From a virus: a stretch of 41,671 bases of DNA. Made by a program: the position numbers and the translations under genes. Below are positions 1 through 41,671 of this stretch, piece after piece. The notes beneath the pieces are model-generated. The model did no database searches and was not told the DNA's origin. It saw only the letters and a list, made by a program, of their open reading frames with translations. Position 1 is the stretch's first letter. Each line of letters starts with the position of its first letter. The stretch lies in the IMG/VR virus record IMGVR_UViG_3300009093_001233, positions 1-41,671 of that record; one strand, 5' to 3'.

Positions 1-642
1 ATGAACGGCAATACCTTGCAAGCTGATCTGGTTCGTTTGTTCGAGCGCCATGACGTGGAGCTGGAGCAGGATGAAGATTGGCTGGTTACCGACGGCGATT
101 TTCCCGCCGTGCGCGCCAGCTGGCATGAGGGCGCGGAAGGTGCTCCGGGCCGGTTGGACGTGGATGTAGTGCTCAGCGAAGAGCGTCACATCGAGGAAAG
201 CTTTGCCGGCCATGGAGGCGGTGACGCCGGTGTACGCGATGCGCTGAAGGCATTCGAACGCAACGCCTTGTACGTGCTGTTGGCTGCTTGCTGGTACGTC
301 ACCGACGATCGGCGTATTCAATTGCAAAGTTGGGATCTGGGGCTGCGGAGCTGGGATGTGTTCGTCGGCCCGCTGACGTTCAGTCGTGACGATGTGGCGG
401 CACCCGAAGGCTTGTTGTCGGGTTTGCAGGATGCTCTGCGCAATGAATCATTGAGCGGCGAGTTGCATTGGATCCGCCTGTTCCATCGTCGCGCCGATGA
501 CGGTTCGGTGGTTACCGAGGCGTTGCTGGATAACCAGCCATGGCCGGGTGGGGATCGCCTGCTGAGTCAGCTGGCTTGGCCGTCGACGGAGAAGGGATAC
601 AGCGCGCGTTGCTTCGTTGCGCTGGATATTCGCGACTACTGA
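1..642 (+). CDS. DUF6348-like hypothetical protein
   Basis: A 213-aa soluble protein with no signal peptide or membrane segment. The acidic N-terminal half has a run 'LDVDVVLSEERHIEESFAGHG', followed by an alanine-rich helix (about residues 78-98). A 'LHWIRLFHRR...LLDNQPW' segment near the C terminus is the feature I associate with the DUF6348 family, which has no known function. The ATG is the first base of the window, so I cannot see a ribosome site or rule out a start further upstream. It lies outside the recognisable phage genes and is probably a host gene flanking the prophage. The family assignment is from memory of the pattern, not a search. Confidence 0.6.
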   Translation: MNGNTLQADLVRLFERHDVELEQDEDWLVTDGDFPAVRASWHEGAEGAPGRLDVDVVLSEERHIEESFAGHGGGDAGVRDALKAFERNALYVLLAACWYVTDDRRIQLQSWDLGLRSWDVFVGPLTFSRDDVAAPEGLLSGLQDALRNESLSGELHWIRLFHRRADDGSVVTEALLDNQPWPGGDRLLSQLAWPSTEKGYSARCFVALDIRDY

Positions 643-986
643 GTGCGTGCATCGCCCTTGCGGCAGGCCATTAATTTGCTACCCATCGCACCTGACACGG
701 CGGGGTCGCGCGCATCGCGCCATTAAGCGGGAGCGTACGTCAACTTGATCACGCTCTCGACTTCATTTAACTACCGCCGTCTCCTTATTTAGTGGCGTTC
801 GCTTTCGAACCGAAGCGAACACACCAGGATCACGCCTCTCCGCCCGGCCACATGCCCGGTTGTTGGCCGGGCACAGCAAGGATAAGCTGCCGCAAGAGCT
901 AATGAGTTGTATAGAGCTCTCTCTGCGAGATCGGGAATGTATAACCAGATAGGCTTGTCACTGGTCAGGCGGCACGACAACTAACG
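643..986. other. Intergenic stretch, no gene seen
   Basis: This stretch holds no convincing coding frame. The only structure noted is a short inverted repeat, TGCCCGG (853-859) against CCGGGCA (867-873). It has no following T-tract, so it is not a clear terminator. No promoter could be assigned for the gene that starts at 987. Confidence 0.4.
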
Positions 987-1379
987 ATGAATTCTTTGAG
1001 CCACGAACAGGCTTCGCCATCGTTGCACGGTTCCTGCCACTGTGGCTCAGTGCGCCTTGCGCTTCCAGCAGCACCCGAAATAGCGACGAGTTGCAACTGT
1101 TCGTTATGTCGCCGCACGGGAGGGATATGGGCTTACTATGGACTCGGCTCAGTCTCAATCGAAGGCCACCCCGAGAACACGGAAAGCTATATTTGGGGCG
1201 ATCGATCTTTGCGGAATGTGCGGTGCAAGATCTGCGGTATCGTCACCCATTGGGAGCCGATTGAATCAACACCCGGCGCTCGCCACGGCGTTAACCTACG
1301 AAATTTTGAACCCGCGCTTCTGGAGTCGGTTGTCATCAGACGCTTCGATGGGGCGGACACCTGGAAATTCTTGGATTGA
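987..1379 (+). CDS. GFA (CENP-V/Gfa) family zinc protein
   Basis: A 130-aa protein with the diagnostic GFA-family pattern. 'GSCHCGSVRL' at residues 16-25 and 'CNCSLCRR' at about 36-43 supply the first metal ligands. 'CKICGIVTHW' at about 81-90 completes the second site, and 'GVNLRNFEP' follows. The family is named after glutathione-dependent formaldehyde-activating enzyme, but most members have no proven substrate. Predicted to be a soluble, zinc-binding, single-domain protein of normal family length. It reads toward the prophage and is the last probable host gene before it. Its end is intact, so the integration site, if it lies here, is in the following 170 bp rather than inside this gene. 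Confidence 0.85.
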   Translation: MNSLSHEQASPSLHGSCHCGSVRLALPAAPEIATSCNCSLCRRTGGIWAYYGLGSVSIEGHPENTESYIWGDRSLRNVRCKICGIVTHWEPIESTPGARHGVNLRNFEPALLESVVIRRFDGADTWKFLD

Positions 1380-1506
1380 AGACTGCCGCTTTTCGCACGG
1401 GTACTCCGCGGAAAGTGGGGTGGGGCAGTTTTCTGGATGAGCATCGTATCTACGTTCCGAAAAATTGTTCTGACCCGTTTGTTTCCGTTGTCCCCATGAT
1501 GGACTG

Positions 1507-1528
1507 GGCCTACGAAGTCCCGTAGGCC
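1507..1528. terminator. Inverted repeat between host gene and prophage
   Basis: GGCCTACG (1507-1514) pairs with CGTAGGCC (1521-1528) across a 6-base loop. A T6 run (1543-1548) follows, but 14 bases later. It lies between two converging genes (GFA + and PrtN -), so it could be a weak terminator or part of the attachment region. I cannot tell which. Confidence 0.35.
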
Positions 1529-1553
1529 GCGCCACTATGCGGTTTTTTGAAGA

Positions 1554-1835
1554 TCAATTTTTTGTCGGTAGCACCGTGGTAGCACTGGGTCTATTGAGGC
1601 GGTGCCAGTCGCGAGCCGCCTGGGTCTTTAGATCATCCAAATAACTGGCCAGCTTTCCTGCGTCCACCAGCCAGGGTGACTTCTGGGAGCCGGCCCGAAA
1701 TGTGGGTACGGGTAACGACTGTTTTCCTGCCCGTTTGGCCGCCTCCTCCGGAGCGAGTCCAAATAGGTGCGCGCAGCGTTCAAGCGGGATATGACCAGTA
1801 CCGTACTCGGCCATAAGAGCGAAAAAGGTGTTCAT
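1554..1835 (-). CDS. PrtN-family (pyocin activator-like) regulator
   Basis: A 93-aa protein beginning MNTFFALMAEYGTGHIPLE, the typical opening of the PrtN family. A helix-turn-helix-like middle ('LERCAHLFGLAPEEAAKRA') and 'SPWLVDAGKLASYLDDL' follow. In Pseudomonas, PrtN activates pyocin genes. Prophage relatives near integrase genes are of unproven function and might regulate int or excision. The start at 1835 was preferred over an upstream ATG (1883) because it has an AGGGGG ribosome site and overlaps the stop of the upstream gene as ATGA. It is the last gene of the left operon. In the circular phage it would be next to int across the attachment site. Confidence 0.8.
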   Translation of the reverse strand: MNTFFALMAEYGTGHIPLERCAHLFGLAPEEAAKRAGKQSLPVPTFRAGSQKSPWLVDAGKLASYLDDLKTQAARDWHRLNRPSATTVLPTKN

Positions 1836-2047
1836 GAATCCCCCTGGTGCGGCACGTCCAACCAGGTGCCGCGAACCTTCCATTGTTGCCTCATGTCTTC
1901 ACGCAGCTGATCGGCGGCCACCTGGCCGCGCTTTCCTGCTACGAGCTTGCATAACTCATCGACTTTCGCTCGGGTCGTATAGCCCTCTCTAATGCGTGCC
2001 CTCGCCTCAAAGACACGCCGTTGCTGTTCCTGGTCAGCCCGCGTCAT
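1832..2047 (-). CDS. Small hypothetical phage protein
   Basis: A 71-aa highly charged protein ('ADQEQQRRVFEARARIREGYTTRAKVDELCKLVAGKRG') predicted to be mostly helical. It resembles small proteins found with PrtN-type genes in xanthomonad prophages (possibly DUF7696; family recalled, not checked). It overlaps the PrtN gene by four bases (ATGA), so the two are probably translated together. There is no catalytic or metal-binding motif and no function is proposed. Confidence 0.65.
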   Translation of the reverse strand: MTRADQEQQRRVFEARARIREGYTTRAKVDELCKLVAGKRGQVAADQLREDMRQQWKVRGTWLDVPHQGDS

Positions 2048-2061
2048 GTGGTCTAGGTTCC

Positions 2062-2379
2062 TTAGGCATGAGCAGCCCCTTGGCGCCGACGAACGCGGCG
2101 TGGAAGGGGTAGGACGGATGGCTCACTGGATGGCGGTGGCAGAGCGAGTCGCATCTGACCAAAGCGCTGACCCCAGTCGTTGATAGCCCCTTGTAGATCC
2201 GCGTACAGGCCCGTACAGCGACCGCAGCGACATTCCAAGCTATGACGCGTTGCCGGGACGTCAAACCTCATGGTTTCACGGCGCGAGCGGCCGTGGGTGA
2301 CGTAGTGGCGAGGCTCGTGGTTGCAGGCGCTACATGGCCAGAACGTTCCCACCGGAGTGGGTTTATGGTGTTGATGCAT
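2062..2379 (-). CDS. Small Cys/His-containing phage protein
   Basis: A 105-aa protein with two potential metal-binding pairs: 'CSACNHEPRH' (residues 17-26) and 'LECRCGRCTG' (about 49-58). A conserved-looking tail 'YADLQGAINDWGQRFGQM' follows. The Cys spacing suggests a small zinc-binding domain. DNA or RNA binding is possible but not shown. It starts three bases after the stop of the upstream gene and belongs to the same minus-strand early operon. An overlapping frame at 2034-2264 was judged a shadow. Confidence 0.6.
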   Translation of the reverse strand: MHQHHKPTPVGTFWPCSACNHEPRHYVTHGRSRRETMRFDVPATRHSLECRCGRCTGLYADLQGAINDWGQRFGQMRLALPPPSSEPSVLPLPRRVRRRQGAAHA

Positions 2380-2382
2380 GGC

Positions 2383-2880
2383 TCAGTGCTCCACGGTCGC
2401 GATGGCGTAGTGACCGAACATGTCGGGCGCCTTGATGACGCCATGGCGCTGCATGCGGTCGAGCATCTCCCTCGCTTGGGATGTGCCTAGCTCGGCCAGC
2501 TCGACGGGCGTGGTCGCCGTCGCGCCACCGTGGCGGCGAACTGCCACCACAATGCGCGCGTAGGCGGAGTCGCCGCGTAATGCGCCGATCAGCGACGGCG
2601 ATGTGGCAGGTAGGCCGACACCGCCGATCAATTCGCCACAAGCAGCTCGGAGCGCCAGTGCGCGTTCCTCGGTCAAGATGCCCATCGTGATAGCTAAGGC
2701 AATGGCGCCGTTCACATAGGCCGAGTGCTGCTTCGCGGCCTCGGGATTGGTTTTGGCATCAAGCCCGAGGCGGTTTGCCATGCGAAGGACAGCGAGTTCG
2801 ACCGTTCCAGCGAGAGCTGCTTTACTGCGGCGCTGACGTCCAGTAGTGACCGCCGCCTTGGTTGCGGGTTGCGTCTGCAT
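2383..2880 (-). CDS. Hypothetical phage protein
   Basis: A 165-aa soluble protein. The basic N terminus ('GRQRRSKAALAGTVELAVLRMANRLG') precedes an alanine-rich helical segment. The C-terminal half, 'GGATATTPVELAELGTSQAREMLDRMQRHGVIKAPDMFGHYAI', looks like a winged-helix unit (helix-turn-helix followed by a short hairpin), so DNA binding is plausible. The ATG at 2880 was chosen; a longer frame to 2961 starts with TTG and has a low-complexity leader. It is part of the early operon with short gaps on both sides. I do not recognise the family. Confidence 0.6.
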   Translation of the reverse strand: MQTQPATKAAVTTGRQRRSKAALAGTVELAVLRMANRLGLDAKTNPEAAKQHSAYVNGAIALAITMGILTEERALALRAACGELIGGVGLPATSPSLIGALRGDSAYARIVVAVRRHGGATATTPVELAELGTSQAREMLDRMQRHGVIKAPDMFGHYAIATVEH

Positions 2881-2887
2881 GGTCGCC

Positions 2888-3100
2888 TCACCGAAACGCG
2901 TGTTGAAGGATAGGGAGGACGAACGGTAGAAATCCGCACGTCGCCATGACGATGCCGGCAAAATAGGCCGCCATCAGGTCGTACTCGCCATAGGGTCGAG
3001 CCTGGATACGAAATGCCGCGCGGGCACGCCGCAACCAGGTGCGATGGTTGGTAGACTGGGCGCGGAGCTTGAGTCCGACCGAAGCGTTCAAAACGTGCAT
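2888..3100 (-). CDS. Small single-pass membrane protein
   Basis: A 70-aa protein with a basic N-terminal half ('LRRARAAFRIQARPYGEYD') and a C-terminal hydrophobic segment, 'AAYFAGIVMATCGFLPFVLPIL', long enough to span the membrane once. The start at 3100 is supported by a strong AAAGGAG ribosome site. It sits between the replication protein and the 165-aa protein. Small membrane proteins in this position can act in superinfection exclusion or host modulation, but nothing in the sequence decides that. Confidence 0.6.
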   Translation of the reverse strand: MHVLNASVGLKLRAQSTNHRTWLRRARAAFRIQARPYGEYDLMAAYFAGIVMATCGFLPFVLPILQHAFR

Positions 3101-3147
3101 ATGTGCTCCTTTCGTGGATGTCAGGTAGGGCGTGGGGAGTGCTGCAA

Positions 3148-5871
3148 TCACTCCCCCAAGCTCCACCCTCGGTGAGCCGCTTTTTTCGGCTGTTCGTTGG
3201 GGCCGCGCTGGAAAACCCAGCACTTCACGCTGCGGCCTTTGCTTTCGTCGGTTTCGTTGACCAGGTACAAGGCGCTATTGACGGTTTTCACGTCGACGAA
3301 CTTGCGCGTGCGTGATCCGCGCAGGTATTTCTTGAGGTCGGCCAGCACCGGCACCTGTAGGCGCATTTCGGCGGCCAGCTGCTGGAAGTGGTTGAGGTTG
3401 ACCGCGATTTCAGCTGGGTTGCGGCTGTGGTTGAGCCGCGGTGCCGCCGCATCCCAACTGTCGATGTATTCGAACCGCTCCCAGAATTCCTGCACCACCT
3501 TGTGATCGCTGCTGATCGTCTGCTGACGCTCCACCGCCATGGCGTGCACTTCGTCGTGTACGGCCTTCTTTTGCTCGGAAGTGAAGGGCAGGATGTCGGT
3601 CAAGGCCTTGAACACCGCAAGCAGCTGGCCATGGTTCTTGGCTATACGCGTCGTCTTGACGTGCGGGTTGGCCAATAGCTCCATTTCGTACGCACCAACG
3701 CTGGAGTTAATCGTCTCCATCGTCTTGGCCTCAGATCGCGTGGCGAGGATCAGGAAATAGCTAACAACGTCCACCGGCATCTGTTCCAGCTTGAGCGCCT
3801 TGGCGCGTGTTTCGGGCGTATGCGCGGAGCGGTCGACGGTGATGTGGCAGATACGCTGCATGATCGCCTCGGACGCCTCGACTCTGGCGTTCTGGCTGAT
3901 GACGACGGTGGCGCGAAAAGGTGGTTCACGCGTTTCGTTGCCGCTGTTCTTCACGCCGGTGGAACGTACGGCGCGGCCGTTGTACGCGGTTTTCAGCTCG
4001 TCCCAATCAAACTTTTTCTTGGCGTCGTCGCCTTCGCGGTCGCTCTCGATCAGCACAACAGGGAGGTTGGACACCTGGGCAAAATTGCGGGATCGCGCGG
4101 CGGGCGTGGACTTCGAGGGGTCGAAACCTTCGTAGTCGCGTCGGCCGACAAGCTTCCACAGAAATTCCACTAGCGTGGACTTGCCGGAGCCTGCCTCGCC
4201 GACCAGCTCGAAGAACGGGTACGACTTCTGTTTCTCGCGGATTTGCTCGGCAAAAATGGAACCGAACCAAAATGTCAGCGCAACAAGTCCTTTGGCACCG
4301 AAGCATGCCCACACCAGGTCAAGCCATTGGTCGCTATACGCGTTGCGATCGCGGCTGATGGTCAGTTGCGGCGAGTGCGTGAGGGTTTTGAGGTTGAGCC
4401 GGCCGATGTCGAAATAGTCTTCGTCATTCAGCTCATGCACCGAGCCTTCCTTCACAGCCAGGTCGCCGAAGACGTAGGTTTTATGGTCTTTGGCGTACCC
4501 GATGTAATCGATGGTCTGCACGGTTTTGATGCCGAATAGTTGAACCTTGATGATTCGATCCAGTTGTTGGCTCGTGCCAGTCCACACCGCGCCGGGTGCG
4601 ATGCTAAGAAGCCGCTTTTTGAACTCGCTCGCGCTGGAAAGGCTGCCGCCGGCGAAGGTGCTTTTGATCGTCGCGCCGGCGTGGGGAAACGACACGCGGT
4701 AGTAGTACCAACTCTCGTCGGTGACCGGATTGGCCTGGAAATACAGCGGATGCGGGTAGCAATTGGCGAGTTCGACGTTGTCGCAGGATTCGGCCAAAGC
4801 CTTTTCACGTAGTTGCGGGTCGTCCAGTTCTTCGTCCTCGCCCTTGTCCTGCAATTGCTGCATGGCCTTGTCGTAGGCTTTGAGATCGAGGTCGAACCAG
4901 TAGAGTCGATTGTCGTGTTCGTAGAAGAAGCTCGACATGCCGGTGCGTGCATACATCAAGCGCGCCTTTTCCATGTGAGTCGCCGCGATCAGCAGCGAAC
5001 CCTGATACAGGTATTCCTCGACGTCCTTCTGGGCGAGTCGGCCTGCAAGGTGTTGGTCGTTCCAGTCGACCTTGTCACGGCTACTCTGCGGGATAGTCGC
5101 CGCTTCACACTTCCACCCATCCTCCCTGGCACGCTTGACCCAACGAATCGTGTATTCACGCCCGGCCTTGTCACCATCGAGCGCCCACACCAGCGTGGGG
5201 CGCTTCTTGCCCTGGCAAAGATCGGCGAGTCGCTTGAGGTAGAGCGACGGGTAGTTATTGCAGGACATCGCCGACACGGCGCTGATGCTGTTATCGATCA
5301 GCGCGCATGAGTCGAAGATGCCCTCGACGATCCACAGCTTGTCCCTTTTGGTGACCGCATCGTCGTGAAGGGTTGGATGCACCCATGCATGACCCTGGTA
5401 GGACTTGCCAGCCGCAAACCGAGCTTTCATCTTGCCGAAGCGCTGCGGTCTGTCGATCAATCGTTCCCAGTAGGAGCCTCCTGGGAGCGGAAAACGCACA
5501 GTCGCACTGGTGTGCTGGGAATCGCTGTCGCGAAACAACTCCTCGCTGTAGGCACCGCGAAGCGTGGACACGTTGAGGCCGCGCGAGCTAGACAAATACG
5601 CATCAGCCGCTGCGTTGGGATCGCTCTCAGTGCGCTTGAATCGATCTGACCAGTTATCGAAGAGGTCGTCGTAGATATCCTTGATGCGGGACTCGTGACC
5701 ACAATTGTTCGTGCGGCCGCAACGCAATACCCAGGGCGCCTTCGCACTGGCATACAACTCATTCTTGCTGCAATCGGGGCACTTACCCCCGCGCAGCCAA
5801 TCCTTCTTTTCTTTGAAGCCATAGTGCTTGACCAGGCGCCGAGTGACTTCGTCGAGCAGTTGCGGGTTCAA
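3148..5871 (-). CDS. Zn-finger/Toprim primase-helicase replication protein
   Basis: A 907-aa replication protein. Residues 31-59 form a primase-type zinc finger (C31, C34, C51, C57 or H59). A Toprim domain follows, with 'IVEGIFD' (E183) and 'ALDGDKAGR' (D232, D234). A P-loop NTPase/helicase domain has Walker A GEAGSGKST (558-566) and a Walker B-like LPVVLIESD (603-611). The domain order is comparable to P4 alpha-type primase-helicases, which also bind iterons in their origin. I expect this protein to start theta replication, probably at the repeat array near 40.1 kb (inference). The TTG at 5871 was chosen: it overlaps the previous stop as TTGA and has an AGGGGGAA ribosome site. The frame stays open to a GTG at 5913. 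No P2 gpA gene is present. Confidence 0.88.
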   Translation of the reverse strand: MNPQLLDEVTRRLVKHYGFKEKKDWLRGGKCPDCSKNELYASAKAPWVLRCGRTNNCGHESRIKDIYDDLFDNWSDRFKRTESDPNAAADAYLSSSRGLNVSTLRGAYSEELFRDSDSQHTSATVRFPLPGGSYWERLIDRPQRFGKMKARFAAGKSYQGHAWVHPTLHDDAVTKRDKLWIVEGIFDSCALIDNSISAVSAMSCNNYPSLYLKRLADLCQGKKRPTLVWALDGDKAGREYTIRWVKRAREDGWKCEAATIPQSSRDKVDWNDQHLAGRLAQKDVEEYLYQGSLLIAATHMEKARLMYARTGMSSFFYEHDNRLYWFDLDLKAYDKAMQQLQDKGEDEELDDPQLREKALAESCDNVELANCYPHPLYFQANPVTDESWYYYRVSFPHAGATIKSTFAGGSLSSASEFKKRLLSIAPGAVWTGTSQQLDRIIKVQLFGIKTVQTIDYIGYAKDHKTYVFGDLAVKEGSVHELNDEDYFDIGRLNLKTLTHSPQLTISRDRNAYSDQWLDLVWACFGAKGLVALTFWFGSIFAEQIREKQKSYPFFELVGEAGSGKSTLVEFLWKLVGRRDYEGFDPSKSTPAARSRNFAQVSNLPVVLIESDREGDDAKKKFDWDELKTAYNGRAVRSTGVKNSGNETREPPFRATVVISQNARVEASEAIMQRICHITVDRSAHTPETRAKALKLEQMPVDVVSYFLILATRSEAKTMETINSSVGAYEMELLANPHVKTTRIAKNHGQLLAVFKALTDILPFTSEQKKAVHDEVHAMAVERQQTISSDHKVVQEFWERFEYIDSWDAAAPRLNHSRNPAEIAVNLNHFQQLAAEMRLQVPVLADLKKYLRGSRTRKFVDVKTVNSALYLVNETDESKGRSVKCWVFQRGPNEQPKKAAHRGWSLGE

Positions 5872-6422
5872 GCCTGTTCCCCCTGCAACTTCGCAGCGAG
5901 GCCTGCCGGCCACCAGCGAATGCCGCCCATGCCGCCGCGACCGTCAGCCAGAACCCGGCCATACGCGGTCGCTTGCACCAGATGGCGTCGCGTCGTCGTT
6001 ACCGACTGGCCGTATCGCTCAGCCACTTGGCGCGTGAACACGCCATAGAGGCAGGCTGACTTGTCGCCGTTGCGCAGGACAATGGCGCGTTCCAGCGATG
6101 CATGCAGGAAGCGCTTCTCGAATGCCTCACGAGCCAGGGTTTCGAGCGCGGGGACGACATTCAGATATTTAGGGCGCTTTTCCCACATAGATGCCGACGG
6201 GCCGCATATCGCACCTGGCTTGCGCATGACGCCACAGAAGGTGCCCAGGTATTCGGTGCGCTCATCGTCGTAGCGCGCGTCATCGTCATCCTGGTCGATA
6301 ACGCTTAGTGGGCGGCAGTCGGGTGGCAGCTTGCAAAGATGAAGGGGTTTGGTAGATGGGTCGCTGAACAGGTGGAGTGCGTGGTAGTGGATGCAGTTCT
6401 GGCAGCGTTGTAGCGCGCTCAT
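5868..6422 (-). CDS. Cys-rich hypothetical phage protein
   Basis: A 184-aa protein. The N-terminal half has scattered Cys/His ('RCQNCIHYHALHL', 'HLCKLPPDCRP', 'GTFCGVMRKPGAICGP') consistent with a zinc-binding fold. The C-terminal half has a helix-turn-helix-like stretch ('FTRQVAERYGQSVTTTRRHLVQATAYGRV'). Its stop overlaps the TTG of the primase-helicase and its ATG overlaps the stop of the upstream gene (ATGA), so all three are translationally coupled. That placement suggests a role tied to replication, for example a loader or regulator. This is inference; I do not recognise the family. Confidence 0.65.
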   Translation of the reverse strand: MSALQRCQNCIHYHALHLFSDPSTKPLHLCKLPPDCRPLSVIDQDDDDARYDDERTEYLGTFCGVMRKPGAICGPSASMWEKRPKYLNVVPALETLAREAFEKRFLHASLERAIVLRNGDKSACLYGVFTRQVAERYGQSVTTTRRHLVQATAYGRVLADGRGGMGGIRWWPAGLAAKLQGEQA

Positions 6423-6676
6423 GGGCGGACGTCCGCTGGCGTAAGGTCGAGGAAAGCTGCTGCTTTCGCCAGCTGTTCGCGTGGCATGTCAAAGGCCACC
6501 GTGCCGATCCAAAGGCACGGAGCTGCGCCCATTTCCATGCGGACGTCCGCACGCTGGAACGAAGCGAACGCGAGGGTCTTACCGCAGGCGTGGAGTTGTG
6601 CCGTGCCTGCGAGGCCACCGGTTCGCGACAGTTGCAGCGCGAGTCCCTCATGGATGGCGAGGTGTAGGTTGGCCAT
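6419..6676 (-). CDS. Small hypothetical phage protein
   Basis: An 85-aa soluble protein ('MANLHLAIHEGLALQLSRTGG...TPADVRP') with no recognisable motif. It overlaps the next gene by four bases (ATGA) and its start overlaps the upstream stop by one base (TGATG). It is therefore part of a tightly packed early operon that leads into the primase-helicase. Function unknown. Confidence 0.6.
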   Translation of the reverse strand: MANLHLAIHEGLALQLSRTGGLAGTAQLHACGKTLAFASFQRADVRMEMGAAPCLWIGTVAFDMPREQLAKAAAFLDLTPADVRP

Positions 6677-6942
6677 CAGTGGGCCTCCTGACGCGTCACG
6701 TAGGCTTCCAGCAGAGGACGGAGCGCGCTGACGTGGCGGTTGCAGATCGACTGCAGCAGTTCGTATGCGCCGTCGCTGTCGAGCATGCCGGCATTGATTC
6801 CGGCAGCGATCGCGCCGGCAGCGCCGAACATGGCGACCTGGCAGCGTTGGAGCTCCTCGACAGCGGCGGAGAGAAGGCGACGACGGTCGCGGAGCTGGCT
6901 ACGGCGCAGGCGTGCGCTTGCAGCACGTTGGGACGCGGGCAT
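6676..6942 (-). CDS. Small helical phage protein, first gene of early operon
   Basis: An 88-aa protein: a basic N terminus ('ASQRAASARLRRSQLRDRRRLLSAAVEEL') followed by 'INAGMLDSDGAYELLQSICNRHVSALRPLLEAYV'. The C-terminal pattern resembles the small protein at 40297-40509 ('LHAGVIDPDHVQTLLETYSAGVRARLDELV'). The ATG at 6942 has an AAAAGGAA ribosome site. The frame stays open to 7263, but that extension crosses the C4-like RNA region and is probably not translated as one protein. It is the first gene after the antisense-RNA leader, so its expression would be controlled by that element. Confidence 0.65.
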   Translation of the reverse strand: MPASQRAASARLRRSQLRDRRRLLSAAVEELQRCQVAMFGAAGAIAAGINAGMLDSDGAYELLQSICNRHVSALRPLLEAYVTRQEAH

Positions 6943-6978
6943 GGTCAGATTCCTTTTTGATGTGGAATCCGTCATCCC

Positions 6979-6988
6979 GCTGCTAAAC
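6979..6988 (-). promoter_or_regulatory. seqC-like target of the antisense RNA
   Basis: On the minus strand this reads GTTTAGCAGC, identical to the copy at 7168-7177. It lies between the putative antisense RNA and the first early gene, inside a hairpin with arms at 6969-6974 and 6993-6998 (CCGTCA/TGACGG). It is complementary to the CTGCTAAC element at 7009-7016. This matches the position of seqC in the P4 immunity locus. Confidence 0.55.
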
Positions 6989-7006
6989 AGGGTGACGGAC
7001 GACGCA

Positions 7007-7099
7007 GGGTTAGCAGACCGGTCAAAAGGAAACCCGGCGAGCCCGAAGGCTCCCCTGCGCCGCCCGCCATAAGCTGGCTTGCGGTGTGCGTACTCGCCC
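7007..7099 (-). ncRNA. C4/P4 CI-type antisense immunity RNA
   Basis: The minus-strand RNA would contain a GCC/GGC stem, a strong hairpin GAGCC-UUCG-GGCUC (7039-7052), a CCGG/CCGG pairing, and end in CUGCUAACCC (7016 to 7007). That last element is complementary to two GTTTAGCAGC copies flanking the RNA. This three-part arrangement (target, antisense, target, then replication genes) is the known layout of the P4 CI RNA and the related C4 RNAs of P1/P7. There, pairing in the leader ends transcription of downstream genes. The ends are estimated from the structure, not seen. A covariance search against the Rfam C4 antisense RNA family would decide it. Confidence 0.72.
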
Positions 7100-7167
7100 G
7101 CGCGAAACAGGCGAAGAAAAAGCGCCGGCATCGACAGATGGGCGCTTACGCGCCTTTTGAAGTTCGA

Positions 7168-7179
7168 GCTGCTAAACCC
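7168..7179 (-). promoter_or_regulatory. seqA-like target of the antisense RNA
   Basis: Minus strand GGGTTTAGCAGC. It pairs with the CTGCTAACCC element at 7007-7016 over ten base pairs with one bulged U. It lies upstream of the antisense RNA and just after a hairpin GTCACCG/CGGTGAC (7181-7200). This is equivalent to seqA of P4. Confidence 0.55.
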
Positions 7180-7207
7180 GGTCACCGATTTTGCGGTGAC
7201 GGTCGAA

Positions 7208-7236
7208 GCATCCCTCCGAATGTGGGCCACTGTCAA
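7208..7236 (-). promoter_or_regulatory. Candidate early promoter (TTGACA)
   Basis: A consensus -35 box TTGACA reads from 7236 to 7231 on the minus strand. The -10 region 17-18 bases downstream is weak (GGATGC or GATGCT). It lies about 55 bases before the seqA-like element, where P4 has its PLE promoter. It would drive the antisense RNA and the early/replication operon down to the PrtN gene. Confidence 0.45.
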
Positions 7237-7334
7237 CGGTGCTTCGAACGTTTTTGCTTTCATGGGGCAAGCCGTGTCCGTTCCGGCCGCCTGGGGCGGC
7301 CGGTCGAGGTAATAGGGGAGGCGCAGGGCGCCGG

Positions 7335-7733
7335 TTAGGTCAGATCAGCGCGCCGGCCACAGGCACGCACGGCGTGCTTTAGGTTGGCCACGGCATCGGC
7401 CTTGTTCTCGGCCAGGGTCAGCAGCTCGCTCGCGGTGAATGCCACGGTCCTGCCGCTGCGCGGGTCGATCACCTGAACGACATAGGACGTGCTGTGGTTG
7501 ATATCGACGTAGGCAGGCCGCTCGCGCGATTGCACGTCGTGGAGCGCATGCAGCGCGATGTCGATCGCGAGGCGGCGCGATACCGGGAAATGCGCCATGA
7601 CGTGCCTGGCGCAGCGATCGATCAATTGATCGTCGTGGAGGTGCTGGGCCGAATGCGCGTCGATGAATGCGACGGCGCACTGGTGACGGTCGGCGCAAAG
7701 ATTCGCCGGGTCTTGTTCGATCTCTACAGACAC
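7335..7733 (-). CDS. Hypothetical phage protein
   Basis: A 132-aa soluble protein ('VEIEQDPANLCADRHQCAVAFIDAHSAQHL...VDINHSTSYVVQVIDPRSGRTVAFTASELLTLAENKADAV'). The C-terminal half looks like a small beta sheet followed by a helix. It starts with GTG at 7733 with an AGGGGGAA ribosome site, 13 bases after the Ogr stop, so it is probably in the same operon as ogr. Not recognised. Confidence 0.6.
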   Translation of the reverse strand: MSVEIEQDPANLCADRHQCAVAFIDAHSAQHLHDDQLIDRCARHVMAHFPVSRRLAIDIALHALHDVQSRERPAYVDINHSTSYVVQVIDPRSGRTVAFTASELLTLAENKADAVANLKHAVRACGRRADLT

Positions 7734-7746
7734 AGATTCCCCCTGG

Positions 7747-8064
7747 TCAGTTGAAGGTGGTTACCGGCTGGCCGGCGTCATCGGATGGCTTTGGCAGCGG
7801 CTGGCTGCTGGCAGGTGCAGGTGTATTCGCCTGAACGATGATGTCGTTGGGTCGGCGGTGAACCAGGCCGTTGCTCTCCAGGCATACCTTGAGGCTCGGT
7901 ACCAGTACGCGCACGACGCCCAGATGGGCGACAAATCGCGTTGCGCAATCGACGTCGACGCAGTCGAAGTAGATCTCCCGCACTGTGTCGCTCAACTTCC
8001 TAGACGTGATGGTCTTTACCTTGCCGTGGCAGGTAGGGCACTCGATCGCGTTGCGATTCGCCAT
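7747..8064 (-). CDS. ogr: Ogr/Delta-like zinc-finger late gene activator
   Basis: A 105-aa protein with the Ogr/Delta signature: 'ECPTCHGKVKT' (C9, C12) and 'YFDCVDVDCATRFV' (C35, C40), joined by 'SRKLSDTVREIYFDC'. In P2 and P4, Ogr/Delta binds dyad sites about 55 bp upstream of late promoters and contacts the RNA polymerase alpha subunit. The C-terminal tail here is longer and Pro/Ala-rich. Its likely targets in this phage are the two dyads at 26362-26387 and 33339-33364 (inference). It lies between the RHH gene and the 132-aa gene on the same strand. Confidence 0.85.
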   Translation of the reverse strand: MANRNAIECPTCHGKVKTITSRKLSDTVREIYFDCVDVDCATRFVAHLGVVRVLVPSLKVCLESNGLVHRRPNDIIVQANTPAPASSQPLPKPSDDAGQPVTTFN

Positions 8065-8088
8065 TTGTTTAGGCCTCGTACACCGGCT

Positions 8089-8325
8089 CTACGCTTTCTT
8101 AAACGCCGCGCGGGCTTCGGCCCGTTGGCGACGGTAGTGGGGGAGGCCGACCAGGTAGACCTCGCGCAGCAGCGCGGATTCGGTCAAACCGGTTTCGGCC
8201 CTCAATTCCAAGAAGCCGGCCAGCTCGTCGGGCTGTAAACCCGTCCGCAGCCGCTTCGTTTTATCCGCACCACGCGGGGCATACGACCGCTTACCGCTGG
8301 ATGCTTCAGCCATGGACAGAGACAT
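8089..8325 (-). CDS. Ribbon-helix-helix protein divergent from CI
   Basis: A 78-aa protein. After a basic leader ('SSGKRSYAPRGADKTKRLR'), residues 'TGLQPDELAGFLELRAETGLTESALLREVYLVGL' fit an Arc/MetJ-type ribbon-helix-helix. The rest is a basic helix. It is divergent from the CI repressor, the position occupied by cox in P2, so it may be the Cox-equivalent lytic regulator or excision factor (inference from position). Two ATGs are possible (8325 and 8313) and neither has a clear ribosome site. Confidence 0.65.
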   Translation of the reverse strand: MSLSMAEASSGKRSYAPRGADKTKRLRTGLQPDELAGFLELRAETGLTESALLREVYLVGLPHYRRQRAEARAAFKKA

Positions 8326-8338
8326 GCTTGCCGCTCAA

Positions 8339-8410
8339 AATGTGGACCAGAGTCGAAATGTTATTCCACATAATGTGGAATCGCAAGGCCTTGTAGGGGA
8401 GAATTCCACA
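8339..8410. promoter_or_regulatory. CI/RHH divergent operator region
   Basis: A perfect palindrome with 9-base arms, ATTCCACATAATGTGGAAT, lies at 8363-8381 between the two divergent regulators. A partial half-site AATGTGGA is at 8339-8346. Another half-site, ATTCCACA (8403-8410), directly abuts the CI start codon. The spacing suggests a multi-site operator bound by CI or by the RHH protein. Occupancy of the 8403 half-site would give autoregulation of CI. Confidence 0.7.
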
Positions 8411-8833
8411 ATGCGTGAAGAATCGGCCCTGCAGCTGGACGCGGGCGAGATGATCGATCGGCTGCGCAAAGTGTTCGCGGTGCGAACCGACGCGCAGCTG
8501 GGCGAACACATCAGCGCATCAGTCAGCGCGATATCGAATTGGCGCACGCGTAATGCACCGCCCTACGCCGTGCTAGCGAGCGTCGCGAAGGCTAAGGGCG
8601 TATCACTAGACTGGTTGGTTTTCGGCGTAGGTGAGGATGCTGGTGACGTGTGCCCCGGCGTCGGCGAGAAGCCGACCCTCAAAACGGCTCAGGCAGCACG
8701 AATTACACAGTTTGTGGAATTCTGGGACCGGACCCGAACGGGCGAAGAGGTTATCTGGCTGGAGCAGCAGATTAAACGCAGCGTCCCCGAGTATCGGGAC
8801 TGGCTTCCTAGCGATAGCATGATGAACGAATAG
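8411..8833 (+). CDS. P2/186-type CI repressor
   Basis: A 140-aa protein. 'AGEMIDRLRKVFAVRTDAQLGEHISASVSAISNWRTRNAPPYAVLASVAKAKGVSLDWLVFG' (about residues 11-72) is a helix-turn-helix of the Phage_CI_repr type. 'ISNWRTRNAPP' is the recognition-helix end and 'LDWLVFG' is the usual closing motif. A short C-terminal part (about 65 aa) without a peptidase site suggests that it is not cleaved through RecA. ATG 8411 was chosen because of the AGGGGAGA ribosome site; an earlier in-frame ATG at 8312 would include the operator. It maintains lysogeny by silencing the divergent RHH/ogr operon. Confidence 0.85.
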   Translation: MREESALQLDAGEMIDRLRKVFAVRTDAQLGEHISASVSAISNWRTRNAPPYAVLASVAKAKGVSLDWLVFGVGEDAGDVCPGVGEKPTLKTAQAARITQFVEFWDRTRTGEEVIWLEQQIKRSVPEYRDWLPSDSMMNE

Positions 8834-8885
8834 GGATGTCGTACCTAGCGATTCGACGACGGTCGAAAAGCAATCCCTAGCATCT

Positions 8886-8911
8886 GCCCCGGCAATGCCG
8901 GGGCTTTTTTT
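8886..8911 (+). terminator. Rho-independent terminator after CI
   Basis: GCCCCGGCA-A-TGCCGGGGC forms a near-perfect GC-rich stem (8886-8904), followed at once by T7. It lies 50 bases after the CI stop and would end CI transcription before it runs antisense into the RHS/immunity pair. Confidence 0.85.
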
Positions 8912-8938
8912 GCATCGTCTTTCACGAGTTGGAAGCCC

Positions 8939-9277
8939 CTAGCAGTTTCCCACCTCTTGGTCTTCAAAATAGGGGTCTCCCTCGAAATAAAAGTCATACT
9001 TCTTGCTGAGTCTGCGCAAATAATCCTCAGCTGCACTAACCGCCAATTCGAGAGCTTGAAGCGTGTCGCCACCTATTACCGTACGCCCTTCCTCCCTAAG
9101 ACCCTCAAAGCTTATTAAGCAACCTGCGGCACCCTCGGCAACAGGAACATCGACTGATCCTTCAGTCAGCAAAAATGGCTCGCTAATACAGACGGTAACT
9201 TCATTTATCGTCGAATCGCCTTTCAGCCGGTAGGACAGTTTTCGCGTCGCAATGACGCGCTGTGATGCCTGATTCAT
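8939..9277 (-). CDS. Probable RHS immunity protein (DUF6968-like)
   Basis: A 112-aa soluble protein ('MNQASQRVIATRKLSYRL...VCISEPFLL...GCLISFEGLREEGRTVIGGDTLQALELAVSAAEDYLRRLSKKY'). The beta-rich first half followed by 'GGDTLQALELAV' recalls DUF6968 (recalled, not searched). The ATG at 9277 overlaps the stop of the RHS gene (ATGA) and has a GGAG ribosome site, so synthesis is coupled to the RHS protein. A small protein gene fused translationally to the 3' end of a polymorphic-toxin gene is normally the cognate immunity gene. The role is therefore inferred from position. An alternative start at 9292 has no better support. Confidence 0.65.
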   Translation of the reverse strand: MNQASQRVIATRKLSYRLKGDSTINEVTVCISEPFLLTEGSVDVPVAEGAAGCLISFEGLREEGRTVIGGDTLQALELAVSAAEDYLRRLSKKYDFYFEGDPYFEDQEVGNC

Positions 9278-12200
9278 TGTTGCTCCAAACATTGTTTATA
9301 GGTCTCTTCAGCATACCCGTAGCACTTGAGCATGGCTTTACCACGCATCGACTTGCATCTGCTTTGCATAGATTTCAGAAGCTCGTCGCAGTTCGATTTG
9401 TGATCAACCTCGTCTTCCGGGCACTGGAGCGGAATTCGTCGTTTAATGAAAGGAAATTTCACGATATTGTCATTGTCGTGATTTTCGTCCTCCGGGCCAC
9501 CTGCTGCTCGTGGCCAAGAGGCCAATACAACGCCACACACTACTGGATTCGACGCGCATGCCCGGACAACTGTGCCCAATCCTATCTCCTCACCGGGGTC
9601 AAACTCAGGGTCGTTTGCGGGCGGCCCATAGTTTGGCAATGTACCTGGATTAGTAGAAGGCACGGGAATACGTGCTGGCACTGAAGGAGCTGTGCCCGGA
9701 CTTGGCGTTCCGACCGGACTTGGCGCGCCACCCGCAAGCCCAAGAGGGTCGACGTTATTTAAAGGATTCGCGTTCACATAGCCGTAGGTGCTTAAGCTCG
9801 CCTGGAGGCCCATTGGGTCGCTTTCCAGATATCGTCCCAAGGACGGCACATAGTCGCGGTTGACGTTGTACACCACTCCGCTTTCAGCGTCGTAATACTG
9901 TCCCGGGAACCGAAGGTTATAGGTAAGGCTTCCTGTCGGTTGTTGCTCACCGAGTGGGTTGGCCTGGTACGCCCATTGCCATACAGGCGTCCCGGTTGCG
10001 TTGGTGATCACTCGCGGTGTACCCATGCCGTCGGCCATGACAAAGTTGATGCTTGCCACACCTCCGCTAACGTCAACGGCGGCCACAGGTAGGGAGCCGA
10101 ACCAGATGTAGTCTCGGTTTGAAGTGCCGTATTCGCCAAGGAGCTGGCTCGCCTCGTCGTAGGCAAAGCGTTCACTACCCTGAGGTGTTACGACCGTCTT
10201 GCTGACGCGCTCGCCGAGCGCGTTATAGGCATAGGTCGCCACTGTCTGCTGATTCGCCTGCACCAGGCTCAGACGATTCCGATTGTCGTAGCCAAAGCCA
10301 AACGTTTGGCCACCAGACGCGCTACCGATCGTATTGCCGTTAGGATCGTAGCTTCGCGCGGCGCTACCAATCGTGGTCAACCAGTGGGTGCCCGTTTGAT
10401 AACCATACGTGCCTGTGGCCAGCCCTCCCACGCTCGTTTTGCTTAGCCGGTCCCCGGTTCCATTGTACGTGTAGCTCTCGATTGCGGTGGCTCCATCCGT
10501 CACAGACGTAAGCCGGTACAGAGGATCGTAGCTGTAACTCTCAATCGCTGGATTAGCTCCGGCGGCGTTGCCCAAGGCGTTGATGTTGCCCGTCGCATCA
10601 CGCGCGAAATGCAAGTTCAGCGACGGACTAGTGACGTCACTGACGTTGTAGTTCGCATCGTAAGTGCGGGTTATCGTTTGACCGTTACCCAAGGTGTAGC
10701 CGGTCACAGGTCCGAACGGTAGATAGGTCACTGCGCTAACCACGGTCTGGGTTGCTCCACCCAGGGGCGCCACCTGAACCAGCGTCAGTTGACCCAGCGC
10801 ATTGTAAGTGTCAGTCACGACAGTGCCATCCGGCTCTGTGAGGGTACTCAGTCGATTGGCAGCGGTATACGTGTAACTGATAGCGTCGGTGGCGAGCGAG
10901 GTGATCTGCTTCTTCTGGATGACATTGCCGCGTGTGTCATAGCAATACACGGTGGTCACCGCGCTCTCGATGATGCGAGTTAACCGGCCAATGGGTGCAG
11001 AGCTTGAGCAACCGGTAACAGCGTTGGACTCATCGTAGTCATAGGTGATATTCGATGATGCGTCTGGAAACGTGGTCGCAGTTGCACGATTCAACGCATC
11101 GTAGGTTGAGGTGCTCGTGATGTTCTTGGCATCAGTGTGCGTTAGACGATTGCCCGCCGCATCGTAGGTGTCGCCGCTAGTACCCGTGTCTGGACTTTGG
11201 AGCGCCGTACGGTTGCCCAAACCATCATAGGTGTATTGCGTGACTATGTTGCTGGGGTCGGTAAAGGCAGTTAATTGATCGAGGGCGTCATAGGCCAGCT
11301 TGGCGGTGGTGTTCTGCGTCGTGCCGCTGCCGTTGTAGTTGTCGATGCTGGTGGCCACGCGATTCAGCGCATCTACGGACTGCTTATGTTGGATGCCCAG
11401 CCCATCGGTGAAGAGCACCAGATTGCCGTTGTTGTCATAGTTACCCGAGTTGCCCGCATTGAATACCGTATGGTTCAAGCCATCAACGATGGTCGTTAGT
11501 CGACCCAGCGTGTTGAAGTGGCGTGTCAGCGAGCGAACAGGAGTGGTGCTGCCGGCCGGATAGATATTCTCCGCAGTACGGTTGCCAGCCACGTCCAACG
11601 TGTATTGGATCGAGTTGCCTGCGCCGTCAGTGATCTTAGTCAGGCGATGTGCGTCATCATAAGCATAAGTAAAGACCACGCCATCCGGATCCGTTACTGT
11701 CTCGATAGCGCCGAACGGCGTATACGTAAAGGTGGTCGTCGCTCCACCGACACTGTGTGATGCAAGCCATCCGCGCGGCTTGTACGTCAGCGTGGTGACG
11801 ATGCCATTGGGGTCCTGGACACTAGTTGGACGCCCGCTGCCATCGTAGGACAAATATGTGGTGACGTGCCCAAGCGCATCCGTAACCGTCTTAACGTCAC
11901 CGTGCTTAGCTGCGGCAGAATCGGTCAGATAGTAAGTGTAGCTGGTGAGGTTGGCGCGAGGGTCCTGGTCACTCAGCTTAAGACCAACTACGGGGCATTG
12001 TGTGCCGTCCACAGTGTCGCAGTAGGTGGACAGCGTTCTGCGCACACCCGCCGGTGGTGTGCTAGTGATAGAACAGACGTAGCTGGCTGCAGCGGGTATT
12101 GCCGGGTCCATATCGCAGCTGGCGAGAGCCTGCCCTCTGGTGTTGTAGACCCAGCCGCTCAGCGCAACGGTGGTACCGCTGGCGTTGAGAATGGTCCTCG

Positions 12201-13797
12201 TCAGCGGAACGCGGAGCGTTGAATCCCACGTGGTATTGGTCGTGCGCTGCGCAGTCGTATTCTTGGCTTCGATGCGTTGCGTTTCGAGTCCCACGGCGTT
12301 GTGCGTCACATTGGTGACGTTGCCGTTGAAATCGGTATAGCTGCTCGGGTAACCGTTGACGTCGTAGCCGATGGATGACCACGGTTGATTACATTCGTTG
12401 CCACATATCTCGTTGCTACCGTGATTGTTGTAGACGCCTTGGGCGCTACTTACATTCAAGTTGTAAAAACCGCCAAGCGGCGTGTTCGTACCGTCATTGG
12501 CACTGTATTTGTCGATGTTGTTCGCGAACCAAGTCGATGTCGCGTGCCCTTGGGAGTTGTAGCTAGTGGACTCGTAACGCGTGCCCTTCTCGTCAATGAC
12601 GCCAGTGAGTGCGGTTTGCACTTGGCTGGTAAAGACGTAAAGAGAAGCCTCGTTATACACGTACTGGCGCGAATGAGAGTCCGGGTAGGTTACCGATGCC
12701 AAACGCCCATTGCTGTCGTAGGCATAGCCTAGATTGCCGCCGTCGGGCAATGCGACGTTGATCAGCCGCGCAGAGGCGTCGTAGCTAAAACCCAGCGCTC
12801 GACCATTCGGATCGGTGACGGTTAGCAACAGGCCCGGCTTTGGCGCCTGAGTTGCCGGCGTGCTGGCCGTGCTGTATTGGAGCGTTGTGACCGCGCCCGA
12901 TGCGGTGGTTATCGAGAGCAGAAGACCATTGGCGGAGTAATGCTCGGTCTGTCGTGATGCGGCGGTAAAGGCCGTATAGCCGGTCGGAACGCCATTGGCA
13001 TCATCTTGTTCCGTCAGCGTACTGGGATTGTTCGGTGACGCCTGCCATAGGCCGTTGACATGCTGAAAAGTCGGTCGGCTTCCGTCAGGCCGGTCGAACT
13101 CAATGGTGCCGATGGCCCCGGTCCCTGTGGTTCCCGCCGCCGGTATGAACTCCAACGACCGGTCGAATGTATGTCGCCACTGCGGTCCAAGCTCAGCGGT
13201 ATTGGCGGTGATGTCGCTGTTGTAGAAGCGTCGGAACGTCAGTTGCCCTGGTGATCGGTAATCGGTCTCCTGTTGGAATCGGTTGCCTGTCTGCACGTTG
13301 TAGGGGTCGGCGGCATCGAGCGAGCCAAGCACGTTATTCCCGGTCGAACCGTCACCGCTGCTTCCTCGGGCATGTGAATCTTTCTTCGGAGAACCCGTGC
13401 CATCTGTAATGCATACCTTGCATTCGCCGATATTTTTTCGCGTGTCAAAGGGAGAATCGGTGGCCCAGACGGTGGTCGAGCCCTCGGAAGGGTTGCACAC
13501 CGTATCGTTGGGTAGGCAAGCAACGACAGTTGCCACAGCCTGGCTTGATCCGTAGTTAACGTGCAAAACACAGGTGGGACAATAAGCCTGCAGGCCAGCG
13601 GCTGTGGCCTGTATGGCTGCGCTTTCGTTTCCCCATTCAACCGGGATGCTTGTATTCGTGTAGAAGCTCCCGTTGTTATAGGGCGGACCATAGGTGCTTT
13701 GGGCATTAGCATTTATTGCTATTGCAAAGAGAAGAGCCCATAACCCCAACAAGCCAAAACCTCGCGCGAAGCGCGCACCAACATTTGCAACCGACAT
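9274..13797 (-). CDS. RHS-repeat protein, secreted, probable toxin
   Basis: A 1507-aa protein. Residues 1-33 are a signal peptide (basic start, 'LLGLWALLFAIAINANAQ'). A domain with several Cys (about 70-130) precedes 'DPYNVQTGNRFQQETDYRSPGQLTFRRFYNSD', the usual entry to RHS/YD repeats, which run to about residue 1270. The RHS core ends in 'YDAESGVVYNVNRDYVPSLGRY', 'SDPMGLQ' and 'NNVDPLGLAGG'. The last 150 residues vary: a Pro-rich linker, then a Cys-containing helical tail ('CPEDEVDHKSNCDELLKS...CYGYAEETYKQCLEQQ'). That is the expected position of a released toxin, but I recognise no nuclease motif. It has an AGGGGA/AAGGG ribosome site. It sits between CI and D, so it is phage-borne cargo and not a virion part. 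Confidence 0.9.
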   Translation of the reverse strand: MSVANVGARFARGFGLLGLWALLFAIAINANAQSTYGPPYNNGSFYTNTSIPVEWGNESAAIQATAAGLQAYCPTCVLHVNYGSSQAVATVVACLPNDTVCNPSEGSTTVWATDSPFDTRKNIGECKVCITDGTGSPKKDSHARGSSGDGSTGNNVLGSLDAADPYNVQTGNRFQQETDYRSPGQLTFRRFYNSDITANTAELGPQWRHTFDRSLEFIPAAGTTGTGAIGTIEFDRPDGSRPTFQHVNGLWQASPNNPSTLTEQDDANGVPTGYTAFTAASRQTEHYSANGLLLSITTASGAVTTLQYSTASTPATQAPKPGLLLTVTDPNGRALGFSYDASARLINVALPDGGNLGYAYDSNGRLASVTYPDSHSRQYVYNEASLYVFTSQVQTALTGVIDEKGTRYESTSYNSQGHATSTWFANNIDKYSANDGTNTPLGGFYNLNVSSAQGVYNNHGSNEICGNECNQPWSSIGYDVNGYPSSYTDFNGNVTNVTHNAVGLETQRIEAKNTTAQRTTNTTWDSTLRVPLTRTILNASGTTVALSGWVYNTRGQALASCDMDPAIPAAASYVCSITSTPPAGVRRTLSTYCDTVDGTQCPVVGLKLSDQDPRANLTSYTYYLTDSAAAKHGDVKTVTDALGHVTTYLSYDGSGRPTSVQDPNGIVTTLTYKPRGWLASHSVGGATTTFTYTPFGAIETVTDPDGVVFTYAYDDAHRLTKITDGAGNSIQYTLDVAGNRTAENIYPAGSTTPVRSLTRHFNTLGRLTTIVDGLNHTVFNAGNSGNYDNNGNLVLFTDGLGIQHKQSVDALNRVATSIDNYNGSGTTQNTTAKLAYDALDQLTAFTDPSNIVTQYTYDGLGNRTALQSPDTGTSGDTYDAAGNRLTHTDAKNITSTSTYDALNRATATTFPDASSNITYDYDESNAVTGCSSSAPIGRLTRIIESAVTTVYCYDTRGNVIQKKQITSLATDAISYTYTAANRLSTLTEPDGTVVTDTYNALGQLTLVQVAPLGGATQTVVSAVTYLPFGPVTGYTLGNGQTITRTYDANYNVSDVTSPSLNLHFARDATGNINALGNAAGANPAIESYSYDPLYRLTSVTDGATAIESYTYNGTGDRLSKTSVGGLATGTYGYQTGTHWLTTIGSAARSYDPNGNTIGSASGGQTFGFGYDNRNRLSLVQANQQTVATYAYNALGERVSKTVVTPQGSERFAYDEASQLLGEYGTSNRDYIWFGSLPVAAVDVSGGVASINFVMADGMGTPRVITNATGTPVWQWAYQANPLGEQQPTGSLTYNLRFPGQYYDAESGVVYNVNRDYVPSLGRYLESDPMGLQASLSTYGYVNANPLNNVDPLGLAGGAPSPVGTPSPGTAPSVPARIPVPSTNPGTLPNYGPPANDPEFDPGEEIGLGTVVRACASNPVVCGVVLASWPRAAGGPEDENHDNDNIVKFPFIKRRIPLQCPEDEVDHKSNCDELLKSMQSRCKSMRGKAMLKCYGYAEETYKQCLEQQ

Positions 13798-14104
13798 ACC
13801 CTTGTCCCCTGTCGCGATGTAGTGAGATTTTCCGGGCTACATTAAGCGAGGCGGAGCGTAGGTAGGTTGCACTGCGTCACGTCAGCGTTTGCCTACATAT
13901 CGAAATATTTTGCGATGCTGGGCGGCTTTTTAGGGTTAATACAGATCGTCGCTTCATTGTAACTATGCTTGTCATCAGCAGGCTGGAAATACCGCGTCTG
14001 TCAGTGCTTGATCGCGAAGAAGCGGAAACGAATGCTCTTAAGTACTTACTGCCTCAGCTTGATGTAATGAAAGACTTGGTTAACTACGGAATCAATCTCG
14101 CCTT
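13798..14104. other. Cargo junction, non-coding with a possible gene remnant
   Basis: This is a 307-bp gap between the RHS gene and D, more AT-rich than the neighbours (for example around 13895-13960). It must hold the promoter of the RHS/immunity operon, though no clear -35/-10 pair could be named. It also contains a short gene-like fragment at 13965-14101. Confidence 0.4.
13965..14101 (+). pseudogene. Possible 5' remnant of a displaced cargo gene
   Basis: An ATG at 13965 opens a frame whose first 45 residues look like real protein ('LEIPRLSVLDREEAETNALKYLLPQLDVMKDLVNYGINLAF'). The frame then runs into the antisense of gene D, where the composition stops looking coding. It could be the head of an older gene cut off at the D border, or chance. 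I cannot name a family. A translated search of these residues against other P2-like prophages would decide it. Confidence 0.25.
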
Positions 14105-15175
14105 TCACGCGTCATTCTCCGGCTCGTCCGTGTCGTCCCCGCCATCGTTGTCATCCCCCTTTGCAGGCGTCTGGCTGGCCGTCGCCTTGCTTTCCAAATC
14201 AATGTTGGTGATGAAAGCGCTCTCACCCGAATACGTGTGTTTGACCTTCGTGACGATCCAATCCACTGCCGTGATGGTCGGATTCCAGCCGACGAGCTCC
14301 ACTGGCATCTCGGGATAGATGTCGGGTCGGCCCTTGGCCAGGCGGAGCGCAAAGGTCTCGGCGCCGCGTTTCAGACGTGCATATTCCGCCGTCGCCGCGC
14401 GCTTGGCGTCTTCCTCGCTGGCGAAATGCTCGCGGATCACCTTGACGTGTTCATTCGTGCCGGCGGTGACACCTTTGGCTCGGGCCGCATCCATGTCGTG
14501 CCAGCGCGCACGCACGCCGGTGTATTTGTTGCGGTCCGCCGAGTGGTAGGTGTGGTCGTCACCGTCGCGACGCGTGATCCTGATGGTGGGCAAGGCGGTA
14601 CCGCTGACGGTTGAGGCCTTGCCAATCGGGGAGAAGATCAGATTCCCGGCTTTGACGGTGGCGACCGCATCCCATTGCTTACCGATACGGCGCAGAAACG
14701 CCATGTCGGACTCGGTCTGGTCGATGTGGGTGACAAACTTCGCTGCCAGGTCGGCTGACACACGCGGCGTCAGACCGTGCTCGCGGGCAATGACGCTCAC
14801 GATATGCCCGACCGTGGTCTGGTCCCAGCTGCGTTCCTTGCGCGTGCGCAGCGGCCCCGACACGCGCGCGCTGCGTGCTGTGACGCTGATGATATCGGGC
14901 GTGCCACGGTGTTCGACTTCGTCGACGTTGTAGCTGCCTTGCACATGTGTGCCGACATTCTGGTAGCCGAGCGTGACTTGGATTGCCACACCTTTGCGAG
15001 GTATGGCTACCTTGCCATCCGTATCGCTGAACGACAGGTCCAGTTGGTCGGCGTGATCTTCACGGCTCGATTCGATCGACAGCGACACCAGGCGCGGCAT
15101 GATGCGGCTGGTGAGGTCTTTACCGTCCAACATGACCTGGCACACCGGCTTGGGCATGGTCGCAGCGGCGGTCAT
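14105..15175 (-). CDS. D: Tail protein / late control protein D
   Basis: A 356-aa protein of the Phage_GPD family ('PKPVCQVMLDGKDLTSRIMPRLVSLSIESSREDHADQLDLSFSD', 'GYQNVGTHVQGSYNVDEVEHRGTPDIISVTARSA', 'TVGHIVSVIAREHGL'). GpD forms the baseplate hub in contractile-tailed phages and is structurally related to the T4 gp27/VgrG hub. The C terminus is acidic. The start overlaps the stop of U as ATGA. It is the last late gene; in P2 it is followed by ogr, but here the RHS island and CI intervene. Confidence 0.92.
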   Translation of the reverse strand: MTAAATMPKPVCQVMLDGKDLTSRIMPRLVSLSIESSREDHADQLDLSFSDTDGKVAIPRKGVAIQVTLGYQNVGTHVQGSYNVDEVEHRGTPDIISVTARSARVSGPLRTRKERSWDQTTVGHIVSVIAREHGLTPRVSADLAAKFVTHIDQTESDMAFLRRIGKQWDAVATVKAGNLIFSPIGKASTVSGTALPTIRITRRDGDDHTYHSADRNKYTGVRARWHDMDAARAKGVTAGTNEHVKVIREHFASEEDAKRAATAEYARLKRGAETFALRLAKGRPDIYPEMPVELVGWNPTITAVDWIVTKVKHTYSGESAFITNIDLESKATASQTPAKGDDNDGGDDTDEPENDA

Positions 15176-15591
15176 ACGCTATTCCCGTTGCCATCGGTGT
15201 CCGCCGGCGCGTCATCACTTCGCCGCAGCGACAGTGAGAACTCCACCTTGCGCGGTATGCCGTCGTCGAAGTGGAACGACTGATCTGATTCCAGGCTGTC
15301 GATGTAGTACACGCCGTAGACGTAGCCCGCGCCGTCGACCAGCACATGCGTCAGGCCATCCTCGCCCATCTGTTCGAGCTGGGTGATGCTGGACAGTTGC
15401 CCGGTGACTTCGGGCGCGACCATGCCGGTGATGTTGATGACTTCCTCGCCGGGGTTGACGTTCTGATAGGCATCGCGTGCGCCGACGCGCGACGTCGACG
15501 GATGCTTGAATTGCATCTGTCGTTGCAGCGCGTGGTAATTGGCGGTATTCATCCCGAACGAAAAAGGTCCCAGGGCTAACAGCGTGCTCAA
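15172..15591 (-). CDS. U: Tail protein U
   Basis: A 139-aa protein matching P2 gpU in pattern: 'LLALGPFSFGMNTANYHALQRQMQFKHPSTSRVGARDAYQ', then 'VAPEVTGQLSSITQLEQMGEDG' and 'IPRKVEFSLSLRR'. GpU is needed for tail completion/termination. The start is the TTG at 15591, 4 bases after the T stop. It has a GAGGA ribosome site, and P2 gpU also begins with the 'LGLFVF'-like stretch seen here; an ATG-only start would remove it. Confidence 0.9.
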   Translation of the reverse strand: MSTLLALGPFSFGMNTANYHALQRQMQFKHPSTSRVGARDAYQNVNPGEEVINITGMVAPEVTGQLSSITQLEQMGEDGLTHVLVDGAGYVYGVYYIDSLESDQSFHFDDGIPRKVEFSLSLRRSDDAPADTDGNGNSV

Positions 15592-15594
15592 TGC

Positions 15595-18402
15595 TTAGTC
15601 CTCATCCGAGTAGGCCGACCGAGCGCGGGCCGCCTTGTCGCGTTCGTGCTGTTGCAGCGCTTGGCGCACCGAGTCGGTTGTGTCGGCCGGGTTCTGGCCA
15701 CGTGCGTCGATGTGGATCTGCACGGTGTCACCGGCGACCTGGACCGGCTTGCCGGCGGCGGCGATGGGTGCGGGGCTACCCACTACGCCGTTCCCATCAC
15801 CGCCGCTCACCGGCGTTCGGGCGAGGGCATCGGCAATGCGCCGCGCGCGCGCCTGGTCGCCTTCCGAGCCGGTGATCCAGTCGATGGAGCCGGTGCCCAG
15901 CGCCGGCGCCGTATCGCCGTGTAGGCGGCGCCAGGCGGCGGCCAGCTGGTCGATCACGGAACGCACCGCATCGAGCTTCTCGTTGATCCAGTCGAGCGCG
16001 ACGGCAGCCGCCTGCTTGATGCCGTCCCACAACCCGCCAAACCAATCCGCCACGGGTTGCCAGTGCGTGACCGCCCAACCGGCCGCATTGCCGATCGCCT
16101 CGCCCAGCGCAACGAACATGCGCACGCCGAACGATGCGGCCTGCAGCACGCCACCGAGCACGGCGCCCAGTGCCTGGCCAAACGCCACGCCGTTCTCGCG
16201 CGCGCCGTCCAACTGCTCCTTGGTCGCCTGCATCGGCTCCAGCAGTTGGGTAATCCAGCGCCACACGGTGGCGATACCTTCGGCCACGAGGTCCCACGCC
16301 GGCTTCAACGGCGCGAGCGCGTCGGCGATCTGCGCGAGGACCGGGCCGACGGCCTGCGCGATGCCTTGGCCCACGCCTTCGAACCAGGCCGCGATGGGTT
16401 GCCAGTATTTGCGCACGACCAGCGCCGCCGCGACGAAAGCCGCGACCAGCAACAACAACGGCACGCTGATACCAGCCAACGCAGCCATCGCCGCGCGGGC
16501 GGCGACGCCGATGCTAGGCAAGAGGGTAGGGAGGCGAGACAGCAAGCCGCCGCCCGTGATGGCGCCCAAGCCGATCCGTATCCCGCCCAGGCGCAGGGCG
16601 TAGCGCAGCAGCGAGAACTGACCGACCAAGCCGCCGATGCCGATCATCAACCCGCCGGCGGCAGTCAGCAGCACGCCCATGGAACCACCCAGGACCACGA
16701 TGCCCTTGGCCAACCGCGGATTGCGCTCGGACCAGGCGGTGACCGATTTCAGGATCGACACCAGGTGCGTGAGACCGGCGACGTAGAGCGGCAACAGCTG
16801 GGTGCCCAGTTCGCGATAGAGATCGTCACGCCGCGCGCGCAGTTCCACTTCCTGGCCAGCGGCGGTACCGGCGCCCTCGGCGTAGAGCGCGTCGACGCCG
16901 TAGGCCTTCGGTGCGGCCGCCACGTGCTTGGCGATGTTGGCGCGCTCGATGAACATCGAAGCAAACAGGTCGCCACCCTTGCGGCCGGAAAACAGCGCGT
17001 TGATCTTGCTGACGACCTGTTGATCAGAGAGCTTGCCGTCCGGGTTGATCTTCGGCACGACACGCGTCATCAGATATTCGAACGGGTTGGTGCGATAGAG
17101 GTCGCCTTCCTTGAGCGCATCGGGGAGCAGCTTTTTGACGTGGCCGGTGCTGCCGTATTTGACGGAGTCCTTGTCCAACAGACCGAGATTCATCAACTCC
17201 TCGGCCGACTGCTGCGTCGTGCGGCCTGCAGCCCAGTTCTGGTAGGCGGTAGCCAGGCCGGTACCGGCGCGATGCCCGCCCATTTCCTGCATGGTGTGCA
17301 GCAACCCGAAAAAGAACGTCTGGTTATCGAGCTGCTTGGCAGCAATGCCGCCGGTCTTGATCATGTTGAGCAGGTCTTCGGGCTTCACCAGGCCGCCGCT
17401 GGCCACGTAGGCCTGCGTGGCGAAGTCGAGCACACGCTTCAAGCTTTCCGGGTTCTTGGCTGCACCGCGCAATTCCGCGACCTTCAAGAGGTCCATGAAC
17501 ATGGTCTCGGCGTTCTCGCCGTGGCCGTCGCCGTGACCGTTCTGCGCCATCACGGTTTCGATGCCGTATTTCATGCGCGCCAGGTAGGGCGTGACTTCCT
17601 CCGCTTCGTGCATGTCGCGCAGGACACTGTTGGCCTCGCGCAGCAGCTTGAGGTTGTCCGTGGCACTGGCACCCATGATGTCCATACCACGCGCGAATTT
17701 GACCGCGTCGGTCACCGCCTGGTCGCCGACACCCTGGGCGCGCAGCTGCGCGACCTGGTTCTGGAACGCTTTGGCGGCGTCCAGTGTCGGGTCGATGGCT
17801 GCGATGAGGTGGTGGCCCGTCTCCATGGCGGCATAGCCGCCCACGGCCATATGCGCGGCGGTGGATTGCGACTTGTCGAAGGCCTGGCGCGCGACGCTCG
17901 AGCGACGTTGCGCCTCGGAGACTTGCTGCATTTTGGCCTGCTGTTGACCGAGTTGCGTATTGGTGCCGGCGATCGCGTCCCGCAGGCGACGTTCCTCGGC
18001 GGCCAGGTTCTTGGTGCTGATGCCGGCAGCGGAGAGCTTCGACCGCATCTGTTGCAGCTTGACCGCGTTCTCCTGGCAGTCGCGGCCGAGCGAAGCGGCG
18101 GCACGTTTGGCCGCTTCAAATTCTCGGGTTTGTCGACGCGTGGGGTTAGTGGTCGCGGCCAGCTTCTGGCCTAACTCGGTCGTCTTGTTCTTGGCCTTAT
18201 CCAGCTCGGCGGCTAGCTTCGTCGACGCGCCCTTGAGATCGCGGAAGCCACGCACATCGGCCTGTGCGCGGCCCAGGTCTTTCAAGCGTTGGCGTGTATC
18301 GCGCAGTTCCTTCGACAGCTTGGCACTGGCGCCCGTGATCGATCGCAGCGGTGCGGTCACCTTGTCGATCATCCCGAGCAATACGCTTAGTTTCAGATCC
18401 AT
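15595..18402 (-). CDS. T: Tail tape measure protein T
   Basis: A 935-aa protein. The N-terminal 200 residues are coiled coil ('LSKELRDTRQRLKDLGRAQADVRGF...ELDKAKNKTTELGQKL'). The middle is the TP901-type tape-measure core, and two hydrophobic stretches (about 570-660, 'GIVVLGGSMGVLLTAAGGLMIGIGGLVGQF' and 'AMAALAGISVPLLLLVAAFVAAALVV') follow. Trp-rich repeats ('VAEGIATVWRWITQLLEP') lead to a disordered tail. It sets tail length and may form the DNA channel in the inner membrane. It starts just after E' (stop TGA, ATG two bases later). Long antisense frames over it, including one of 705 codons, are shadows. Confidence 0.93.
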   Translation of the reverse strand: MDLKLSVLLGMIDKVTAPLRSITGASAKLSKELRDTRQRLKDLGRAQADVRGFRDLKGASTKLAAELDKAKNKTTELGQKLAATTNPTRRQTREFEAAKRAAASLGRDCQENAVKLQQMRSKLSAAGISTKNLAAEERRLRDAIAGTNTQLGQQQAKMQQVSEAQRRSSVARQAFDKSQSTAAHMAVGGYAAMETGHHLIAAIDPTLDAAKAFQNQVAQLRAQGVGDQAVTDAVKFARGMDIMGASATDNLKLLREANSVLRDMHEAEEVTPYLARMKYGIETVMAQNGHGDGHGENAETMFMDLLKVAELRGAAKNPESLKRVLDFATQAYVASGGLVKPEDLLNMIKTGGIAAKQLDNQTFFFGLLHTMQEMGGHRAGTGLATAYQNWAAGRTTQQSAEELMNLGLLDKDSVKYGSTGHVKKLLPDALKEGDLYRTNPFEYLMTRVVPKINPDGKLSDQQVVSKINALFSGRKGGDLFASMFIERANIAKHVAAAPKAYGVDALYAEGAGTAAGQEVELRARRDDLYRELGTQLLPLYVAGLTHLVSILKSVTAWSERNPRLAKGIVVLGGSMGVLLTAAGGLMIGIGGLVGQFSLLRYALRLGGIRIGLGAITGGGLLSRLPTLLPSIGVAARAAMAALAGISVPLLLLVAAFVAAALVVRKYWQPIAAWFEGVGQGIAQAVGPVLAQIADALAPLKPAWDLVAEGIATVWRWITQLLEPMQATKEQLDGARENGVAFGQALGAVLGGVLQAASFGVRMFVALGEAIGNAAGWAVTHWQPVADWFGGLWDGIKQAAAVALDWINEKLDAVRSVIDQLAAAWRRLHGDTAPALGTGSIDWITGSEGDQARARRIADALARTPVSGGDGNGVVGSPAPIAAAGKPVQVAGDTVQIHIDARGQNPADTTDSVRQALQQHERDKAARARSAYSDED

Positions 18403-18403
18403 A

Positions 18404-18520
18404 TCAATCCTTGGCGCCGCTGCGAACGCGGGCGCGCTCGCGCCACTCGACCAGGTCGGAAAGACTCATGTCGTCGAACACCGCCGGACTCCAATGGAAG
18501 ATCACGGCGATGTCGGCCAT
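18404..18520 (-). CDS. E': GpE/E' tail protein (frameshift extension)
   Basis: A 38-residue segment 'MADIAVIFHWSPAVFDDMSLSDLVEWRERARVRSGAKD' matches the GpE family ('HW...M..LMEWREKA' pattern). In P2 it is made as a -1 frameshift extension of E. Here the frame is open back to the TTTTTTG at 18568-18574, so the full fusion E+E' runs 18404-18819. The ATG at 18520 may or may not be used independently. The pair is the P2 equivalent of the lambda gpG/gpGT tail assembly chaperones. Confidence 0.85.
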   Translation of the reverse strand: MADIAVIFHWSPAVFDDMSLSDLVEWRERARVRSGAKD

Positions 18521-18528
18521 GAAGTCGT

Positions 18529-18819
18529 CTACGCAGGCTGGAATTCCGCTTTCGCCTGCCTCGTCAACAAAAAACCGGTGACCTCCATGCCGAGCTGCGT
18601 CAGATCGGACGGATCGAGGTTGGACACGTCGTGGCGAGTGAGCGTCGGAACGGTGATGCGCGGCAGGACGATTTCCAGCGCGGCCACGTCCATGTTCATG
18701 AGGTTGACCAGCTGAGTACCGCGCAGCTCGCCCGATTTGGGTTTGCGCACCATGACGCTGGTAATGGTTTCGCTGCCGCGCTGAATCGGGTTTTCCAAGG
18801 TGATCGTCTTCTGTTCCAT
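18529..18819 (-). CDS. E: Tail assembly chaperone E
   Basis: A 96-aa protein ('EQKTITLENPIQRGSETITSVMVRKPKSGELRGTQLVNLMNMDVAALEIVLPRITVPTLTRHDVSNLDPSDL') of the tail assembly protein E family. It coats the tape measure during tail assembly. ATG 18819 was chosen; the in-frame leader back to 18924 overlaps FII and is Pro/Arg-rich. Codons 83-84 (TTT TTG) form a T TTT TTG slippery heptamer 13 codons before the stop. Confidence 0.9.
   Translation of the reverse strand: MEQKTITLENPIQRGSETITSVMVRKPKSGELRGTQLVNLMNMDVAALEIVLPRITVPTLTRHDVSNLDPSDLTQLGMEVTGFLLTRQAKAEFQPA
18568..18574 (-). promoter_or_regulatory. -1 programmed frameshift site TTTTTTG
   Basis: Read on the minus strand, T TTT TTG is in the correct phase with E (TTT is codon 83). 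After a -1 slip the ribosome reads V-D-E-A-G-E-S-G-I-P-A-C-V-D-D-F and then enters E' with no stop. P2 uses a T-run of this type in the same gene pair. Confidence 0.88.
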
Positions 18820-18877
18820 GATGTGCTCCAAAAAAATGGGGAAGCGCGCCAGGCGAACCTGGCGCGAGGGGGGAGGA

Positions 18878-19390
18878 TTACCAGTGGCCGGTCGCGTTGC
18901 GTTGGGCGGCGGTGACGTCGACACCGTCGACGATGAGGATGTTGGCCACCACGTCGATTTCGATGAAGTCGCGACCTTTGACGCGCAGCTTGTAGTAGCT
19001 CAGCGGGAAGGTGAACTTGTGCTCGGTGTCCGTGTCGGTCTTGCCATCGCCGAAGTCGATCTCGCTGTAGCGACCGCGCATGACCACTTCCACGGCGTCA
19101 TAGGTGCCAGTGTCCTCGGCCTGGTACGCGCCGGCGAAGCGGAGCATGACCGCGTTATGCGTCGTAGCGCCGTAGGCTTTCAGTGCGTCGTACAAAATGC
19201 CGCCGGCTGTGAACGACGCTTCCATGTCGTCCTGACCGAAGTCGATCGAAACGCTGCCGCCCATACCGCCGGCGCGGTACTTCTCCATTTTGCGCGTGAG
19301 TTTGGGTAGGGTGACGGACGGAATCTGACCCAGCCACGACACGCCGTCCTGGAACACGTCATAGTTTTTAAGCTTTTTGGGGAGAGCCAT
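18878..19390 (-). CDS. FII: Major tail tube protein FII
   Basis: A 170-aa protein of the P2 FII family ('MALPKKLKNYDVFQDGVSWLGQIPSVTLPKLTRKMEKYRAGGMGGSVSIDFGQDDME'). A beta-rich body ('VVMRGRYSEIDFGDGKTDTDTEHKFTFPLSYYKLRVKG') follows. It polymerises as the inner tube of the contractile tail. It is 60 bases after the sheath gene in the same direction and has the usual family length. Confidence 0.95.
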   Translation of the reverse strand: MALPKKLKNYDVFQDGVSWLGQIPSVTLPKLTRKMEKYRAGGMGGSVSIDFGQDDMEASFTAGGILYDALKAYGATTHNAVMLRFAGAYQAEDTGTYDAVEVVMRGRYSEIDFGDGKTDTDTEHKFTFPLSYYKLRVKGRDFIEIDVVANILIVDGVDVTAAQRNATGHW

Positions 19391-19450
19391 CGGGACTTAC
19401 CTTATGCAATGGGGTGGGTTCGGCGGCCGAAGCCGCCGGCGGGGAGTGGG

Positions 19451-20635
19451 TTAGGCGGGATTGGCCGTCGCGATCGCGGTCGCGAGATCCGCGTAGTAGG
19501 TGTCGGTAAAAATCTGATTCAGGCCCAGCTGCTCCAGCGGGGGCACCGGGCTAAAGTCATACGAGATGTTGAACTTACCGACCTTGATCGCACTGCCGCT
19601 GTTCTGTGATGCATCGACCCAGCACTTACCACCGATCAAATTGCCAGCGTTCGTTTCGGCCTGGAGTTCGCCATTGATCGACTCGACGATGTCGCGGATC
19701 AGGCTGGCGTGCATGGTTTTGTCGCTGTACTCGAACACGCCATTGCCCACGGTGTCTTTGACGACCTGTGCGGTGCGGGTGAACGACTCGAAGATATAGT
19801 CGGCAGCGTCGCAGGTACGCGAACCCCAGAAGCGGAAGCCGTTGCGGTTGATCAGCGTGGTGATGCCCGCTTCGTTGAGCAGGTCAGCATCGGTGCCGCT
19901 TTGCAGGTAGTCGAAGAAGATGTCCTTGCTGATGCCGCCCACGTTATTGACCGGGACGTTGGACAACGTTTTGGCATAGCTCTGCTCCTGATCGATTTTC
20001 GCGCGCAGTCCTGCGGCTATCGCCGTCGTCAGTGCGACGACCGGCGCAGCGTCCGTAGATTCGGTGGTGAGGAAATCCGGATAGATCAGCATTAGTTCGC
20101 GCGCGCCGAACGTGCCTCGGTATGCGATCGCCTCGGCAAGGCTGGTGGCGCCCGCGCACAGCGCGTAGCCGAACGCGGATAGCTTTTGCATCACCGTGAC
20201 CATCGCAGCAGTCACGGCTGCGCTGTCCAGGCCTGGCGTGACGATGATGCGCGGTTTGACACCTGTCTTCGCCTGGGCGTTTAGCATCGCCTTGAGGCCG
20301 GTGTATTTGCCGTCCGGCGTGGTGGTTCCGACCACGTTGGCGTCGGTCGCCGTAGCGTCCTCGCCAGCGGCCACACGCACGACGACCACCGGGCAGGTGA
20401 CCTGGTCGGCGATGTCCTGCAACGCGGCGGCCAGCGTTCCCTGGGTGCCCGCTTTGGCGATGCCGTCCTGCGGACGGGTGATCAATACGGGCGTGTCGAG
20501 TGGGTAGGCCGTCGCGTCCGCGTCGGTGGCGGTGGCTACCAGTCCAATGACCGCTGTAGAGACGGTTTGAAGGGTGAGCGCGCCAGTGGTCGACTCGGTG
20601 ATGCTAGCGCCGTGGTGATAGTTGGTCGGGGGCAT
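19451..20635 (-). CDS. FI: Contractile tail sheath protein FI
   Basis: A 394-aa sheath protein. The start 'MPPTNYHHGASITESTTGALTLQTVSTAVIGLVATA' and the end 'WVDASQNSGSAIKVGKFNISYDFSPVPPLEQLGLNQIFTDTYY' are both typical of P2 FI. In between is 'GVKPRIIVTPGLDSAAV...LMLIYPDF...INRNGFRFWGSRTCDAADYIFESFTRT', the conserved core. It contracts around the FII tube at DNA injection. Confidence 0.96.
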   Translation of the reverse strand: MPPTNYHHGASITESTTGALTLQTVSTAVIGLVATATDADATAYPLDTPVLITRPQDGIAKAGTQGTLAAALQDIADQVTCPVVVVRVAAGEDATATDANVVGTTTPDGKYTGLKAMLNAQAKTGVKPRIIVTPGLDSAAVTAAMVTVMQKLSAFGYALCAGATSLAEAIAYRGTFGARELMLIYPDFLTTESTDAAPVVALTTAIAAGLRAKIDQEQSYAKTLSNVPVNNVGGISKDIFFDYLQSGTDADLLNEAGITTLINRNGFRFWGSRTCDAADYIFESFTRTAQVVKDTVGNGVFEYSDKTMHASLIRDIVESINGELQAETNAGNLIGGKCWVDASQNSGSAIKVGKFNISYDFSPVPPLEQLGLNQIFTDTYYADLATAIATANPA

Positions 20636-20669
20636 GGTGTGGCCTCGTGAGTGGTGGGGGCGTCGTGGA

Positions 20670-21395
20670 TTACGTAGTCGGCTGGGGCGCGCCGTACATG
20701 GCCATCGTGACGGTGTAGCTTTTGGTCGTGACGCGGCCCTGTGGATCCATCAGATCAACAGTCACGGTGATCACAACGCTGCCGTGCTGAGTGGGCGAGT
20801 TGCCGTTGGTGATGTAGCCGGTAAGGTTTTCGAGCCACAGCGACCGATTGGCCGTGATCGGTGTGAACGTTGCCGCGTCGTTCTGCACGTGCATGAAGCT
20901 CTGCGGTGTACCCGTGCCGAAATAGTTGTTCGTCGTGATCACCCACGCATAGCGAACCTGATAGCCCGCTGCGGACTGGCCCCCGGTCACAAACGTGGAG
21001 GTGGCGACGTCGCCGTAGAGGATCGATATCTTGTTGTTATCCAGACAGACCTGCTGATGCAGGACACCATCGGTCTGGAAGACCAACTTTGCGCCGGCTT
21101 GACCCGTCGCTGCCTCGCCGGATGTGGTCGGGTGCTCAGTCGGGCCGGCGGTGTAGTTGATTACGCTCCAATAGTTGGCTGTGTTCCTGCTCGACCAGCC
21201 CGGGCCGTAGTCCACGTTGCCATCGCTACGGCAACCGAGCACGCCGCCTGGCTGGCCGTACCGTGACGACGCATAGCGAATGGTCTGGCCGCTCGCATTG
21301 CGAAAACCCGCACCCGGCGCACCGTCGCCGACGATGTCCGGGTCGTAGACATCGTCCGCATCCTGGCCGAGCGCGTTGCGGTATCCAGCGGTCAT
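20670..21395 (-). CDS. Uncharacterised tail-fibre-region protein
   Basis: A 241-aa protein rich in Gly, Asn, Tyr and Thr ('YASSRYGQPGGVLGCRSDGNVDYGPGWSSRNTANYWSVINYTAG'). A beta-rich C-terminal half ends 'VVITVTVDLMDPQGRVTTKSYTVTMAMYG'. It lies where P2 carries G (tail fibre assembly), between H and FI, but does not resemble gpG. The composition suits a virion surface or receptor-contacting protein. That is inference; no family is recognised. Its ATG overlaps the upstream stop (ATGA). Confidence 0.65.
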   Translation of the reverse strand: MTAGYRNALGQDADDVYDPDIVGDGAPGAGFRNASGQTIRYASSRYGQPGGVLGCRSDGNVDYGPGWSSRNTANYWSVINYTAGPTEHPTTSGEAATGQAGAKLVFQTDGVLHQQVCLDNNKISILYGDVATSTFVTGGQSAAGYQVRYAWVITTNNYFGTGTPQSFMHVQNDAATFTPITANRSLWLENLTGYITNGNSPTQHGSVVITVTVDLMDPQGRVTTKSYTVTMAMYGAPQPTT

Positions 21396-21769
21396 ACCGT
21401 GGCGTGGCCCGACTGGGCGGCAAGCGCGGCGGCGACCAGTGCCGCCTGCTCGTTGAACAGCTTGTCGTAGGCCGCTTTGAGGATCAGCTCCACGCCACCC
21501 GTTGAGACCTTGCTCAAGTCAACGCCGGTGACAGGATCGATCACACCCTCATCCGCAAAACATCGTGTGGCGATGTCCTGCACATTCTTGTCCAGCACGT
21601 TGAAGTTGCCGTTGAGCGGCTCGTAGGCGCTGCCCACGAAAAGGCTCTCGCGTGCCTGGAATGACACCGTCCCTTCGCCGGTCGAAGGCTGGTAGATCAG
21701 GTGAATCTGCTCGGCAATCATTTCGGCAGTGACGCCGGGTGCCACCGCGCGAATGCGTGCATTGCTCAC
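21392..21769 (-). CDS. Uncharacterised protein next to tail fibre
   Basis: A 125-aa protein: 'RIRAVAPGVTAEMIAEQIHLIYQPSTGEGTVSFQARESLFVGSAYEPLNGNFNVLDKNVQDIATRCF', then an Ala-rich helical end. It begins with GTG overlapping the H stop (GTGA) and overlaps the next gene (ATGA), so H and the two genes after it are coupled. It might assist fibre assembly or attachment, as gpG does in P2, but there is no detectable similarity to the gpG/Tfa chaperones I know. Confidence 0.6.
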   Translation of the reverse strand: MSNARIRAVAPGVTAEMIAEQIHLIYQPSTGEGTVSFQARESLFVGSAYEPLNGNFNVLDKNVQDIATRCFADEGVIDPVTGVDLSKVSTGGVELILKAAYDKLFNEQAALVAAALAAQSGHATV

Positions 21770-23808
21770 GTGCGTTTCTCCAATTTATGGACGCGTTTGG
21801 CCAGGAAGGCGATTGCCTTGTCGTGCTCAGCCAGGTGGAGGGCGTTGTCCATCGACGCTTCAAGCGCGAGGCCGGCTTTGTCGATCGCGAGAAGGCCGCG
21901 TCTGCGGCCGCGCTTGGTTCCGCGTTGGACGTAGTCTTTGGCGACGCGCAGAACGCGCTGGGCGATCAGGCCGACGTCATGCACGCCATCGGCGATGCGA
22001 TCCCATTCGCTGAACATCTTCGCCAGCTTGAGGGCGAGGCCACGCTGCACAGCGCGCGGCTTGATGTTGGTCTTGGTCTCGCGGTCGGAAAGCTGAAAGC
22101 CACCGGATGCAGTAATGGCGCCGCCTTTGGAGATCGTGACGTTGCCCGACAGCGGACCACCATTGGTACCGAAGCCGATTTTTAGATCGCCAAAATTCGA
22201 ATAAAGGGCGATATCGCTAGCGCCATCTTGCAAGCGGTAGCCGCCGCCGAATGAGCCGGACGCGTTGTAAGCGAGCTTGGCGGATAGACCAGGATTTGCC
22301 GAGCCAAAGTTAGTAGTAGTAATCCCGTTAACCGTTAGGCTGTCAGCCAGCGTGACGAGGCCCGTCTGCCTGCTGATGGTGAGCACGGCGTCGATGCCTT
22401 GGCCGGCATCGTTATAGCGACTGATGAAGAAGTCGCTGCCCGTGTTGTTGCTGTTTGTTTCGGTACCACCCTGTCCGGGGACAATCGCCCACCGATTGAG
22501 ACCGTTGGTCCTGCCGAAAATAACCACCGAGGACGCGGGCGTGGGTCGATCGAGCGTAAGGCTTCCCGAACCACTGATCGGAGGCGAAATTGTCAATCCG
22601 CCGGTCATGGTGTCGCCGGCTTTGTTCACCTTCGTGGCGATCAGGTTGGTGATCGTCGTGGCGAAGTTCGGATCATCGCCCAACGCGTCGGCCAGCTCTT
22701 TGAGCGTGTCGAGTGCCGCCGGCGAGTTATTGACGAGCGCCGCGATGACGGATTGCACAAACGCGGTCGTGGCGACCTGAGTCGAGTTGGTGCCGGTGGC
22801 TGCGGTCGGTGCGGTCGGAATGCCGGTCAGTGTCGGTGACGACAGCGGCGCGAGCGCGGCCAGCGCGTTGGCCAGGCCGATGATGTCGGCCATCTGATGC
22901 GTGTGCACTTTCGCCGCGGCGCCGATGTCGGCGAGCACGGACGCCGCTGTCTTGGTCTGCACGGCACCGGTGCCATTGCCGACCAGGTAGCTACCGGTGG
23001 TAAGTGTGTTCGCGCCGGTACCGCCGCGTGCGACGGCCAGCGTGCCGCTGGTGATGTCGTCGGCCGAATGGCTCTGTTCGACCGGTGGGGGAACGTTCTG
23101 CAGGTGGTTGTAGTCGAGGTAGTAGGAGCCGTCCTGGCCATCGAGCTTGTCAGCGTCCAGGCCTTTGCCGGCCCCGGTGTCGTAGCCCGCTGCACTCTTG
23201 AGTCCCAGTTCTTGCCACAGCACCACGACAGTGGCTGCGGTCAGCAGGTTTTTGACGTAGTCCGAAGGCGCACCCACGCCGAAACGGCTATCCAGCAACG
23301 CCCTCAGCGCGCCGGGCGTAATCGCGCGCTGGCGATCATTGCCGAGCGCGGTTTCTGGATCGGTGGCCAGTTCGACCACGCCCGGCGTGTCGGTGGTCGC
23401 CGCCGGATTGTTGAAGTTGGTATCGCCGAAGGTGATCGAGCTGGCCGCCACATCGGCAAACTGGACGTCGGTCGCCAATTGCATCATGGCTTGTGCCGAC
23501 TTCTGCAAGATCACCGTCGACTGCCCGTAAGACGCAAACAGCGTGCCGTCCGCCAGGTAGAAGCCGAATCCGAAGACGGAGTAGACATCGCTACCGTTGT
23601 CAGAAATCGTGACGTGAATGGTGTCGGCGGCCGTTGCGCCGCCGGCGATGGTGGAAAGGCGCTTGATTTCGTTCGGCAGCGGTTGGCCCGACGTAAACGG
23701 GGTGGCGGTGACGCCGACCTTGTCGATGCGTAGTGCGTTGGTGCCATCACCCTTCGCATTGCGCAGGGCGGCGCGACCGGCGGGGGTAACGGTGAGAATT
23801 AGCGCCAT
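21766..23808 (-). CDS. H: Tail fibre H with S74 intramolecular chaperone
   Basis: A 680-aa fibre. The N terminus ('LILTVTPAGRAALRNAKGDGTNALRIDKVGVTATPFTSG') is the baseplate-binding part of P2-like fibres. A collagen-like/repeat shaft carries 'GVVELATDPETALGNDRQRAITPGALRALLDSRFG' and 'STQVATTAFVQSVIAALV'. The last 115 residues ('LSDRETKTNIKPRAV...WDRIADGVHDVGLIAQRV...KLEKRT') fit the peptidase-S74 auto-cleaving chaperone, with the SDRETKTNI serine-lysine cleavage motif and a final coiled coil. It determines host range. The start TAATG overlaps the I stop; the open frame to 24264 lies over I and is not used. Confidence 0.9.
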   Translation of the reverse strand: MALILTVTPAGRAALRNAKGDGTNALRIDKVGVTATPFTSGQPLPNEIKRLSTIAGGATAADTIHVTISDNGSDVYSVFGFGFYLADGTLFASYGQSTVILQKSAQAMMQLATDVQFADVAASSITFGDTNFNNPAATTDTPGVVELATDPETALGNDRQRAITPGALRALLDSRFGVGAPSDYVKNLLTAATVVVLWQELGLKSAAGYDTGAGKGLDADKLDGQDGSYYLDYNHLQNVPPPVEQSHSADDITSGTLAVARGGTGANTLTTGSYLVGNGTGAVQTKTAASVLADIGAAAKVHTHQMADIIGLANALAALAPLSSPTLTGIPTAPTAATGTNSTQVATTAFVQSVIAALVNNSPAALDTLKELADALGDDPNFATTITNLIATKVNKAGDTMTGGLTISPPISGSGSLTLDRPTPASSVVIFGRTNGLNRWAIVPGQGGTETNSNNTGSDFFISRYNDAGQGIDAVLTISRQTGLVTLADSLTVNGITTTNFGSANPGLSAKLAYNASGSFGGGYRLQDGASDIALYSNFGDLKIGFGTNGGPLSGNVTISKGGAITASGGFQLSDRETKTNIKPRAVQRGLALKLAKMFSEWDRIADGVHDVGLIAQRVLRVAKDYVQRGTKRGRRRGLLAIDKAGLALEASMDNALHLAEHDKAIAFLAKRVHKLEKRT

Positions 23809-24362
23809 TAGGTGCCCTCGCTGGGAGAGGTCAGAAGAAGGCGCGCGTAGATCATGGGCCGGGCGATGGCGATGACGCCCACGCCACCGGTGATCTGCAC
23901 GCCTTGAGTGAAGGTGAAGTGCGAGCGCACCGGCTTGGTGCGCTGGACTTCCGCGATGATGTCGTCGACGAAATCGGCAGTGACTTCGTTGCCGCCGGCG
24001 CCGGCGACGGTGAGCACCAGTTCGAAGGTGTGCGGCTTGCCGGGCGGCACCATCTGCCACCATTCGCGGATGGACACATGACCACCGAAGGCAGCGACCA
24101 CGTCCTTGACGGCCTTCGCTGTACCCTTGTGGCGCGCGACATCGATCGCGACGGCCACACGGTTGCGCTTGACGTCTTCGGACCAGTAGGACTTCCAACT
24201 GTCGACCGACAGGCCCCAAGCGAACCACGGCAACAACTGGGCCGGGATCGTTGCCGGATTCCAAAGCGTGTCCAGTGGTGTGGGGATATCGAGCAACTGC
24301 CTGGCCGTGCCTTCCAAGGCACGTTCCATCGCGCTGCTATTGGGCGGGAGCAGGCTAGTCAC
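23808..24362 (-). CDS. I: Baseplate protein I (tail protein I)
   Basis: A 184-aa protein ('LLPPNSSAMERALEGTARQLLDIPTPLDTLWNPATIPAQLLPWFAWGLSVDSWKSYWSEDVKRNRVAVAIDVARHKGTAKAV'), the standard Tail_P2_I pattern. It links baseplate wedge J to the fibre H. The start is the GTG at 24362, which overlaps the stop region of J and has AGGGGGAT just upstream. The longer frame to 24614 lies inside J and has shadow composition. Confidence 0.92.
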   Translation of the reverse strand: MTSLLPPNSSAMERALEGTARQLLDIPTPLDTLWNPATIPAQLLPWFAWGLSVDSWKSYWSEDVKRNRVAVAIDVARHKGTAKAVKDVVAAFGGHVSIREWWQMVPPGKPHTFELVLTVAGAGGNEVTADFVDDIIAEVQRTKPVRSHFTFTQGVQITGGVGVIAIARPMIYARLLLTSPSEGT

Positions 24363-25341
24363 CGATCCCCCTGTATTCGAGGTTGATCGCGATGCAGTAG
24401 GCCGCCTGCGTATCGCTGATAGCGATGTTGCCGGTCGGCTTGTTGAGTTGGACGTTTTGGATGCCAGCGACCGATAGTGCGGCGTAGATCGATGAAAGAG
24501 TGATATCGCGGCCCAGGCGACGCGCTTGGTCGACATAGGCCTGGGCGTTCTTCTTGGCGTTGGCCATGGCGACGTCCGGATCGGGACCGGCGAAGCTCCA
24601 TAAGTCCGCGTCAATCTCGAACTCGACGATGTCGGCCGACTGCACGCTGACGTTGTCCGTCATGGGGCGGATGTCGTCGGCGCTGACGTAGCTGGCCACG
24701 GTATCCAGCAGCGTTTGCGGTGCCGCGCCGTTGCCTTGCCGCGACAGCACGGCGACCAACACATCGCCCGGCCAGCGCGCCGCATCCAGTGCCGCTTGCA
24801 TGTCGTTGACCAGGTCGGCGGCTGCGTTGTGTGCGGCGAGGATGCTCGCGACGAGTGCCTTGATGTCGTCGGCGTCGGGGCTGGTCGCGCTCGCATCGAG
24901 CACATCGCCGGAGGCGCTGAGTGCGTGGTAGATGTACGCCGCTTCCGGTCCCGCGACCGAGAACCCCGAGGGCGCCAGGGTGATGCGGTACCGGTAGTCG
25001 TCGTCTTCTTCCATCACCGCTGCGAGGCCCTGGTCGGGACTCGCGGGTGTGATGGTCAGTCGCCTGACGCCCAGGAGCGCCCCCAGGTTGTCCAGGTCGT
25101 TGCCCTTCGACGTGGCCAGCAGGACGGCGCGCACGGCGTCGTTGACGCGCTGACGCAACCCTAAGGCGATGTAGGCGATGACCTGCGTCACCTTGTTGGC
25201 CGGCTCGGATTCGAGATCCGCGTTGAAACTCGGCCACAGTCCCAACAGGATGGTTTTGCCCTGGGCGTAGAGGGTTTCGAAGTCGAGCGCTTCGACGACG
25301 TCAGGCGGCGGTAGCTTGGTCAGGTCGATGGGCGAGGTCAT
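24355..25341 (-). CDS. J: Baseplate assembly protein J
   Basis: A 328-aa Baseplate_J protein ('IDLTKLPPPDVVEALDFETLYAQGKTILLGLWP', 'NDAVRAVLLATSKGNDLDNLGALLGVRR', 'FSVAGPEAAYIYHALSASGDVLDASATSPD', 'VLVAVLSRQGNG'). It forms the baseplate wedge, equivalent to T4 gp6. The start overlaps the W stop (ATGA). Family length is normal. Confidence 0.95.
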   Translation of the reverse strand: MTSPIDLTKLPPPDVVEALDFETLYAQGKTILLGLWPSFNADLESEPANKVTQVIAYIALGLRQRVNDAVRAVLLATSKGNDLDNLGALLGVRRLTITPASPDQGLAAVMEEDDDYRYRITLAPSGFSVAGPEAAYIYHALSASGDVLDASATSPDADDIKALVASILAAHNAAADLVNDMQAALDAARWPGDVLVAVLSRQGNGAAPQTLLDTVASYVSADDIRPMTDNVSVQSADIVEFEIDADLWSFAGPDPDVAMANAKKNAQAYVDQARRLGRDITLSSIYAALSVAGIQNVQLNKPTGNIAISDTQAAYCIAINLEYRGIGD

Positions 25342-25697
25342 GCCGAGGCCGCTCCCATGTGCAGGGGCACGGTCAGGGACACGGGCTGGCCGGTGTCTTT
25401 GCGGGTGCCGACCAGGTCAACGGCGAATTGCCCTTGCTTTGCGTCGACAGCGCGGAATCCGACGCGCTTGAGCGTGATGCGCGGCTCCCAACGCATCAGC
25501 GCCGTCGCCGTGGCGGCGAACAGCTGCACGCGCGTGTCCTTGTTGGCCGGCGCGTCGATCAGGTCAGGAAGGCGTGATCCGTAACCACGACGCTGCACAC
25601 GACTGCCCAGCGGCGTGGAGAGAATGTCCGTGATCGATTGCGCCAGGTGTGCCGCGCCGGACAGTACGGCACCGGTGTTGCGATCCATCCCGATCAT
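25338..25697 (-). CDS. W: Baseplate wedge protein W (gp25-like)
   Basis: A 119-aa gpW/gp25 family protein: 'MDRNTGAVLSGAAHLAQSITDILSTPLGSRVQRRGYGSRLPDLID', then 'FAATATALMRWEPRITLKRVGF'. The 'EPRI' motif is conserved with T4 gp25 and T6SS TssE. It is coupled to V upstream and J downstream by ATGA overlaps. Confidence 0.95.
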   Translation of the reverse strand: MIGMDRNTGAVLSGAAHLAQSITDILSTPLGSRVQRRGYGSRLPDLIDAPANKDTRVQLFAATATALMRWEPRITLKRVGFRAVDAKQGQFAVDLVGTRKDTGQPVSLTVPLHMGAASA

Positions 25698-26326
25698 TGC
25701 GGCGGCCCCGAGATATCCGTGCCGCTTTTTACGGCGCCGTGCGGATGCTTGAGCAGGCTGATGGAGCCCGCCTTTACGTCGGCATCGCTGGAAATGTCGC
25801 CGCTCGCTTTGATGGTGTCGCCAGCGGTGACGGCCTTGTCGACGTGCAGGGTGTCGTCAGCGGTGATCGCTTTGGTGACGTGCAGCGCGCCGTCCAAATC
25901 GACATCGCCCACGAACCGAAAGCCTGCCGGCGCGGTGAACTGGACCTTGCCACCCTCGGGCAATGTGCCGCGCAAAAGGTGTTGCGCGTGATCGTAGAGA
26001 AACGCGGCGCCGTCGCCGAACACGATCATGCAGTTATCTTTCGATGCACCGTTGGGTTTGCTAAACGCGCTGCAGAAAATCGACGGAAGGGCAAATCCTG
26101 CGGCCAAGTCGCCGTTGGGCGACAGCACGATGACCTGCTCGCCCTTGCTGGGCGGATTCCACATCGCGGTATCGCCGGCGCGCGGCGTGGCCCATTTGAT
26201 GGGCGCGGTGACCACGTCTTCGAGCTTCACGGTGATGCGCTCGGCGTCGTAGTCCACGGTGGCTACGGTGCCGAATCGGATCAGGTTGGCGAGGATTCGC
26301 AGGATGTCATCACGCATGTGCACCAT
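25694..26326 (-). CDS. V: Baseplate spike protein V
   Basis: A 210-aa Phage_base_V protein: an N-terminal OB fold ('DDILRILANLIRFGTVATVDYDAERITVKLEDVVTAPIKWATPRAGD...PSKGEQVIVLSPNGDL'). A beta-helical spike with 'HVTKAITADDTLHVDKAVTAGDTIKASGDI' follows, ending in 'KHPHGAVKSGTDISGPPQ', the His-containing apex. It punctures the outer membrane. Two starts are possible (26326, 26317); neither has a ribosome site. The ATG at 26317 lies 57 bases from the centre of the dyad at 26362-26387. Confidence 0.92.
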   Translation of the reverse strand: MVHMRDDILRILANLIRFGTVATVDYDAERITVKLEDVVTAPIKWATPRAGDTAMWNPPSKGEQVIVLSPNGDLAAGFALPSIFCSAFSKPNGASKDNCMIVFGDGAAFLYDHAQHLLRGTLPEGGKVQFTAPAGFRFVGDVDLDGALHVTKAITADDTLHVDKAVTAGDTIKASGDISSDADVKAGSISLLKHPHGAVKSGTDISGPPQ

Positions 26327-26361
26327 GCTGCGGACGACGCGGATGTCGTGCAGCTTGTACG

Positions 26362-26387
26362 CGTTCTGTAGCTCGGTGCTTAGAACG
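26362..26387. promoter_or_regulatory. Late-promoter dyad upstream of V
   Basis: CGTTCT (26362-26367), 14 bases, AGAACG (26382-26387). The same 6-14-6 dyad occurs in the P/O divergent region at 33339-33364. P2 has Ogr-dependent late promoters at exactly these two places (PV, and PP/PO). The arms differ from the P2 TGT-N12-ACA consensus, so this would be a diverged site. Confidence 0.6.
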
Positions 26388-26393
26388 CCACCG

Positions 26394-26861
26394 TTACGAA
26401 GCGAGGTGTTGCAGCAGCAAGTCGCGGATCATCTCGCGGTCTTCCGGGGTGAAGCCGAGCAGCACACGTTGCGCGTACGTCACCGAGGGACCGTTCGGTG
26501 TAACACGATCGGATAGGCCTTCCTGATGGACTCTGGCCAGGCGCGCGACGCGACCATAGAAACCCACCTCGGCACCTTCGGCGGTGATGGCTGTTTTCAG
26601 CCATCGAGCCGTGCGCAGCTTGCTGAACATCGCCGCTTGTTTGCGTCGCAGCTGTCCACGCTTGCTGCGAAGGGGTTCAGCGCGTTTGCGTCGCGGCGGA
26701 TAGCTCGACCCATCGGGTGCCTTTTGCATCGCGATCCGCTGTGCCTGAGAGCGTCGCAACGCAATGGCGATTGTGCGAGCAATGCGCCGACGCCCGGCCG
26801 GCTCGACCTTGGCCAGCAGGCTGGCCGCCCAGAGTTCGAGCTGCTGCAGATCGTCGTTCAT
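26394..26861 (-). CDS. S: Tail completion protein S (virion morphogenesis)
   Basis: A 155-aa phage virion morphogenesis protein ('DLQQLELWAASLLAKVEPAGRRRIARTIAIALRRSQAQRIAMQKAPDGSSYPPRRK', 'VARLARVHQEGLSDRVTP', 'YAQRVLLGFTPEDREMIRDLLLQHL'). In P2, gpS and gpR finish the tail so that it can join the head. The start overlaps the R stop (ATGA). Confidence 0.92.
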   Translation of the reverse strand: MNDDLQQLELWAASLLAKVEPAGRRRIARTIAIALRRSQAQRIAMQKAPDGSSYPPRRKRAEPLRSKRGQLRRKQAAMFSKLRTARWLKTAITAEGAEVGFYGRVARLARVHQEGLSDRVTPNGPSVTYAQRVLLGFTPEDREMIRDLLLQHLAS

Positions 26862-27280
26862 CCGTAGAGGAAGGATGCGGACGGATCGGCGGGCGGCTCC
26901 GGTGGATGCACCCAGGTGCCCGGCTGGTCGCCGGCGACGACGGCTTCAGTCAGATCCATTTCGATGCACACGTCGGCCAGCTCGGAGGAGAGCACTTCCG
27001 ATTCAAAGCGCACGGCCGTGGCGTTCTTCTGGTTGTTCTTGAGTGCGGCTGGTTCGTTGATCCGCATCCAGTCCATCACAAAGCTGGCCAGTGCGTCGAA
27101 GTCGTCCGCAAAGTCCTGGATCAGGACCGTCAGCTGGTAGTCGTATTCCCAACCGGTGGCGAGCTGGCCATTGGTACGGATGCGGCCGCGCTCGACGTGG
27201 ATGGACACGCGCTGTGGGTCGGTGGCCAGCGAGGGCAGGGCGGCCAGCAGCGCGGTACGGAAACTCGATGGCTTATTCAT
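26858..27280 (-). CDS. R: Tail completion protein R
   Basis: A 140-aa P2 gpR family protein ('KPSSFRTALLAALPSLATDPQRVSIHVERGRIRTNGQLATGWEYDYQLTVLIQDFADDFDALASFVMDWMRINEPA'). It acts with S in head-tail joining. It starts 12 bases after the Rz1 stop and is coupled to S by an ATGA overlap. Confidence 0.92.
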   Translation of the reverse strand: MNKPSSFRTALLAALPSLATDPQRVSIHVERGRIRTNGQLATGWEYDYQLTVLIQDFADDFDALASFVMDWMRINEPAALKNNQKNATAVRFESEVLSSELADVCIEMDLTEAVVAGDQPGTWVHPPEPPADPSASFLYG

Positions 27281-27291
27281 GGGAGGGTCGC

Positions 27292-27597
27292 TTACTGCGG
27301 CGCGCAGCGAATGGCCTGTGCCCGCAATGCTTTGTAGTTGACCGCGTCGTCATCCTTGATCGTGAGCAGGATGCGGGCGCGCGTGTCGGCATCCAAGGCC
27401 TTGAACCCGGCAGGCAATCCTTCCAGCTCGGTGGCGAACGCGCTCAACCCGGCCTTCGTGCATTCACTGGGTGGTAGCAGCGGGTGCAGGGTCGGTGGCG
27501 CCACCACGCGCTGCTTTTCCATACAGCCCGACAAACTCGTCAGTGGCGATAGGGTCAGCGCAAGAACCAGCAGACGCAGGCGAAAGAGTGAACGCAT
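27292..27597 (-). CDS. Rz1-like outer-membrane spanin lipoprotein
   Basis: A 101-aa protein with a lipoprotein signal ('MRSLFRLRLLVLALTLSPLTSLSGC', lipobox LSGC at residues 22-25) and a Pro-containing segment ('VVAPPTLHPLLPP'). The first 134 bases lie inside the Rz gene in another frame, the nested Rz/Rz1 layout of many phages. It should be the outer-membrane partner in membrane fusion at lysis. It is longer than typical P2 LysC because of a C-terminal helical extension ('LDADTRARILLTIKDDDAVNYKALRAQAI'). Confidence 0.82.
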   Translation of the reverse strand: MRSLFRLRLLVLALTLSPLTSLSGCMEKQRVVAPPTLHPLLPPSECTKAGLSAFATELEGLPAGFKALDADTRARILLTIKDDDAVNYKALRAQAIRCAPQ

Positions 27598-27865
27598 GGG
27601 TGATCTCCAGATGTAGGTTGTTGCCCTGCTGATGGATGAGTGACTGCTGCGCGGCAAGCGCCCCGCTTTGTGCGAGTTGATCGTTGGCCTGGGCGACCTG
27701 TGCGGCGCTCTGCTGATTCACGGAGGCGGTGATGGCGTCGGTGTCAGCGTTGGCTGCGGCGACATCAGCCTGGGCAACGCTGTAGCCCTTGTAGAACCAT
27801 CCGGCCAGGCCGCCGCCGAGGAAGGTCAGCGCCAAGACAACGATGGCGATCAGAAGGGTTTTCAT
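27464..27865 (-). CDS. Rz/LysB-like inner-membrane spanin
   Basis: A 133-aa protein with one N-terminal membrane segment ('LLIAIVVLALTFLGGGLAGWFYKGY') followed by a long Ala/Gln-rich periplasmic helix ('VNQQSAAQVAQANDQLAQSGALAAQQSLIHQQGNNLH'), as in i-spanins. With the nested Rz1 it joins inner and outer membranes after peptidoglycan is degraded. Its start overlaps the methyltransferase stop (ATGA), so it is coupled to a gene unrelated to lysis. Confidence 0.82.
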   Translation of the reverse strand: MKTLLIAIVVLALTFLGGGLAGWFYKGYSVAQADVAAANADTDAITASVNQQSAAQVAQANDQLAQSGALAAQQSLIHQQGNNLHLEITHAFTLSPASAGSCADPIATDEFVGLYGKAARGGATDPAPAATTQ

Positions 27866-28611
27866 GCGGCGTGTTCCTCGCGTTGTGAGGCGGCTTCACG
27901 GAGTCGACGTAGGGAGATATCGATATTCGTCGCGTCTTGTTCGGAGCCAATGAATCGACGGCCTTCGAGAACGGCCGCGACGCCAGTGGTGCCCGAGCCG
28001 GCGAAAGGGTCGAGCACCACGCCGCCCGGCGGGCAGGCCTTGACCAGTACGCGCATGAGTTCGGTAGGCTTGCCGGTGATGTGGTGTTTGTCGGAGCGCC
28101 GGATCGACTCGATGTGATATCCCGGCAGGTAGCCGACGTCCTCACGCGCCGGCATTTCGCCGTTACTACCCCACACGGCGAACTCCGTTGCGTTGCGAAA
28201 GCGGCCCGCGCCGCCAGGTCGGCCAGCGGGTTTGCACCATGGGAAGATGCCCCGCCACACCGCGCCGGCCGCCTGTAGTGCATCCGTGGTGCTCGGTAGC
28301 TGACGCCAGTCGGTAAACATGACGACCGGTGCGCCCGGTTTTGCGACGCGCATGCACTCGGTCAACCAAAGCGTGCACCAAAGAATCCAACTGCGCTGAT
28401 CGCGGTTGTCCCCCGAAAAATCGTGCAAGTCCGTGCGAGCTTGGGTGTGGTTGACGACGTACTTTTCCCGCGTCGTCCGGGTGGTCCGTGCGGTGCTGTG
28501 CGTGCCGCCGCTGCTATAGGGCGGATCGGTGATGATGGCATCGACGCTCGCGGTGGGAAGCGAACGAAGAAAGGTTAGTGAGTCGCCATGGTGAAGATTG
28601 AACAATGTCAC
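27862..28611 (-). CDS. DNA adenine methyltransferase (beta class)
   Basis: A 249-aa methyltransferase. Motif IV DPPY (residues 29-32) comes first and the SAM-binding FAGSGTT (203-208) last, the beta-class order. DPPY points to N6-adenine rather than N4-cytosine. 'GDSLTFLRSLPTASVDAIITDPPY' and 'KPTELMRVLVKACPPGGVVLDPFAGSGTTG' are the usual flanks. No partner restriction enzyme is nearby, so it is an orphan. Likely roles are masking phage DNA from host restriction or epigenetic regulation. It starts with GTG, only 4 bases after the endolysin stop, and is inserted in the lysis cassette, so it would be expressed late. Confidence 0.9.
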   Translation of the reverse strand: MTLFNLHHGDSLTFLRSLPTASVDAIITDPPYSSGGTHSTARTTRTTREKYVVNHTQARTDLHDFSGDNRDQRSWILWCTLWLTECMRVAKPGAPVVMFTDWRQLPSTTDALQAAGAVWRGIFPWCKPAGRPGGAGRFRNATEFAVWGSNGEMPAREDVGYLPGYHIESIRRSDKHHITGKPTELMRVLVKACPPGGVVLDPFAGSGTTGVAAVLEGRRFIGSEQDATNIDISLRRLREAASQREEHAA

Positions 28612-28615
28612 GTTG

Positions 28616-29182
28616 TTACGTTCCTACTCGATTAGAAATCCAGCCAAACGCGTACTCCCGCTGGCTGGGGTTGTGTTCGGTGATGTCGATGTAACGCGCG
28701 GCCTGCAGGCCGTTTAGTGCCTTCAGCAAGGTTGTTATGCCCATGGGGCCACGCCAGCGTACGAATGCGCGCAACGCGCCGAGGGTGGTGTCGCCAACCT
28801 TGCCGTCTGGTTTGAGCACGGCGTAACGCGTGCCCGTGTCGTTGAACGCATTGAGGGCGCGCTGCAAGAACGTTCCGGCGATGCCGATACCCATGTTGAC
28901 GCCGGTGTCGATCAGCTCGGCCGCTACGCTCGGGTCGATGGCCTGTACATCGGAAAAGCGTGGATCGTCGACATACTTCTTGCGATAGATGGCCCTGGCC
29001 GTGACTTCCGGTAAGTCCTTCATGGGGCCGGTGTAGCCATTCGAGCGAGCCACCGCCGCTGTGATACCCCATCGCGTCTCGCCGCCGGCATCGTTGGGGT
29101 CGTTGGTGTACTTGTCGCCGCCCTCTGCCTTGATGACGGCGGTGAGGATCGATTCGATACGTTGTTCGGGGAGAGTAATCAT
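28616..29182 (-). CDS. Endolysin, GH108-type lysozyme
   Basis: A 188-aa protein. 'ILTAVIKAEGGDKYTNDPNDAGGETRWGIT' carries the E-GG-Y pattern with the catalytic Glu of the glycoside hydrolase 108 family (E at about residue 20). 'AELIDTGVNMGIGIAGTFLQRALNAFN' and 'GKVGDTTLGALRAFV' form the C-terminal peptidoglycan-binding part. There is no signal peptide, so it depends on the holin. ATG 29182 overlaps the holin stop (ATGA). Confidence 0.9.
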   Translation of the reverse strand: MITLPEQRIESILTAVIKAEGGDKYTNDPNDAGGETRWGITAAVARSNGYTGPMKDLPEVTARAIYRKKYVDDPRFSDVQAIDPSVAAELIDTGVNMGIGIAGTFLQRALNAFNDTGTRYAVLKPDGKVGDTTLGALRAFVRWRGPMGITTLLKALNGLQAARYIDITEHNPSQREYAFGWISNRVGT

Positions 29183-29496
29183 GGCGCGCTCCGCTTGAAG
29201 AAGTGATACAGGAACGCCACGACGGCGCGGTGCGCGTGCGCCAGGTTGCCCCGGTGATACAGAAACAAGATGGCTGCGAGCGCGCATAGGAGCGCCTCAG
29301 CCGGACCAGGCGGTGGGCGCACACCGAGGGCGACCTTGACCGCACTCAGCGTGCAGACGGCGATGTAGGCCCACGAGATCCACGCCCATACATGGCGATG
29401 TGCTGCGTCGCCACGGCGGAACGTCAACAGGCGGGCGACGATGGCGACGCACGCCATCACGACGATGAATGACCACAGGAACGAAAGGCCGTGCAT
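29179..29496 (-). CDS. Putative 3-TM holin
   Basis: A 105-aa protein with three hydrophobic stretches: 'LSFLWSFIVVMACVAIVARLL', 'HVWAWISWAYIAVCTLSAVKVALGV' and 'EALLCALAAILFLYH'. A basic tail ('HRGNLAHAHRAVVAFLYHFFKRSAP') follows. The size and topology fit small phage holins. It directly precedes and is coupled to the endolysin. One of this gene and the next membrane gene upstream may be holin and the other antiholin. Confidence 0.75.
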   Translation of the reverse strand: MHGLSFLWSFIVVMACVAIVARLLTFRRGDAAHRHVWAWISWAYIAVCTLSAVKVALGVRPPPGPAEALLCALAAILFLYHRGNLAHAHRAVVAFLYHFFKRSAP

Positions 29497-29497
29497 A

Positions 29498-29869
29498 TCA
29501 GGCTCCGCGGTTAAAGAAGTTGGACAGCAGGCTGTTGACGTCCAGCGTTTTCACGCGCTCGATCAACAGGGTGGTGACGGTGACGGCGAGCGCGCCGCAC
29601 AGGAAGGCGGCAATGCCGGTGCTCTTGAGTGGCACGTGCTGGATCAGCTCCGGCGCGCCCAGATAGCCCACGCCGGCGCTGATCAGCAGATAGATGACGC
29701 GGCGGGTGATGGGTAGATCGCGTGCGCTGGTGACGAACAGCGCGCCGCCGGCGATGGCGCCGACCAGGGCATTGGCATCGACACCGGGGACGAAGGAGCC
29801 GGCGGTCGCCGCCGTGGCAATGACGGTGGAAGCGACGGCGATCAGTGCAGCGCTTGCGGGTTCGGTCAT
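29498..29869 (-). CDS. Putative holin (gpY position)
   Basis: A 123-aa membrane protein with three to four hydrophobic segments ('AALIAVASTVIATAATAGSFV', 'ALVGAIAGGALFVTSA', 'VIYLLISAGVGYLGA', 'STGIAAFLCGALAVTVTTLLIERV'). It occupies the place of the P2 holin Y, between X and the lysozyme. The final 'VNSLLSNFFNRGA' is probably cytoplasmic. Confidence 0.75.
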   Translation of the reverse strand: MTEPASAALIAVASTVIATAATAGSFVPGVDANALVGAIAGGALFVTSARDLPITRRVIYLLISAGVGYLGAPELIQHVPLKSTGIAAFLCGALAVTVTTLLIERVKTLDVNSLLSNFFNRGA

Positions 29870-29872
29870 GAG

Positions 29873-30082
29873 TCAATCCCAAAGCTGGACGGTAGGCAGG
29901 ACGGGAGCAGTGATGTCGGCGGGGTCGGGCAAGATCACCGGCGTTCCCATGGGGAGGATCGGCCCCAGATCGGCGAGGCCGCGATTCAATTCGTAGACCT
30001 GTACCAGCACGGACGTGGTGCCCAGCACACGCCAACACAGTGCGTCGAGCGATTCCCCTTGCCGTGTCCGCACGGTCTGCAT
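29873..30082 (-). CDS. X: Tail protein X (LysM-like)
   Basis: A 69-aa protein: 'MQTVRTRQGESLDALCWRVLGTTSVLVQVYELNRGLADLGPILPMGTPVILPD', a LysM-like fold typical of gpX. It binds near the baseplate hub and is needed for tail assembly. ATG 30082 overlaps the L stop by one base (TGATG). The frame open to 30136 is inside L and not used. Confidence 0.92.
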   Translation of the reverse strand: MQTVRTRQGESLDALCWRVLGTTSVLVQVYELNRGLADLGPILPMGTPVILPDPADITAPVLPTVQLWD

Positions 30083-30564
30083 CAGATGAGTTCCACTACG
30101 TTGCGTCGAACGCCACGGATATCCGCGATCGCCCACCAGGCGTTGCGCCGGAAGTCGTCGGCGGCCACGGTCTCGATGTCGGCGCGGTAGTCACCCGCGC
30201 GGGTGTTGTCCCAGTCGCGGTAGGCGTCGGCCAGGTCGGCCTGCACCGTGCTGGTCACTGCGCGCAGATACAGCTGCACGATCTGCCGCTTGCCGTCGAT
30301 GGACTCGCCGATGTCAGAGGCGCTGTCCCAGCCACTCGCCACTTGCGTGGCCTTGTACGCGGCCAGTTCGCCGTTGACGTAGATGATGGCCGCTACCGCT
30401 GCGGAGCGAAGGCGTTCGGGTGTGACGTTGCCCGTGAGGCGCGATACCGCACGCATCGTAGGCAGGTCGATATCCGGCCAAAAACCGTCGTTGGTGATGG
30501 CCTGGCCATCGGCTGGGGTGCCGGTGGTGGGTGCAGGTCCGCCGTTTGCAATCAATCCGCCCAT
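30082..30564 (-). CDS. L: Head completion/stabilisation protein L
   Basis: A 160-aa gpL protein ('NDGFWPDIDLPTMRAVSRLTGNVTPERLRSAAVAAIIYVNGELAAYKATQ', 'DGKRQIVQLYLRAVTSTVQADLADAYRDWDNTRAGDYRADIET...DFRRNAWWAIADI'). It closes filled heads and provides the connector for the tail. The N-terminal 25 residues are Gly/Pro-rich. Confidence 0.93.
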   Translation of the reverse strand: MGGLIANGGPAPTTGTPADGQAITNDGFWPDIDLPTMRAVSRLTGNVTPERLRSAAVAAIIYVNGELAAYKATQVASGWDSASDIGESIDGKRQIVQLYLRAVTSTVQADLADAYRDWDNTRAGDYRADIETVAADDFRRNAWWAIADIRGVRRNVVELI

Positions 30565-30657
30565 GGTTTCCTCGAAAAAAAGCCGGCGGTGGACGGGTGG
30601 TCACTGATGGCCGAGTGGCTCAGATCGCACCCGTGCCGCCGGGCGCCGGGGGGAGGC

Positions 30658-31350
30658 TCAGGTGTCGCCGTTGGACGACTGTTCTTTACGCAGGCGGCGT
30701 TCCAGCTGCTCGATGTCTTTCTTTGCGCCGACCTTGTCGTGCAGTTCCACCGCGCGACGGAGGTTCGCCAAGGCCTGCGCGGGTTCGTCCTGTATCTGCC
30801 ACCGACCCATCGCGAACAGCAGCTTGGCGCGTACCTGGTCGGGCATGTCGCGGTCGCGCGTGATGGCCTCGACCTGGCGCAGTACGTCGATATCGAAGGG
30901 CTTTTGCGCGTCGTAGGCCTTAAGTGCCTGGACGGCCGGTTCCTCGGCGATCAGCGTGGCCGGCGTTCGCTGGAAGCGGTCGGGAAGGGACAAGTTGTGC
31001 TTGAGCACATAGCGCGCGACGTCGAGCGCGCCGGCAAAGTCACCGGCATCGATACGCCAACACATGACGTAACCGACGACATCGTCGGCACCACCCCTGT
31101 CGGCGGCGAGGACGCCGGCGATGTAGTCGGCATAGTCAGGCAGTATTTTTGCCTTGACTTCGATCTTGCGCTGCACGGATTGCACGTCACTGAGGCGACG
31201 GCGATCGGTGTCGAGTTTGGCGCGCATCATGGCGTCGATACGCGCGGCCGGGCTGGATGGGGTCGCGCCGTGTACCCTCCCAGGCGCCGCGTGAGCGGTC
31301 GCCTGGGAGGCCTGCATGCGCATCTGGTGGCGTTGTGCGGGCGATGACAT
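30658..31350 (-). CDS. M: Terminase endonuclease (small) subunit M
   Basis: A 230-aa gpM protein ('SSPAQRHQMRMQASQATA', 'LSDVQSVQRKIEVKAKILPDYADYIAGVLAADRGGADDVVGYVMCWRIDAGDFAGALDVARYVLKHNLSLPDRFQRTPATLIAEEPAVQALKA'). A helical-repeat tail follows. In P2, gpM cuts cos together with the P ATPase. ATG 31350 was chosen; the longer frame to 31383 overlaps N. Its target here is probably the cos-like site at 37617. Confidence 0.94.
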   Translation of the reverse strand: MSSPAQRHQMRMQASQATAHAAPGRVHGATPSSPAARIDAMMRAKLDTDRRRLSDVQSVQRKIEVKAKILPDYADYIAGVLAADRGGADDVVGYVMCWRIDAGDFAGALDVARYVLKHNLSLPDRFQRTPATLIAEEPAVQALKAYDAQKPFDIDVLRQVEAITRDRDMPDQVRAKLLFAMGRWQIQDEPAQALANLRRAVELHDKVGAKKDIEQLERRLRKEQSSNGDT

Positions 31351-31360
31351 GGGCGTGTCC

Positions 31361-32401
31361 TTAGCTGCCGGTACCGCCGGCACCGCCGGACGTCCAGTTG
31401 CCCATGACGATGTTCTGAATCAACACCGCGCCCTGGTTGTCCTCGACGACGTAGGCGTCGTTGCTGGACTCGTAGTTGGCGATGCGATCGCGCTTGGGTT
31501 CATCCACCACGTAGCGACGACGTGCACCATCCTGGTAGTAGATCGACAGGTTATCCGGGCGGGTGATGAGCACGCTGTTGGTCGGGAAGAACGGAACCAT
31601 CAAGCCCTGCAAGCTGCCGATGGTCTTCTGGGTGATGAGGATCTGCGATGCCAGTTCGTCCATACCGGTCTGATCGCGGTTGACCTTCGGGAAATACTTG
31701 TCGTGCAGCATCTTTCGACCGACATGCACGCGCAGTGCCGTGTCTTCCTGATACCACGGTGCCAGCAGCGTGACCGCGTCGTAGACCAGGGCGTCGAGGT
31801 TCTCGTAGTCGCCGCCAGGGCCGACGCGAACTTCGGTGTTGGACTTATCGCCGTGAGCCATCACCTGGCCGGGTGCCTGGTCACGCAGGTTTTGGAGCCA
31901 GCCCTTGTTGACGTCCTGCAACAACGGGTTGTTGGCCAGGTTGGTCTGCGCCGCCACGCTGGTGCCGTTCCAGCCGATCATCAAACGGTCGAGCGCCTGC
32001 TGACCAACAATGGCTGCGGCCAGGCGTGGTTGGAAGTCGGGGAACTTGGCCCACGCGTCAATGAGTGCGTAGGGGAACGAGGTATCGAAATCCGTCTTGA
32101 CGCAGTTATAGCCCTGGTCAGTCAAGTTGGAGACGTCGCGCGGGTTGCGGTCGTTTTGCGTGGTGTCCGTGCGGCTTGCGATAGGGCCGTTGGTGCCCAG
32201 GCGTAGCTTGTCGCCGGACTTTTCGGTTACGCCGATCATGTTGATCAGTTGGAGGTACGCGCTCGATTCCTGGATTGCGTTTTCCAGTTTCTGCTGGATG
32301 GTTGGCGTCACATTGAACTGCTCGTTCGCCGACTGCACGCCATTGAGCTTGGCGATATGGGCGAAATACGCGGCCAGCTTGTTTCGGGTCAGCTGTTGCA
32401 T
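31361..32401 (-). CDS. N: Major capsid protein N
   Basis: A 346-aa P2-family capsid protein: 'QQLTRNKLAAYFAHIAKLNGVQSANEQFNVTPTIQQKLENAIQESSAYLQLINMIGVTEKSGDKLRLGTNGPIASRTDT' at the start, 'GYNCVKTDFDTSFPYALIDAWAKFPDF' in the body, and 'SSNDAYVVEDNQGAVLIQNI' near the end. It has an HK97-like fold. In P2 the N-terminal 31 residues are removed by the O protease. Confidence 0.96.
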   Translation of the reverse strand: MQQLTRNKLAAYFAHIAKLNGVQSANEQFNVTPTIQQKLENAIQESSAYLQLINMIGVTEKSGDKLRLGTNGPIASRTDTTQNDRNPRDVSNLTDQGYNCVKTDFDTSFPYALIDAWAKFPDFQPRLAAAIVGQQALDRLMIGWNGTSVAAQTNLANNPLLQDVNKGWLQNLRDQAPGQVMAHGDKSNTEVRVGPGGDYENLDALVYDAVTLLAPWYQEDTALRVHVGRKMLHDKYFPKVNRDQTGMDELASQILITQKTIGSLQGLMVPFFPTNSVLITRPDNLSIYYQDGARRRYVVDEPKRDRIANYESSNDAYVVEDNQGAVLIQNIVMGNWTSGGAGGTGS

Positions 32402-32442
32402 GATGTCCTCGGTGGATGGGTGGGGAAGGTGGCCAGGCAGGT

Positions 32443-33258
32443 TTAGAACTCGGCGAGGACTTCGCCCTGACCCGTTGCAGCCGGGCGCTTCACCGTCGTC
32501 GCGGGCGTGGCCTGGAACTGTTCTTCGAGAGCGTTGACGCGTTCGGTGAGCGCGGCCAGGTTGTTGGCCCCGTTCTGCAGATCACCGTCGACTTTTTGCA
32601 GCTTGCGAGCGGTCTGTTCGCTCTGTGCCTGGCCGTGCTGGGCCACTTCCTCGATGGCCTGTTCCAAGGTGTTGAAGCGTTTGGCGTCCACCGTGTCCTT
32701 GCGGTTGAACATGGCCTGCAGGCGTTCCAGCAGGCCGGGCCTGGCTTCCTCGCCGTCGAAGTCGATGACAGTCTCGGTGGCCACGCTGAAGTAGTTGTCG
32801 GGATGTTGTTTGCGCTTGGTGAGCGGACTGCTGTCGGGCTTGTTGGCGGTGAACTCCAACATGTCGGTGCCCAGGCTGGCTGGCGTGTCGGTCACGGCTA
32901 AGCCCTGCAAGTACGCTTTGCCGGTGTCGGCGAATTTCGGGTTCACCTCGATTGAGGTAAACGTCTTCTGGTAGCCCTTGACCAGCTTCACCAGGTCATC
33001 GGACGGGGTGATCTCGGCAAGCAGCTGCAGCTTGCCTTCGCCGTTCTCCTGTGTGCTCAGCGATTCGACGTGGCCGTAGTTCTTGAACGGGCTGTCGGGA
33101 ACGACGCTGCGAATGTGTTCGACGTTGATGCCAGCCTTGTAGGTGGCCGGGTTGTAGTTCGCAGCCATCTGCTCGATCCACGAGCGGTCGATGGTGCGGC
33201 CGTCGACGGTGGCGCCTTCGGTGGCGATAACAAACTTTTTGGACTTCTTGCCGGCCAT
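32443..33258 (-). CDS. O: Capsid scaffolding protease O
   Basis: A 271-aa protein. The N-terminal half is the serine protease ('MAGKKSKKFVIATEGATVDGRTIDRSWIEQMAANYNP', D19; 'GINVEHIRSVVP', H48; 'YQKTFTSIEVNPKFADTGKAYLQGLAVTDTPASLGTDML', S102). These three align by spacing with the P2 gpO triad D19-H48-S107. The C-terminal half is a helical scaffold ('LEQAIEEVAQHGQAQSEQTARKLQKVDGDLQNGANNLAALTERVNALEEQF'). ATG 33258 has a GAGG ribosome site. The open leader to 33372 covers the promoter region. Confidence 0.94.
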   Translation of the reverse strand: MAGKKSKKFVIATEGATVDGRTIDRSWIEQMAANYNPATYKAGINVEHIRSVVPDSPFKNYGHVESLSTQENGEGKLQLLAEITPSDDLVKLVKGYQKTFTSIEVNPKFADTGKAYLQGLAVTDTPASLGTDMLEFTANKPDSSPLTKRKQHPDNYFSVATETVIDFDGEEARPGLLERLQAMFNRKDTVDAKRFNTLEQAIEEVAQHGQAQSEQTARKLQKVDGDLQNGANNLAALTERVNALEEQFQATPATTVKRPAATGQGEVLAEF

Positions 33259-33338
33259 GGTGTGCCTCGATGCGGGTGGGTATCTGTGCGCGTTGATCGT
33301 CAGCATCGGGAGAGGCACGCGTAGCAGCAACGCGACGG

Positions 33339-33364
33339 CGTTCTGTACGGTTTTCGCTAGAACG
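33339..33364. promoter_or_regulatory. Late-promoter dyad in the P/O divergent region
   Basis: CGTTCT (33339-33344), 14 bases, AGAACG (33359-33364), identical in arms and spacing to the copy upstream of V. It lies 57 bases before the P start codon and 93 before the O start codon, so a symmetrical activator could serve both directions. Candidate binding site of the Ogr-like protein. Confidence 0.62.
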
Positions 33365-33407
33365 TAAGGCAAGAGAGCGGGGTCGTTTGCGTCCCTACGC
33401 TGTTGCC

Positions 33408-35183
33408 ATGCAGCTACCTATCGACGTCATCGACCCACGCCGCGTCGCGCGCAGCCTGTTCTTCCAGGGTTGGAGCGTGACGGCGATCGCCGAACACATT
33501 GGCCAGGCCAGGTCCACCGTGGAGGCCTGGAAACAACGCGACGGCTGGGCATCCATGGCGCCGATCGATCGCGTGGATCATCAGCTGGAAGCACGCATGT
33601 GCCAGCTGGTCATGAAGGAAAACAAGACAGCCGGTGACTACAAGGAGATCGACCTGCTGGGCAGGCAGTTGGAGCGCATCGCCCGTGTACGCCGCTACAG
33701 CGAGCCAGGCGGGCACGAGGGGCACCTCAATCCCAAAGTGGCCAATCGGAACAGCGGCCCGAAGAAAGCGCCGACGCGCAATGACTACAGCCCGGAACAG
33801 GCACAGCGCCTGGTCGAGGCGTACATGGACAGCATGTTCGGTTATCAGCGCACCTGGCACGACGCGCTGTCCTACCGCATTCGCAACATTCTCAAGTCGC
33901 GTCAGATTGGCGCGACGTTCCACTTTGCGCGCGAGGCGTTAGTCGACGCGATCAAGACCGATGGCAATAACCAGATTTTTCTATCGGCCAGCCGTGCGCA
34001 GGCCAACGTCTTCCGGCAGTACATGCAGGAGTTTGCGCGAAGCGCGGCGGATATCGAGCTGAAGGGTGGTCGCGATTCCCCCATTGTGTTGCCCAACAGC
34101 TCGGAGCTGATCTTCCTCGGCACCAACGCGCGCACCGCGCAGTCGTATCACGGCAATCTCTATTTTGACGAGTACTTCTGGGTTCATTCGTTCCTGGCGC
34201 TGCGCAAGGTCGCGTCGGGCATGGCGATCCACAAGCGGTGGCGTCAAACGTACTTCTCCACGCCATCGGCGCTAAGCCACGACGCCTATCCCTTCTGGTC
34301 GGGTGCGCAATACAACAAGGGCCGCCCCAAGGCTGACCGTATCGACGTCGACATCAGCCACGAAGCCCTGGTGCGGGGCATGCTGTGCGCGGACGGGCAG
34401 TGGCGCCAGATCGTCACGGTGCTCGATGCGCTCGCCGGCGGTTGCGACTTGTTCGATATCGACCAGCTGCGCCTGGAATACAGCGAGGATGAGTTCCTGC
34501 AGTTGTTGATGTGCCAGTTCATCGACGACACCGAGAGTGCGTTTCCGTTCTCGCTCGTGCGTCGGTGCATGGTGGACAGCTGGGACATTTGGGACGACTT
34601 TCGCCCCGAAGCGCCTCGACCCATTGGCAACGCGCCGGTGTCGATCGGTTTCGATCCATCCAAGGGCACCGGCAAAGGCGATCCCTCGGGATGCACGGTC
34701 AACGCCGTGCCGACACCGCAATCGGACAAGTTCCGTGTGCTGGAAAAGGCGCAGTTGCAGGGCCAGGACTTCGAGGCGGCCGCGATGCACCTCAAGCGAT
34801 ATGCCGACCACTACAACGTCGTCGACATGGGTATTGACGTCACCGGTATGGGCATCGGTGTCTATCAGTTGGTCAAACAGTTTTTCCCTGCCGCACGTGC
34901 CATCCAGTATTCGCCCGAAGTGAAAGCGCGCATGGTCATGAAGACCCACGACCTGATGAGCAAGGGGCGCCTGGAATGGGACGCAGGTTGGACGGATGTC
35001 GCCGCCGCCTTTATGGCGATCCGCAAAACCATGACAGCCAGCGGTCGCCACGTCACCTATGAAGCCAGCCGTGCGGCCGATATCGGTCACGCGGATCTCG
35101 CCTGGTCGGTCATGCACTCGACGATTTACGAACCCCTCGAAGGCCGCTCGATCAGCGGCGCCAATGTTATGGAGATCAGTTGA
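33408..35183 (+). CDS. P: Terminase ATPase (large) subunit P
   Basis: A 591-aa gpP protein. N-terminal DNA-binding helix-turn-helix 'ARSLFFQGWSVTAIAEHIGQARSTVEAWKQRDGW'. Walker A-like 'ILKSRQIGATFHFAREAL' at about 165-182 and Walker B 'YHGNLYFDEYFWV'. The C-terminal RNase H-like nuclease fold carries 'SIGFDPSKGTGKGDPSG' and 'VVDMGIDVTGMGIGVYQLV'. It packages DNA into the prohead and works with M at cos. ATG 33408 was chosen; no ribosome site precedes it. A TTG at 33387 is open but unlikely. Confidence 0.95.
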   Translation: MQLPIDVIDPRRVARSLFFQGWSVTAIAEHIGQARSTVEAWKQRDGWASMAPIDRVDHQLEARMCQLVMKENKTAGDYKEIDLLGRQLERIARVRRYSEPGGHEGHLNPKVANRNSGPKKAPTRNDYSPEQAQRLVEAYMDSMFGYQRTWHDALSYRIRNILKSRQIGATFHFAREALVDAIKTDGNNQIFLSASRAQANVFRQYMQEFARSAADIELKGGRDSPIVLPNSSELIFLGTNARTAQSYHGNLYFDEYFWVHSFLALRKVASGMAIHKRWRQTYFSTPSALSHDAYPFWSGAQYNKGRPKADRIDVDISHEALVRGMLCADGQWRQIVTVLDALAGGCDLFDIDQLRLEYSEDEFLQLLMCQFIDDTESAFPFSLVRRCMVDSWDIWDDFRPEAPRPIGNAPVSIGFDPSKGTGKGDPSGCTVNAVPTPQSDKFRVLEKAQLQGQDFEAAAMHLKRYADHYNVVDMGIDVTGMGIGVYQLVKQFFPAARAIQYSPEVKARMVMKTHDLMSKGRLEWDAGWTDVAAAFMAIRKTMTASGRHVTYEASRAADIGHADLAWSVMHSTIYEPLEGRSISGANVMEIS

Positions 35184-36229
35184 TGAGCCGCAAAAAGGCG
35201 AAACGAAACCACCGCGCGCGGGAGCAAGAGGTGATTAGCGCGACCAAGGAGGCGAACGCCGGCGTGCAGGCTTTCACCTTTGGCGAGGCGGAGCCGATCG
35301 ACCGCGCGTCGCTGTTCGAATACGCCACGGTGTGGCGTAACAGTCGATGGTACGAGCCGCCCATCAATATGCTGGCTCTGGCGGGCATGGTGCGTGCGTC
35401 ACCGCACCATGCATCCGCGATCTATCTCAAGCGTAACCAGCTGCTCGCGTCGTTTGTTCCCACCAAGTATCTCAGTCGAACCGAGTTTGGCGCTTTCGCT
35501 CTGGACTTCCTGATTTTTCAGAACGCGTACTTCGAAAAACTGCCGTCGTTGGCGGGTACGTTGCTGTCGCTAAAGCACATTCCCGCTGTCTATACGCGGC
35601 GCGGTCTGGTGGATGGTCAATTTTGGTTCGATCCGATGCTTGGCAACGGCTTGCCGTTCGAGTTTCAGACCGAGGTGGTGCAGCTTCGTGGTGCGGACCC
35701 GTTGCAGGAAATCTATGGTGTGCCCGAGTACATGGCGGCGGTCAACGCGGCGCTGCTGAATCAGTCGGCGACATTGTTTCGTCGCCGCTACTATGACAAC
35801 GGTAGCCACGCGGGATTCATCCTGTATGTGTCCGATCCGGCGCAAAGTCCGGGTGATATCGACGCTATGCGCGAGGCATTGAGGAAGTCCAAGGGGCCGG
35901 GCAATTTCCGCAACCTATTCATGTACTCGCCCAACGGAAAAAAGGACGGTGTGCAGCTGATCCCGATCAGCGAGGTGGCAGCGCGCGACGATTTCGCTGC
36001 GATCAAGAACACGTCACGCGATGACTTGCTTGCGGCGCACCGTGTTCCACCACAGTTGCTTGGCATCATCCCAAACAATACCGGCGGGTTCGGCGACGTG
36101 GAGAAGGCGCGTTCTGCGTTCAATGCGCTGGAGATCGAGCCGCTGCAGGTCGCCATGACTGCGATCAATGATCAGCTGGGCGTCGAGGCAGTACAGTTCA
36201 AACCACTTGCAGCGCTGCAACCTAGCTAG
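35183..36229 (+). CDS. Q: Portal protein Q
   Basis: A 348-aa PBSX/P2-type portal ('GEAEPIDRASLFEYATVWRNSRWYEPPINMLALAGMVRASPHHASAIYLKRNQLL', 'YGVPEYMAAVNAALLNQSATLFRRRYYDNGSHAGFILYVSD', 'LLAAHRVPPQLLGIIPNNTGGFGDVEKARSAFNALEIEPLQ'). It forms the twelve-subunit portal vertex. ATG 35183 overlaps the P stop (ATGA). Transcription runs toward the cos-like site, as in P2. Confidence 0.96.
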   Translation: MSRKKAKRNHRAREQEVISATKEANAGVQAFTFGEAEPIDRASLFEYATVWRNSRWYEPPINMLALAGMVRASPHHASAIYLKRNQLLASFVPTKYLSRTEFGAFALDFLIFQNAYFEKLPSLAGTLLSLKHIPAVYTRRGLVDGQFWFDPMLGNGLPFEFQTEVVQLRGADPLQEIYGVPEYMAAVNAALLNQSATLFRRRYYDNGSHAGFILYVSDPAQSPGDIDAMREALRKSKGPGNFRNLFMYSPNGKKDGVQLIPISEVAARDDFAAIKNTSRDDLLAAHRVPPQLLGIIPNNTGGFGDVEKARSAFNALEIEPLQVAMTAINDQLGVEAVQFKPLAALQPS

Positions 36230-36260
36230 TGATCTCCACAAACGGAAGCCATATGTACTG

Positions 36261-36287
36261 ATGCCGCGTTACAGCGGCATTTATATT
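36261..36287 (+). terminator. Possible terminator after the P-Q operon
   Basis: ATGCCGC (36261-36267) pairs with GCGGCAT (36274-36280) across a 6-base loop, followed by TTATATT. The T-tract is weak. It lies 31 bases after the Q stop and 50 bases before the end of a converging gene. Confidence 0.5.
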
Positions 36288-36336
36288 GATGTCGCGGGAC
36301 TACGAATTGGCGATGTCTCGACAAGGAGCGTTCATA

Positions 36337-36939
36337 TCAGAGCGTGTAGCTCACCTTCGTTCCGGTCACGGTGATATGCCCCTTCGCTCTCAGAAGCTCT
36401 ACTAAGTTGGCTACGTCGTTGTCTGTCAACTGTTTGGAGAAATGCGCATGGATGGTACTGAAAAGGGTCTTCATGGTGCGCGGCCTCGCTGCACCTCTCT
36501 GGCGAAGGTTGGCCAAAACTTGGCTTAACCTTTCCTCGGCGTTGCCGCCCTTCGCAACTTGGCTTGCTTTGAGTAGAGGTATCTCGCCAATGTCCTTGGA
36601 TCTGCATGCAAGGACCTTTTGGGCCTTCAAATGCTTGATTAAGGGGTCGAAACCCGAATCCTTGCTGATGATGTGGAAAAAAGCATTCGCGTCCTGCGCG
36701 GCGAGTAGGCCTATGTAGTAAGCAATGTGGAAGTCCAGAGCATTGGGGCCGTTTCCGGCTATCTTGATGTAACGGCCATGCTCCCCGAGAACCTGCATTG
36801 CCTCTGCCACCTCGAACGAAACCTTTGTCTGGTTGGCTCCCACGAACAAAAACACTTTAAAAAGGTGCTCTCCCCTCAATGGCTCCAGGGTCTTCGGTTG
36901 CACGTTTTCATAGTCGATGAGGACGTAGTTGGTCTTCAT
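36337..36939 (-). CDS. NYN/PIN-like ribonuclease-fold protein
   Basis: A 200-aa protein. 'NYVLIDYENVQPKTLEPLRGEHLFKVFLFVGANQTKV' opens the NYN/PIN fold (D9, E11, N12). 'KIAGNGPNALDFHIAYYIGLLAA' and 'FFHIISKDSGFDPLIKHLKAQKV' hold the other acidic residues of the metal site. The C-terminal 60 residues are helical ('VANLVELLRAKGHITVTGTKVSYTL', winged-helix-like). Related proteins are widespread in proteobacteria and are thought to be RNases. Here it is non-structural cargo between the portal and cos, antisense to Q. A defence or toxin role is possible but unproven. ATG 36939 was preferred over an open frame to 37002. Confidence 0.78.
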   Translation of the reverse strand: MKTNYVLIDYENVQPKTLEPLRGEHLFKVFLFVGANQTKVSFEVAEAMQVLGEHGRYIKIAGNGPNALDFHIAYYIGLLAAQDANAFFHIISKDSGFDPLIKHLKAQKVLACRSKDIGEIPLLKASQVAKGGNAEERLSQVLANLRQRGAARPRTMKTLFSTIHAHFSKQLTDNDVANLVELLRAKGHITVTGTKVSYTL

Positions 36940-37080
36940 GGCTCCCCAGTTTGTCAAATGCAGACCTGTATAAACCTGCCAGGAACGTCCGCTGGTTCGC
37001 AATAGCTGGGAGTCCCGCCGGTATCGGGTCGATTGAACCTGGTTCTATGTCCAACTTGATCCGGCCCCGTGCTTGGCTGG

Positions 37081-37428
37081 TCAGGGCATATCGGACCAGC
37101 GTACTCGCTCCGCAATGGCAGGGGGTAAAGGGTTGTCGCGGAACCTGTTGCGTTCCCCGAGCGATCGCCAAGCCTTCCGCAGGTCTGCTATGTCGATGTC
37201 CTCGCGTGGCATGGCAACCCAGCCTTCACCGTTGCACATAGCACACGATGCGAAGCGTTCACCTCGGCAGTGCGGGCACAGCGATAGATGCCACCAGTCG
37301 GGCGCCATGAATACTCCGACGTGGCAGTGAAAACAGGTAATGCCTGCATGCATGGCCATGAAAGCAAGCCGGCCGCAGTTGTCGCAGATGCCGGACGGTT
37401 GTCTTGGTTGATCGATGTATCGGCCCAT
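37081..37428 (-). CDS. Zinc-ribbon hypothetical phage protein
   Basis: A 115-aa protein with eight cysteines in CxxC-like pairs: 'GICDNCGRL', 'GITCFHCHVGVF', 'LSLCPHCRG' and 'ASCAMCNGEGW'. This is a rubredoxin/DnaJ-type zinc-binding pattern. The remainder is helical and basic ('DLRKAWRSLGERNRFRDNPLPPAIAERVRW'). It ends 141 bases before the NYN gene on the same strand, so the two may be co-transcribed. The best guess is a nucleic-acid-binding or regulatory protein. Confidence 0.65.
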   Translation of the reverse strand: MGRYIDQPRQPSGICDNCGRLAFMAMHAGITCFHCHVGVFMAPDWWHLSLCPHCRGERFASCAMCNGEGWVAMPREDIDIADLRKAWRSLGERNRFRDNPLPPAIAERVRWSDMP

Positions 37429-37616
37429 GCAGGGCAGGGTACGGCGCCCAAGTCTCAGGCCGCGCGATTCCCTATTGGGCGACGCTTGGCGCTGCGCGTT
37501 GCTTCGTCGCCAGGCGGAGGCGTGCCTGCGCGGTGGTGCGTGCAGGCACGCGTGTACGGCGCCCAGGGCTGGTCAAAAAATAAGCAGGCATGGGCTGTCC
37601 CGCATCGGCGCGCGCG

Positions 37617-37635
37617 GTCGTCCCCCCTCCTCGCC
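37617..37635 (-). other. cos: Candidate cos site (P2-like cohesive end)
   Basis: On the minus strand the sequence is GGCGAGGAGGGGGGACGAC. The P2/186 cohesive end is GGCGAGGCGGGGAAAGCAC, which has the same first seven bases, the same G-run and the same length. The site lies in the gene-free stretch 37429-37742. Reading from GGCGAGG leads toward the 3' end of the portal gene, exactly as in P2. The cut positions are inferred by analogy. Confidence 0.7.
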
Positions 37636-37742
37636 TGCGCGCTTCTCCCCCCCACCTTTGATGCAGGTGCCAACCTGCAGCCAGGCTAGGCGCCGTGGGG
37701 GCTAAACTTAGATTTATGGATTGGCTGGAGTGATGCAAATTG

Positions 37743-38933
37743 ATGCAGCGAATAGATATTTATTGGATAGACGCCGAGGCCAGGGTTTCGCTGAACGCTC
37801 CGTGCCACTGCGGCACCGGTAAGCGATACCGTAAGTGCTGTGCCGAGAAGGATCTAATTCATATTCCGAAGCTGATGCGGAAGGCGCAAGCTGCACTACA
37901 GCGATCAAAGCAACGCCAGCGTGAGTTCGAGCAGCTTTATGGTCACATTCGTATGCCGGAGTCAGCATGGTTGGATGGACACCTCATGTTCGCAATGGGT
38001 GGCAAAATTCTGAGGCAGCGAGAAAGTGGTCCGCGCGACTTTGCTACCGTTGTACACGACATAGGCCTGATGTTTTTCGGTGAAGAGTATCTCGAGCAAC
38101 AAGAGCAGCTGCCATTTGAACAGCGGCATGTGCCTATTCAGTGGATGCATGCATGGTGCGAGGAACACAACAAAGCACTCGTTAGCGATCCAGATTCACC
38201 TGAGGCCTTTCAGATCGGCGCGGGCGCTGCTTGGCAACGCTTTGCGTTCGATGTTTACACAATTTCTGATAATTCTGAACTTCGGCGCGAGCTGAGAAGG
38301 AAGCTGCTTGACCCCTCCGACTTTCAGGGGGCTAGGCATGAACTCAGGGTAGCCGCATGGTGGATTGCCGCCGGCTTCGATATCGCCTACGAAAACGAAA
38401 AGAATGTAGAAAAAAAGCACCCAGAGTTCGTCGCGAAGTGTCGTTTTACAGGCACAAAAGTTGCTGTTGAGGCGAAAAGTAAGCACCGTACCGGGGTGCA
38501 AGGTTTCAATAGTGGCAATCCTGCAAATGCTAGGAAGGCGCTTGTTCGTGAGCTGCTTGTTGCTGCTCAAGAGAAGCATGTTGAAGTGCCACTTTACGCT
38601 TTTCTCGATCTAAATCTGCCGCCGCCGGACGATGATATAGAGCGGGACAAGTGGCTGAGCGAGATCGAGCGAACCGTCGAGGACATGTACGCAGAAGGGC
38701 TTGGCGAAGCGAGTCCGCTCAACGCGGTGTTTTTTTCTAATGATCCATCTCACTATCTTTTGCGTGATCGAATTACATCAAGCGCGCACAATCTCTGGTT
38801 TATGCGCCACACCTATGCAACCCCTCGGTATCCCCACCCAGACGTAGACATCGTCGGTAGGATCGAAAAGGCACATCAGATGCGTTGCGCGCCGCCGGCG
38901 CACTTCTGGAACGATGAGGAAGAAGAAGTTTAA
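37743..38933 (+). CDS. SEC-C plus PD-(D/E)XK-like nuclease, cargo
   Basis: A 396-aa protein. Residues 20-33 (PCHCGTGKRYRKCC) are a SEC-C zinc motif. A coiled, charged linker follows ('KLMRKAQAALQRSKQRQREFEQLYG'). The C-terminal half has 'GARHELRVAAWWIAAGFDIAY' (E200), then P227-E228 and V-E243-A-K245 ('KVAVEAKSKH'). That spacing fits a PD-(D/E)XK endonuclease core with Glu replacing Asp at the second site. GC is lower than in the structural genes. It lies beyond cos, where P2 has its exclusion genes, and converges on the HEPN-like gene with stops that overlap (TTTAAA). Predicted anti-phage or DNA-degrading role: inference. A TTG directly before the ATG is also in frame. Confidence 0.75.
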   Translation: MQRIDIYWIDAEARVSLNAPCHCGTGKRYRKCCAEKDLIHIPKLMRKAQAALQRSKQRQREFEQLYGHIRMPESAWLDGHLMFAMGGKILRQRESGPRDFATVVHDIGLMFFGEEYLEQQEQLPFEQRHVPIQWMHAWCEEHNKALVSDPDSPEAFQIGAGAAWQRFAFDVYTISDNSELRRELRRKLLDPSDFQGARHELRVAAWWIAAGFDIAYENEKNVEKKHPEFVAKCRFTGTKVAVEAKSKHRTGVQGFNSGNPANARKALVRELLVAAQEKHVEVPLYAFLDLNLPPPDDDIERDKWLSEIERTVEDMYAEGLGEASPLNAVFFSNDPSHYLLRDRITSSAHNLWFMRHTYATPRYPHPDVDIVGRIEKAHQMRCAPPAHFWNDEEEEV

Positions 38934-39868
38934 AACGGTGGACTGTTGCTCGCTTCTTCAATTTTTTCGTTGACTTTGGTCGCGAACTGAATAACGCGAT
39001 CGGCGAGTTCGTAAACATCGTCGTCGGTAACAATGACAGCATTTCCGTCGATATCCACTCCAAGTCTATGGACTATGTCATGACGTTTTTTTATATCCGT
39101 TTCAAAGGTATTTAAACCAATTGATACGTCTAGCCCGTGCTTAAACATGGGTCCTACCTGATCTGCGCGGTGCCATACAATATTTCGCATATATGCCATC
39201 ACTAACTCTGGCAGTTGATCTTGGTAACTATAGATTTGGGAAAGCTTGATCTTTGTATCTCGAAAAAAAGGATGATTCTTAATAATTCGCTCGACAAATT
39301 CAGGCTTCTCGGTTAACCAGAATTTCATTGTTTCCCACAGGAATGTCTCTAGCGCCCCGATAATTCCGCTGTACGCCAAATTTCGAGCCACTTCTCGTGC
39401 GGCATCGTTGCCCGTAAGATTGAGTATTTCTTTTAATTTGTCGATCGTGGCCTCTAGCTTTTGTGTCGGCTCGTTACGATCTTCGATTTCAAGGTCGTAA
39501 TCACCTAGGTACATCAGCCGCGTAGGGGCCCACTCAAAAATCCCATCGCTTTGTACGGAGTCGGCTGCTTTTTCGATGGTATCAAAATCAACATACTCAT
39601 GAAATCTGGTTTCGATTTCTTCCATAGCGTCATACGGTCCACCATGGATCCATATGTAACCGCCCTCTGACGACATGTAAGGCGTTTCTTCGGCGGGGTC
39701 GCAAAATCGACTCAGAAACCAGTGAATCATGGCATCTATTTTGTTTTGTTCGTCGGCCTGACGAAGCCAATCGTTGTTTATCTCGCTTATTTGGCCCTCC
39801 TCTAAGGCACCCTCTGGCAGGTCTGGCAGCCCATTCGCATCGTTGAGCAACTCCTTAACGCGTCCCAT
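38930..39868 (-). CDS. HEPN-like protein, cargo
   Basis: A 312-aa protein with AT-rich codon use unlike the phage core. The acidic N-terminal half ('LPDLPEGALEEGQISEINNDWLRQADEQNKIDAMIHWFLSRFCDPAEETPY') is unrecognised. The C-terminal half is a helical bundle ('GIIGALETFLWETMKFWLT...', 'ELVMAYMRNIVWHRADQVGPMFK') ending in 'KKRHDIVHRLG'. That is an R-x4-H motif (R262, H267) as in HEPN ribonucleases of toxin and defence systems. ATG 39868 has a GGGGGAG ribosome site; a GTG at 39907 is open. Its promoter region borders the repeat array. It may be a toxin or an abortive-infection effector, but activity is not shown. Confidence 0.68.
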   Translation of the reverse strand: MGRVKELLNDANGLPDLPEGALEEGQISEINNDWLRQADEQNKIDAMIHWFLSRFCDPAEETPYMSSEGGYIWIHGGPYDAMEEIETRFHEYVDFDTIEKAADSVQSDGIFEWAPTRLMYLGDYDLEIEDRNEPTQKLEATIDKLKEILNLTGNDAAREVARNLAYSGIIGALETFLWETMKFWLTEKPEFVERIIKNHPFFRDTKIKLSQIYSYQDQLPELVMAYMRNIVWHRADQVGPMFKHGLDVSIGLNTFETDIKKRHDIVHRLGVDIDGNAVIVTDDDVYELADRVIQFATKVNEKIEEASNSPPF

Positions 39869-39962
39869 CTCTATCTCCCCCTGTTCGTGGCATCGATTGT
39901 GGGCCACAAAGAGAGTCGACGCGCGGGGCCGAACTTCCGTGGCCTGTTTTGTAGCGGGGAAA

Positions 39963-40228
39963 GGTAATTTTGGTAATCAGGAAAAGGTAATCAGGCCTAA
40001 GTAGTTGACTGGAAAGGCCTAAACAGATGATTGGAAAAGGTAATCCAAAGGTAATCCAAAAGGTAATCTGCCCCTAAGTGTCTGATTTTTATAGATCGTC
40101 AGATTACCTTTTGAAAGGGTAACTAAATTACCTCAGATTACCCGCAGATTACCTTTCGCCTCTCTCGCTAAGTCTTTGGCTGTCTTGAGAAATTCGTCAA
40201 TTTCTCGGATTGGATTACCAAAATTACC
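39963..40228. repeat. Iteron-like array, candidate replication origin
   Basis: Twelve copies of GGTAAT(C) or its complement lie in 266 bp. Forward copies start at 39963, 39972, 39986, 40039, 40050 and 40062. Reverse copies ([G/A]ATTACC) start at 40102, 40126, 40136, 40147, 40213 and 40222. Many neighbours are 10-12 bases apart, one helical turn. The two orientations face each other across an AT-rich centre (40081-40095). A 22-bp imperfect repeat beginning AGGCCTAA (39993 and 40015) is superimposed. The organisation is that of an iteron origin (compare P4 ori/crr) or a large operator. Confidence 0.72.
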
Positions 40229-40296
40229 TCTTTCCGACGATGCCAACCATTGGAGAAGCCTTATATATGGGCAGAGAACCTTTCCGGGCCGCACGG

Positions 40297-40509
40297 CTAC
40301 GCTGCCTGTGCCGGAATGCAGCGGACTAGCTCGTCCAGCCGTGCGCGCACGCCGGCGGAATAGGTTTCCAGCAAGGTCTGCACGTGGTCGGGGTCGATCA
40401 CGCCGGCGTGCAGGCCAGCAGTGAGCGCCGCAGCGAGGCTGTCCAGCGCGGACACTTGGTCACGCACGCGTTGGATCGAAAGTGGCAAGGGAAGGGGAGG
40501 TTTGTTCAT
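40297..40509 (-). CDS. Small helical phage protein next to int
   Basis: A 70-aa helical protein ('MNKPPLPLPLSIQRVRDQVSALDSLAAALTAGLHAGVIDPDHVQTLLETYSAGVRARLDELVRC'). The motif 'AGVIDPDHVQTLLE' parallels 'AGMLDSDGAYELLQ' in the 88-aa protein at 6676-6942, suggesting distant paralogues. The ATG at 40509 is assumed, with a weak GGAA upstream; the frame remains open to a TTG at 40581. It follows int on the same strand and lies beside the repeat array. Confidence 0.55.
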   Translation of the reverse strand: MNKPPLPLPLSIQRVRDQVSALDSLAAALTAGLHAGVIDPDHVQTLLETYSAGVRARLDELVRCIPAQAA

Positions 40510-40618
40510 CAAAGCGGTTCCATGTGCTACTCGGTGTTTCGCCAAGTCGCTGGCCAACTCCTGCACGCGATCGGGAGGCAAGCGCCGTCGACGCCGGCAT
40601 CGCGTTGCAGGTGATCGT

Positions 40619-41671
40619 CTATCGCTCGACCACGTCTTCGGGTTTGAGGTGCGTGTAACGCTTCAGCGTTGCCCATGAGTCGTGCAGGGTGAATTGAGCC
40701 ACTTCTTGGATGGAGTACCCACGCTCGAAAAGCCGCGACGTCGCCTCATGGCGTAGGTCGTGAAAGCGCAGGTTTTTGATCCCTAGCAATTTGCAGGCCC
40801 GCTCCCACCGTGCCCCGATAGAACTCGGGTTGTAGGGAAAAACAAACTCTCCGACCTGGTTCTGGCGATCGATGACCGCCCACGCTTCCGCCGTCATGCG
40901 AAAGCTGCGGCGATTTCCGACTTTTTGCGTCGGGTGCTTGACGTCATCGAGCCAGCCGATGCCCTTCTCGCGATCGAGGTCTACCCATTTGAGGCGCGTT
41001 ATTTCCTCTTGCCGGCGCGCGCTGGCGATCGCGAAATCCATCACGTCGAGCATCTGGATTTGAGAGCGGCCGTCCTGCTTTCGGAACCGCTCCGTCAGCA
41101 GCGTGTGTTCGCTCGTGGTGATACGACGATCTCTGTAGCGCGGCTTTGCGATCAGCTTGCGTTGCCGCAGCTCGTGCCGGGCGTCGGCAAGGGCTTGCAA
41201 GTCGGCGGGAACGCCCAGGGTCGGGCGCGCGGACCGCAAAGCCTGGCCGAACCAGACCAGGTCATTGCCGGCGGTTGCCGGGCCGGCACCCTCGGCACGG
41301 CGGGTCTCGACGTGCTCGATGTAGTCGGCGGCCGCCAGTGCATAGGCCAGCTTGGCCAAGATCGGGTAACGGTCCTCGGGCCGGCTTGGCAGCGGTCGAT
41401 CCTCGCCATCCTTGCCTTCGAGTCGACGCAGATCCGATTCTTTGCTGATGCCCCACTTGGCCGGGCCGCCGATTTCCTTGCGGTACCATTGCAGTACCTC
41501 AAGTAGTGTGTAGCGAGCCCCTTCCAGGACGCCTTTGGCGCGTAGCTTGTCGAGTTCGGCTTCACGCCGACGTAGCCATTCGGCGGCCAGCGCGCGGCGG
41601 GTGAAGGTCTCCGATTCGGAGTGGATGACCTTGCCGGCGCGTTTGAGACGAATTTGCGCGGTATAGCGCAT
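40619..41671 (-). CDS. int: Tyrosine integrase (5' end probably cut by window)
   Basis: 350 residues of a phage-type tyrosine recombinase. The N-terminal arm-binding domain begins 'RYTAQIRLKRAGKVIHSESETFTRRALAAEWLRRREAEL', and a SAM-like core follows. The catalytic domain has 'ARRQEEITRLKWVDL' (R220), 'RFHDLRHEATSRLFERG' (H304, R307), H330, and 'WATLKRYTHL' (Y339, the nucleophile). Relatives usually carry about 10-17 residues (an 'xxITxRKxxDGS'-like lead) before this point. The ATG at the window edge is therefore probably internal and the gene continues to the right. It catalyses integration and excision; the attachment site should lie close by, to the right. Confidence 0.9.
   Translation of the reverse strand: MRYTAQIRLKRAGKVIHSESETFTRRALAAEWLRRREAELDKLRAKGVLEGARYTLLEVLQWYRKEIGGPAKWGISKESDLRRLEGKDGEDRPLPSRPEDRYPILAKLAYALAAADYIEHVETRRAEGAGPATAGNDLVWFGQALRSARPTLGVPADLQALADARHELRQRKLIAKPRYRDRRITTSEHTLLTERFRKQDGRSQIQMLDVMDFAIASARRQEEITRLKWVDLDREKGIGWLDDVKHPTQKVGNRRSFRMTAEAWAVIDRQNQVGEFVFPYNPSSIGARWERACKLLGIKNLRFHDLRHEATSRLFERGYSIQEVAQFTLHDSWATLKRYTHLKPEDVVER

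Follow-up and report, generated by a model that had tools for sequence, protein, structure and literature searches.

The window, meaning the whole stretch of DNA that was analysed, is a 41671-base IMG/VR virus record and holds a P2-like provirus with the P2-like layout, in which the terminase P and portal Q genes lie on the plus strand and the capsid and tail genes on the minus strand. Close to one end, between the gene of an HEPN-like protein (a weak match to PF18735, phrog_17908), which starts at 39907 on the minus strand, and a tyrosine integrase gene, it contains an array of short facing repeats. The features of the record referred to below are the following.

1554-1883, minus strand: excisionase (phrog_1300), at the opposite end of the record from the integrase gene
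3148-5913, minus strand: primase-helicase (phrog_1139), the proposed initiator, with zinc ribbon, Toprim, P-loop ATPase and C-terminal winged-helix-like domain
3199-3516, minus strand: C-terminal domain of the same protein (aa about 800-905), the proposed iteron-binding domain
8312-8833: CI-type repressor gene
37609-37635, minus strand: predicted cos, GGCGAGGAGGGGGGACGACCGCGCGCG, separated from the array by about 2.3 kb and common to the related loci L002, L003 and L006
39955-40236, no strand: whole facing iteron array (282 bp), the proposed replication origin, so named from its repeats and the same architecture in relatives
39955-39978, plus strand: outer 24-bp inverted repeat, left arm
39963-39992, plus strand: left outer iterons, GGTAATT at 39963, GGTAATC at 39972 and 39986
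39993-40036, plus strand: 22-bp direct repeat, two copies
40039-40068, plus strand: left inner iterons, GGTAATC at 40039, 40050 and 40062
40102-40153, minus strand: right inner iterons at 40102, 40126 (GGTAATT), 40136 and 40147
40213-40228, minus strand: right outer iterons at 40213 and 40222 (GGTAATT)
40213-40236, minus strand: outer inverted repeat, right arm, containing the end pattern TTACCRAAATTACCTYTTTCC
40297-40581, minus strand: ORF of 94 aa between the array and the integrase gene
40619-41671, minus strand: tyrosine integrase, a neighbour outside the origin, with its start codon at the record edge

The array itself is free of genes, as described, and the 94-aa ORF is located between it and the integrase gene. 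Family and phage searches gave no match for this ORF, but members of the same family adjoin several arrays (4337-4618 in L006; 1188-1418 and 2138-2367 in L002, which appears to carry two copies). As a candidate for the protein binding the array the ORF was rejected, since it is absent next to the array of L003. When the DNA at 39-41.7 kb was compared with that of named phages, the only match obtained was to one integrase.

On the other side, between the array and portal Q (36337-39907), genes for a PIN7/NYN nuclease, a SEC-C protein and the HEPN-like protein form what looks like a defence-gene hotspot, and the predicted cos falls inside this cargo. Elsewhere in the record, flanked by tail gene D and the early genes, lies the gene of a 1507-aa RHS-repeat protein (PF05593, DUF6531; 9274-13797, minus strand), possibly polymorphic-toxin cargo. 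The DUF6348 and GFA genes at 1-1379, left of the excisionase gene, are probably of host origin and attL is therefore expected at about 1.4-1.55 kb.

When analysing the composition of the array, twelve GGTAAT(C/T) heptamers were found at 39963-40228, nine of them exact GGTAATC and three GGTAATT, with six plus strand copies to the left and six minus strand copies to the right, so that the arms face inwards, as originally predicted. The start-to-start distances are 9, 14, 53, 11, 12, 40, 24, 10, 11, 66 and 9 bp. That such a frequency lies far above chance was confirmed by 2000 shuffles of the 401-bp region keeping the dinucleotides, which gave a mean of 0.14 heptamers and a maximum of 3, and a 7-mer cluster of at least five copies appeared in none of 200 shuffles. 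A clustered-word scan of the window revealed no second word cluster above background, in agreement with the claim that this array is the only one of its kind there. The excess of short repeats is as expected of an iteron-type origin, and the two iteron sets flank a central region as in the pri-rep-ori modules of PICIs. The two ends are linked by the inverted repeat (88%), and the 22-bp repeat that had been noted superimposed on the heptamers was recovered as two direct copies (39993-40014 and 40015-40036, 82% alike), a repeat absent from those arrays of relatives that were inspected as sequence. The centre (40070-40100, ~62% AT), predicted to be AT-rich, is so when compared with the GC-rich genome but not when compared with the rest of the array, in which it forms no AT peak.

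A similar array of 210-295 bp is located between int and cos/Q in many relatives, built on words that vary (GGTAATC, GGTAAC, CTGTAAG, AGTTAT, TGTGATG, CTGTCAG, TGTTCCGG and TGGAAGG), so that on the point of conservation, raised as a check in the original prediction, the architecture proves widely kept while the word itself changes. Facing arrays of comparable size were seen in the window, in L002, L003, L006, L048, L049, L051, L052, L056, L097, L141 and L142 and in the phages Dobby, Sirocco, D14A, PACL, Smp131, Halomonas 4908, ESSI2, PfPro, 2F_1, phi3 and PaBSM. L006, found with the exact iteron pattern, has a homologue of the 94-aa ORF on one side of its array and cargo, cos, Q and P on the other, and int is absent from the surrounding 4.3 kb. 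L002 and L003, found via integrase similarity (62% and 58%), carry CTGTAAG and AGTTAT arrays in the same place as that of the window. The named phages were found via primase similarity and their words are GGTAATT (Dobby, Sirocco, D14A and PACL), GGTAAC (Smp131), GGTAA (Halomonas 4908), TGTGATG (ESSI2_ev239), CTGTCAG (PfPro), GGTTAC (2F_1), TGTTCCGG (phi3) and TGGAAGG (PaBSM), with a weaker array in Mae-JY29. Distinct AT-rich stretches are present in the arrays of ESSI2, L142 and Dobby. The same scan also recovers the annotated ori and crr repeats of P4. It gave no clear array in KS14, which has a CHC2 primase and a separate replication initiation protein. In Bacillus phage ZY1 no array was seen, and the expected stretch may be missing since the record starts and ends at gene boundaries.

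A 21-base pattern taken from the outer end of the array was searched in viral records and genomes and matched 101 viral and 37 genome stretches, mainly of Pseudomonas. Both ends were recognised in 80 arrays, 75 of which measure 287-289 bp from end to end, and plus strand iterons predominate at the left end and minus strand iterons at the right. The end pattern occurs in 39 viral records of 30 kb or more, of which 38 contain phrog_1139, a number that amounts to far fewer independent events because the records are closely related, and one contains Phage_GPA, together with phrog_1139; the 39th record (G106) begins at the portal gene, lacks the early region and has neither. As a baseline, 50 relatives chosen by portal Q contain Phage_GPA in 27 cases and phrog_1139 in eight (one a fragment only), and Fisher's test between the two sets gives p = 5e-12, a figure that overstates the evidence because the records are related. 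By the clustered-word scan, in which true arrays mostly score above 10 and the annotated Int sites of 186 score 7.9, no array above background was found in the gpA phages P2, Fels-2, K139, HP1 and 186 or in the loci of 27 gpA records, none of which scores above 8.9. Conversely, the phrog_1139 records G026, G029, G066, G009 and G015 (short) are without a convincing array, that of G063 is marginal and those of G011 and G012 are visible by eye but statistically weak; the missing arrays could be due to trimming of the records at gene boundaries. Across these sequence comparisons the array is associated with phrog_1139, the Toprim primase-helicase family, rather than with gpA.

To see which protein the repeat word follows, closely related phages were compared. 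Phi3 and PaBSM have portals that are 98% and small terminases that are 88% identical but differ in word (TGTTCCGG versus TGGAAGG), as do G106 and PfPro with portals 87% identical (GGTAAT versus CTGTCAG). The integrases of Dobby and PfPro are 70% identical and those of the window and L002 62%, with GGTAATT versus CTGTCAG and GGTAATC versus CTGTAAG, respectively, while the window and the Halomonas phage both use GGTAA and have integrases without a BLAST match to each other. The word thus follows neither integrase, terminase nor portal. In the tree it largely tracks the descent of the primase, and for this reason the co-variation agrees with the primase being the binder but is no proof alone.

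The primase-helicase itself (phrog_1139, 1151 bits) is 921 aa long from the first possible start and not 907 aa as first given. Its C terminus (aa about 800-905) shows the conserved pattern LKxxLxxSRxxKF...VNSA...CWVF and is predicted to fold as strand-helix-helix-strand-strand, winged-helix-like, with a pLDDT of 78; a fold search with this part alone gave no significant PDB match. Foldseek searches with the full model matched SCCmec Cch (5dgk), DnaG primases and SaPIbov1 Rep (8tch) with E values of 1e-7 to 2e-4, the matches to Rep and Cch being significant by E but of low TM-score, with the helicase core unmodelled (pLDDT about 30 at aa 570-694). Sequence searches against solved structures gave DnaG primases only, and weakly. 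The protein had been called P4-alpha-like, which stands for the Toprim part, where the profiles match (hhalign 80%, aa 162-326, Toprim only), and weakly for the ATPase, where a weak DUF5906 match is common to both. It does not stand otherwise, as Zn_Ribbon_Prim, D5_N and Pox_D5 are present in P4 alpha but absent in the window protein and 15 relatives, and in fold the protein is more like a fusion of DnaG with SaPIbov1 Rep or SCCmec Cch. In phi3 and PaBSM the array is located directly 3' of the primase gene, starting within about 150 bp, but in the window the array is at 40 kb and the gene at 3-6 kb, so that the proposed origin is not immediately 3' of the proposed initiator gene. In Smp131 the primase (L010, 25406-28115) is annotated short and tblastn finds two pieces, which suggests a frameshift near the C terminus or a sequencing error.

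An iteron origin read by the primase-helicase, as originally proposed, best fits the comparative tests because of the co-occurrence with the primase and not gpA, the changes of word independent of int, portal and terminase, the separation from Int arms and cos, the position of the phi3 and PaBSM arrays directly 3' of the primase gene and the predicted winged-helix C terminus. The array very probably serves a P2-like prophage as an iteron origin of replication, of the type found in PICI pri-rep-ori modules, with the iterons presumably bound by the primase. In the proposed mechanism the C-terminal winged-helix-like domain of the 921-aa protein would bind the GGTAATC iterons on both arms, the facing arms setting two groups of protein head to head, and the P-loop ATPase part would melt the DNA between or beside them and load as helicase rings departing in opposite directions, while the DnaG-like part would prime. 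Replication would then be of the theta type and not by the gpA rolling circle used by P2; that forks depart both ways is a guess from the symmetry.

Four other functions were considered, of which the one that survives best, though improbable, is a cis element for replication or copy control that is not itself the start point, comparable to crr of P4 or incompatibility iterons and bound by the same protein. P4 does have the same repeats in both of its arrays of this kind, ori and crr, and the window array shows no obvious central melting region, but only one array per genome was found, which leaves no second site as candidate origin.

The proximity to cos (161-184 bp in L006, Dobby, Halomonas and Smp131, where no cargo intervenes) might instead indicate a packaging site, with cosB-like repeats bound by the small terminase. 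This is very unlikely, since cargo parts array and cos by 2.3-3.9 kb in the window, L002 and L003, so that the distance is not fixed but ranges from 161 bp to 3.9 kb, and since in phi3 and PaBSM the array adjoins the primase. Nor does the array word depend on the terminase, near-identical portals and terminases being found with different words, and P2 and 186 package from an annotated cos without any such array.

Less likely still is an attP, with integrase arm-type sites flanking a core. The array adjoins int and is about as long as phage attP regions, which contain repeated arm sites, but the array word does not follow Int, L006 has its array away from any int, and the window array is whole although the provirus record has int at one end and the excisionase at the other. 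In addition, array and Int arm sites do not coincide in ESSI2, Dobby and Smp131. ESSI2_ev239 has both, with TGTGGAC sites, the word of the annotated Int arms of P2, beside int and a CATCACA array 1.4 kb further, and Dobby also has a second, int-adjacent array besides its GGTAATT array. These second arrays (TGTGGAC at L011 26742-26959 in ESSI2_ev239; ACGTAAC at L009 37075-37152 and 1-206 in Dobby) are probably integrase arm sites. Both cos and attP have been described in Smp131, the attP downstream of int near 30.7 kb (PMC3931495), and its array at 33.05-33.33 kb is neither.

Least credible of all is that a repressor or ParB-like protein binds the array as its operator or partition site. The position upstream of the HEPN-like gene start and a ParA-like gene beside the array of L006 speak for it, but the neighbouring genes vary between phages while the array persists, the window proteins scanned by family include no ParA and the association is with the primase. 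The attP, cos/cosB, operator and partition functions were all tested and rejected.

The textbook replication of P2-like phages is by gpA and rolling circle. The present comparison suggests that many Peduoviridae, including phages of Pseudomonas, Stenotrophomonas and Halomonas, use an iteron origin together with a satellite-like primase-helicase; no published description of an array origin for P2-like phages was found in a literature search conducted mostly outside subscription journals. More tentatively, complete temperate phages of P2-like type may include a large clade that has swapped gpA rolling-circle replication for a PICI-like pri-rep-ori module with a rigid double-array origin of ~288 bp, a platform for loading two rings, in which the iteron word changes along with the initiator C terminus, giving rise to many mutually incompatible replication specificities. 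The proposed origin offers 282 bp of defined sequence to test in a plasmid, the array a marker for typing such phages, and the motif/initiator pairs a natural series in which to study the evolution of initiator specificity.

When compared with known systems, the gpA phages P2, 186 and HP1 share the virion genes and the overall body plan, but there gpA nicks an origin inside gene A and no iteron array is present. The origins of iteron plasmids are alike in having repeats bound by a cognate initiator, a binding proposed here, but differ in that the repeats described here are short (7-10 bp) and arranged in two facing sets and that the initiator is itself a primase-helicase. P4 alpha is likewise a single protein with primase, ATPase and origin-binding activity (the binding again being proposed here), and P4 has short repeats in both orientations, with attP, crr and the alpha gene adjacent, but it has ori and crr where a single array is found here, and the sequence relation is limited to Toprim and the weak DUF5906 match.

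The closest resemblance is to the pri-rep-ori modules of PICIs and SaPIs (SaPIbov1; E. coli EcCICFT073). Gram-negative PICI origins consist of two iteron sets flanking an AT-rich region, an organisation known from no other bacterial replicon, and pri-rep-ori was functional by plasmid maintenance (PMC6092414), while SaPI Rep reads its origin via the C-terminal domain (PMC7581432). Shared with these are an initiator helicase (here putative) with a C-terminal origin-reading domain (here predicted), two sets of iterons on either side of a possible melting region, the Foldseek match to SaPIbov1 Rep and, in phi3 and PaBSM, the array 3' of the gene. The primases of SaPIbov1 and SaPI5 are of AEP type (PMC7581432), whereas here a DnaG/Toprim-type primase is fused to the helicase, the module is carried by complete P2-like phages and in most of them the array lies kilobases from the gene. 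The window element is PICI-like in how it would work as an origin and is not a PICI module, because it belongs to a complete phage, has a DnaG-type primase and has its proposed origin far from the gene.
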